Shown here: positions 1-35,988 of the stretch, one piece after another | Layout of the letters: each line of letters starts with the position of its first letter | How positions within the stretch are numbered: the stretch's first letter is position 1 | From: a virus | Virus record (IMG/VR): IMGVR_UViG_3300031857_000635 | Coordinates: 1 to 35,988 of that record | DNA length: 35,988 nt | Direction: 5' to 3' (one strand) | The notes under the pieces: generated by a model | The model's database searches: none | Told to the model about the DNA's origin: nothing | The model's input: only the letters and a program-made list of their open reading frames with translations | Position numbers and translations under genes: made by a program

Positions 1-942
1 ATTCAAATTTCTGGAGTTCAAAAAGATACAACTTTAACTCCGGGAGCTTTTTTAAATTTCAGTGACACCAATTACTGGAAAAGTTCACAAATGTGTTCTT
101 TTTTGGATCTTTACAATCAAGGTCAAGTCACATCCAAAGACCGTTTTTTGTTCACTGATTTTTGGAATCCTACAATCACACAAATAGCATATATGCGTGA
201 TTTGTTAAAAACACAGTGGGAACTACATAGTATTGTTCATGCTGGCGCTTACGATCCCACAGACATCCTGGGCATGCAGATGCAAAAACCCTGGCCCTGG
301 CATCAGGAACGCAGCTGGTTTTATGCCAGTGATTATAACTATTTTGCCACTGAGTTTCATCGCCAGATGTTCTTGCGAAATCTGGATATTCCAGTAGCAG
401 ATCAGGGCCGAGCTGTTCGCAGCGGTCAGCCTCATGAACTGATTGTGGCTCCTTTGGAAAACTTGCGCAAAAACGCCAAACAAAACACTGTGATCTGGCC
501 ACATCGGTTAAACGCTGACAAACAACCCGAAATTGTGCGAGATCTCGCCGGATACATCAATGCTGACCTCATAATCACACAGGATCAGAAGTTGGATAAA
601 CAACAGTATTATCAGACAATTTCTGAAACCAAAGTGACTTTTAGTTGCAGCTTGCATGAAAATTTGGGCATCAGTCAGATGGAAGGATGTCTAACTGGTA
701 GTTTACCCTGTGTGCCAGATCGAGCCAGCTATAGTGAAATGTACCTTCCAGAGTTTCGTTACCCATCTGCATGGACTCAGGATTGGCAATCCTATCTAAA
801 ACATCGTGGGCAATTAGCAGAGTTTATCAATCAGCTCACTGACAATTATGACCAATATCAGAGTTTGCTGGACCAACAGATTGATATACTCAAAACACAT
901 TTTTTAAATTGCAAAATCATGTTAAAGGTATTAACTCAATGA
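1..942 (+). CDS. Glycosyltransferase-like protein (GT-B fold), 5' end outside window
   Basis: The frame is open from base 1, so the gene starts upstream. The first ATG at 91 is internal, because the 30 codons before it read as ordinary protein. The second half carries GT-B/GT4-like signatures. WPHRLNADKQPEIVRDL resembles the start of the C-terminal nucleotide-sugar binding domain, and SLHENLGISQMEGCLTGSLP resembles the E-x7-E donor-binding region followed by a G-x-P turn. Such enzymes move a sugar from an NDP-sugar onto DNA, protein or glycan; the acceptor cannot be read here. The stop overlaps the next start (ATGA). Family assignment is by motif only, and the specific substrate is unknown. 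Confidence 0.65.
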   Translation: MQISGVQKDTTLTPGAFLNFSDTNYWKSSQMCSFLDLYNQGQVTSKDRFLFTDFWNPTITQIAYMRDLLKTQWELHSIVHAGAYDPTDILGMQMQKPWPWHQERSWFYASDYNYFATEFHRQMFLRNLDIPVADQGRAVRSGQPHELIVAPLENLRKNAKQNTVIWPHRLNADKQPEIVRDLAGYINADLIITQDQKLDKQQYYQTISETKVTFSCSLHENLGISQMEGCLTGSLPCVPDRASYSEMYLPEFRYPSAWTQDWQSYLKHRGQLAEFINQLTDNYDQYQSLLDQQIDILKTHFLNCKIMLKVLTQ

Positions 943-1154
943 ACACACTACTGAAATTATCTTCGTTTTTGTTGTTTTTTGTATTGCTGATGTTTTTAAT
1001 CGCAATCGTACCATTTTTAGTTTTGTGGAGTTTGAATACTCTGTTCCCTGTGTTGATGATACCCTATAACTTACAAACCTGGTCAGCTTCGGTTATACTT
1101 GTTGTATTATTGCACAGAAACTATAACATTAAAATTGACAGATTACGGAAATAA
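939..1154 (+). CDS. Small two-helix membrane protein
   Basis: A protein of 71 residues starting at ATG 939, which overlaps the previous stop (ATGA), with a weak AAAGG Shine-Dalgarno about 10 nt upstream. An in-frame start at 909 would lengthen the overlap for no gain. Residues about 5-35 are a long hydrophobic stretch (FLLFFVLLMFLIAIVPF) and a second segment lies near the C-terminus (SASVILVVLLH). It ends in a short basic tail. It looks like the small inner-membrane proteins common in T4-like phages. No function can be assigned. The folE promoter begins within its last codons. Confidence 0.6.
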   Translation: MNTLLKLSSFLLFFVLLMFLIAIVPFLVLWSLNTLFPVLMIPYNLQTWSASVILVVLLHRNYNIKIDRLRK

Positions 1155-1163
1155 ACTTATACT
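1135..1163 (+). promoter_or_regulatory. Sigma70-like promoter of folE
   Basis: Perfect -35 TTGACA at 1135-1140, 17-bp spacer, -10 TATACT at 1158-1163. It is followed by the TAAAGAGTA tract shared with other promoters of this window. The ATG of folE is 12 nt after the -10 box, so the leader should be only about 6 nt. Confidence 0.8.
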
Positions 1164-1175
1164 TAAAGAGTAACT

Positions 1176-1856
1176 ATGAAAAAAATCAGCGAACAGATCA
1201 AGAACAGAATTCAGCAGGATGGTGGTAGTTTTTTTGCCAATCACAACATTCACAAGTACATTGAAGCCGGAGAACAGGATCTGCTGGTGGACGAGGTCAC
1301 TGGCCAGATGCAGGGCGTGTTGGAAAGTTTGGTGATTGATACTGCCAATGATCACAACACCCGTGACACGGCTCGTCGTGTGGCAAAGATGATGGTGCGA
1401 GAAATCTTCAGTGGCCGCTTTGAACCACCGCCCAGTATCACCAGTTTTCCCAACATGGGATATCAGAGCTTGTATACCACTGGTCCTATCAGCATCCGCA
1501 GCACCTGCGCTCATCATTTCCAGAACATCGTGGGCAGTTGTTGGGTGGGAATCTTTCCCGAACAGGAAGTGATTGGGTTGAGTAAGTTCAATCGTCTGGT
1601 ACACTGGATCGCCAGTCGTCCTCAGATTCAGGAAGAAATGACCACTGAAATTGCCGATGCCCTGCGCAATTTTGCAAAAACCCCCAATGTGGCTGTGGTC
1701 GTAAAAGCCAATCATCACTGTATGACTCAGCGTGGGGTCAAGGAGCATGAAAATGATATGGTAACGGCTGTAATGGCTGGGTTGTTTCAAACTGATTCCA
1801 GTCTGAAACAGGAATTTTACGATATTCTCAAGCTAAGTGGACCATCAAAACGATAA
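1176..1856 (+). CDS. folE: GTP cyclohydrolase I
   Basis: A 226-residue FolE-type enzyme converting GTP to 7,8-dihydroneopterin triphosphate, the first step to both folate and 7-deazaguanines. The zinc and catalytic residues are in their usual places: C111, H113 and H114 in STCAHHFQ, and C182 in HHCMTQRGV, close to the E. coli numbering. The usual glutamate of CEHH is alanine here. The segment VIGLSKFNRLVHWIASRPQ is the typical family core. It has its own promoter at 1135-1163. With queD and queE in the same window its role is probably 7-deazaguanine (DNA modification) synthesis. Complete and in frame. Confidence 0.95.
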   Translation: MKKISEQIKNRIQQDGGSFFANHNIHKYIEAGEQDLLVDEVTGQMQGVLESLVIDTANDHNTRDTARRVAKMMVREIFSGRFEPPPSITSFPNMGYQSLYTTGPISIRSTCAHHFQNIVGSCWVGIFPEQEVIGLSKFNRLVHWIASRPQIQEEMTTEIADALRNFAKTPNVAVVVKANHHCMTQRGVKEHENDMVTAVMAGLFQTDSSLKQEFYDILKLSGPSKR

Positions 1857-1879
1857 TATTATAAAAGCTGCATAATTTG

Positions 1880-1916
1880 ACATGACAACTAAATACTTGG
1901 TAAGAGGTTGTCATGT
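1880..1916 (+). promoter_or_regulatory. Hairpin enclosing start of the GIY-YIG gene, with late-promoter-like loop
   Basis: A perfect 10-bp inverted repeat pairs 1880-1889 (ACATGACAAC) with 1907-1916 (GTTGTCATGT). The start ATG at 1913 lies in the 3' arm. The Shine-Dalgarno AAGAGG (1902-1907) is at the loop/stem junction. The loop contains CTAAATA, a near match to the T4 late motif TATAAATA. A long transcript from upstream would fold and hide the start, while a transcript begun at the loop motif would lack the 5' arm. Confidence 0.7.
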
Positions 1917-2764
1917 TAAGTTATTTCTACGTTATCAAATTTTCATTAACTGGTCAGTACTATGCTGGTAGTAGATATACTAAAAGATTATCAGAAGCTA
2001 ACATTAATAATGATCTTTGGTTTAGATATTTTACATCATCTAAGATTATCAAAATGCTAATAAAGAAATTTGGGGCGAGTGCTTTTAGCATCGAAAGGAT
2101 CAAAATATTTAAGTCACGAGACGGTGCTAAAATTTATGAGTCAAGATTCTTAAAGAAGGTGGATGCAAAAAATAATCCGTCGATGTTAAACCAATCTAAT
2201 TCTGTCTTCGAGAATACCACAGTGTTACAGTGGATCACAGACGACAGCGTTAGCACTATGATCATCAAAGGGAAACCATTATTCCCTGGGTTTCGTCCAG
2301 GTCGAACACACACCCCAAAAAGAAAAAACAAAAATCCAGGCCCCAAAAACAAAACCCATGTAATTGATATTGCTACAAATGATAGGATGATGATACCAAA
2401 AAATGAATTTGATCCGTCAAAACACATTAAACCAAACGTAGCACACAACAAAGGCAGAACTTGGATACATAACCCACATACAGGGGAATCTAAAATCATC
2501 AAAGATAGTTATAACATACCAAATGGTTGGATCAAAGGAAATCCTAGACGACAAAAAACTACGTGGTATCATGATCCCATAACGCAGACAAACTATCAAA
2601 TAAAAGAAGATGATATTCCTCCAAATAATCTCAAAAAAGGAAGATTCTACCCATTTGTGTGGTATACGAATCCTTTAACCAATGAAAATATTTTATGTAA
2701 CATATTGAATGATCCTCCTATTGGTTATATCAAAGGAAGATCATTACCCAAAAAAGGACTATAA
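1913..2764 (+). CDS. GIY-YIG-like homing endonuclease
   Basis: A protein of 283 residues. The N-terminus (YFYVIKFSLTGQYYAGSRY) has the spacing of a GIY-YIG nuclease start, followed by a basic helix and AFSIERIKIF and an ESRFL segment supplying the likely catalytic Arg and Glu. The C-terminal 150 residues hold degenerate repeats of the type W-(I/Y)-H-(N/D)-P-x-T followed by I-P-x-G-W-I-K-G, a DNA-contacting pattern in phage homing endonucleases. It sits between folE and the phosphoribosyltransferase gene as a free-standing insertion. The codon use is more AT-rich than its neighbours, as expected of a mobile gene. Translation is probably held back by the start hairpin. Confidence 0.75.
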   Translation: MLSYFYVIKFSLTGQYYAGSRYTKRLSEANINNDLWFRYFTSSKIIKMLIKKFGASAFSIERIKIFKSRDGAKIYESRFLKKVDAKNNPSMLNQSNSVFENTTVLQWITDDSVSTMIIKGKPLFPGFRPGRTHTPKRKNKNPGPKNKTHVIDIATNDRMMIPKNEFDPSKHIKPNVAHNKGRTWIHNPHTGESKIIKDSYNIPNGWIKGNPRRQKTTWYHDPITQTNYQIKEDDIPPNNLKKGRFYPFVWYTNPLTNENILCNILNDPPIGYIKGRSLPKKGL

Positions 2765-2768
2765 CTAT

Positions 2769-3275
2769 ATGATCAAAATACACTATGATTGGAACGACCT
2801 GGAAAAAGACATCAATTACCTGGCTCTAAAAGTGGCACTAAGTGGTTGGAAGCCAGATTACATCGTGGGTATCAGTCGCGGCGGCTGTGTGCCCGCGGTG
2901 ATGTTGAGTCACCTCCTGGGAGTTCCCATGGCTCCATTGCGATTGAGTTTGGATGACTTGGATAATTGTGTTACTGATTGTGGCATGGCTGAAGATGCGT
3001 ATGGTTATGGTCAGGAAAGGGCCAAAAACATTCTGATTGTGGATGATATCAACGATACTGGCGCAACCTTTCAGTGGATCATGAAAGATTGGCCGGATAG
3101 CTGTTTGCCCGAAGAACCACGCTGGCAGTCAGTGTGGCATCAGAATGTGAAATTTTTGACTCTGTTCAATAATGCCAGCAGTGACTTTTCGGATGTGGAT
3201 TTTTCTGCTCGTGAAATCAACAAACTGGAACAGGATGTTTATATTGTGTTTCCTTGGGAAAATTCACGTGATTAA
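2769..3275 (+). CDS. Phosphoribosyltransferase (PRTase fold)
   Basis: A protein of 168 residues starting at ATG 2769. An upstream in-frame start at 2709 lies inside the endonuclease gene and is unlikely. Residues near 27-35 (IVGISRGGCVP) and NILIVDDINDTGATF give the type I PRTase fold. The latter is the PRPP-binding loop, with the two acidic residues followed by D-T-G-A-T. It probably transfers a phosphoribosyl group to, or from, a nucleobase. The closest general match is the xanthine/hypoxanthine-guanine group, but the substrate-specificity hood is not recognisable, so no gene name is given. A role in purine or NAD salvage would fit the phage context. Confidence 0.8.
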   Translation: MIKIHYDWNDLEKDINYLALKVALSGWKPDYIVGISRGGCVPAVMLSHLLGVPMAPLRLSLDDLDNCVTDCGMAEDAYGYGQERAKNILIVDDINDTGATFQWIMKDWPDSCLPEEPRWQSVWHQNVKFLTLFNNASSDFSDVDFSAREINKLEQDVYIVFPWENSRD

Positions 3276-3277
3276 CT

Positions 3278-3285
3278 CATAAATA
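3278..3285 (+). promoter_or_regulatory. Candidate T4-type late promoter motif (CATAAATA)
   Basis: CATAAATA differs from the T4 late -10 element TATAAATA at one base. It sits just after the PRTase stop and overlaps the left arm of the hairpin at 3282-3302. A transcript from it would start near 3291, just before the gene at 3311. Confidence 0.35.
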
Positions 3286-3306
3286 CAGCACTATGCTGTA
3301 TTTTCT
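3282..3306 (+). terminator. Rho-independent terminator candidate after the PRTase gene
   Basis: Nine-base perfect stem AATACAGCA / TGCTGTATT (3282-3290 and 3294-3302) with a 3-nt loop, followed by TTTCTT. The stem is AT-rich and so only moderately stable. An ATG in the loop (3293) could begin the next frame, but it is buried in the hairpin. Confidence 0.5.
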
Positions 3307-3310
3307 TATA

Positions 3311-3553
3311 ATGTCTTGTTTAAGCAGTGTCATAGGCAGCAGTTTCTACAACTGGTGGGAAACCACTCGCATAGGCTGCTGGTTCAACAGAAAACTCGAC
3401 TCCACGATGAATTGGGCTAGTCAACGGTTTCATCTCAAAGATTTCACTCGTGCTGAAAATGTCATGGCTAAAATCCAAAAGCACGATCAGCACCTGGCAG
3501 ACCTGGAGCAGAGAATAGCCCAATTGGAGAAAAAAACACCAAAAAGTCAATAA
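3311..3553 (+). CDS. Small protein with C-terminal coiled coil, unknown function
   Basis: Eighty residues from ATG 3311. The in-frame ATG at 3293 is inside the terminator-like hairpin and is less likely. No clear Shine-Dalgarno precedes either. The N-terminus is weakly hydrophobic (MSCLSSVIGSSFYNWW), and the C-terminus (HDQHLADLEQRIAQLEKK) is a heptad-like amphipathic helix. It may be a membrane-associated or oligomerising phage protein. No family recognised. Confidence 0.5.
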   Translation: MSCLSSVIGSSFYNWWETTRIGCWFNRKLDSTMNWASQRFHLKDFTRAENVMAKIQKHDQHLADLEQRIAQLEKKTPKSQ

Positions 3554-3557
3554 AAAT

Positions 3558-3586
3558 TTGCTAATTGACTTTTTAGAACGTATTAT
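3558..3586 (+). promoter_or_regulatory. Weak sigma70-like promoter, leaderless spacing
   Basis: TTGCTA (3558-3563), 17 bp, TATTAT (3581-3586), then 6 nt to ATG 3593. The -35 matches 4 of 6 consensus bases. It is listed because the 6-nt distance equals that of four strong promoters in this window, and the gene has no Shine-Dalgarno. Confidence 0.35.
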
Positions 3587-3592
3587 TAATAT

Positions 3593-4423
3593 ATGAGACA
3601 CTATTCAGATTCTGTTCTTTTTAATTGGCTGCGCAAACATCTGGGTGTTCAAAAACCCTATGCTCTCCCCATGGGCGAGTGGGATGAATGGCAAATCAAA
3701 ATTAAAAATGAAAAACCTGTAGCATATTGGATCACGGAGATACTGCCTGATTGGCTGGAAAAACCTGCAGAGTGGACCATTGATCCCATACGTGATCTCA
3801 AATACCATTTGAGAAATCGTTTTATCACTAAAACTCATTACCTCAAAACTGGTTTGAAACCTGGACAGTGGCATGAGTTTGATGAACGTCTGCTGCACGG
3901 CATGTTTACTGAACTGGTGGACTTTGTTGAAATTGAAAAAGCACACCTGCATGTGATCTGGGGTGATAAGGAAGATGCTGCACGTTATCAGATGCCCTGG
4001 TGGCAGAGGATATATTGGTTTCGCTGGAAAGAATGGCGTTCTCCTCAAGCTGGTGTTGATTATTTGAAGTGGGAAATCAGCCTCACGCACGGCAGCGAAT
4101 GGTTCAGTGATCCCAACCATCCTGACATTGGTAAACCCACTCCGCAAGCTATTGCTGCTAAAGAAATTTTGGACCTCTACGAATGGTGGACTGTGCGTAG
4201 ACCTGCAAGACCTGATGCGTATGATGCCAGTGGTTGGTCTGCTGTATGTGATGAAATTCGGGACAAATATGGAAAATTGTTTGCAGAAATCACTGATCCA
4301 GAACTGAAACAACGTAGTGATCACGCCCTGAAACTCACCACTGAAATTGAAACTCAATACGAGCAAGAAGACACTGGCATGATGATCAGACTGATCAAAG
4401 TTCGCCAAAGCATGTGGACTTGA
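3593..4423 (+). CDS. Tryptophan-rich conserved phage protein, unknown function
   Basis: A protein of 276 residues with many Trp and charged residues (GEWDEWQIKI, MPWWQRIYWFRWKEW, EWWTVRRPARP). It has no signal peptide and no membrane segment. The C-terminal third is a predicted long helix (EIRDKYGKLF...EIETQYEQE). I do not recognise a named domain; the style resembles uncharacterised proteins of T4-like phages. No Shine-Dalgarno is visible, and a weak promoter with a 6-nt gap to the ATG precedes it. Confidence 0.6.
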   Translation: MRHYSDSVLFNWLRKHLGVQKPYALPMGEWDEWQIKIKNEKPVAYWITEILPDWLEKPAEWTIDPIRDLKYHLRNRFITKTHYLKTGLKPGQWHEFDERLLHGMFTELVDFVEIEKAHLHVIWGDKEDAARYQMPWWQRIYWFRWKEWRSPQAGVDYLKWEISLTHGSEWFSDPNHPDIGKPTPQAIAAKEILDLYEWWTVRRPARPDAYDASGWSAVCDEIRDKYGKLFAEITDPELKQRSDHALKLTTEIETQYEQEDTGMMIRLIKVRQSMWT

Positions 4424-4426
4424 TAT

Positions 4427-4849
4427 ATGGAGCAAACACAAATGCCCTTTAACACTACTAGATCACTAGAGATAGATCTAATGTCCAGTGATCTGATACG
4501 AAACAAATGCCTAGAACTTGACTATGCTCAAAATCTTTATGCAGCATTATGTAACACAACATGGCAACCAATAGAAGTTTGGGAAATTCTAAAAAATTCT
4601 CACTGGTATTGTAGTTGGAGATCTGCTGGTCGTATTGTGTCTGATATCAGAAATTCCACAAACCCAACTCTAAATGAAGATTATATGAATTTTTACTGTA
4701 GTGGTATTGCCACTGAAGATGCATTGTGGAACGACAATGCAACTAACAAAAGTAAACATGTGCCGGAAGGCACGGTTACTCAAGAAATTCTAGCAGATTT
4801 CTTGAATTTGGGATGGAGGCTCGTTGATGAAAATGAAGAATGGCGTTAA
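4427..4849 (+). CDS. Conserved phage protein of unknown function
   Basis: A protein of 140 residues. YAQNLYAALCNTTWQP, WSWRSAGRIVSDIR-like (CSWRSAGRIVSDIR) and EGTVTQEILADFLNLGWRLV resemble a family of small uncharacterised proteins in T4-like cyanophages and related phages (from memory). An internal ATG at 4442 is an alternative start. It follows the previous stop by 3 nt and is probably co-transcribed. No catalytic motif seen. Confidence 0.65.
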   Translation: MEQTQMPFNTTRSLEIDLMSSDLIRNKCLELDYAQNLYAALCNTTWQPIEVWEILKNSHWYCSWRSAGRIVSDIRNSTNPTLNEDYMNFYCSGIATEDALWNDNATNKSKHVPEGTVTQEILADFLNLGWRLVDENEEWR

Positions 4850-5141
4850 TGATCACCCCAATCACCTGTTTGTATGTGATTGTGGAGATTTGACTCATCA
4901 ATTTGTGATTAGTTATTTCAATGACTTCTTTGGTGATGACCTGGATGATGAATTCACCTACATACACGTTCATCTAACTCCACATACTTTTTGGAAAAGA
5001 CTCAAGATTGGTATTGCTTATATTTTTGGCAAACGCAGCCAATTTGGGGCTTTTGAAGAGATCATTCTAAATTCCGAAGAATGTCAACGGCTGTCACTGA
5101 TACTGGAACAACGTAGTCGAGGCGTAGTTCCTAATGCCTAA
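4827..5141 (+). CDS. Conserved phage protein of unknown function
   Basis: A protein of 104 residues from ATG 4827, chosen because GGAGG lies at 4815-4819, 7 nt upstream. It overlaps the previous gene by 23 nt. Features are an N-terminal FVCDCGD, a short acidic stretch (GDDLDDEF), and WKRLKIGIAYIFGKRSQFGAFEEIIL, which resembles uncharacterised proteins seen in many T4-like phages. No catalytic motif was recognised. Confidence 0.6.
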   Translation: MKMKNGVNDHPNHLFVCDCGDLTHQFVISYFNDFFGDDLDDEFTYIHVHLTPHTFWKRLKIGIAYIFGKRSQFGAFEEIILNSEECQRLSLILEQRSRGVVPNA

Positions 5142-5538
5142 CAGTGGCAAAATCAGTTTGCTGGATGCCATTGATCAAGGGATCGTGCCCTGGGATCGTG
5201 AACGTTTGATTAAAGCTGGTCACTTGTATTGCATCGTGGCTGATCGTTATCCAGTAACTACTGGGCACATATTGTTTATTCCCACCTGGAATAGTTATAG
5301 CTTTATCAATATGTTGTTCGGCGCTGCTTATGATCATGGCTCAGCCATGATGGAACGTGGTGATTGTGATGGGTTCAACATTGGGTTGAATTGTGGCGCT
5401 GCATCAGGTCAAACTGTGATGTGGCCACATGTGCATCTGATTCCCCGTCGCACAGGAGATTGTGCAGATCCACGTGGCGGTGTGCGCCACTGTGTACCCA
5501 ATGGGCTGGGTAATTATCTAAAAGACACAGAAAAGTAA
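5134..5538 (+). CDS. HIT-family nucleotide hydrolase-like protein
   Basis: A protein of 134 residues starting at ATG 5134, overlapping the previous gene by 8 nt. RYPVTTGHILFIPTW, FNIGLNCGAASGQTV and PHVHLIPRRTGD give the histidine-triad fold, whose members hydrolyse dinucleoside polyphosphates or AMP-linked compounds. The motif here reads W-P-H-V-H rather than H-x-H-x-H: the first histidine position is Trp, but the middle catalytic His and the following His remain. It ends 1 nt before a convergent gene. Enzyme class is fairly sure; the substrate is not known. Confidence 0.8.
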   Translation: MPNSGKISLLDAIDQGIVPWDRERLIKAGHLYCIVADRYPVTTGHILFIPTWNSYSFINMLFGAAYDHGSAMMERGDCDGFNIGLNCGAASGQTVMWPHVHLIPRRTGDCADPRGGVRHCVPNGLGNYLKDTEK

Positions 5539-5539
5539 A

Positions 5540-7075
5540 TTACTTGCTTTGAGACTTCAGCTTGTTATACAGTTCAGTTACTGCTGGGTCAGGATCTTCG
5601 ATCCACAGGTAGGAATGGAAATCGTTTTTAACCGCAGCCATCTGTAATTCTGTATCGGGGTTGGGAATAAACATAATCAGATAGCCGGCTTCGTTCACAG
5701 AACGCAGGATCATTTCTCTAGTAGGTACAATTTTGTGTACGTTAATTTTCGGATCATAAAAAAATCGAATCGCTTCTGGATCATTGTTCAATGCAGCCAG
5801 TACAACTTTTTCACTTACAACAATTTTTTTCTTTCGCAGTAAATCTCTCAGCAATGCACCAACTTCGGATACTGCCATAATTTGCACTTGCTCGCTGGGG
5901 TTTTTTACGTCACGTATCACGTAGGGATCTTTTTGAATCCCTGCCACCACCACAGCTTCACTTGGTTCACCCCCGTTTGATATAATATTACTGTAAACAT
6001 ACTGGGGATCCTGCTTTATTGCTGCCAGCTGCACAGCTTCACTTGGTTCAATGTCATTGTCATATAAAACTGAAATTAACCATCCTGTATTAGATACTGC
6101 GATTAGCTGCATTTTTTCAGTTGGGTTTGGAATATATTGTATACAGGATGGTGTTTTCTCGACGCATTTTAGCAATAGACTTTCGGATATTTTTATCTGC
6201 TGAGGACGCTGACTTTGCTCAGCTATCAAATATTGAAGACAAGCAGCATTCATACTAACAGCAGTCATTATTACTTGCTCACTTGGAGTGATGTTAAGTT
6301 TTTCAACTATTCTGAATAACGAACTCATTGGTTGTTGTTCCACTGCGATTATTTGTTCTACTTCTGTGGGGTTGGTGTTCCACATGATATGAGAACTTAG
6401 TTTTCGCATAATGGGTTGAAGTTTAGAGTAAAAAGGCAGAGTGTCTGGCTTAACTGGATCATCTTGCACATTCATAAACTGATAAGTGTAGGGGTCTATA
6501 TTTTCAAACCAGTACTGATACTTGTTTTGTGGATCGTCGCGGGGAATAATCACATATAACGGTCCGATGTCAGCATAATAGTTGAACATATTGTTGTTTT
6601 TGGCGGCAGTACACCACTTTGTGCCCTGACCCCAGAATTTGGCTGCGGTTTCGTCCAGTAGTTCAATCACTAATAATTCTTGATCTCTAAATATCTCTCG
6701 GTATTTGCCGCGGTCTTCCTTTGGCTGATCTTGTGGCAACTGGTATTGACTTACTGCTTGATCAAAAGCATCAGCTGTCTTAAAGCGGTTGATGTCGGCA
6801 TGTTCGGGCTTGATCTGCTTTTTGGTCTTGAGTTTGTGGTATTTGTCTAGTGCATCAGCAGTGGTGCTAATCAAATCCTCAAAAGGCTCACCTGCCAGCC
6901 ACCACTGAGCCAGTCTGGGTACATAGCTCTTTTGTGGCGTGGGGTCGACTGATTCAAGCCGTTCCAGTGAGAACCGGGGTTCTTGTTTTAGTCTTTGCTG
7001 ATATGCAGGTAGAGATTCAATCCTCTGTTGTTCTCTGCTTCTGTCGTATTCAAATAAAAATTCTCTGTAGCGCAT
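5540..7075 (-). CDS. WCTA-motif phage protein with C-terminal helical repeats
   Basis: A protein of 511 residues, the only long minus-strand gene here. The N-terminus (MRYREFLFEY) resembles the starts of many T4-like phage proteins. Around residues 140-215, AAKFWGQGTKWCTAAKN, YYADIGPLYVIIPR and KYQYWFE form a block I recall from uncharacterised phage proteins. Residues about 235-505 consist of some eight degenerate 25-40-residue units with consensus NPSE-x-V-Q-x-x-A-V followed by a short second helix, similar in style to DUF4116-type repeats. The gene is preceded on its own strand by AATAAATA (late-promoter-like, 7088-7081). Function unknown; the repeats suggest protein binding. Confidence 0.65.
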   Translation of the reverse strand: MRYREFLFEYDRSREQQRIESLPAYQQRLKQEPRFSLERLESVDPTPQKSYVPRLAQWWLAGEPFEDLISTTADALDKYHKLKTKKQIKPEHADINRFKTADAFDQAVSQYQLPQDQPKEDRGKYREIFRDQELLVIELLDETAAKFWGQGTKWCTAAKNNNMFNYYADIGPLYVIIPRDDPQNKYQYWFENIDPYTYQFMNVQDDPVKPDTLPFYSKLQPIMRKLSSHIMWNTNPTEVEQIIAVEQQPMSSLFRIVEKLNITPSEQVIMTAVSMNAACLQYLIAEQSQRPQQIKISESLLLKCVEKTPSCIQYIPNPTEKMQLIAVSNTGWLISVLYDNDIEPSEAVQLAAIKQDPQYVYSNIISNGGEPSEAVVVAGIQKDPYVIRDVKNPSEQVQIMAVSEVGALLRDLLRKKKIVVSEKVVLAALNNDPEAIRFFYDPKINVHKIVPTREMILRSVNEAGYLIMFIPNPDTELQMAAVKNDFHSYLWIEDPDPAVTELYNKLKSQSK

Positions 7076-7096
7076 GTGAGTATTTATTCAAATTGC

Positions 7097-7125
7097 TTTA
7101 CAATTCAACACATTGTTGCTAAACT
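7097..7125 (+). promoter_or_regulatory. Promoter in the divergent 7076-7136 gap
   Basis: TTTACA (7097-7102), 17 bp, TTGC-TAAACT (-10 at 7120-7125), then 11 nt to ATG 7137. The TTGCTA-x-ACT context matches the other promoters in this window. It starts the plus-strand operon 7137-9402. Confidence 0.55.
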
Positions 7126-7136
7126 TATAACAAGCT

Positions 7137-7523
7137 ATGACAGATAGACAATTAGCCAAAGCCATTAGGCAACAGAAAAAACAAACTGACGAAATCAAAC
7201 AGCAAGCATCAGCTGCACTAGCAGTGCAAATGATTCAGTGCAAACACAAACAAGTGGTTGTGATTTGTAGTGAGTACAAGGGCAGCTATAGTTGGGATTA
7301 TGACGATGGGCACGACGAATATCGCCAGTGTTTGATTTGTGGTGCAATGGAGTCTGCCGAACGTAATCAGTTTAAAACTTTGCTAAACCCTTTTAAACGA
7401 TTGGAGTTGGGATTCCCTTACGGTAAACAATCACGCTACAAGGAAAGTCCTCTGAGCAATTGTTTGTCTGTTGACTTCAAAGAACTGCTAGCATGGGTGG
7501 AAAAGAACGGATATAAAGTATGA
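7137..7523 (+). CDS. Unknown protein with possible zinc-binding cysteines
   Basis: A protein of 128 residues. An N-terminal basic, Gln-rich helix (KAIRQQKKQTDEIKQQA) precedes a small domain with C-K-H ... C ... C-L-I-C spacing that could bind zinc. The end is polar. It is the first gene of the operon leading to nadE and queD, and overlaps the next start by 4 nt (ATGA-type). No family recognised. Confidence 0.55.
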   Translation: MTDRQLAKAIRQQKKQTDEIKQQASAALAVQMIQCKHKQVVVICSEYKGSYSWDYDDGHDEYRQCLICGAMESAERNQFKTLLNPFKRLELGFPYGKQSRYKESPLSNCLSVDFKELLAWVEKNGYKV

Positions 7524-7888
7524 ACAAACCAAAAACTAACCTGTGGTTAGATGACGTAAGACCTTGCCCGTTTGTGGGCAATTGGCGAGTGGCACTAGAC
7601 TACAGCGAAGCCATTGAAATTTTAGAAAACTATACCGTGGTCAATTGTAGCCTTGATCACGACCTCGCATGGGAACATTACGATTCTAACGTAAACCCCA
7701 GACAGTATACAGAAAAAACTGGATTAGATGTGGTGCGCTGGATGGAGGCCAACGATTGCTGGCCGGTGAATCCTCCCACAGTACATAGTCTTAACCCAGT
7801 GGGCGCCAGACGCATGGCAGAAATTCTAGCCCATCATTACGGTTGTAACGTAGTATCATTGATAAGACCCTATAGAAAAGGACAATAA
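7520..7888 (+). CDS. Cyclic-phosphate processing receiver-domain-like protein
   Basis: A protein of 122 residues. LWLDDVRPCP at the start, CSLDHDLAWEHY in the middle, TGLDVVRWMEAN and HSLNPVGARRMAEIL at the end match the family annotated as cyclic-phosphate processing receiver domain (cREC). These are stand-alone receiver-like folds with the acidic LDD pocket kept and an added SLDHDL motif. Comparative genomics has proposed they act on cyclic phosphate ends in RNA repair or nucleotide signalling. The Pnkp and RNA ligase genes elsewhere in the window fit such a role. The biochemical activity remains an inference. Confidence 0.75.
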   Translation: MNKPKTNLWLDDVRPCPFVGNWRVALDYSEAIEILENYTVVNCSLDHDLAWEHYDSNVNPRQYTEKTGLDVVRWMEANDCWPVNPPTVHSLNPVGARRMAEILAHHYGCNVVSLIRPYRKGQ

Positions 7889-7889
7889 C

Positions 7890-8657
7890 ATGAATATTCA
7901 AACACAGATTGTGACCTGGATTCAGGACTATCTCAACAAACATCAACTAAAAAGTCTGGTCGTGGGAGTTAGTGGAGGCATCGACAGTGCAGTGGTCAGC
8001 GCCTTGTGCGCACAGACCGGAGTGCCCGTCTATGCCGTGAGTATGCCCATTCGTCAAAACGTCGTGGAAAATCTCAGAGCCCAAGCTCATATCAGTTGGT
8101 TAACTGACAGATATCCCAATGTTACTGGGTTATACATCAACCTCACTGACACCTTTGATTCTTTTTCTAAAGAAGTTGAGCAATCTTTGGGGTCAGAATT
8201 TACCAGCAATCTGGCCTTTGCCAACAGTCGTAGCCGCTTCAGGATGATCACTCTATATCAGATTGCTCAGAGCAAACAAGGTATTGTGGTGGGCACGGGT
8301 AATCGAGTAGAAGACTTTGGTGTGGGGTTCTACACCAAGTGGGGTGACGGTGGCGTGGATATCAGCCCCATTGGAGATCTCTACAAGAGTGAAGTATATG
8401 CCCTAGCACGTGAGCTGGGATTGAACCAGGGAATCATTGATGCCGCTCCCACCGATGGGTTGTGGGATGATGGCCGCACTGACGGCGATCAACTTTGCGC
8501 CAGTTATGATGAACTGGAGTGGGCCATGGAAAATCCCAATCCTCAGAATCCCACGCCTCGGCAACAGGAAGTGCTAACTATTTACAATCGCTTTCACACT
8601 GCGAATCAGCACAAGATGCAACCAATTCCTGTGTGTATTATTGAAAAAGATAAGTAA
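7890..8657 (+). CDS. nadE: NAD+ synthase, ammonia-dependent type
   Basis: A protein of 255 residues that amidates nicotinate adenine dinucleotide to NAD+ using ATP. The PP-loop SGGIDS is at residues 28-33. GTGNRVEDFGVGFYTKWGDG, DISPIGDLYKSEV and PTDGLW follow in family order. No glutaminase domain is present, and the length is close to E. coli NadE. QueC, another PP-loop enzyme, was considered and rejected because the substrate loops are those of NadE. It follows the receiver-like gene by 1 nt. In a phage it may refill NAD drained by infection or by NAD-consuming defence systems. Confidence 0.93.
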   Translation: MNIQTQIVTWIQDYLNKHQLKSLVVGVSGGIDSAVVSALCAQTGVPVYAVSMPIRQNVVENLRAQAHISWLTDRYPNVTGLYINLTDTFDSFSKEVEQSLGSEFTSNLAFANSRSRFRMITLYQIAQSKQGIVVGTGNRVEDFGVGFYTKWGDGGVDISPIGDLYKSEVYALARELGLNQGIIDAAPTDGLWDDGRTDGDQLCASYDELEWAMENPNPQNPTPRQQEVLTIYNRFHTANQHKMQPIPVCIIEKDK

Positions 8658-8662
8658 AAGAC

Positions 8663-8702
8663 AAGAGGACTTTGGGCATCGTCCCTCTTAAAAAATTCCG
8701 CT
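8663..8702 (+). promoter_or_regulatory. Hairpin with A-rich tail upstream of queD; preQ1-I riboswitch-like
   Basis: Stem AAGAGG (8663-8668) / CCTCTT (8684-8689) encloses a 15-nt loop with GGG, and is followed by AAAAAATTCC. A GAGG/CCCTCT stem with an A-rich tail whose end pairs back into the loop is the layout of the preQ1-I aptamer. Here TCC could pair with loop GGG. It lies 36 nt before queD, a gene of that pathway. Against it: the loop is longer than usual and the base before the loop GGG is T, not the preQ1-reading C. It may simply be an attenuator or processing hairpin. Confidence 0.3.
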
Positions 8703-8738
8703 GCTCGTGTTACAATTAACATAGGAGACATTCAACTA

Positions 8739-9164
8739 ATGCCTAAAATTACTGCAAGTCGTTATCACGACTTTTCCACCGGCCATCGAGTATATGGCCA
8801 TGAATCCAAATGCGCCCACTTACATGGCCACAACTATCGTATCCACTTCACAGTGGAAGCTGATAAATTGGACACAGTGGGCCGGGTAATGGATTTCTCT
8901 GCAATCAAAAATTATCTGTGTGAATGGCTAGAACTACAGTGGGATCACAAGTTCCTTGTGTGGCAACAGGATCCCTGGAGTCTGGAACTCAAGAAACTGG
9001 ACCCTCAGGGCACCGTGATTGTGCCGTTTAATCCTACAGCTGAAAACATGGGACAGTATCTGATTGAAACAGTGGGCCCGGAACAACTGAAGGACACTGG
9101 TGTGAGATTGATTGCTGTGGACATTGAAGAAACACGCAAGTGCAAAGCCACTGTAACGGTGTGA
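8739..9164 (+). CDS. queD: 6-carboxy-tetrahydropterin synthase
   Basis: A protein of 141 residues of the PTPS/QueD family, converting dihydroneopterin triphosphate (the FolE product) to 6-carboxy-5,6,7,8-tetrahydropterin. FSTGHRVYGHESKCAHLHGHNY holds the zinc histidines H16, H29 and H31 and the catalytic C25. PTAENMGQYL and the C-terminal acidic EET complete the pattern. ATG 8739 is preceded by TAGGAGA. It lies downstream of nadE and upstream of a small membrane protein gene, with queE about 1.6 kb further on beyond an inserted HNH gene. Confident in family; QueD rather than eukaryotic-type PTPS is inferred from the queE neighbour. Confidence 0.92.
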   Translation: MPKITASRYHDFSTGHRVYGHESKCAHLHGHNYRIHFTVEADKLDTVGRVMDFSAIKNYLCEWLELQWDHKFLVWQQDPWSLELKKLDPQGTVIVPFNPTAENMGQYLIETVGPEQLKDTGVRLIAVDIEETRKCKATVTV

Positions 9165-9165
9165 T

Positions 9166-9402
9166 ATGAAACAAAGCCAACTAGACAACTATGTTAAATG
9201 GTTAGGTACTATTCTCACTGCGGTGGGTGTCACACTTACTGCGTTTGATGTTACTCCGTTAAACAAACTAGTGGGCATACTGGGTAGTATAGGATGGATT
9301 TGGGCTGGGTGGCGCATGCGCGAGCCCAGCCTTTATCTTCTAAACGCTTTCTTCATTGTGCTACTATTGCTAGGCCTTTTGTTAACAACTAAACATTTTT
9401 GA
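9166..9402 (+). CDS. Small membrane protein, unknown function
   Basis: A protein of 78 residues starting 1 nt after the queD stop. Three hydrophobic segments are visible: about 12-28 (LGTILTAVGVTLTAF), 34-50 (LVGILGSIGWIWAGW) and 56-75 (LYLLNAFFIVLLLLGLLL). The segment LVGILGSIGWIWAGWRMREPSL followed by N is typical of short conserved phage membrane proteins. A transporter-fragment (PnuC-like) relation is possible but unproven. Confidence 0.6.
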   Translation: MKQSQLDNYVKWLGTILTAVGVTLTAFDVTPLNKLVGILGSIGWIWAGWRMREPSLYLLNAFFIVLLLLGLLLTTKHF

Positions 9403-9424
9403 CGTTCTTATTAAAAATTCTCCT

Positions 9425-9460
9425 TCACCTTGTATAAATAAACTTACAGGGAGAAGGTGA
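9425..9460 (+). promoter_or_regulatory. Hairpin with consensus late promoter in loop, before HNH gene
   Basis: TCACCTT (9425-9431) pairs with AAGGTGA (9454-9460), which contains the Shine-Dalgarno and the first base of the start codon. TTCTCC (9418-9423) can alternatively pair with GGAGAA (9450-9455). The loop carries an exact TATAAATA at 9433-9440. This is the third start-hiding hairpin with a late-type motif in its loop in front of a homing endonuclease gene. Transcripts begun at the late motif would lack the 5' arm. Confidence 0.65.
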
Positions 9461-10755
9461 TGAACATTCACTATTTAAATCGATATAACGCATTCATTGA
9501 AAGGATCAGGCAATTAGGAAATAGAGACCTAGAATATAGCGAAAAACATCATATTAAACCTAGATGTATGGGTGGGTCTGATGAACCTGATAATCTTATC
9601 ACGTTGTCATTGAGAGAACACTTTTTATGTCATTGGATGCTGTATAAAGCATATCCAAAACATTTAGGGTTGGCTAGTGCATTTTTACAAATGGTGAACA
9701 AGAATTCTAAAACCAATAAACCACAAGACTTCAAAATTACTAGTCGAGTATATGAGCAACTCAAAATTGCAGTTTACCAAATGCTAAGTGAACACATGAC
9801 CAATCGAGTATATGTGAAAAATGCAGACAATGAAACATTCTACATGAGTAAAGAAGAATATGCAGCTCAGTCTGACATAGTTTTTCACACCAAAGGCAAA
9901 ATTTATGTGTTTGATAAACAAACCGAAAGTTGGGTTTACATTAGCTCAATTGAGTATCAAACTAATAAAGACAGATATATTACCAGACTGAGTCGAGAAT
10001 TATATGATCACAAAAAAGAATTAGATGTTAATCTTTTTCGTTATCTAGATTTAGACTCGAACGAAATTGTCAAAATGAGTAAGTATCGAGCCACTGATTT
10101 AAATGAGCATCTTGGTCGAAAAAGATATAAACAAGTCATCGAATCGAAAGTAACTTATCAAGATGAAAATGGTAATAAACACATAATTAAAGCAAAAGAT
10201 TACGATCCAAAAACTCATACCCATGTATTAAAAAACAAAGTCAACGTATGGGACCTCCAACTTGAAAAACAAAGAATTATACCTAGAACTGAATATGACT
10301 TCAATCCTGCTAGATATCTTACTTCCACTAAAGGAAAAATAATTGCGTTAGATACTAACACTGGAAAATCTTGCCTGATTGACAAAAAACTGTTTGATGG
10401 GGTAAGATATGTGGGAGTTACTAAAAATCTCACTACAGTTTTAGATAAGTCAACCGGTCAATATGTACAAATTTCAAGAGATCAAGTTCTAAACAACAAA
10501 GAACGTTACGCTGGACCTTGTGCTGGTAAGATCAATATAATCAATAAACAAACAGGGATTCGATCACAGGTCCCACAAGATCAGTTTGACAAAAATGTGC
10601 ATTTGTCGCTAGGTAACAAAAAATATCTGTTCAAATGTCAACATGTTAAGACTGGTAAAATCAAAAACATCAATATATACGAATGGCATTTGGTCCAAGA
10701 TTTGTATGTAATTTTGGATGAAAAAAAATTTTTAGAACTTAAAAATTTGCTATAA
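9460..10755 (+). CDS. HNH homing endonuclease
   Basis: A protein of 431 residues starting at ATG 9460 behind GGGAGAAGG. The N-terminal HNH nuclease is clear: EKHHIKPRCMGGSD, then DNLITLSLREHFLCHWML supplies the Asn and final His. The remaining 330 residues hold repeated units of the form (V/I)-x-D-x-x-T-G-x-x-x-x-I followed by a basic D-x-F/Y-x-x-x-x-R/K-Y segment, for example VLDKSTGQYVQISRDQ and IINKQTGIRSQVPQDQ, likely DNA-contacting modules. It separates queD and its small membrane-protein partner from queE, so it is a mobile insertion in a metabolic operon. AT-rich codon use differs from its neighbours. Confidence 0.88.
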   Translation: MNIHYLNRYNAFIERIRQLGNRDLEYSEKHHIKPRCMGGSDEPDNLITLSLREHFLCHWMLYKAYPKHLGLASAFLQMVNKNSKTNKPQDFKITSRVYEQLKIAVYQMLSEHMTNRVYVKNADNETFYMSKEEYAAQSDIVFHTKGKIYVFDKQTESWVYISSIEYQTNKDRYITRLSRELYDHKKELDVNLFRYLDLDSNEIVKMSKYRATDLNEHLGRKRYKQVIESKVTYQDENGNKHIIKAKDYDPKTHTHVLKNKVNVWDLQLEKQRIIPRTEYDFNPARYLTSTKGKIIALDTNTGKSCLIDKKLFDGVRYVGVTKNLTTVLDKSTGQYVQISRDQVLNNKERYAGPCAGKINIINKQTGIRSQVPQDQFDKNVHLSLGNKKYLFKCQHVKTGKIKNINIYEWHLVQDLYVILDEKKFLELKNLL

Positions 10756-10798
10756 TTATTATAGTAAGCAGAAACATAACTAAAGGAAAAAATTTAAT

Positions 10799-11678
10799 AT
10801 GCGTAATAACCGAACTATTAAGGTCTCGGAAATTTTTTTTTTTTAGTCTACAAGGTGAAGGCCGATACGTTGGAGTGCCCAGCATCTTCATGCGAACTTT
10901 TGGATGCAATTTTCGTTGCAAGTCATTTGGGTGCAGTACTCCAGTAACTGACAAGTATAATCCCGAAGTAGCCGATGTTATCAAAAATATTGATCAGTTT
11001 AAAGTGTTTGATGACTTGCCACTGGTTAGTACTGGTTGTGATACTTATGCCAGTATCTACCCAGAATTCCGCCACCTCAGCCCAGATTACTCAATAGAAC
11101 AATTGCGAGAGCGGTTCAACGAACTGTTACCCAATAACACATGGATTCAACCCAATGGCAACGATGTACATTTGGTGATCACAGGCGGTGAACCTTTGCT
11201 GGGCTGGCAGAGTATGTACCCTGCGATTTTGGACAATGAAAACACGCATGGATTACGCAATGTGACTTTTGAAACCAACGGTACACAAAAAATTCATCAG
11301 GACTTGGGCAGGTTTATCACTGGTCAGTTTGAAGGCGACTCGTGTTTCACGTTTAGCGTAAGTCCCAAACTCAGCGCAAGTGGTGAGAGTTGGAGTGATG
11401 CTATCAAACCTGACGTTGTGGCTTCCTATGAAAATTACGGATTTGCTTATCTGAAGTTCGTAGTGGATTCTCCTGAACATTTTGCTGAAGCTGATCAAGC
11501 AGTGGCAGAATATCGTGCTGCTGGTTTCGTGGGACCTGTTTATGTGATGCCAGTGGGTGGTGTGGATGTTATCTACAACGGAAACAAGTTCAATATTGCT
11601 GAAGAAGCCATGCGTCGTGGTTACTACTACAGTCCTCGACTGCATGTGGATCTGTGGGGAAATAGTTGGTCTAAGTAA
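10799..11678 (+). CDS. queE: 7-carboxy-7-deazaguanine synthase (radical SAM), reading frame broken at a T12 run
   Basis: QueE turns carboxy-tetrahydropterin (QueD product) into 7-carboxy-7-deazaguanine. The start ATG 10799 has AAAGGA upstream and reads to SEI, then runs into twelve T (10833-10844) and a TAG stop. In the frame after the run the protein continues SLQGEGRYVGVPSIFMRTFG, exactly the family start (EIF-x-S-L-Q-G-E-G), to the stop at 11678. Then follow GCNFRCKSFGC and TGCDTY (cluster cysteines), ITGGEPLLGW (SAM site) and FETNGT. One T fewer restores the frame. So the gene is a sequencing error, a slippage-dependent gene, or a recent mutant. Restart at ATG 10875 would lose the SLQGEG substrate segment. 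Confidence 0.85.
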
Positions 11679-11680
11679 AA

Positions 11681-11724
11681 ATATCCCCATCCTTTACTAA
11701 ATATTTGTGAAAGGATGGGGATAT
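11681..11724 (+). promoter_or_regulatory. 15-bp perfect hairpin hiding the Vsr-like gene start, late-type motif in loop
   Basis: 11681-11695 (ATATCCCCATCCTTT) is a perfect complement of 11710-11724. The whole Shine-Dalgarno (AAAGGA) and most of the ATG (11723) lie in the 3' arm. The 14-nt loop contains ACTAAATA. The hairpin is also placed to end the queE transcript, as it begins 3 nt after that stop. Confidence 0.75.
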
Positions 11725-12480
11725 GAAAAAAGGTTCTTATACTCATGACGAGTTCATAAAAAAGTTGCTGAAGTTAACCCTAAGATAAAAATTTTGTCCG
11801 AGTACAAAGGAGTGGAGAATAAAGTTACTGTTGAATGTCAACATCATGGAACAAATGAGATTTACGCATATCGTTTACTTAAACCAAATAGACATTGTTG
11901 TAAAAAAGGATATCACGAAGAAAAAAAGGGAAAAGTCAAAGTTACTCTTGACGATAGAAAACAAAAATATAAATCTATCTTAAAGGAATTGTGTTTTAAA
12001 GATTCTTTTTTATTAGATGATAGAAAACTACACAATATATTCTGTAAGAAGCATAATTTATATTTTAGTCAATGGATGAGTTCGTTAAATGTCGGAGTTG
12101 GATGTCCTCATTGTGGTAAAGAAAACAAACGTAATGCAGGACTAAAGATGATAAAAATTGCAAGAAAAAAGCAATTTGATGCAGGAAGAGCAAGATTCGT
12201 TTCAAAAAATGAAACAAAATGGTTAGACTCATTGGAGGTACCAGTTAGGCAAAAATGGTTAGAAGATATAAAGTATAGCGTTGATGGTTTTGATCCTGAA
12301 ACAAATACAGTATTTTTATATCATGGAAAATTTTGGCATGGATGCATTTACACTTTTGATCCAGAACTAATTCACCCTATTCTTAAAGTTAAAATGAAAG
12401 ATTTGTACGAAAAAACTATGTTGATAGAAAATCAAATTAAAAAAGCAGGTTACAATTTAGTAACAAAGTGGGGGCTATAA
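11723..12480 (+). CDS. Vsr-like (EDxHD) homing endonuclease, frameshifted near its start
   Basis: From ATG 11723 the frame reads MKKGSYTHDEFIKK and is then lost at an A6 run (11758-11763). One more A would join it to VAEVNPKIKILSEYKG and the rest of the protein to 12480. The middle holds two zinc-finger-like parts (VECQHHG ... CCKKGYH and FCKKH ... CPHCGKEN). The C-terminus is a very-short-patch-repair-like nuclease: SVDGFDPETNTVFLYHGKFWHG, then LYEKTMLIENQIKKAGYNLV. This is the pattern of Vsr-like phage homing endonucleases. It is an insertion downstream of queE, AT-rich, and possibly a dead gene or a homopolymer sequencing error. Confidence 0.7.
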
Positions 12481-12512
12481 AATATGCTAAAAATAATGAA
12501 ATGGAGTCGGTA

Positions 12513-12953
12513 ATGCCCATTCTCAGTAAATTTGCACAGATACGTTGGCCCTGGAACTCTGAGCCATTGCCTGAGCCTGGACCTCCAGCTGAAACACCGA
12601 AACCAGCCAAACCCAGGGCCAAGCGAATTCCCAAGCCCAAACCTGAACCTGCGGTGTTGAGTGCCAAAGAACAAGCCACTGCTGAAAAACGTCCTTATGT
12701 GAATGTGTTGGGTCTGGACTTTGATCCCAAAAATCCCACACTGGGGAGTTTTGAATTGGACTGGAATGAATACTTTATCAAACAACTGTTGGTAAGTGGT
12801 TATCAGGGGGAAACTGAAGAACAATTAGTGGATCAATGGTTCAGAGGTATCTGCCGGCATGTTGTAGATGAAACCTGGGAGCAGGATCAAGCCGATCCCA
12901 CCAACCGAGTGACTCGTAGAGATTTAGGTAACGGCCGAACCGAAATCGGTTGA
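12513..12953 (+). CDS. Conserved phage protein with proline-rich linker, unknown function
   Basis: A protein of 146 residues from ATG 12513, supported by GGAG 6 nt upstream. Residues about 18-50 are a Pro/Lys-rich linker (PLPEPGPPAETPKPAKPRAK). The C-terminal part (PTLGSFELDWNEYFIKQL, GYQGETEEQLVDQWFRGICRHV) resembles a conserved uncharacterised protein of T4-like cyanophages (from memory). The promoter of the exonuclease gene begins in its last codon. Confidence 0.6.
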   Translation: MPILSKFAQIRWPWNSEPLPEPGPPAETPKPAKPRAKRIPKPKPEPAVLSAKEQATAEKRPYVNVLGLDFDPKNPTLGSFELDWNEYFIKQLLVSGYQGETEEQLVDQWFRGICRHVVDETWEQDQADPTNRVTRRDLGNGRTEIG

Positions 12954-12978
12954 CATTGATATCAATAATTGCTATAAT
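12950..12978 (+). promoter_or_regulatory. Consensus promoter giving a leaderless exonuclease mRNA
   Basis: TTGACA (12950-12955), 17 bp, TGC-TATAAT (12973-12978): a full consensus match. The ATG of the next gene begins 6 nt after the -10 box, where transcription should start. No Shine-Dalgarno could fit. Confidence 0.85.
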
Positions 12979-12984
12979 ACTTTT

Positions 12985-13971
12985 ATGACATTTCTGATTG
13001 TAGATTTGGCAAATACGTTCTACCGTGCTCGGCATTCAGCACACAAGGCTCAATCCCCAGAAGAAAAAGTGGGATTGGCTATCCACGTAACACTGAGCAG
13101 CATTGCCAGTTGTTGGCGGCAACATCGGGCCAATCATGTGGTAATTGCACTAGAGGGTCGCTCCTGGCGCAAAGATTTTTATCAACCCTACAAACGCAAC
13201 CGTGTTGATGCTCGCAACGCAGCCACTCCTGCCCAGCAGGCTGAAGATCAGATGTTCTGGGATGCAAACGATTCATTGGCTGCATTCCTGCGAGATCGCA
13301 CCAATGTCACTGTGCTACAAAACTCTGCATTGGAAGCTGATGATCTCATTGCTGGATGGATTCAATCCCGACCCAATGATCAGCATGTGATTGTGAGCAG
13401 TGACAGCGATTATGTTCAACTGTTGGCTCCCAATGTTCGCCAGTACAATGGTGTTTCTGAAGAGTTAATTACTCTGGAAGGCATCTTTGATCGTCTGGGC
13501 AAGCCAGTGAAAGATCGCAAGACTGGCTTGCCCAAAACTACACCTGATCCTGAATGGTTGCTGTTTGAAAAGTGTATACGCGGCGACACCACTGACAACG
13601 TGTTCAGCGCCTATCCGGGCGTGCGAACCAAGGGTTCAAAAAACAAAGTGGGTCTGACTGAAGCATTTGCTGACCGTAAAATTCAGGGCTGGGCCTGGAA
13701 CAACCTGATGCTTCAGCGTTGGGTGGATCACGAGGGCAACGAGCATCTTGTACTGGATGATTATCATCGCAACCGAGTTCTGGTGGATCTCAGTGCTCAA
13801 CCTGATCATATTCGTGAAAAAATACAACAAACAATCAACTCAGTTCAATCGCTGAACCGCCCCATGGTGGGAGCTCAGTTTTTGAAGTTTTGTGGTCGTT
13901 TTGATCTCAACCGATTGAGCGAACAGGCCTCCACTTGGGGCCAAATACTGGGAGCAGCATTACCAGAATGA
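12985..13971 (+). CDS. 5'-3' exonuclease / flap nuclease (T4 RNase H-like)
   Basis: A protein of 328 residues of the FEN family, which removes 5' flaps and RNA primers in replication. Metal-site acidic residues appear in order: D in FLIVDLANTFYR, E-G-R-S-W-R-K-D-F plus YKRNR, LEADDLIAGW, VSSDSDYVQLL, and CIRGDTTDNV followed by PGV of the helix-hairpin-helix. It is the first gene under a consensus promoter and appears leaderless. The stop overlaps the next start (ATGA). Confident in family; by context it serves phage replication. Confidence 0.92.
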   Translation: MTFLIVDLANTFYRARHSAHKAQSPEEKVGLAIHVTLSSIASCWRQHRANHVVIALEGRSWRKDFYQPYKRNRVDARNAATPAQQAEDQMFWDANDSLAAFLRDRTNVTVLQNSALEADDLIAGWIQSRPNDQHVIVSSDSDYVQLLAPNVRQYNGVSEELITLEGIFDRLGKPVKDRKTGLPKTTPDPEWLLFEKCIRGDTTDNVFSAYPGVRTKGSKNKVGLTEAFADRKIQGWAWNNLMLQRWVDHEGNEHLVLDDYHRNRVLVDLSAQPDHIREKIQQTINSVQSLNRPMVGAQFLKFCGRFDLNRLSEQASTWGQILGAALPE

Positions 13972-14345
13972 GCACTAGATCAATTTATATCCAGGATAAC
14001 ACTGGTCTTATCGAAGTAACCAGTACAGATACTACTAATGGTAGTATCTGTACTGATTATATTTCAGACTCTCTCAGAGAGGTACGCTGGAGAGAAGGGT
14101 ATGGACTGGGATTCGTGTCCAACGGGCTGTGGCATCAAATACCCAATACTCACTATAGTATTTCATGGAATATTCGTGGAAGAGAAATCGTGGAATGGAT
14201 TCACAAACAAAGAAAACAACAGGATATCTGGCGTCAACAAGCACAAGATTCGCCCGCAGTTGCTGACGCACTCAAAACATTTACAGACTCACTAGAGCAA
14301 CTGGTGGTCATCGCCAGTTTGTCCGCAGGAATACCAGAAAAATAA
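13968..14345 (+). CDS. Unknown phage protein
   Basis: A protein of 125 residues starting at ATG 13968 within the exonuclease stop (ATGA overlap). The middle (WREGYGLGFVSNGLWHQIPNTHYSISWNI) resembles a conserved small phage protein. The C-terminus is helical (ADALKTFTDSLEQLVVIASL). A perfect 15-bp inverted repeat lies inside the gene at 14021-14055. No catalytic motif. Confidence 0.55.
   Translation: MSTRSIYIQDNTGLIEVTSTDTTNGSICTDYISDSLREVRWREGYGLGFVSNGLWHQIPNTHYSISWNIRGREIVEWIHKQRKQQDIWRQQAQDSPAVADALKTFTDSLEQLVVIASLSAGIPEK
14021..14055. repeat. Perfect 15-bp inverted repeat within a coding region
   Basis: CAGTACAGATACTAC (14021-14035), 5-nt loop TAATG, GTAGTATCTGTACTG (14041-14055). It would form a very stable RNA hairpin about 50 nt into the gene at 13968. 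There is no T-run after it, so it is not a standard terminator. Confidence 0.8.
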
Positions 14346-14346
14346 T

Positions 14347-14538
14347 ATGACCTTACAAGATTTGTTCACTGGCAATTTTCAAACATCTCAATTGCTAAGA
14401 GAGTTAGCACCATTACTCACATTGGCTTTTTGTTCCAGTTATGCTGGGTATTTGCGTGGCTGGAATCAGGGATTCGCCAAAGCCATAAACCTAACAGAAA
14501 ACAATTCATCCAACAAGGAGGAAAACTCAGATGTCTAA
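14347..14538 (+). CDS. Small single-span membrane protein, unknown
   Basis: A protein of 63 residues, starting 1 nt after the previous stop. Residues about 18-38 (LRELAPLLTLAFCSSYAGYL) form one likely membrane segment. The C-terminus is hydrophilic (NNSSNKEENSDV). It overlaps the next gene by 8 nt and is probably translationally coupled. No family recognised. Confidence 0.5.
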   Translation: MTLQDLFTGNFQTSQLLRELAPLLTLAFCSSYAGYLRGWNQGFAKAINLTENNSSNKEENSDV

Positions 14539-15013
14539 GCTAACAGCCAAAAATGTTTCCGACACATTCTGGATTGTACAACACAATGGTCGCAAGGTGG
14601 GAAACATCACCGTCAATGCACAAGGCGTAGTTCTACAGACTCCCAATGGTACCAAACAGTTTCAGAAACTCAAAGACATTGAGCATGATTTTGACATCGA
14701 ATGGCAGGAAATCACAGTAACCAAACCAGAAAAATCCTGTGATGTTTTTGGTTATCCAACTCGCAACCCAGCACACAATCCTGAATTCGATGTTCATCGT
14801 CGTCTGCCGCTGTTTACTTCTGACGCAGATAGCAAGAGTAAATTGTGTGCCGGATATTATTTGGTAAACAAACAGGGTTGGAAAAGAATGTTCTGCCCCA
14901 AACTGATCACGCTGGATCGGTACAGCTATTACGGCCCCTACATGAACAAACAGGATCTGTTAGCACGCCATCAAATTATCCAAAATGACCCCTTATATCA
15001 AACTGCTCAATGA
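14531..15013 (+). CDS. Conserved phage protein (VFGYPT / RLPLFT family), unknown function
   Basis: A protein of 160 residues preceded by AAGGAGG. The N-terminal half is a small beta-rich part (GRKVGNITVNAQGVVLQT). The C-terminal half reads CDVFGYPTRNPAHNP, VHRRLPLFTSDADSKSK, CAGYYLVNK and FCPKLITLDRYSYYGPY. This block I recall from conserved uncharacterised proteins of T4-like marine phages. Six aromatic/Cys positions in it suggest a structured, perhaps metal-binding domain. The role is unknown. Confidence 0.7.
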   Translation: MSKLTAKNVSDTFWIVQHNGRKVGNITVNAQGVVLQTPNGTKQFQKLKDIEHDFDIEWQEITVTKPEKSCDVFGYPTRNPAHNPEFDVHRRLPLFTSDADSKSKLCAGYYLVNKQGWKRMFCPKLITLDRYSYYGPYMNKQDLLARHQIIQNDPLYQTAQ

Positions 15014-15188
15014 TCGAGTAAAGTTACTGAACCTAAACCGAACCAGTAATATTACTCTGACTGCTACTGAAGCTCGTTTGCTGCATAATGAAGTATTTGC
15101 ATTGCTGGATAAAATATCTGCACTGCAAAATCAACTCCTGGCTCAAAAGCCTGATTCTTCTGGAGGTTTAAACGGCGGAACTTGGTAA
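14985..15188 (+). CDS. Small helical protein, unknown function
   Basis: A protein of 67 residues overlapping the previous gene by 29 nt. The centre (TLTATEARLLHNEVFALLDKI) and following SALQNQLLAQ form an amphipathic, coiled-coil-like helix. The tail is Gly/Ser-rich. Short helical proteins of this kind are common in T4-like phages. Nothing points to an activity. Confidence 0.5.
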   Translation: MTPYIKLLNDRVKLLNLNRTSNITLTATEARLLHNEVFALLDKISALQNQLLAQKPDSSGGLNGGTW

Positions 15189-15194
15189 TTTTTC

Positions 15195-15202
15195 TATAAA
15201 TA
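15195..15202 (+). promoter_or_regulatory. T4-type late promoter motif (TATAAATA)
   Basis: Exact TATAAATA at 15195-15202 in the only gap between 14985 and 15902, 20 nt before ATG 15223. It fits a late promoter recognised by a gp55-like factor, which is not seen in this window. Confidence 0.55.
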
Positions 15203-15222
15203 CCTCAGAGAGATTTTTATCA

Positions 15223-15507
15223 ATGAGCCGACCTAAACCTCAAATTCTTATAGAAAAATCACAGGGACTTTATCGTAGTGAACAGATTTTAGCAAGTCAG
15301 GGGATCTGGGCGGTGTTCTACCAGGGCCAGCCCATAAACCTCAAAACAGTGAATACATTGATCAGCTATCCAGGACCGAAGTATCGAAAAACCAGTTTTG
15401 CTAATCCTGGTCATGCCGTGAACCTGGCTCGAAAATTGAATACACTATTTGACAGTCAGGATTTTACTGTGGTATTGCTGAACCAAGGACAACAGATTTT
15501 CCCATGA
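15223..15507 (+). CDS. Unknown phage protein
   Basis: A protein of 94 residues, basic at the N-terminus, with GIWAVFYQGQPINLKTVN and FANPGHAVNLARKLNTLF suggesting a small alpha/beta domain. It follows the late promoter motif, so it may be a late gene. It overlaps the next start by 4 nt. No family recognised. Confidence 0.5.
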   Translation: MSRPKPQILIEKSQGLYRSEQILASQGIWAVFYQGQPINLKTVNTLISYPGPKYRKTSFANPGHAVNLARKLNTLFDSQDFTVVLLNQGQQIFP

Positions 15508-15902
15508 CCAGAGATGAATTCAGTGAGCAGATGTATCAGCATTATCAGGAAAAAAATCGCCTGATGCCTGATAACACCACACTGAAGTCATACAAACAAA
15601 TATGGTGGCACAACTCCATTGACAGTCACAAATGGAGACTTAGTATGCCAGGATTGAGGCAGATGCTTTGTAAACCAGAATTTATTCCATCATTCAAATG
15701 TACGCTGACAGATCAAAATCTCATAATGACCCCCAAACTAACACAGTCCCTGTATCGCATGAATTTTCCCTGGTTTATAATCACTAGCTCTAACGGTCTC
15801 AAACAACAGACATTACAAAGTATCTGGATATTTGATTCAAAAGCCAGTTTCTGGTTAACTCTGTGTGGCAACAATCTGACCCAATTTTTGGCTGGTGTGT
15901 GA
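15504..15902 (+). CDS. Unknown phage protein
   Basis: A protein of 132 residues beginning in the previous stop (ATGA). Trp- and Lys-rich in the first half (KSYKQIWWHNSIDSHKWRL), more hydrophobic in the second (QSIWIFDSKASFWLTL). No signal peptide or known motif. The following promoter starts right at its stop codon. Confidence 0.45.
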   Translation: MTRDEFSEQMYQHYQEKNRLMPDNTTLKSYKQIWWHNSIDSHKWRLSMPGLRQMLCKPEFIPSFKCTLTDQNLIMTPKLTQSLYRMNFPWFIITSSNGLKQQTLQSIWIFDSKASFWLTLCGNNLTQFLAGV

Positions 15903-15931
15903 TTGACACTGACTACTGATAATATTATACT
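15903..15931 (+). promoter_or_regulatory. Sigma70-like promoter
   Basis: TTGACA (15903-15908), 17 bp, TATACT (15926-15931). The next plausible start is ATG 15958, giving a leader of about 20 nt without a clear Shine-Dalgarno. Confidence 0.7.
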
Positions 15932-15957
15932 TAAATTGAGTGGTCCAATTTAAAAAT

Positions 15958-16224
15958 ATGAACGCAACTTGGAAGAGGACTAAAAGAGGCGGCAGAAGTT
16001 ATTGGACCCTCTACGTGAACGGCGATCGAGTGGGCTACATAGCAGACGATTACAGTCCACGCATTGTGTTCAAAGGCAAATTGTACCATAAATGCTACAG
16101 TTCACTCAGTGGATCTCGCATGCAGCTGGAACGGTTGGCTGGTGTTGAAACAGAGTGGGCAAAGAATCGCAGGAAAAACATGATGACTGACGCCGAATTA
16201 ATGTGGAAGATTTTATCTAACTAA
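15958..16224 (+). CDS. Unknown small basic protein
   Basis: A protein of 88 residues from ATG 15958; a GTG at 15940 is a less likely earlier start. WKRTKRGGRSYWTLYVNGDRVGYIADD reads as a small beta-sheet domain, and the C-terminus is helical (RRKNMMTDAELMWKIL). The charge is strongly basic, so nucleic-acid binding is possible but unsupported. It starts a run of four small genes ending at 16856. Confidence 0.5.
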   Translation: MNATWKRTKRGGRSYWTLYVNGDRVGYIADDYSPRIVFKGKLYHKCYSSLSGSRMQLERLAGVETEWAKNRRKNMMTDAELMWKILSN

Positions 16225-16225
16225 C

Positions 16226-16447
16226 ATGCACAGACTACACAAAGTTCGACTCCCAATTGATTCTAAATGGGTAACTACTCGGTCTGGTAATTTTGTTGTT
16301 TATGCTGGACGAGCATATTTGTCAGCTGCATTTGAAGAATTTGCCAAGCAAAATTTTGGTCCTTACAGATACCAAGCTCACAGCAAGTTCATCACTGTGC
16401 TCTTTGAAAGAGAATCAGACGCTGCTTGGATGAAATTGATGATCTAA
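16226..16447 (+). CDS. Unknown small protein
   Basis: A protein of 73 residues, starting 1 nt after the previous stop. A beta-alpha-beta pattern is suggested by WVTTRSGNFVVYAGRAYL, an AAFEEFAKQNFG helix and HSKFITVLFERESDAAWM, similar in style to small ferredoxin-like phage proteins. No active-site motif. Confidence 0.45.
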   Translation: MHRLHKVRLPIDSKWVTTRSGNFVVYAGRAYLSAAFEEFAKQNFGPYRYQAHSKFITVLFERESDAAWMKLMI

Positions 16448-16463
16448 TAAATTTGGAGAGGAA

Positions 16464-16640
16464 ATGTTTATGAATAAAATCTATCTAGTTGTTTTCACTC
16501 AAGCCAATCAGATTCAGGTAATTGAGCAAGCCTTTGCAGACTATGATCAAGCAGTAGAATACAGACGATCACGACAGCTGGAATCTTCCCATAAACAGAC
16601 CGGTGAGTTTGAAATTGAAATTGTAGATTATAAAGTGTAA
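16464..16640 (+). CDS. Very small unknown protein
   Basis: A protein of 58 residues (56 if the second ATG at 16470 is used). TTGGAGAGG lies just upstream, which supports a real start. The chain MNKIYLVVFTQANQIQV, then FADYDQAVEYRRSRQLE and FEIEIVDYKV, gives a short beta-alpha-beta layout like other tiny phage proteins around it. No function can be assigned. Confidence 0.5.
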   Translation: MFMNKIYLVVFTQANQIQVIEQAFADYDQAVEYRRSRQLESSHKQTGEFEIEIVDYKV

Positions 16641-16646
16641 CAAAAT

Positions 16647-16856
16647 ATGACACAATTTTGTCGCATTGTGAGAGCATCTGAATATTTTTATGACATGTAC
16701 AAGGACTCCAATGTAAAATACATTCAGAATACAAAACATTTTGATGAATGGTTGGAAGATAAATTTGGTGTGAGACTACTCGAACCAACATATGAATCAT
16801 ATGAAATTGTGGACGATCAGAAGCATCTGCTGTTTTTGATGAAATTTTTAATCTGA
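16647..16856 (+). CDS. Unknown small protein
   Basis: A protein of 69 residues, 6 nt after the previous stop. HFDEWLEDKFGVRLLEPTYE and the C-terminal YEIVDDQKHLLFLMKFLI resemble the size and layout of the two small proteins before it. The promoter of the TOPRIM gene begins at its stop codon. Confidence 0.45.
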   Translation: MTQFCRIVRASEYFYDMYKDSNVKYIQNTKHFDEWLEDKFGVRLLEPTYESYEIVDDQKHLLFLMKFLI

Positions 16857-16885
16857 TTGACATCTGATTCCTAATGTGCTAATAT
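16857..16885 (+). promoter_or_regulatory. Promoter giving a leaderless TOPRIM-protein mRNA
   Basis: TTGACA (16857-16862), 17 bp, TGC-TAATAT (16880-16885), then exactly 6 nt to ATG 16892. The predicted start of transcription coincides with the start codon. Confidence 0.75.
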
Positions 16886-16891
16886 AAGATT

Positions 16892-17404
16892 ATGCGCGAA
16901 CATCTACTGAGCCGCTGGTTTGATCCTGATCGATACAGCGGAGTATGGATTGAGGAAGGTGTGAGCGCAACCTTTGCCATGTGGAATTTCAGTGGGCAAA
17001 TGGTGGGCTACCAAAAGTACGAGCCCGGTGCACCACGTTTGCACAACAATGGCGAGCATACCCGCTATCACACTTGGTTTGGCGAGAACAAGGTGGGTGT
17101 GTGGGGTTTGGAGAGTGTGGATTGGCGGGGCGGTGATCTGTTCCTAGTAGAGGGCGTATTTGATTCTTGCCGATTATCGTGGCACGGCTTGCAGTCTATA
17201 GCAGTACTTTCAAATGACCCAAAACATTTGCGTAATTGGATTAGTGTGTTACCACACAAATTAATTGCAGTTTGCGATGGAGATTCTGCTGGTAAAAAAT
17301 TAGCCAAATACGGTAACGAAGTAATATATCTTCCAGAAAAAGAAGATGTTGGTTCATTGTCTGATGAGCAGTTTAACTTAATCTTCGGAAAATTTTTGAG
17401 ATAA
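16892..17404 (+). CDS. TOPRIM-domain protein, primase-like
   Basis: A protein of 170 residues. The N-terminal part (FAMWNFSGQMVGYQKYEPGAP) resembles the region preceding TOPRIM in DnaG-type primases. GDLFLVEGVFDSCRL carries the conserved Glu, and LIAVCDGDSAGKKLAKYG carries the D-x-D-x-A-G-K motif. It lacks a helicase domain and a zinc finger, so it is either a small phage primase or a TOPRIM subunit working with another protein. The last third of the gene is visibly more AT-rich than the start, next to an endonuclease remnant. It lies under a leaderless promoter. Confidence 0.8.
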   Translation: MREHLLSRWFDPDRYSGVWIEEGVSATFAMWNFSGQMVGYQKYEPGAPRLHNNGEHTRYHTWFGENKVGVWGLESVDWRGGDLFLVEGVFDSCRLSWHGLQSIAVLSNDPKHLRNWISVLPHKLIAVCDGDSAGKKLAKYGNEVIYLPEKEDVGSLSDEQFNLIFGKFLR

Positions 17405-17809
17405 TTTTTCTAATTTTTTCTTTTCAACTGTTGACTTTCGCTTCGCTAATGTTTCAGGAGATAACTTTCTTCCTTTTAATTTAGCAGAAATTTGATCTCT
17501 TAGTTCCTGTGAAATTTTTGGTCTCTGATAACTAGGATCTAATTTTTTGGCTCGAACAGCATTACTTCGTTTTTGGATAGTTTCTTGAGATTGCTTTCGG
17601 CTCGACGCTGCTTTACTCATTTTTTCTCGAGTCTCTTCTGAAACACCAACTTTTCCTTTGTTCCAGGGAATGTTTCCTTTTGATCCTTTGTTCCACGGAA
17701 CTCTGCCTAATCCAGACTCGCTAATCTTCTTTCGAGATTCTTCAGAATGAGAAATCTTAGTAACTTTGCTTAATTCGTACCATAATGAAAAACTCCATGA
17801 AAGGCCCAA
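17378..17809 (-). pseudogene. Remnant of a homing endonuclease (NUMOD3 repeats only)
   Basis: Read on the minus strand, the frame has HSEESRKKISESGLG, PWNKGSKGNIPWNKGK, VSEETREKMSKAASSRKQ, SQETIQKRSNAV, ISQELRDQISAKLKGRK and LSPETLAKRKS. These are NUMOD3-type DNA-binding repeats that normally form the C-terminal half of GIY-YIG or HNH homing endonucleases. There is no nuclease domain and no proper start: the upstream end runs into the gene at 17785. The 3' end overlaps the TOPRIM gene by 27 nt tail to tail. It is best read as the leftover of a decayed mobile gene, unless it is a spliced or split partner. Confidence 0.65.
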
Positions 17810-17997
17810 TTGAACTTACACCAGACCGAATGGCTTTTGTGGTGGATTCCGAAATTGGCAAACGCATGCACACAATGTTGCAGGATTTTCCTGGAGTTGG
17901 TGTGATTGTGGAGCGTGATTGCAGCATGCTGGTGATGGGATCGCGTGAGAGCATGGCGCAGTTTATGACATTCTTTGAATTGTGTGTGGAGCGTTAA
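17785..17997 (+). CDS. Unknown small protein
   Basis: A protein of 70 residues. IELTPDRMAFVVDSEIGKRM, FPGVGVIVERDCSMLVMG and ESMAQFMTFFELCVE suggest a small alpha/beta fold. The base composition is like the phage genes before the NUMOD3 remnant, not like the remnant. No promoter or strong Shine-Dalgarno is seen before it, which may reflect disruption by the inserted remnant. Confidence 0.5.
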   Translation: MKNSMKGPIELTPDRMAFVVDSEIGKRMHTMLQDFPGVGVIVERDCSMLVMGSRESMAQFMTFFELCVER

Positions 17998-17998
17998 C

Positions 17999-18328
17999 CT
18001 GATATATTTCAAAATCATTGATGAAAACGGTAGAATTTATTATCGAGCCCACAGTGAACATGCCAAAATTGTACAAAAAGATGCGAAAATGAGCCTTCTA
18101 GAACCTCAGTACTTGGTTGAAATACCGTTTAACGAATGGTATTATATCAGATCGCGAGAAAAGTATATACTTTGGTTTCAGCAGCAGGGATGGCAACACA
18201 CAGTGGATTGGGGCAGAAAACATTTTTCGATCTCAGAAGTTATACTTTGGTTCCGTACTGAACAACATGCGATGTGGTTTATATTAATCTGGAGTGAACA
18301 TGCAAAAATCTACAAACCCGGAATTTAA
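17999..18328 (+). CDS. Unknown protein, start uncertain
   Basis: About 109 residues. No ATG is in a useful place. CTG 17999 has GGAG 7 nt upstream; TTG 17975 and GTG 17984 are alternatives that overlap the previous gene. Aromatic-rich: FNEWYYIRSREKYILWFQQQ, SEVILWFRTEQHAMWF. No family recognised. It overlaps the next gene by 29 nt. Confidence 0.4.
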   Translation: MIYFKIIDENGRIYYRAHSEHAKIVQKDAKMSLLEPQYLVEIPFNEWYYIRSREKYILWFQQQGWQHTVDWGRKHFSISEVILWFRTEQHAMWFILIWSEHAKIYKPGI

Positions 18329-18515
18329 TTTCTGTATAGCCACCCATTGGCCCAACAGTGACCGACTCAGAGTATACACTATTCACAGCAGCGAAATTCA
18401 CTACGGTGATCAGCAGCAGGCGCAAAGAACATTGGAATACGTTCAATCCAAAGCACCCGATGAACAATGGAGAATCGTGCCAATCACTGTATATCCTGAC
18501 AAGGTTGACATTTAA
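18300..18515 (+). CDS. Unknown small protein
   Basis: A protein of 71 residues from ATG 18300 with GGAG 5 nt upstream. FCIATHWPNSDRLRVYTIHS and EQWRIVPITVYPDKVDI read as beta strands around a central helix (QQQAQRTLEYVQSK). Its last codons contain the -35 element of the pnkp promoter. Confidence 0.5.
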   Translation: MQKSTNPEFNFCIATHWPNSDRLRVYTIHSSEIHYGDQQQAQRTLEYVQSKAPDEQWRIVPITVYPDKVDI

Positions 18516-18533
18516 ACAGAAAGGCGTTAGCAT
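18505..18533 (+). promoter_or_regulatory. Promoter giving a leaderless Pnkp mRNA
   Basis: TTGACA (18505-18510), 17 bp, TAGCAT (18528-18533), then exactly 6 nt to ATG 18540. The -10 is weaker than in the other promoters, but the spacing and position repeat the same arrangement. Confidence 0.65.
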
Positions 18534-18539
18534 AAGAAT

Positions 18540-19436
18540 ATGAAGGCAAAGATCACAGTTGGACTGCCCGGCAGCGGCAAGAGCACCTGGGCCAGAGAGT
18601 ATGTTGAACACAATCCCAACACGGTGATTGTGAACAACGATTCCATACGTGCTGAATACATGGAGCGTGAAAAGATTGACAAGTGGACGCCCACTGTGGA
18701 AAATTACGTTCGCTGCCAGCGTGAGCTGATGATTCAAACTGCTCATTTTAAAGGGCATGACGTTATTGTAGACAACACACACATGAACCCCAAAACTCGC
18801 AAGCAGATTGTGGATTTTTGTGAAAGCATCGGCTACGAAACTGAGCTGGTGGATTTTCAGCACGTTTCGGTAGAGGAATGTGTGCAGCGTGATGCTCAGC
18901 GTGAGGGCAAGGCTCGGGTGGGTGAAAAGGTCATACGCGATATGTATCGCAAGTTCAGCCCGCGCCCTGCAGAAGGTGCTCTGCCTCGTTGGGATCAGAA
19001 TCCCAATTTAACCAAAGCAATCATTGTGGACATCGACGGCACCGTAGCTGAAATGGTTGACCGTGGACCTTATGACGAGCACTTGGTTTACAATGATGCA
19101 GTGCGTGAGCATGTACTCCGAACGGTGCGAGCACTGCAAATCAGCGAGGGTTGCAAGGTGATTTTTATGAGCGGCCGCAGTGCCAAATGCCAGAGTGAAA
19201 CAGAACGTTATCTGGATGAAAAGTGCAAACTGTCAGACTACCTGCTGTTCATGCGAGCTGTGAACGATCGGCGACGTGACAGTGAAGTCAAACGTGAGTT
19301 GTACATGAAGCACATCAAAGATCAGTACAGTGTGCTGGCGGTGTTTGATGACCGTGCAGCCGTCGTTAGGGAATGTTGGACTCCTCTGGGCCTGCCAGTG
19401 TTCCGTTGCGGCGTGATTGATCGGGACGAATTTTAA
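18540..19436 (+). CDS. pnkp: Polynucleotide 5'-kinase / 3'-phosphatase
   Basis: A protein of 298 residues, the same two-domain order and length as T4 Pnkp. The kinase P-loop GLPGSGKST is at residues 8-16, followed by VNNDSIR and DNTHMNP. The HAD phosphatase starts at about 160 with IIVDIDGTVA (D164, D166), then FMSGRSA and VFDDRAAVV. It phosphorylates 5'-OH ends and removes 3' or 2',3'-cyclic phosphates, preparing cut RNA for the ligase encoded at 30063. In T4 the pair repairs tRNA cut by host anticodon nucleases. The mRNA appears leaderless. Confidence 0.95.
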   Translation: MKAKITVGLPGSGKSTWAREYVEHNPNTVIVNNDSIRAEYMEREKIDKWTPTVENYVRCQRELMIQTAHFKGHDVIVDNTHMNPKTRKQIVDFCESIGYETELVDFQHVSVEECVQRDAQREGKARVGEKVIRDMYRKFSPRPAEGALPRWDQNPNLTKAIIVDIDGTVAEMVDRGPYDEHLVYNDAVREHVLRTVRALQISEGCKVIFMSGRSAKCQSETERYLDEKCKLSDYLLFMRAVNDRRRDSEVKRELYMKHIKDQYSVLAVFDDRAAVVRECWTPLGLPVFRCGVIDRDEF

Positions 19437-19444
19437 TGCAAATT

Positions 19445-19482
19445 GTAGCGTGGTTGACAAATGAGTTCAACCACGCTACACT
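19445..19482 (+). promoter_or_regulatory. Promoter embedded in a 13-bp inverted repeat, leaderless start
   Basis: On the plus strand: TTGACA (19454-19459), 17 bp, TACACT (19477-19482), 6 nt to ATG 19489. The site lies in a perfect 13-bp inverted repeat, 19445-19457 with 19467-19479. Because of the symmetry the minus strand also reads TTGAAC, 17 bp, TACAAT, pointing back into pnkp. Confidence 0.7.
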
Positions 19483-19488
19483 AAAAAC

Positions 19489-19737
19489 ATGAGCAAATAC
19501 CGCGTTACGATCGATCTGGAAATCAATCCTCCACACAATGATATGATTGCGCTCACGCAGGAAACTGCAAATGCAATTCTTAAAGAAGCAAGTATCAGCC
19601 ATTTACATTGGGTGATGGAGTGGTTGATGTCTGATCTGCATGTTCGCAATCCTGATGCTACTAAACAAGCCATTGCGTATCACAAAAACTGGGCTGACGT
19701 TTTGGGCCGAGCTGACTTCAAACTGGAGAAGATTTAA
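19489..19737 (+). CDS. Small unknown protein, first copy of a tandem duplication
   Basis: A protein of 82 residues. MSKYRVTIDLEI at the start, HLHWVMEWLMSD in the middle and ADFKLEKI at the end are shared with the next gene, which has the same length. A beta strand followed by two helices is likely. The mRNA is predicted to be leaderless. No family recognised. Confidence 0.6.
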   Translation: MSKYRVTIDLEINPPHNDMIALTQETANAILKEASISHLHWVMEWLMSDLHVRNPDATKQAIAYHKNWADVLGRADFKLEKI

Positions 19738-19743
19738 GGTATT

Positions 19744-19992
19744 ATGAGCAAGTATCGAATCACAATTGATGTAGAAATTGACTCTCCTTGTTCGGATATG
19801 GCAGAGCTTGCACAAAATACCTATGAAGCGGTTCTTCAGCAAGCGCACACTAGTCATTTAATGTGGGCGTTAGACTGGATGACTTCGAAAAAACGAGAGC
19901 TCAACCCCCAAGCTGCTGAACATGCTATACTTTATCATAACACTTGGGCTGATATTTTGGACCGAGCTGAGTTCAAACTGGAGAAAATCTAA
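19744..19992 (+). CDS. Small unknown protein, second copy of a tandem duplication
   Basis: A protein of 82 residues, 6 nt after its paralogue. MSKYRITIDVEI, SHLMWALDWMTS, YHNTWADILDRAEFKLEKI align without gaps to the first copy, with about half of the positions identical by eye. The duplication is old enough to have diverged strongly, so both copies are probably kept by selection. It overlaps the next start by 1 nt (TAATG). Confidence 0.6.
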   Translation: MSKYRITIDVEIDSPCSDMAELAQNTYEAVLQQAHTSHLMWALDWMTSKKRELNPQAAEHAILYHNTWADILDRAEFKLEKI

Positions 19993-20390
19993 TGATCAAC
20001 TACGATACTCTCACAACTAATCAGCGAGCCAACTTGATTATCGCCAGCCATACACTGTTGCGCACTCTGGCTGAAATTGCTGGCGCAGACGCAGCCAATG
20101 ACGCTTGGGGTGCGTTGGCTGATACCATTCACCCCAACTTGAAGAACGATTTGCTCATGCGCATGCTAACGGACGATTTCCAAAAGGTTGTGATCACTGG
20201 TGTTGGTACCAACTTCATCAACTGTATTAAGGTTGTGCGTACCTACACCAACATGGGTTTGAAGGAAACTAAGGATCTGCTGGATGATGCTCGTTACAAG
20301 GGGCGGTGCGAATTCAACGTGTTTGACCCTCTCAAGCGCCAGCAGCTGATTACAGAATTGACTGAGCAGGGTTGCACAGTGATAGGCTAA
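19992..20390 (+). CDS. Protein with ribosomal L7/L12 C-terminal-like domain
   Basis: A protein of 132 residues. Residues about 66-132 (KVVITGVGT, then INCIKVVRTYTNMGLKETKD, LLDDA, and QQLITELTEQGCTVI) match the bacterial bL12 C-terminal domain, which on the ribosome stalk contacts translation factors through its helix with the K-V-V-R ... G-L-K-E-x-K-D-L pattern. The N-terminal 60 residues are helical and do not resemble the bL12 dimerisation domain. It could bind elongation factors or replace stalk contacts in infected cells. Domain call is fairly sure, role inferred. Confidence 0.75.
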   Translation: MINYDTLTTNQRANLIIASHTLLRTLAEIAGADAANDAWGALADTIHPNLKNDLLMRMLTDDFQKVVITGVGTNFINCIKVVRTYTNMGLKETKDLLDDARYKGRCEFNVFDPLKRQQLITELTEQGCTVIG

Positions 20391-20395
20391 TCTGG

Positions 20396-20424
20396 TTGAC
20401 CCGCTGTCCAGGATCTGCTATCAT
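20396..20424 (+). promoter_or_regulatory. Sigma70-like promoter of the repeated family
   Basis: TTGACC (20396-20401), 17 bp, TGC-TATCAT (20419-20424). The gene at 20457 has its own AAAGGA, so this transcript has a leader of about 26 nt. Confidence 0.7.
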
Positions 20425-20456
20425 AATAAGGTAGCAGTTAAACCAAAGGAAAACAC

Positions 20457-20720
20457 ATGGTACACCAACAGCAGATTGACACGATGACGCAGAGATTGGA
20501 ACAAGAGCGCAAGACTCCCGTGACAATTGACCCCACACGCTACATGATGTTGTGCAAAAGATCCGGGCTGGTTTCTGAAATTCAGACTCTGACTGAGTTT
20601 AACAAGTCCGTTGGGACCCAGAGTCAACAGGAAGCTGAGCTAAAGAATCAGATCAAACACCAAATCCTCAAACTGAATCGCCAAGTGATCAGCATTAACC
20701 GCAAGCTCAAAATTTACTAA
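20457..20720 (+). CDS. Coiled-coil small protein, unknown function
   Basis: A protein of 87 residues behind CAAAGGA. Two helical stretches (IDTMTQRLEQERK and ELKNQIKHQILKLNRQVISI) flank a short linker; the second looks like a coiled coil. It is a single-gene transcription unit with its own promoter and terminator. No family recognised. Confidence 0.55.
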   Translation: MVHQQQIDTMTQRLEQERKTPVTIDPTRYMMLCKRSGLVSEIQTLTEFNKSVGTQSQQEAELKNQIKHQILKLNRQVISINRKLKIY

Positions 20721-20725
20721 ATTCT

Positions 20726-20775
20726 AACCTGCTGATTTTGCTGAACTTACCAGTTCTGAGATCAGCAGGTTTTCT
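20726..20775 (+). terminator. Rho-independent terminator candidate
   Basis: Perfect 11-bp stem AACCTGCTGAT (20726-20736) / ATCAGCAGGTT (20761-20771) with a 24-nt loop, followed by TTCTCTC. The long loop is unusual, but the place right after the gene fits. Confidence 0.65.
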
Positions 20776-20795
20776 CTCGAAAGTGTGTGATCAGG

Positions 20796-20824
20796 TTGAC
20801 CTTTTGGTCATCGTTTGCTATCAT
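20796..20824 (+). promoter_or_regulatory. Promoter of the GIY-YIG gene, very short leader
   Basis: TTGACC (20796-20801), 17 bp, TTTGC-TATCAT (20819-20824), then AAAAGAGTA and ATG 20834. The 9-nt gap predicts a leader of about 2-3 nt. Confidence 0.75.
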
Positions 20825-20833
20825 AAAAGAGTA

Positions 20834-21154
20834 ATGGAACAAAAAACCAGACGCCGTAAACGCTGCGACCGCTCCTACGTTATCTATCAGTTGCAAGTCA
20901 ACGACCAGATCTACATCGGAATCACTGCTCGTACCCAGAGCACGGCACTGAAGAGTGTTTGCGATCGCTGGAAGAAACACCAGAGCCGCTGCCGGAGCGA
21001 GCAAAAATCCTGGCCGCTCTACAACGCCATGCGCAAATATGGCGTGGAAGCGTTTGAATACAGCGTGGTAGAAACTCTGCGTGGTCGTGCTGCGGCCTAC
21101 GCCCGTGAACGTGAGATTATCCGTGACCTTAATCCCCAACTGAACCTGGCTTAA
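20834..21154 (+). CDS. Stand-alone GIY-YIG nuclease
   Basis: A protein of 106 residues from ATG 20834. SYVIYQLQVNDQIYIGIT gives the GIY-YIG pair as V-I-Y ... Y-I-G. The catalytic Arg is probably in VCDRWKKHQ, and the metal-binding Glu in AREREIIRDLNP. There are no C-terminal DNA-binding repeats, so it is less likely to be a homing enzyme than a phage nuclease acting on host DNA or on repair intermediates. The basic start (KTRRRKRCDR) could bind DNA. It is followed after 1 nt by the next gene. Confidence 0.8.
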   Translation: MEQKTRRRKRCDRSYVIYQLQVNDQIYIGITARTQSTALKSVCDRWKKHQSRCRSEQKSWPLYNAMRKYGVEAFEYSVVETLRGRAAAYAREREIIRDLNPQLNLA

Positions 21155-21155
21155 T

Positions 21156-21782
21156 ATGAAAATCACCGTTAGAAAATGCCCCTGGACCCAAAAACTGTTT
21201 GAGTGCGACCAAAAATATATGGTCCACCTTAGAGAACTTCGCACTCTTCTGAGTTTTCGGCGTGATATTCAACGTGCAATAAATCAATCTGATCAAATAT
21301 TTGAATGGGCTGCACAAAATGTTCGAACCACTGAGGAATTTGAAAAATGGTTTAAGGACAATTGGGATGTTTTTGCGCTCAGGAATCATGCAATCTATAA
21401 TAGACGTTGGAATCCAAATCGTAAACTAAAAAAAACCGTACTTCCCACACTGATCAGCGTCAGTTGCCGCCAAACTACTCCAGACTGGGAGGAACCCAGA
21501 AATTCACATTCCTGCCCCCGCAATGGTGTTAAAAATTGGGAACGTAAATCTGATCTACCCACCACCTACCCAGGTTGGGGGTTTAGGCTGGATTTTAGTT
21601 ACAAAGGCAGTTTCCCCAGCTTCGTTACTGAGATGTTTGATGGCACCATAGTGAATTGCGATAGGGGCGGCGGTGGTGGTCCGCAGAGCTACTCAACTGG
21701 CATCACACTGTGGGCTGATGATTGGCCTGCCATGCGGGACTTTAAGGAAAAGCAGAAAATGTGGCGAGTGCTATCAACTTAA
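21156..21782 (+). CDS. Unknown protein with C-terminal Gly-rich region
   Basis: A protein of 208 residues, starting 1 nt after the GIY-YIG gene and probably co-transcribed. The first 90 residues are helical and charged (TEEFEKWFKDNWDVF). The rest (TYPGWGFRLDFSYKG, VNCDRGGGGGPQSYSTGITL) looks like a beta-rich domain with a glycine loop. No named family. It could act with the nuclease by position only. Confidence 0.5.
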   Translation: MKITVRKCPWTQKLFECDQKYMVHLRELRTLLSFRRDIQRAINQSDQIFEWAAQNVRTTEEFEKWFKDNWDVFALRNHAIYNRRWNPNRKLKKTVLPTLISVSCRQTTPDWEEPRNSHSCPRNGVKNWERKSDLPTTYPGWGFRLDFSYKGSFPSFVTEMFDGTIVNCDRGGGGGPQSYSTGITLWADDWPAMRDFKEKQKMWRVLST

Positions 21783-21796
21783 TTTTTGTGATTTGG

Positions 21797-21825
21797 TTGA
21801 CACGGCTGAGACAGTTTGCTATCAT
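21797..21825 (+). promoter_or_regulatory. Sigma70-like promoter of the repeated family
   Basis: TTGACA (21797-21802), 17 bp, TTTGC-TATCAT (21820-21825), then AACAGAGTAGCAG. The same initially transcribed tract as at 20825 and 22119. Confidence 0.75.
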
Positions 21826-21864
21826 AACAGAGTAGCAGACACACACCACATTGGAGACAAAAAC

Positions 21865-22086
21865 ATGGAAAACAACGAACTTTGCTCCTTCCTCACTGAT
21901 GTTCAGTGCGAAGAAGTTTCTGGGTTTGAAGATCATCAAGACATGTCTGATTTTTATCGATCCCTGGATCAAATCAGCCAAGAGTTCCAGGATTTGGATT
22001 CAGTAATACCCGCTGGGTTGGACCGTTGCAGCCGACTTTGGTTTACTCCCGAGTTTGATGCTGCCGAAGAAGAAACTTTGGCCTAA
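21865..22086 (+). CDS. Small acidic protein, unknown function
   Basis: A protein of 73 residues from ATG 21865, with TTGGAGA upstream. It is strongly acidic (CEEVSGFEDHQDM, PEFDAAEEETL) and without repeats. Small acidic phage proteins are often DNA mimics or inhibitors of host enzymes, but nothing specific supports that here. Single-gene unit with its own promoter. Confidence 0.55.
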   Translation: MENNELCSFLTDVQCEEVSGFEDHQDMSDFYRSLDQISQEFQDLDSVIPAGLDRCSRLWFTPEFDAAEEETLA

Positions 22087-22089
22087 TAG

Positions 22090-22118
22090 TTGACACAACA
22101 AGGCCGATTTGCTAGACT
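22090..22118 (+). promoter_or_regulatory. Promoter of the AAA ATPase gene
   Basis: TTGACA (22090-22095), 17 bp, TTTGC-TAGACT (22113-22118), then AAAAGAGTAGTAG and a 44-nt gap with AAGGAGA before ATG 22163. Confidence 0.75.
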
Positions 22119-22162
22119 AAAAGAGTAGTAGAAAACACAACACACAAGGAGATACAGAATTT

Positions 22163-23266
22163 ATGAGTGCTAAGATGATTGATGCCCGTACGGTGACGCT
22201 GACTGAGGCTCGTAGCCGGATCATGCGTTGTTTGAAAGTCCAGCGTCCGGTGTTCCTGTGGGGCCCTCCCGGAGTTGGCAAGAGCGAACTGATTGAACAG
22301 ATTGCCGAAAGCATGGGCGGCGTGATGATGGACTTCCGCTTGGGCATCCGGCAGCCCACTGACATCGTGGGTATCCCGTTTTATAACAAGGAGACCGGGT
22401 TGATGGACTGGGCTCCGCCGGTTGATCTTCCCACGCAGGAGTTTGCAGCCAAGTATCCGGTTGTGGTGCTGTTCCTGGACGAAATGAACTCTGCTGCCCC
22501 GGCTGTGCAGGCTGCGGCTTACCAGCTGGTTCTGAACCGCCGAGTGGGCAAGTATGTGCTGCCCGACAACGTGGTTGTGGTGGCTGCTGGCAACCGCGAA
22601 AGCGACAAGGGCGTTACGTTCCGCATGCCCACTCCGCTGGCCAATCGCTTCGTCCACCTCGAAGTTCGCGTTGACTTCCAGACCTGGTTCGACTGGGCTG
22701 TGGATCACAACGTCCACAAGGACATTGTGGGCTACCTGAACTTCCGCAAGAACGACCTGTTCGACTTCGATCCCAAGAGCTCCAGCCGGAGTTTTGCTAC
22801 TCCGCGAAGCTGGAAGTTCCTCAGCGACCTGTTGGTTGACGAATCGATCACTAACGAAGAGCTCAGCGACTTGGCTGCTGGTACGGTGGGCGAAGGTATT
22901 GCGGTTCAGTTCATGGCTCACCGCAAGTTTGCAGAAAACTTGCCCGACCCCAGTGACATCCTCAGCGGCAAGGTTACTGACCTCAAGACTGCTGAGATGA
23001 GCGCCAAGTACAGCCTGGTGATCAGCATGTGCTACGAGCTGCAGGAAGCTCAGAAAAACAACGTGGGCAAGGGTGTGTTCCACGACATGGCTGACAACTT
23101 CCTGAAGTTCATGATGAAGAACTTCGAGACTGAGCTCACTGTGATGGGTGCTCGGGTGGCGCTGGTGAACTACAAGCTGCCCATTGAGCCCAGCCGGCTC
23201 AAGAGCTTTGAAGAGTTCCACAAGCGGTTTGGCAAGTACATCATCGCAGTAGGTAATAACCGATAG
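22163..23266 (+). CDS. MoxR-type AAA+ ATPase
   Basis: A protein of 367 residues. Walker A GPPGVGKS at 34-41, Walker B VVVLFLDEMN (D106, E107), sensor-1-like VVVAAGNRES and the arginine region TPLANRFVHLEV are all present in MoxR order. MoxR ATPases usually work with VWA-domain proteins as co-chaperones that remodel other proteins or insert metals. Here a VWA-metallopeptidase-like protein is encoded two genes on, under a near-identical promoter. Good Shine-Dalgarno and a strong terminator follow. The codon use is more GC-rich than in the small genes around it, which may reflect high expression or a different origin. Confidence 0.9.
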   Translation: MSAKMIDARTVTLTEARSRIMRCLKVQRPVFLWGPPGVGKSELIEQIAESMGGVMMDFRLGIRQPTDIVGIPFYNKETGLMDWAPPVDLPTQEFAAKYPVVVLFLDEMNSAAPAVQAAAYQLVLNRRVGKYVLPDNVVVVAAGNRESDKGVTFRMPTPLANRFVHLEVRVDFQTWFDWAVDHNVHKDIVGYLNFRKNDLFDFDPKSSSRSFATPRSWKFLSDLLVDESITNEELSDLAAGTVGEGIAVQFMAHRKFAENLPDPSDILSGKVTDLKTAEMSAKYSLVISMCYELQEAQKNNVGKGVFHDMADNFLKFMMKNFETELTVMGARVALVNYKLPIEPSRLKSFEEFHKRFGKYIIAVGNNR

Positions 23267-23296
23267 TACTCCAGGGAGTTGTGTCCCTGCTACACG

Positions 23297-23330
23297 ATGC
23301 GGGCTTGGGAAACCAAGCCCGCATTCGTCT
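23297..23330 (+). terminator. Strong Rho-independent terminator
   Basis: Perfect 12-bp GC-rich stem ATGCGGGCTTGG / CCAAGCCCGCAT (23297-23308 and 23313-23324) with a GAAA tetraloop, followed by TCGTCT. The T-run is poor, but the hairpin is very stable. Confidence 0.75.
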
Positions 23331-23364
23331 GTTGTGATTAGTAACAATTTTCCATTGTTTTTGG

Positions 23365-23393
23365 TTGATCCGTTCTATCAAATTTGCTATACT
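23365..23393 (+). promoter_or_regulatory. Promoter with a downstream half identical to the one at 23884
   Basis: TTGATC (23365-23370), 17 bp, TTTGC-TATACT (23388-23393), AAAAGAGTA, then ATG 23403 nine nt after the -10 box. From the spacer to past the start region, about 33 nt are identical to the promoter at 23884-23912. Confidence 0.8.
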
Positions 23394-23402
23394 AAAAGAG
23401 TA

Positions 23403-23882
23403 ATGAACTGCAACCCCACAATCAACAGCCAAGATTTTTCCACTATCCACAATGCTCTGTGTGAACTGAGGTCCCTGCAGGGCACAATGACTCCAGACCA
23501 AAACCACACCGTCGCAATAGCCAATATCATTGCTAAGTTTGAAAAAGGTTTGGCTGGTGCCTACCAACAGGACAATCAAGCATTTGAACTCAAATCCGAC
23601 CACTACGAAACCATTCAAAATTCCAACGATTTTTACTCCCGCTGGAGCCTATACGATGTCGACGATCTCACCCACCCACATGGGTATTCTCAATCAGTAC
23701 TGGTGTACCAGAATCATTGGGGAGGAAAGGTTGTATTGATTCCTATCACAGGACTCACTTGGGTGGATTTGTGGCGTGCTGCTGACCTTGCTATCAAGAA
23801 AAGCGGTGATGATCACCATATCTTTATTGAGGGGTTCTGTGCCAATGATCAGGACCAGTTGGAACTTTGTACTGGCAGTTAA
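23403..23882 (+). CDS. Unknown protein between the MoxR and VWA genes
   Basis: A protein of 159 residues from ATG 23403 with almost no leader. The first half is helical (SQDFSTIHNALCELRSLQG). The second half (WSLYDVDDLTHPHGYSQSVL, GGKVVLIPITGLTWVDLWRA) is alpha/beta. It has its own copy of the repeated promoter and stops just before the VWA gene's promoter. By position it could be a partner or substrate of the MoxR/VWA pair. No family recognised. Confidence 0.55.
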   Translation: MNCNPTINSQDFSTIHNALCELRSLQGTMTPDQNHTVAIANIIAKFEKGLAGAYQQDNQAFELKSDHYETIQNSNDFYSRWSLYDVDDLTHPHGYSQSVLVYQNHWGGKVVLIPITGLTWVDLWRAADLAIKKSGDDHHIFIEGFCANDQDQLELCTGS

Positions 23883-23883
23883 G

Positions 23884-23912
23884 TTGACACGTTCTATCAA
23901 ATTTGCTATACT
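23884..23912 (+). promoter_or_regulatory. Promoter of the VWA gene
   Basis: TTGACA (23884-23889), 17 bp, TTTGC-TATACT (23907-23912), AAAAGAGTA, then AAAGGA and ATG 23931. This is the best all-round member of the repeated promoter family. Confidence 0.85.
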
Positions 23913-23930
23913 AAAAGAGTAAAGGACAAC

Positions 23931-25214
23931 ATGAGCACCGCTACTACCAAAAAAACTCGCAAAGACAAGCAGTTTGAAACCTACTGCACCGACAAACCCA
24001 TTGACAAGTCGCTGGCTGAGCAGGTGAAGGAAAAGCTGATTACGGCTAGAATTGCACTGTTGTTGAAGCAACCATTTTTTGGCAACATCAGTGCTCGTTT
24101 GAAGCTGACCCCAGCTGATGAGTGGTGCCCCACTGCTGCCACTGACGGGCGTCACTTCTACTACAATCATGCCTTTATCAAGGCCCTCCGCCCTGCTGAA
24201 GTTGAGTTTTTGTTTGGACACGAAGTGTTGCACGTGGTTTACGATCACATGGAACGCCGTGGCGATCGTGATCCTCAGCTTCACAACATTGCTGCTGACT
24301 ACGTGGTGAACCAGGAACTGGTGACCGCCAAGGTTGGCGAGCTGATTACCACAGTGCCGGCACTTTATGACCGTCAGTACACTGGATGGAGTTCTGAAGA
24401 AGTGTACGATCACTTGTTCAAGAATGCCAAGAAGATCAACATCCAGGATCTGCTGGATCAAGTGCTGGATGATCACATGGACGGCGATGATGAAGGCGAG
24501 GGCGAAGGCGACGGTGAAAACAACGGCGATAAAAAACGCCCGGGCCGTCCCAGCCTCAGCGAAGAAGAAAAGAAGGCTATTCGCGACGAGATCCGCGAAG
24601 CGGTGATCAACGCTGCCAAGCAGTGCCAGGCTGGGCAGTTGCCGGCAGGCGTTCAGCGCCTGATCAAGGAGCTCACTGAGCCCAAGATGAACTGGCGCGG
24701 GCTGTTGCGCCAGCGGATTGAAAGCACTGTGCTCAGCGACTACAGCTGGTTGGTGCCCAGCCGCAAGGGTTGGGAATTGGACGCTGTGATCCCAGGCATG
24801 GTGGTGGATCAGCAGATTGACGTTTGCGTGGCACTGGACATGAGTGGTTCCATTGGCGATAAAGAGGCTCGTGACTTCCTCAGCGAGATCCAGGGCATCA
24901 TGCAGCAGTTTGATGGTTACCGTATTCAGGTTTGGTGCTTTGATACTGAAGTTTACAGTCACGACACCTTTACCAGTGACGATGGCCGCAGTGTTACTGA
25001 GTACCAGATCAAGGGCGGTGGTGGCACCAGCTTTAATGTAAACTGGGAATGGATGAAGGCGAACAATATCGAACCCAAGTTGTTCATTATGATGACTGAC
25101 ATGTATACCGGCGACGGGTTTGGTGATCCTAACTACTGCGATACGTTGTTTATTGTGCATGGTGGATGTGACGTAGTTGCACCGCATGGTGTCACAGTAA
25201 AGTACGAAGACTAA
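23931..25214 (+). CDS. VWA-like protein with N-terminal metallopeptidase-like domain
   Basis: A protein of 427 residues. The N-terminal domain has FGHEVLHVVYDHMERR with an HExxH zinc motif at 97-101, as in the putative metallopeptidase domain (DUF2201-type) linked to VWA domains. A very acidic linker spans about 184-200. The C-terminal VWA domain has the metal site D-M-S-G-S (D303, S305, S307), GGGGTSFN and MMTDMYTGDG. The predicted role is to work with the MoxR ATPase at 22163 as a chaperone or protease-like complex. Target unknown. It has its own promoter and a strong terminator. Confidence 0.88.
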   Translation: MSTATTKKTRKDKQFETYCTDKPIDKSLAEQVKEKLITARIALLLKQPFFGNISARLKLTPADEWCPTAATDGRHFYYNHAFIKALRPAEVEFLFGHEVLHVVYDHMERRGDRDPQLHNIAADYVVNQELVTAKVGELITTVPALYDRQYTGWSSEEVYDHLFKNAKKINIQDLLDQVLDDHMDGDDEGEGEGDGENNGDKKRPGRPSLSEEEKKAIRDEIREAVINAAKQCQAGQLPAGVQRLIKELTEPKMNWRGLLRQRIESTVLSDYSWLVPSRKGWELDAVIPGMVVDQQIDVCVALDMSGSIGDKEARDFLSEIQGIMQQFDGYRIQVWCFDTEVYSHDTFTSDDGRSVTEYQIKGGGGTSFNVNWEWMKANNIEPKLFIMMTDMYTGDGFGDPNYCDTLFIVHGGCDVVAPHGVTVKYED

Positions 25215-25221
25215 ACAAACA

Positions 25222-25255
25222 GGGTGCGGGAGAAAGTCCCGCACCCTTCTTTTTT
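25222..25255 (+). terminator. Strong Rho-independent terminator
   Basis: Perfect 10-bp stem GGGTGCGGGA / TCCCGCACCC (25222-25231 and 25237-25246), loop GAAAG, then TTCTTTTTT. It ends the MoxR/VWA region. The next ATG (25256) follows the T-run immediately. Confidence 0.9.
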
Positions 25256-25567
25256 ATGAACAACGACAACGAAATTATAAACCAAATTTGCAAACACCCC
25301 AGAGTGTGTACTCAATGGTTTTGGCACTTCAAACTTCTGACGATTCCAGTAGAAATTATTACCGCTTCCACTGAAGCGGTTGTTATTTCTAATCTGATTC
25401 AACAGGTCCTGAGCCACACCCAAGGCCGTATCTGTATACCTAGACCCAACGTATCCTCTGCTTTGATAGGCGGCAAGTACTTGGGCTTGGGGTTCGAAGA
25501 TCCCGTGGATATCACTTTTATCACTCTGATCCTGCCCAATTTAGAAAAAAATCATAGAGTTCCATAA
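25256..25567 (+). CDS. Unknown protein
   Basis: A protein of 103 residues that starts right after the terminator T-run, with no Shine-Dalgarno and no visible promoter, so the start is doubtful. The composition is ordinary (EIITASTEAVVISNLIQQVL, YLGLGFEDPVDITFITL). No family recognised. Expression may depend on read-through. Confidence 0.4.
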   Translation: MNNDNEIINQICKHPRVCTQWFWHFKLLTIPVEIITASTEAVVISNLIQQVLSHTQGRICIPRPNVSSALIGGKYLGLGFEDPVDITFITLILPNLEKNHRVP

Positions 25568-25594
25568 GCAAATAAATATTGGAAAGGAGTAAAC

Positions 25595-25864
25595 ATGGAG
25601 AACAATCAACCAACATTAGACCTCAACGACCTGAGAATTCTTCGAGAGATAGTTTCACAATGTTCACAGCGTGGTGCTTTCAGGGCCGAAGAATTCACAA
25701 CCATAGGAAACGTGTATGATAAACTCACGGCCTTCCTGGAAATGTCAGGTTCAATAAAGTCTGATGAGCCGGTCGGTGAAGACACTACTACTATTGGCCA
25801 AGTGCCTTTAACTGACGATCAGGACGCTCCAGCAAATCTGGAAGGAGTTTCAAATCATGATTAA
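25595..25864 (+). CDS. Conserved phage protein (RGAF motif), unknown function
   Basis: A protein of 89 residues behind AAAGGAG. LDLNDLRILREIVSQCSQRG, AFRAEEFTTIGNVYDKLTAF matches, from memory, a small protein conserved in T4-like cyanophages and relatives. The C-terminal third is acidic and probably unstructured. AATAAATA at 25570-25577 may be a late-type promoter. The stop overlaps the next gene by 8 nt. Confidence 0.65.
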   Translation: MENNQPTLDLNDLRILREIVSQCSQRGAFRAEEFTTIGNVYDKLTAFLEMSGSIKSDEPVGEDTTTIGQVPLTDDQDAPANLEGVSNHD

Positions 25865-26504
25865 ACACGTGGGCCGTCACGGGGATAAAAAAGTAGTAAT
25901 TCTTTATCGCACTGTGCCCAATGAAGAGCATATGTGTTTGGTCAGCTATAGTGACCTACTGCCTAGAACCTATCACGACGCTGTGATGAAGATTTTGGAA
26001 TCCGCAGTGGGTCAACAGGCTGCTGAATTTTCAGAAGCTCTGTTTCGAAATCTATTGCCTGACGGAAGAAACATGTTGCACACATTGCATAAAGAAGGTC
26101 TGATCAAGAAGGTACCAACCAATCAGGTAATCGTCACGCCCGATACCAAAAGTAATGTTCGGTTAGACGAGCTGAATGAAATTTTGAAAAAAATGGAAGC
26201 TGGATCAGAAGCTGTTCAAAAAATGGCCGAACTGGATGCGCAGAGTGGATTGCGTGATCCTGCTAAAAACAAAAAGACACAATCTGTGCCAGAAAAAACC
26301 GCCGATCTGCTCAGCGACAGCAACCTGGCTCAAAACTTAATTGCCCAGGCTGCCAGGATGAGAGTTGAAGCTCAGAGTCTCTTAACTGAAGCTCAACGTT
26401 TGGAAACCGAAGCTCAGCTGTTGGGTGAACCCAAACAAGCTACTGCGGCGCCCAGAAGGGGCAGACCCAAGAACAGTGCGAAATCGAAAACCACAGTTGC
26501 GTGA
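25857..26504 (+). CDS. Conserved T4-like phage protein, unknown function
   Basis: A protein of 215 residues. GDKKVVILYRTVPNEEHMCL, LPRTYHDAVMKILES, QQAAEFSEALFRNLLPDGRN and LIKKVPTNQVIVTPD recall a protein conserved in marine T4-like phages (from memory). From residue about 155 a long helix follows, with three copies of an E-A-Q-x-L pattern (VEAQSLLTEAQRLETEAQLL), then a basic AT-hook-like tail (RRGRPKNSAKSK). The tail could bind DNA. Function unknown. Confidence 0.65.
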   Translation: MIKHVGRHGDKKVVILYRTVPNEEHMCLVSYSDLLPRTYHDAVMKILESAVGQQAAEFSEALFRNLLPDGRNMLHTLHKEGLIKKVPTNQVIVTPDTKSNVRLDELNEILKKMEAGSEAVQKMAELDAQSGLRDPAKNKKTQSVPEKTADLLSDSNLAQNLIAQAARMRVEAQSLLTEAQRLETEAQLLGEPKQATAAPRRGRPKNSAKSKTTVA

Positions 26505-26784
26505 GAATTTTGAAGTGGGAACTGATTGGGAAGCTCTTCTGGAAGAAACTGAGAAGTCATCAATACCCATTTTCCTGATCAAAGAAGTTCATTTTATCAC
26601 ACCAGGGCAGCCTGATGTAGTAATGCCCTTTGACAACCTGGATCAAGAAACCTTGGCACTATTAAGTCGAAGCATTCAAGACTTTTCAAATGGTCCAAGA
26701 ATACGCTTGATCATAGATCTCAATAAGTACCAGAGATGTATTGAACAGATAGTGAGTGGTATACTGGACGATCTATTACCATGA
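26476..26784 (+). CDS. Unknown phage protein, start uncertain
   Basis: About 102 residues if the GTG at 26476 is used. An earlier GTG at 26425 overlaps the previous gene by 80 nt, and no early ATG exists. ENFEVGTDWEALLEETEKSS, IPIFLIKEVHFI and RIRLIIDLNKYQRCIEQIV suggest an alpha/beta protein. It lies in a run of overlapping genes leading to DHFR and overlaps that gene by 4 nt. Homologues would settle the start. Confidence 0.5.
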   Translation: MRNRKPQLRENFEVGTDWEALLEETEKSSIPIFLIKEVHFITPGQPDVVMPFDNLDQETLALLSRSIQDFSNGPRIRLIIDLNKYQRCIEQIVSGILDDLLP

Positions 26785-27335
26785 CCATAACTAACCCGCG
26801 CATCAATGCAATATTTGCCACAGACCTGCAAGGGGGCATGGGCCATCAGGGTTCCATGCCCTGGCCCAGGCTTACTGACGACTTAAAAAATTTTCGTGAT
26901 CTAACCATGGGTGCCTACATACTGATGGGTGGAAAAACCTGGGCTAGTCCAGATATGCACAATCCACTGCCTGGCAGGCAAAGTATCGTGTGGAGTAGAA
27001 ATCCTGATATTGTCGCTGACAGAAATGTCATTCATATTGAAGGAGAACCAGAAATTTGTTTAGATCTTCTGCTTTCTACTCGGATATGCTACGGCGGTGA
27101 TATCTGGGTAATAGGCGGAGCAGAAACTCTGAGATCCTGGATGCCACATGCGTGCATTGTTTATCACACCGAAATAGAAGGCACATGGGAGTGTGATACT
27201 CACTATCCCAAATCAGAATGGTCTGATAATTTTGACGATACATTGTCGGTAGAAAAGAAATTCCAGGATGCTCGCAGCGGAGTTCGGTACACAATTAAAA
27301 AATGGGTTAGACATTATGGAAAAACAGTATCTTGA
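26781..27335 (+). CDS. folA: Dihydrofolate reductase
   Basis: A protein of 184 residues that reduces dihydrofolate with NADPH. NAIFATDLQGGMGHQGSMPWP covers the substrate loop, LTDDLKNFRDLTMG contains the conserved Asp-type helix, and YILMGGKTW, LPGRQSIV and IWVIGGAETLRSW give the cofactor sites. It overlaps thyA by 20 nt. The DHFR/ThyA pair is a common phage module for dTMP supply. Complete and in frame. Confidence 0.92.
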   Translation: MTITNPRINAIFATDLQGGMGHQGSMPWPRLTDDLKNFRDLTMGAYILMGGKTWASPDMHNPLPGRQSIVWSRNPDIVADRNVIHIEGEPEICLDLLLSTRICYGGDIWVIGGAETLRSWMPHACIVYHTEIEGTWECDTHYPKSEWSDNFDDTLSVEKKFQDARSGVRYTIKKWVRHYGKTVS

Positions 27336-28158
27336 TACATTGAAAAACATATTGGAGAGTGGCGTCGATACCGATGATCGCACTGGGGTGGGCAGCCGTA
27401 GTATTTTTGGTGTTCAGATGCGACATGATCTCAATCAGGGATTCCCAGCACTAACTACCAAAAAGCTAGCATGGCGTGCTGTGGTGGGAGAACTGTTGTG
27501 GTTTATTGAAGGCTCCAGCGACATTGACCGACTGAGCGAACTCACACACGGCGTTACGGGCAAACAGACCATATGGCATGCTAATGCACTGGATCCTAAC
27601 TGGGTCCGTAATGCTGATTTTGATGGCGATGCTGGACGCATCTATGGTGTACAATGGAGAGACTGGCGAGGTTCGTATAATAACAAAATTGATCAGCTAC
27701 ACTTGCTGATCAAAGATATCCAGTACAATCCGCACAGTCGTCGCCATATTCTCACTGCTTGGAATCCTGACGATCTGGGTCAAATGTGTCTGCCACCTTG
27801 TCATGTGCTCAGTCAGTTCTACGTGCGCAATGGCAAACTCAGTTGTCAAATGTATCAACGCAGCGCAGATTGGTTCTTGGGAATCCCGTTCAATATTGCC
27901 AGCTACAGCCTGCTCACTCACATGATTGCTCAAGTGTGTGGGTTAGGTGTTGGGGAATTTGTTCACGTAATCGGAGACGCACACGTTTACCATAATCACA
28001 TGGACCAAGTAAAGGAGCAGCTAACAAGAACTCCGCTACCTTTACCCACTGTGTGGCTCAATCCTGATATCAAAGATATCAACCATTTTACACCAAACGA
28101 TATCAAGCTGATTGATTATCAGTGTCATCCTGCAATCGCAGCGCCAATGGCTGTTTAA
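27316..28158 (+). CDS. thyA: Thymidylate synthase
   Basis: A protein of 280 residues starting at ATG 27316 inside the end of the DHFR gene. DDRTGVGSRSIFGVQMRHDL and FPALTTKKLAWRAVVGELLWF at the N-terminus, catalytic Cys in LPPCHVLSQFYV, YQRSADWFLGIPFNIASY, and HVIGDAHVYHNH are all classical ThyA blocks. The enzyme methylates dUMP to dTMP with methylene-tetrahydrofolate, and DHFR recycles the dihydrofolate made. The thymine pool appears to be normal dTMP, so a thymine-replacement pathway is not indicated. Confidence 0.96.
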   Translation: MEKQYLDTLKNILESGVDTDDRTGVGSRSIFGVQMRHDLNQGFPALTTKKLAWRAVVGELLWFIEGSSDIDRLSELTHGVTGKQTIWHANALDPNWVRNADFDGDAGRIYGVQWRDWRGSYNNKIDQLHLLIKDIQYNPHSRRHILTAWNPDDLGQMCLPPCHVLSQFYVRNGKLSCQMYQRSADWFLGIPFNIASYSLLTHMIAQVCGLGVGEFVHVIGDAHVYHNHMDQVKEQLTRTPLPLPTVWLNPDIKDINHFTPNDIKLIDYQCHPAIAAPMAV

Positions 28159-28163
28159 TTTGT

Positions 28164-28400
28164 ATGCAGAAGATTACTGTAGAAAAAATAACGGTTAACG
28201 AAAGGATGTTGTACGGAAACTCAGCTGCTGAACTGATCGAAAGGTTCAAACATACCAATAAATACAAATGGTTGCGCAATCACAAATATGAAATAAAACT
28301 GTTCACACATCGTTCGCCTGATAATGGAACATCCAGTGTGGTGTTTGTGGCTGAGCTAACAGACGAACATGCGACAGAATACATAATGAGGTTTGCATGA
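28164..28400 (+). CDS. Unknown small protein
   Basis: A protein of 78 residues from ATG 28164, 5 nt after the thyA stop. ITVEKITVNERMLYGNSAAE, LIERFKHTNKYKWL and SSVVFVAELTDEHATEYIM suggest a small alpha/beta fold. It overlaps the next gene by 4 nt. No family recognised. Confidence 0.5.
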   Translation: MQKITVEKITVNERMLYGNSAAELIERFKHTNKYKWLRNHKYEIKLFTHRSPDNGTSSVVFVAELTDEHATEYIMRFA

Positions 28401-28696
28401 TAGAGCATTGCCAAACATTGTGTTTGGAGAATCCACAAGGCGATACTCGTTGGTTGAGAATTGTATACACGGGCCATTGTTTAGTGGCGATTGAATCAAC
28501 AGAGTATGCTGTGCTGGATTCAGGTTACACAATGAAATTTGCCAATAGATATGATTTAAATGCTTGGTTCAAATCGCAGTTGGATTCAGGTTGGCAAGTG
28601 AGCTTTAGGTCAAATCAACCAAGTGATTCTATTGACACCAACGTCATTGAACAAGTAAAATTAAATATATTCAACGCTTTATCTAAGACTAAGTAA
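28397..28696 (+). CDS. Unknown protein
   Basis: A protein of 99 residues starting within the previous stop. TRWLRIVYTGHCLVAIESTE and FANRYDLNAWFKSQLDSGW form a beta-sheet plus helix. The C-terminus is polar. No motif seen. It is the last gene before the secreted-protein gene, which has its own strong Shine-Dalgarno. Confidence 0.5.
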   Translation: MIEHCQTLCLENPQGDTRWLRIVYTGHCLVAIESTEYAVLDSGYTMKFANRYDLNAWFKSQLDSGWQVSFRSNQPSDSIDTNVIEQVKLNIFNALSKTK

Positions 28697-28711
28697 TAAC
28701 AAGGAGAAAAC

Positions 28712-29776
28712 ATGAAGTTAATTTCATCACTATTTTTTACTCTAGTCTGTGCGTTTGCACAGACTAATCCATTCCCAACGTTGTCACCTGCGGGTGCTAC
28801 TGTGAGCTACGACAAGGCAGTAGACACGTTGGTTTCTTTACCAGGTGTAACCATCACCGCTGGTGCCAACAGTTTTGCATACAGTGTGTATGTTCCTGTG
28901 GACTACTCTGCTGTGGTTTTGTACTCACCCATGGTGGGTTATTTGCCGCCCGGTACCACTGGTGCAGTGCAACTGGCTGTGAATGCCCAGAGCTTGAATG
29001 TGGGCACCTACAGCATTCCAGTGAACTTTGTACAGAATTCACCCAGCCTGGTTGTGGGGTTCAACATCACACTAAACGTCACTGATAGCCGCACCTATGT
29101 GTTGCCCAGTGCAAACGATCGACAGATTCCGCATATCGCAGCAGGCGACGTTTGGAAGACTCGAGTACGTTTGGTGAACACCACCAGTTCACCCAGCATC
29201 AGCGAAGTTCGTTTTTACAACCCACAGGGGCTGGCAGAAAACTTTGCAGTAAATGGGTTCTTAACCAACTATCTTCCTGGTGTCACAGTTCCAGCACGCG
29301 GTTACTTGGACCTAACACTGGATAACCCCAGCGGACTCAAAGTTGGTACTGCTATGATCAAACCTCTCTTGGGTGCAACTCCCAGCATCAACGTGGTGTA
29401 CGCCAACAATTCACCAGTGTTTGAAAGTGCAGTGGAAGTGAAACATCCCAGCCGCAGTTCGTTGACGGTGTTGTTCAACAATGTGGGCCGTAACAGCACC
29501 GGCATTGCAATCAGCAATGCACTGAACTTTGAGCAAGAACTGACTTTTGAGTTCTTTGATGAGCAGGGTGTGAGTTTGACTCCCACTGGCGTCACTGTTG
29601 CCAAAGTCAAAGTTCCACAGAATGGACAGTATATTGCCACTGTGAACAGTGCTTGGCCGTTCACTGCTGGAAAGACTGGTTCGATTCGTATTACAGGAAC
29701 CCAACCAGCACTGTTTGGTTTTGGGTTGCAGTTTGACTTGGACCGCGGTGTGTTCTACACTCAACCAGCGTTCTAA
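28712..29776 (+). CDS. Secreted protein of acidobacterial style
   Basis: A protein of 354 residues with a clear signal peptide (MKLISSLFFTLVCAFAQ, cleavage likely after AFA). The mature chain is all beta: an N-terminal Ig-like part with NFVQNSPSLVVGFNITLNVT, then IPHIAAGDVWKTRVRLVNTT and VRFYNPQG. I associate these phrases with predicted secreted proteins of Acidobacteriota such as Solibacter/Bryobacter. There are no catalytic residues. It is unusual in a phage; it could coat the cell or virion, or bind a surface sugar. AAGGAGA precedes the start and a strong terminator follows. Base use does not differ obviously from the neighbours. Confidence 0.7.
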   Translation: MKLISSLFFTLVCAFAQTNPFPTLSPAGATVSYDKAVDTLVSLPGVTITAGANSFAYSVYVPVDYSAVVLYSPMVGYLPPGTTGAVQLAVNAQSLNVGTYSIPVNFVQNSPSLVVGFNITLNVTDSRTYVLPSANDRQIPHIAAGDVWKTRVRLVNTTSSPSISEVRFYNPQGLAENFAVNGFLTNYLPGVTVPARGYLDLTLDNPSGLKVGTAMIKPLLGATPSINVVYANNSPVFESAVEVKHPSRSSLTVLFNNVGRNSTGIAISNALNFEQELTFEFFDEQGVSLTPTGVTVAKVKVPQNGQYIATVNSAWPFTAGKTGSIRITGTQPALFGFGLQFDLDRGVFYTQPAF

Positions 29777-29786
29777 ACTTGAAACC

Positions 29787-29816
29787 AAAATGGGGGCCAT
29801 TGGCCCCCATTTTCAT
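29787..29816 (+). terminator. Strong Rho-independent terminator
   Basis: Perfect 12-bp stem AAAATGGGGGCC / GGCCCCCATTTT (29787-29798 and 29802-29813) with loop ATT. Symmetric A and T runs would let it work on both strands. Confidence 0.85.
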
Positions 29817-29819
29817 GAC

Positions 29820-29849
29820 TTGACATACGACTTTAAAAAGTGCTATAAT
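29820..29849 (+). promoter_or_regulatory. Promoter giving a leaderless mRNA for the RNA-ligase operon
   Basis: TTGACA (29820-29825), 18-bp spacer, TGC-TATAAT (29844-29849), then 5 nt to ATG 29855. Predicted transcription start is at or next to the start codon. Confidence 0.8.
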
Positions 29850-29854
29850 AAAGT

Positions 29855-30073
29855 ATGAAGAAGCCAACACAACGCCAAAAAATACAGGAGTATGAATGTC
29901 TTCTACATTCTCTGTCATTGTCTCGTATGGTTGGCAATACTCAAAAAATTAACGAAATGCTGGATCGCATTGATGGTTGGAGTTATGCTCATCGTTGCGG
30001 TAATGGCACCTTAACTGATCGTCAGCAAAATGAGTTAATCAAAAAGGCTTTCTGGAGGATCAATGAACGCTGA
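29855..30073 (+). CDS. Small protein of the WSYAHRCGNG family, copy 1
   Basis: A protein of 72 residues. An N-terminal helix (QKIQEYECLLHSLSLSRM) is followed by INEMLDRIDGWSYAHRCGNG and LTDRQQNELIKKAFWRI. The second half is shared with the protein at 31612. Both look like helical phage proteins. It overlaps the RNA ligase gene by 11 nt and is the first gene of its operon, so it may act with the ligase. Function unknown. Confidence 0.65.
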   Translation: MKKPTQRQKIQEYECLLHSLSLSRMVGNTQKINEMLDRIDGWSYAHRCGNGTLTDRQQNELIKKAFWRINER

Positions 30074-31229
30074 GTTGCATATTCAAAAATTATTGCGTGG
30101 GTCTACTACGGGTCTAGAAGAAATCCGTGCTCTGGGCATCCGTTACACCCGTGACACCAGTCATCCCAACCTGGTGCAGTTTGCTTACCATATGACCGAA
30201 TCTTATGCAAACAAGACTCACCCCATTGTTCGTGAGAGCCGTGGTTTGATTTTGGACCAAGACCAAAATTGGAATGTGGTTGCTTTCCCCTTTCTGCGGT
30301 TTTTCAATTGGGGTGAACCTGGCGCTGCTGAAATTGATTGGTCCACTGCCCGAGTGCAGGAGAAGTTGGACGGATCTTTGATAATTTTGTGCCACTATGC
30401 TGGCAACTGGATGGTGAGTACCAAGCAAACCCCCGGTGCAAATTGCCAAGTGGGCGATTGGCCCATCACTTTCCGTGATCTTTTCTGGCAAACCTTCAAT
30501 CAAAAGTATAATACGCAAAATCTGATCCCGGGTTGGACCTATTGCTGGGAACTGGTTAGTCCCCAGAACCACGTGATTACTCGCAACAATACCGCCGAGG
30601 TAACGTTGTTGAGTGCCCGTGACGCTGACGGTGTTGAGGTTCACCTGGATGATCCCAGAATTTGGGAAGGGTTCCAGCGTGTGCGCCATTTTGATTTCAA
30701 TTCAGCCCAAGCAGCCACTCAGGCAGCTGAACAACTGGATCCTTTGGTGCAGGAAGGCTTTGTGGTGGTGGATCAACAGTTCAACCGGGTTAAAATCAAG
30801 AGCCCCAAGTATGTGGCTTTGCACTATTCTCGATTTAGTCTAGGGTTGCGTGGTATCCTGGATCTGATTCGTCAGGGTGAATCTGACGAAGCTGTTGTTT
30901 ATTTTGACGAAATCAAAGATCGATTTGCCATGGTGAATCAGCGAATTGACCAGTTAGCTGAGGTAATTGATCAGCATTTTCAGAATGCAAAACCACATGG
31001 TACGGATATTGTGTTCCAGGGTACCAGGGAAGAAATAGCCGCAAGCCGTAAGTCTTTTGCTGCATACGTTAAATCTCAGGTTCCTAGTGATATTCAGGGC
31101 GCAATGTTTTCCTTGATGAATGGTCATTTTCAGAATGCTCGTGCGTGGATTCTGAATCAAACAGACGATTATCTTTTAAATGTACTGAAACTCAAATTAA
31201 AGAACACAGTTAATCCATCTGAACAGTAA
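30063..31229 (+). CDS. rnl1: RNA ligase, T4 Rnl1-like
   Basis: A protein of 388 residues, close to the length of T4 Rnl1. RESRGLILDQDQNW and FPFLRFFNWGE lead into motif I EKLDGS (nucleotidyl-accepting K101; T4 uses K99). Motif III is around WTYCWELVSP, motif IV EGFVVVD and motif V VKIKSPKYV. It joins 5'-phosphate and 3'-OH RNA ends after Pnkp healing. The C-terminal 140 residues are helical, as in the tRNA-specificity domain of Rnl1. GGAGG precedes the start. It is far from pnkp in the genome, but the two form one pathway. Confidence 0.92.
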   Translation: MNAELHIQKLLRGSTTGLEEIRALGIRYTRDTSHPNLVQFAYHMTESYANKTHPIVRESRGLILDQDQNWNVVAFPFLRFFNWGEPGAAEIDWSTARVQEKLDGSLIILCHYAGNWMVSTKQTPGANCQVGDWPITFRDLFWQTFNQKYNTQNLIPGWTYCWELVSPQNHVITRNNTAEVTLLSARDADGVEVHLDDPRIWEGFQRVRHFDFNSAQAATQAAEQLDPLVQEGFVVVDQQFNRVKIKSPKYVALHYSRFSLGLRGILDLIRQGESDEAVVYFDEIKDRFAMVNQRIDQLAEVIDQHFQNAKPHGTDIVFQGTREEIAASRKSFAAYVKSQVPSDIQGAMFSLMNGHFQNARAWILNQTDDYLLNVLKLKLKNTVNPSEQ

Positions 31230-31237
31230 AGGTCATT

Positions 31238-31615
31238 ATGATTTCAAAATTCACACTAACTTCTGCTTTTACAGCCAAAGGATTTTTGATTTTTAAATTG
31301 CTAACCGCGACTGAAACTGGAGAAATTCGGGGTCAGTTGTTAGATTGCAATCGAAAGCCAGTGCCCAAACAGGAAATATGCTATCAGATTTATTTGAACA
31401 ATCTACCGCAGGCAAATACTTATTGCGACAAAACCAACACAGATGGGATTTTCAAGTTCACTGACCTAGAACCCGGGGTGTATGGCGTGTTTGTATCAGG
31501 AGATCGTTGGAGAACTACTCGATATCGCGATATCAGGGTGGAGCCAAATCGCAGGGTGGATCTGTTCTTTAAACTGATGCCAGCGCCGGGTCAGAATCTG
31601 AGTTGTATTTTATGA
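31238..31615 (+). CDS. CnaB/carboxypeptidase-regulatory-like beta-sandwich protein
   Basis: A protein of 125 residues. GEIRGQLLDCNRKPVPKQEI, TNTDGIFKFTDLEPGVYGVF and RVDLFFKL follow the prealbumin-like strand pattern of CarboxypepD_reg/CnaB domains, the same kind of domain that begins the protein at 31933. The N-terminal 25 residues are weakly hydrophobic (FTAKGFLIFKLLTA) and could be a poor signal peptide or membrane anchor. Two Cys pairs may be disulphides. It overlaps the next gene by 4 nt. Its role is unknown; a surface location is inferred. Confidence 0.65.
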   Translation: MISKFTLTSAFTAKGFLIFKLLTATETGEIRGQLLDCNRKPVPKQEICYQIYLNNLPQANTYCDKTNTDGIFKFTDLEPGVYGVFVSGDRWRTTRYRDIRVEPNRRVDLFFKLMPAPGQNLSCIL

Positions 31616-31845
31616 AAACCAAATATCCAAAAATTACCTTATCCGAAAAAGTGTTCTACATGGAAAAATTTTTGCATCAGCTATGCCTGGTTTATCAAGT
31701 GGGAAACACTGCCAAGATACAAGAGATGTTATCCAATGTGGAAATGTGGAGTTATGCTCATCGGTGCGGTAATGGTGCATTAACTTCTGCTGAGCAAGAA
31801 CAGTTGATCAGAGCAGCTTTCTGGAATAATATTGTCAACATTTAA
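31612..31845 (+). CDS. Small protein of the WSYAHRCGNG family, copy 2
   Basis: A protein of 77 residues from ATG 31612, overlapping the previous stop (ATGA). KIQEMLSNVEMWSYAHRCGN, GALTSAEQEQLIRAAFW aligns directly to the protein at 29855. The two copies flank the RNA ligase and CnaB-like genes, so the segment may have grown by duplication. Function unknown. Confidence 0.65.
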   Translation: MKTKYPKITLSEKVFYMEKFLHQLCLVYQVGNTAKIQEMLSNVEMWSYAHRCGNGALTSAEQEQLIRAAFWNNIVNI

Positions 31846-31932
31846 TCTGATTAAATGTAACTAAATTGTGTTGTACTTGTAATTTATTTGTAAATTTGAA
31901 AAGTGTAAGTAACAAAGAGGAATAATCAAAGA

Positions 31933-34900
31933 ATGAAAAATTTTTTTCTACATCTTATGTGTGTGATGGCACTGTGGTCACAGAGTGACACTTCTGCTAT
32001 CGTGGGTGTGATTCAGGACAGCGAACATGCCATTTTAGCAGGCGCCATGGTGACTGTGCAAAATGAAAAAACTGGCACCGTGAGAGAGGCAACCAGCGAC
32101 GCTGAAGGACGCTATACTTTAACCAATTTAAGTGCAGCCAATTACACCATTAAGGTAGCCGCACCAGGATTTGCTGCCATGCAACGCAGCGGAATCAAAC
32201 TGTCAGTGAGTCAGCAGATTGCTGTGAATTTTATTTTGGTCCCACAGATGATCAAAACTGAAATTGTGGTGGAAGGTGGCGACGTGGTGGCAGTAGACAC
32301 TGCCAGTGCCAAAATGGGGGTGAACGTTAGCGAACGCGAAGTGGAAAACTTGCCGCTGAACGGACGTCAGCTCAGTCAGCTGTATCTGCTGGCACCAGGT
32401 GCAAATACCGGCGGTGGTGGCAGTTATGACAACATCCGTTTTAGCGGTCGCAGCAATCAACAGAATGCTATCCGTTATGATGGTGTAGAAGGCAGTGCGA
32501 TTATTGACAGCAGCCCAGGCAATCTCAACGGGCAGATCAGCAGCTTTTTCCGCCTGCAGAGCAGCATGGAAAATGTGCAAGAATTCCGTGTGGAAAGCAA
32601 CAACTATCCGGCTGAATATGGCACAGGCACTGGTGGACAGATCACAGTGGTCACCAAAAGTGGTGGCAATCAGTTGCACGGCAGTGTGTTTGAATATCTG
32701 CGCAACAATGCACTGGATGCTCGCAACTTTTTTGATGGTGCAAAAACCAATCCACTGAGACTGAATCAGTTTGGAGCCAGCGCAGGTGGAGCCATTGTGC
32801 GAGATCGTTGGTTTTGGTTTGCGAGCAATGAAAATCTGCGTCAGCGTCAGAGCATTCCATTTAGAGAAGCTGTGCCCAGTGTGAGCGCACGAGCCAGAGC
32901 TGTGGCCAGTGTGCAGCCACTGATGAGTTTGTATCCAGTGGGCAATATTGCAACCACTGATCCCAATGCAGATGTTGTGGCGCTGGATCGCTCACAGTCT
33001 GTGGACGAAGCCAGCTTTGGATCACGCATTGACGGCAGACTAACTGAACGATTCAATGTGTACGCTCGTTTCTTCCGAGATCAGGGCCACAGTGTTCAAC
33101 CACTGGGCGTGACTGGCAACGGTATTGATGTTACCGCAGTACCGCAAAATGCAGTGTTCAACACTCAGTGGATCGTTAGCCCAACCAAAATCAATGAAGC
33201 CAAGCTGGGCATTAATGCTTACAAGACTCGTGCCTGGGGCAGAGCACCCATTGTCAACGGTTTTAATCCTGCTGATATCAGTGTAAATCTCACAGGTGGC
33301 ATTGCAATTGCAGGCATCAGCAGCCAGGGCGCAGGCACCGGCTTTGCTACTGCTGGCGGACTGGTTCGCAGCAACAGTGCAACCAATGGACGTGGTCAGC
33401 CTTATACCAATACCAGCACAGCACTGATTGATAACTTCAGCTGGATTCAGGGCAGCCACAATTTCAAAATGGGCGGAGAAGCTCGTTGGGTTCGGTTGTA
33501 CACTGATCGCCTGGGTGGCACAACCTACAGTTTTGCCAACGTAGAGGATTTGGTCAATAATCGTCCACTACAGGTGCAATTTTTAGGTGATGTGAGTGCG
33601 CCCAGTCCGTTCAATCGCAACGCAATCGGTGAGCGTGAACTCAATCAACACTTTTTGATTGGATATGTGCAGGACGAATGGAAGTTGCGTGACAACATCA
33701 CTGTGAACTATGGCATGCGATATGAATACTACAGTGTGTTTAAAGAAAAGCGTAACCTAGCTGTGGCTTGGAATCCAGTCACTGGTCAGCTGATGGATCC
33801 GGCGCTGCCTATTTATCGTAGCAGCCGCACTAACTTTGGTCCCAGGCTTAGTTCGACTTGGAGTCCGCGTCGATGGCAAGGCAAAACTGTGGTTCGGGTG
33901 GGATCGGGGATCTATTATGGTCCGGGTCAGCCGGAAGATCTAATCCAGCCGTTTGAATCAGATCGTGTGAGCAGCACACTAACTGGAGTTGCTTATCCCA
34001 TTAACACACAAGCAATTGTGGCCAACTACAACATCAACAGTCCCACACTTAAATTCCAGCCGCGTGCGTATGATCCTGGCTATCGTGTGCCGGAAACGGT
34101 GTACAGCTATACTACCAGCGTTCAGCAGCAGATCAGAAGCAACACTGTGACTGTGGCATATGTGGGCGGTTTGGGTCGCAACTTGTTTATTCGCACACTG
34201 GGCAACTTGATTACCAACGTGGGCACCAATGTCACAACTGGCGCGGCTGTGGTAACTCGACAGTTTGGCGATCGTTGGGCTGAAGTTGACGTAAAAACCA
34301 GTGGTGGCAATGATCACTACAATGCTCTGCAAGCCACACTGAATCGAAAAACTCGCAATGGTTTTAATTACGGTGTGAGCTATACTTGGGGACGTTCAAT
34401 CGGCAGCAGTGGTGGGTCAAACGAAACAGTCACGGTGGCCAATCCCTATAACTGGCGATATGATTATGGCAACAATGCGGCTGATATTCGTCACAATCTC
34501 AACACTGTGATGTTATACGAAGGTTCTCGTGGTTTACTAAAGAATTGGCAAGTGGGTAGTATTATTAATACTCGCACTGGATTGCCATTGGATCCACTTA
34601 TTGTGCGAAATGACGTAATCTACAAAGATCAGCGCACTGGTATGTACTACAACAATCCGGTAATAGAAAACGGAGTGGTACACAGTGTGGCTGTAGTAAA
34701 CGTACCCGGTGGCGGACAGAGTCGACAGATTCGCCGTCCGGACTACGTGGCAGGTGTCAGCCCTTATGTAAAGAGCAATGGCACATTGTACTTGAACAGT
34801 GCTGCGTTTAGCACTCCACTGCCAGGCACATTCGGCAACGCTTCCCGATACAGTTTGCGTGGTCCGGCTCTTTTCCAAACTGATTTCACCGTGCAGAGAA

Positions 34901-35166
34901 AGATTCGAATTACTGAACATTTTCAACTAACTGCTCGAGCTGAAGTTTATAACTTGTTCAACCGTGCTAACTTTGCCAATCCGCCTGCTCAATTGCCCAA
35001 CGCAATTCCCAGCAAGCCCGGGCAGGCCAACACAGTTCAGCCTGGACAGGCATTCGGTTCTAGCACTCAGGGAGCAACATTTGGTGTAATCAACAGCACA
35101 CTGGATCGCACAGTGGGCTTGGGAACCAGTCGACAGATTCAATTGAGTTTGCGACTGAGCTTCTAA
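31933..35166 (+). CDS. Full-length TonB-receptor-like outer-membrane protein (Oar type)
   Basis: A protein of 1077 residues. Signal peptide at 1-17 (KNFFLHLMCVMALWSQS). A CarboxypepD_reg domain covers about 22-105 (TSAIVGVIQDSEHAILAGAM, then TSDAEGRYTLTNLSA). A plug domain follows, with VENLPLNGRQLSQLYLLAPG, IRFSGRSNQQNAIRYDGVEG and YPAEYGTGTGGQITVVTKSG. The remainder is a beta-barrel ending in LSLRLSF, whose terminal Phe is the outer-membrane assembly signal. This architecture is greatly expanded in Acidobacteriota. No TonB box was recognised. It is intact and preceded by GAGGA. In a phage it could block superinfection, act as decoy receptor or bring in nutrients. Confidence 0.85.
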   Translation: MKNFFLHLMCVMALWSQSDTSAIVGVIQDSEHAILAGAMVTVQNEKTGTVREATSDAEGRYTLTNLSAANYTIKVAAPGFAAMQRSGIKLSVSQQIAVNFILVPQMIKTEIVVEGGDVVAVDTASAKMGVNVSEREVENLPLNGRQLSQLYLLAPGANTGGGGSYDNIRFSGRSNQQNAIRYDGVEGSAIIDSSPGNLNGQISSFFRLQSSMENVQEFRVESNNYPAEYGTGTGGQITVVTKSGGNQLHGSVFEYLRNNALDARNFFDGAKTNPLRLNQFGASAGGAIVRDRWFWFASNENLRQRQSIPFREAVPSVSARARAVASVQPLMSLYPVGNIATTDPNADVVALDRSQSVDEASFGSRIDGRLTERFNVYARFFRDQGHSVQPLGVTGNGIDVTAVPQNAVFNTQWIVSPTKINEAKLGINAYKTRAWGRAPIVNGFNPADISVNLTGGIAIAGISSQGAGTGFATAGGLVRSNSATNGRGQPYTNTSTALIDNFSWIQGSHNFKMGGEARWVRLYTDRLGGTTYSFANVEDLVNNRPLQVQFLGDVSAPSPFNRNAIGERELNQHFLIGYVQDEWKLRDNITVNYGMRYEYYSVFKEKRNLAVAWNPVTGQLMDPALPIYRSSRTNFGPRLSSTWSPRRWQGKTVVRVGSGIYYGPGQPEDLIQPFESDRVSSTLTGVAYPINTQAIVANYNINSPTLKFQPRAYDPGYRVPETVYSYTTSVQQQIRSNTVTVAYVGGLGRNLFIRTLGNLITNVGTNVTTGAAVVTRQFGDRWAEVDVKTSGGNDHYNALQATLNRKTRNGFNYGVSYTWGRSIGSSGGSNETVTVANPYNWRYDYGNNAADIRHNLNTVMLYEGSRGLLKNWQVGSIINTRTGLPLDPLIVRNDVIYKDQRTGMYYNNPVIENGVVHSVAVVNVPGGGQSRQIRRPDYVAGVSPYVKSNGTLYLNSAAFSTPLPGTFGNASRYSLRGPALFQTDFTVQRKIRITEHFQLTARAEVYNLFNRANFANPPAQLPNAIPSKPGQANTVQPGQAFGSSTQGATFGVINSTLDRTVGLGTSRQIQLSLRLSF

Positions 35167-35177
35167 TTAGGCAAAAT

Positions 35178-35204
35178 AAAAGGCTATGGAAATATAGCCT
35201 TTTT
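35178..35204 (+). terminator. Rho-independent terminator after the receptor gene
   Basis: Stem AAAAGGCTAT / ATAGCCTTTT (about 35178-35187 and 35194-35203) with a 6-nt loop, ending in TTTTT. The A-run on the left side makes it bidirectional. Confidence 0.85.
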
Positions 35205-35214
35205 ACCATTTTGT

Positions 35215-35243
35215 TTGATATCCGCTGCTTAATTAGCTATAAT
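35215..35243 (+). promoter_or_regulatory. Promoter for the DUF2061 gene and probably the tmRNA
   Basis: TTGATA (35215-35220), 17 bp, AGC-TATAAT (35238-35243). ATG 35254 is 10 nt further on, so the leader is about 4 nt. No other promoter is evident before the tmRNA. Confidence 0.75.
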
Positions 35244-35253
35244 AGTATTATAC

Positions 35254-35433
35254 ATGGAACAGCATAGACGAACATTAGCAAGATCAGCCAGCTGGCGAGT
35301 TACAGCAACCATTGTTACTGCTGTGTGGACTGGGATTGAATCAGCCATATGGATGAATTTGGCAATGACCATTGTTCACTATGCACATGAAAGAATTTGG
35401 TTGAAGATTCAGTGGGGTAAGCAGAATCAATAA
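35254..35433 (+). CDS. DUF2061-family membrane protein
   Basis: A protein of 59 residues. RTLARSASWRVTATIVTAVW, TGIESAIWMNLAMTIVHYA and HERIWLKIQWG match the short DUF2061 family: S-W-R at the start, a T-G-turn between two membrane helices, and H-E-R-x-W before the C-terminus. The function of the family is not established. It lies between a strong promoter and the tmRNA gene and is probably the first cistron of that transcript. Confidence 0.8.
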   Translation: MEQHRRTLARSASWRVTATIVTAVWTGIESAIWMNLAMTIVHYAHERIWLKIQWGKQNQ

Positions 35434-35455
35434 ATAAGTTTGATAGGTGATGATC

Positions 35456-35731
35456 TGGATTGAAGGCATTTTGGACGAGAGTTCGAATCTCTCCACCTCC
35501 CAGAATCATTTGAAAAAGTGATTCTGGGTGGGGGTGCAATTGGTTTCGACAGGATGAGCTAGAAAAGGGGAATCTATCCGGCAGACGACTACCGTAACAG
35601 CGTGAACTAAGAAATGCCAACAATACTTGGTATGATCTCGGTGAATACAGCTTCGAAGGTAACTTGGAAGCTGGGCTAGCAGTAGCCTAACCGAATGAGT
35701 TAGATGAGCCCTTGGAAACAGAATGCTCATC
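35456..35731 (+). ncRNA. ssrA: tmRNA with circularly permuted gene order
   Basis: The acceptor part comes first: T stem GAGAG/CTCTC (35477-35481, 35489-35493) with loop TTCGAAT, and the 3' acceptor strand CACCTCC (35494-35500). CCA is not encoded. A 29-nt spacer folds into a hairpin (CAGAATCA/TGATTCTG). Then comes the 5' acceptor strand GGGGGTG (35530-35536), able to pair over 7 bp with CACCTCC, and the D-like TTGGTTTCGACAGG typical of tmRNA. The tag frame runs from GCC 35616 to TAA 35688: 24 codons, beginning ANNTWYDL and ending AGLAVA. A 3' hairpin GATGAGC/GCTCATC closes the coding piece, and no second T arm follows. Outer ends are approximate. Confidence 0.85.
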
Positions 35732-35988
35732 AGGCAGAAGCTTTGCTTCTGCCTTTTTTCTTTGCCATCTTAATTTAGCAGATTCGCTCATTTTTCTTCG
35801 CACTTCTTCAGTAACAGGATGACCAAGTTGTGATTGACGTTGTTTTTCTCTATACTCAGCTGATCTAGGATTCTTTCTTTTTTTGCCTTTAAGAATTTTG
35901 CTTAAATTATTCTTACGATCCTCACTTAGAGGTCCTCGTTTTTTTGAAGGTACGGACCTAGGTCCTCGTTTTGTACCAAATGCTTTTG
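35687..35988 (-). CDS. NUMOD3-type DNA-binding protein, probable homing endonuclease C-terminus, cut by window edge
   Basis: The minus-strand frame is open from the window edge to a TAG at 35689-35687. It reads basic repeats (PLSEDRKNNLSKILKGKKRK, then RSAEYREKQRQSQLGHPV and TEEVRRKMSESAKLRWQRKK), the NUMOD3 style of homing endonucleases. The last 22 codons run through the tmRNA terminator and the 3' end of the tmRNA, ending in SSNSFG, so its own tail was probably lost or replaced at insertion. A nuclease domain, if any, lies beyond the window. Confidence 0.65.
   Translation of the reverse strand, partial: KAFGTKRGPRSVPSKKRGPLSEDRKNNLSKILKGKKRKNPRSAEYREKQRQSQLGHPVTEEVRRKMSESAKLRWQRKKAEAKLLPDEHSVSKGSSNSFG
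35732..35759 (+). terminator. Terminator of the tmRNA
   Basis: AGGCAGAAGC / GCTTCTGCCT stem (about 35732-35741 and 35745-35754) with a TTT loop, followed by six T. It lies right after the coding piece. The opposite strand reads it as part of a NUMOD3 protein. Confidence 0.9.

Follow-up and report, generated by a model that had tools for sequence, protein, structure and literature searches.

A circularly permuted tmRNA gene in a large-phage genome fragment and the apparent replacement of its tRNA-like domain in a close relative

A permuted tmRNA gene of the beta-like type

The analysis conducted here confirms that the right end of a 35,988-base virus record (IMGVR_UViG_3300031857_000635, analysed over its whole length and referred to below as the window) carries a genuine circularly permuted, or two-piece, tmRNA gene. 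We consider it highly probable that this is a phage-encoded member of the tmRNA_permuted family, closest to the betaproteobacterial subtype, and that it is transcribed, processed and used in ribosome rescue along the lines set out below. The basis for this reading is the gene order, covariance-model membership, compensatory pairing, a conserved tag, and a promoter and terminator recognized by consensus. Permuted tmRNA genes are already known and common in phages, and the unusual part is the apparently replaced tRNA-like half of the gene in a closely related contig, L003.

The Rfam model of permuted tmRNAs (RF04321, curated cut-off 47 bits) matches over the full length of the model at 35442-35690 of the window, with a score of 95.1 bits (E 2e-17), and the tag start at 35616 predicted by an earlier note on this DNA lies inside the match. 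Among the older subtype models, the top score is that of beta_tmRNA (RF01850), at 86.2 bits for a curated cut-off of 84 bits. A standard tmRNA (RF00023), an outcome that the earlier note had said would refute its reading, was rejected: the 5' acceptor strand does not come first, the order is reversed and the permuted models outscore the standard one. The note's placement of the T arm and 3' acceptor strand upstream of the 5' acceptor strand was recovered at the same coordinates (Table 1); the 7-bp acceptor pairing that it drew across the permuted order holds in all seven positions, G3·U70 included, and the hairpin that it saw in the spacer is present, with an 8-bp stem. As for the extent it gave to the gene (35456-35759), the position stands and the start does not, since the 5' strand of P2 lies upstream of 35456 and pairs with the 3' strand, which sets the beginning of the gene at about 35438.

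Table 1. Features of the tmRNA locus in the window
Feature	Position	Strand	Basis or remark
Sigma70-like promoter TTGATA-17-TATAAT	35215-35243	+	11/12 consensus matches
Small membrane-protein-like ORF, 59 aa, between promoter and tmRNA	35254-35433	+	DUF2061 resemblance weak, below cut-off
Permuted tmRNA gene (precursor), up to terminator	35438-35754	+	Covariance model; exact RNA ends predicted
P2 5' strand GATAG (partner 35574-35578)	35442-35446	+	Covariation in 3/5 pairs
T arm GAGAG TTCGAAT CTCTC (stem 35477-35481/35489-35493)	35477-35493	+	Covariance model, pairing test
3' acceptor strand CACCTCC, including T70 of G3·U70	35494-35500	+	Covariance model, pairing test
Intervening segment, 29 nt, with 8-bp hairpin 35501-35508/35519-35526 (CAGAATCA/TGATTCTG)	35501-35529	+	
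5' acceptor strand GGGGGTG	35530-35536	+	7/7 pairing; predicted RNase P cleavage before 35530
D-loop-equivalent motif TGGTTTCGAC	35541-35550	+	Sequence and covariance model
P2 3' strand CTATC	35574-35578	+	Pairing test
Tag reading frame ANNTWYDLGEYSFEGNLEAGLAVA, 24 codons (35616-35687), stop TAA (35688-35690)	35616-35690	+	
GIY-YIG/NUMOD3-like homing endonuclease gene, C-terminal part	35687-35986	-	Cut by contig end
3' hairpin GATGAGC/GCTCATC	35703-35731	+	Conserved in L002 and L003
Intrinsic terminator, 10-bp stem then T-run	35732-35754	+	

Conservation of the structure and the tag

Three related phage contigs carry the gene as well: L003, which is 99.7% identical to the window over 11.5 kb, L002, whose outer-membrane protein gene product is 85% identical to that of the window, and, at a greater distance, the T4-like contig L120. 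Their RF04321 scores are 77.2, 104.7 and 94.1 bits, respectively. With the beta_tmRNA model, L120 scores 102.5 bits, and L002 (78 bits) and L003 (48.1 bits) fall below the cut-off that the window gene passes. The 7-bp acceptor stem with G3·U70 is kept in all four related genes. When the four genes are aligned, 92% of cells are paired in the named structure, compared with 36-53% in slid versions of it; 12 of the 28 pairs of the named structure are changed on both sides, a count reached by none of 500 shuffles, and this covariation, coming from only four related sequences, is to be read as support and not as a probability. Cofold energies showed no difference from those of shuffles. In L002, the intervening segment (91 nt, within 12098-12190) contains a second T-arm-like hairpin, GTGGGTTCGATCCCCAC.

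The resume codon and the tag frame with its stop, present at 35616-35690, are homologous in the relatives, and the frame encloses a hairpin (35648-35654/35667-35673). The tag of the window is homologous to those of L002 (ANSNEWYNLGEYSFETEAGLAVA) and L003 (ANSNEWYDLGEYSFEGNLEAGLAVA), and all three phages conserve the AVA end. The earlier description of the tag as 24 codons ending in AVA was accurate. From this ending the earlier note proposed that tagged proteins may be handled differently from host-tagged ones; other phage tags end in VA too. This conservation also bears on whether the gene is a neutral passenger that the phage took from a bacterium. Phages do take up tmRNA genes, and the best subtype model is a betaproteobacterial one; nevertheless, phages that have diverged from one another still carry related genes, with compensatory changes and tags that are conserved, and we hold a passenger origin to be very unlikely.

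Proposed expression and function

On the reading that we favour, the tmRNA would be co-transcribed with the small membrane-protein-like gene from the sigma70-like promoter, and the transcript would end at the intrinsic terminator. A promoter with identical 17-nt spacing and 11/12 matches occupies the equivalent place in L002, and the 59-aa ORF is kept in both L002 and L003. Following established tmRNA biology, host RNase P and 3' nucleases would remove the intervening segment and yield two pieces, one on the acceptor side and one resembling mRNA, presumably joined through the acceptor stem and P2. The host CCA-adding enzyme would supply the CCA, and host AlaRS would charge the molecule with alanine by way of G3·U70. 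During infection, host SmpB would bring the tmRNA to ribosomes stalled on broken mRNA, and these would translate the ANNTWYDLGEYSFEGNLEAGLAVA tag, be released and stay available to the phage. No SmpB gene was found in the three contigs searched, all of which are fragments.

Alternatively, a divergent phage tmRNA might not rescue ribosomes but interfere with the host, by competing with the host tmRNA for SmpB or AlaRS. The tRNA-like domain is indeed divergent, and apparently replaced in L003, and there is a precedent in the tag-less tmRNA of mycobacteriophage DS6A, cited in PMC11915505 as an inhibitor of the endogenous tmRNA. Interference alone, however, would have no need of a tag frame and stop, which are conserved in three phages, and we give this role as little credence as a passenger origin.

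Missing CCA and discriminator base

The rescue reading must also accommodate an anomaly at the 3' end of the acceptor. The intervening segment begins with CAGA, so that no CCA is encoded and the discriminator position 73 is a C (35501). Among the 50 phage permuted tmRNAs listed in this work, this C73 is the sole discriminator other than A (A in 49/50); A73 is the usual base, though it does not strictly define a permuted tmRNA. Judging from these bases, charging could be impaired, and the copy in the window might be a decaying one in which a deletion took the ACC after the acceptor and left C73, yielding an RNA that is transcribed and poorly charged. Besides the uniqueness of C73 among those 50, this would agree with the ACCA retained by the L002 gene and with the behaviour of ARAGORN, which in its default mode misses the window gene, plausibly for want of an encoded ACCA end, and reports the L002 gene as a tmRNA of the permuted type whose tag, ANSNEWYNLGEYSFETEAGLAVA, is related to that of the window. 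On the other hand, the window retains an intact acceptor, T loop, TGGTTTCGAC motif, tag frame, promoter and terminator, and 23 of the 50 listed phage genes likewise lack an encoded CCA (27 have it). Hence, decay of this copy appears improbable, if somewhat less so than the two alternatives above.

Comparison with known systems and the question of the host

With the RF04321 and RF01850 families the window gene shares the permuted order, the 7-bp acceptor with G3·U70, the T loop, P2, the resume region and the tag; it departs from them in the unencoded CCA, C73 and a 24-residue tag ending in AVA. Methylophilales phage Melnitz and related marine phages (PMC9004378) likewise carry a complete permuted tmRNA behind a sigma70-type promoter, but theirs is of the alphaproteobacterial type and comes with a glutamine riboswitch, whereas the window gene is beta-like and Rfam found no riboswitch here. 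The annotated tmRNA of the crAss-like phage cr130_1 (NC_055901) is read as permuted by RF04321 (54.4 bits); compared with the window gene, its D-loop region has diverged much further and its intervening segment is longer. Sinorhizobium jumbo phage Phosso (PV764938), a large phage sharing an AAA ATPase gene with the window, gives 113.3 bits with RF04321; its gene, unannotated in the record, is much longer (603-bp match) and belongs to a phage of an alphaproteobacterial host. By eye, the intervening segment of the crAss-like phage tmRNA (L142, 1520-1700) appears to contain a tRNA-like sequence, an arrangement for which the tmRNA database paper (PMC11915505) has one case, in a nominally archaeal genome.

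Of 133 unique tmRNA structures from phages in a published set, 53 were of the two-piece type (PMC9004378). Our scan of viral contigs returned at least 119 stretches, and together with the other loci of this analysis it provides at least 50 distinct permuted tmRNAs under strict criteria; G3·U70 is present in 50/50 of those listed. The earlier note had argued that, in a phage of an acidobacterium, such a gene must either have been acquired elsewhere or mark an unrecognised lineage. Permuted tmRNAs are so frequent in phages, a crAss-like phage included, that no unrecognised bacterial lineage is implied. CrAss-like phages infect Bacteroidota, and the single Bacteroidota genome used as a control has no RF04321 match; a phage can thus carry a permuted tmRNA that its host lineage lacks, and since phage and host lineage can differ the proposed dichotomy does not follow.

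The sole hint of an acidobacterial host, suggestive only, comes from the outer-membrane protein gene of the window, whose widest match is a remote one to a Granulicella plasmid (83% coverage, 25% identity). The product of this gene (31933-35166), 1077 aa long, is an outer-membrane beta-barrel protein that includes a carboxypeptidase-regulatory domain (PF25183, E 1e-129). It is of a TonB-receptor-like type seldom met in phage records, where one partial match was obtained, and its conservation in L002 reaches 85%. The window is otherwise of a large-phage type, with queuosine genes, thymidylate synthase, DHFR and a T4-type RNA ligase, and the nearest relatives of its AAA ATPase come from phages of 284-490 kb. 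A search of viral contigs for the exact pattern of the window's tRNA-like domain gave no match. Blastn of the window and L002 genes against phage records returned only short T-arm/acceptor matches, and of the L003 gene, nothing. A single match of the conserved mRNA-part pattern among genome contigs, in Brevibacterium, was dismissed as chance, as that genome has no RF04321 match.

Probable replacement of the tRNA-like domain in L003

L003 and the window are 99.7% identical up to position 35418, where an 83-aa ORF is inserted in L003. Beyond this ORF, the P2 region is shared and the mRNA part is 98% identical, but the tRNA-like domain is only 64% identical. The tRNA-like domain of L002, although that contig is far less related to the window overall, is 81% identical to the window domain, and the simplest explanation is therefore that the domain was replaced in L003. 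The acceptor of the L003 domain is complete (GGGCCTG/CAGGTCC, with G3·U70 and A73), and both the T loop (TGCGAT) and the D region are altered. No donor was found among the other viral contigs searched.

The gene lying antisense and directly downstream of the window tmRNA encodes a putative homing endonuclease, with GIY-YIG motifs assigned by eye. Its full-length homologue in L003 (11995-12699) has two weak NUMOD3 stretches and lies (region 11995-12741) between two 42-nt copies (98% identical) of the tmRNA 3' end. This duplication is an observation on L003, as the window stops inside the endonuclease gene, before any second copy; its arrangement suggests an insertion at the tmRNA gene that duplicated the 3' end, and such an insertion signature could account for local gene conversion. 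Further homing-endonuclease-like ORFs (SegE/GIY-YIG, HNH and NUMOD3 types, some below cut-off) lie in the window at 1913-2764, 9457-10755, 17378-17809 and 20738-21154. Here we put forward, tentatively and at somewhat less than even odds, that in this phage group the tRNA-like domain is swapped as a unit and the mRNA-like part retained, possibly driven by the adjacent endonuclease and possibly serving to tune the RNA to different hosts or to let it escape factors directed at the canonical domain.

The gene described here adds a beta-like two-piece tmRNA to a large-phage group. Default ARAGORN misses two of the three copies in this group, and those phage tmRNAs whose genes lack the CCA are therefore probably under-counted. 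The window and L003, otherwise 99.7% identical over 11.5 kb, constitute a natural experiment in which a shared tag part is combined with two very different tRNA-like domains, and this pair makes selection on the tRNA-like domain testable.
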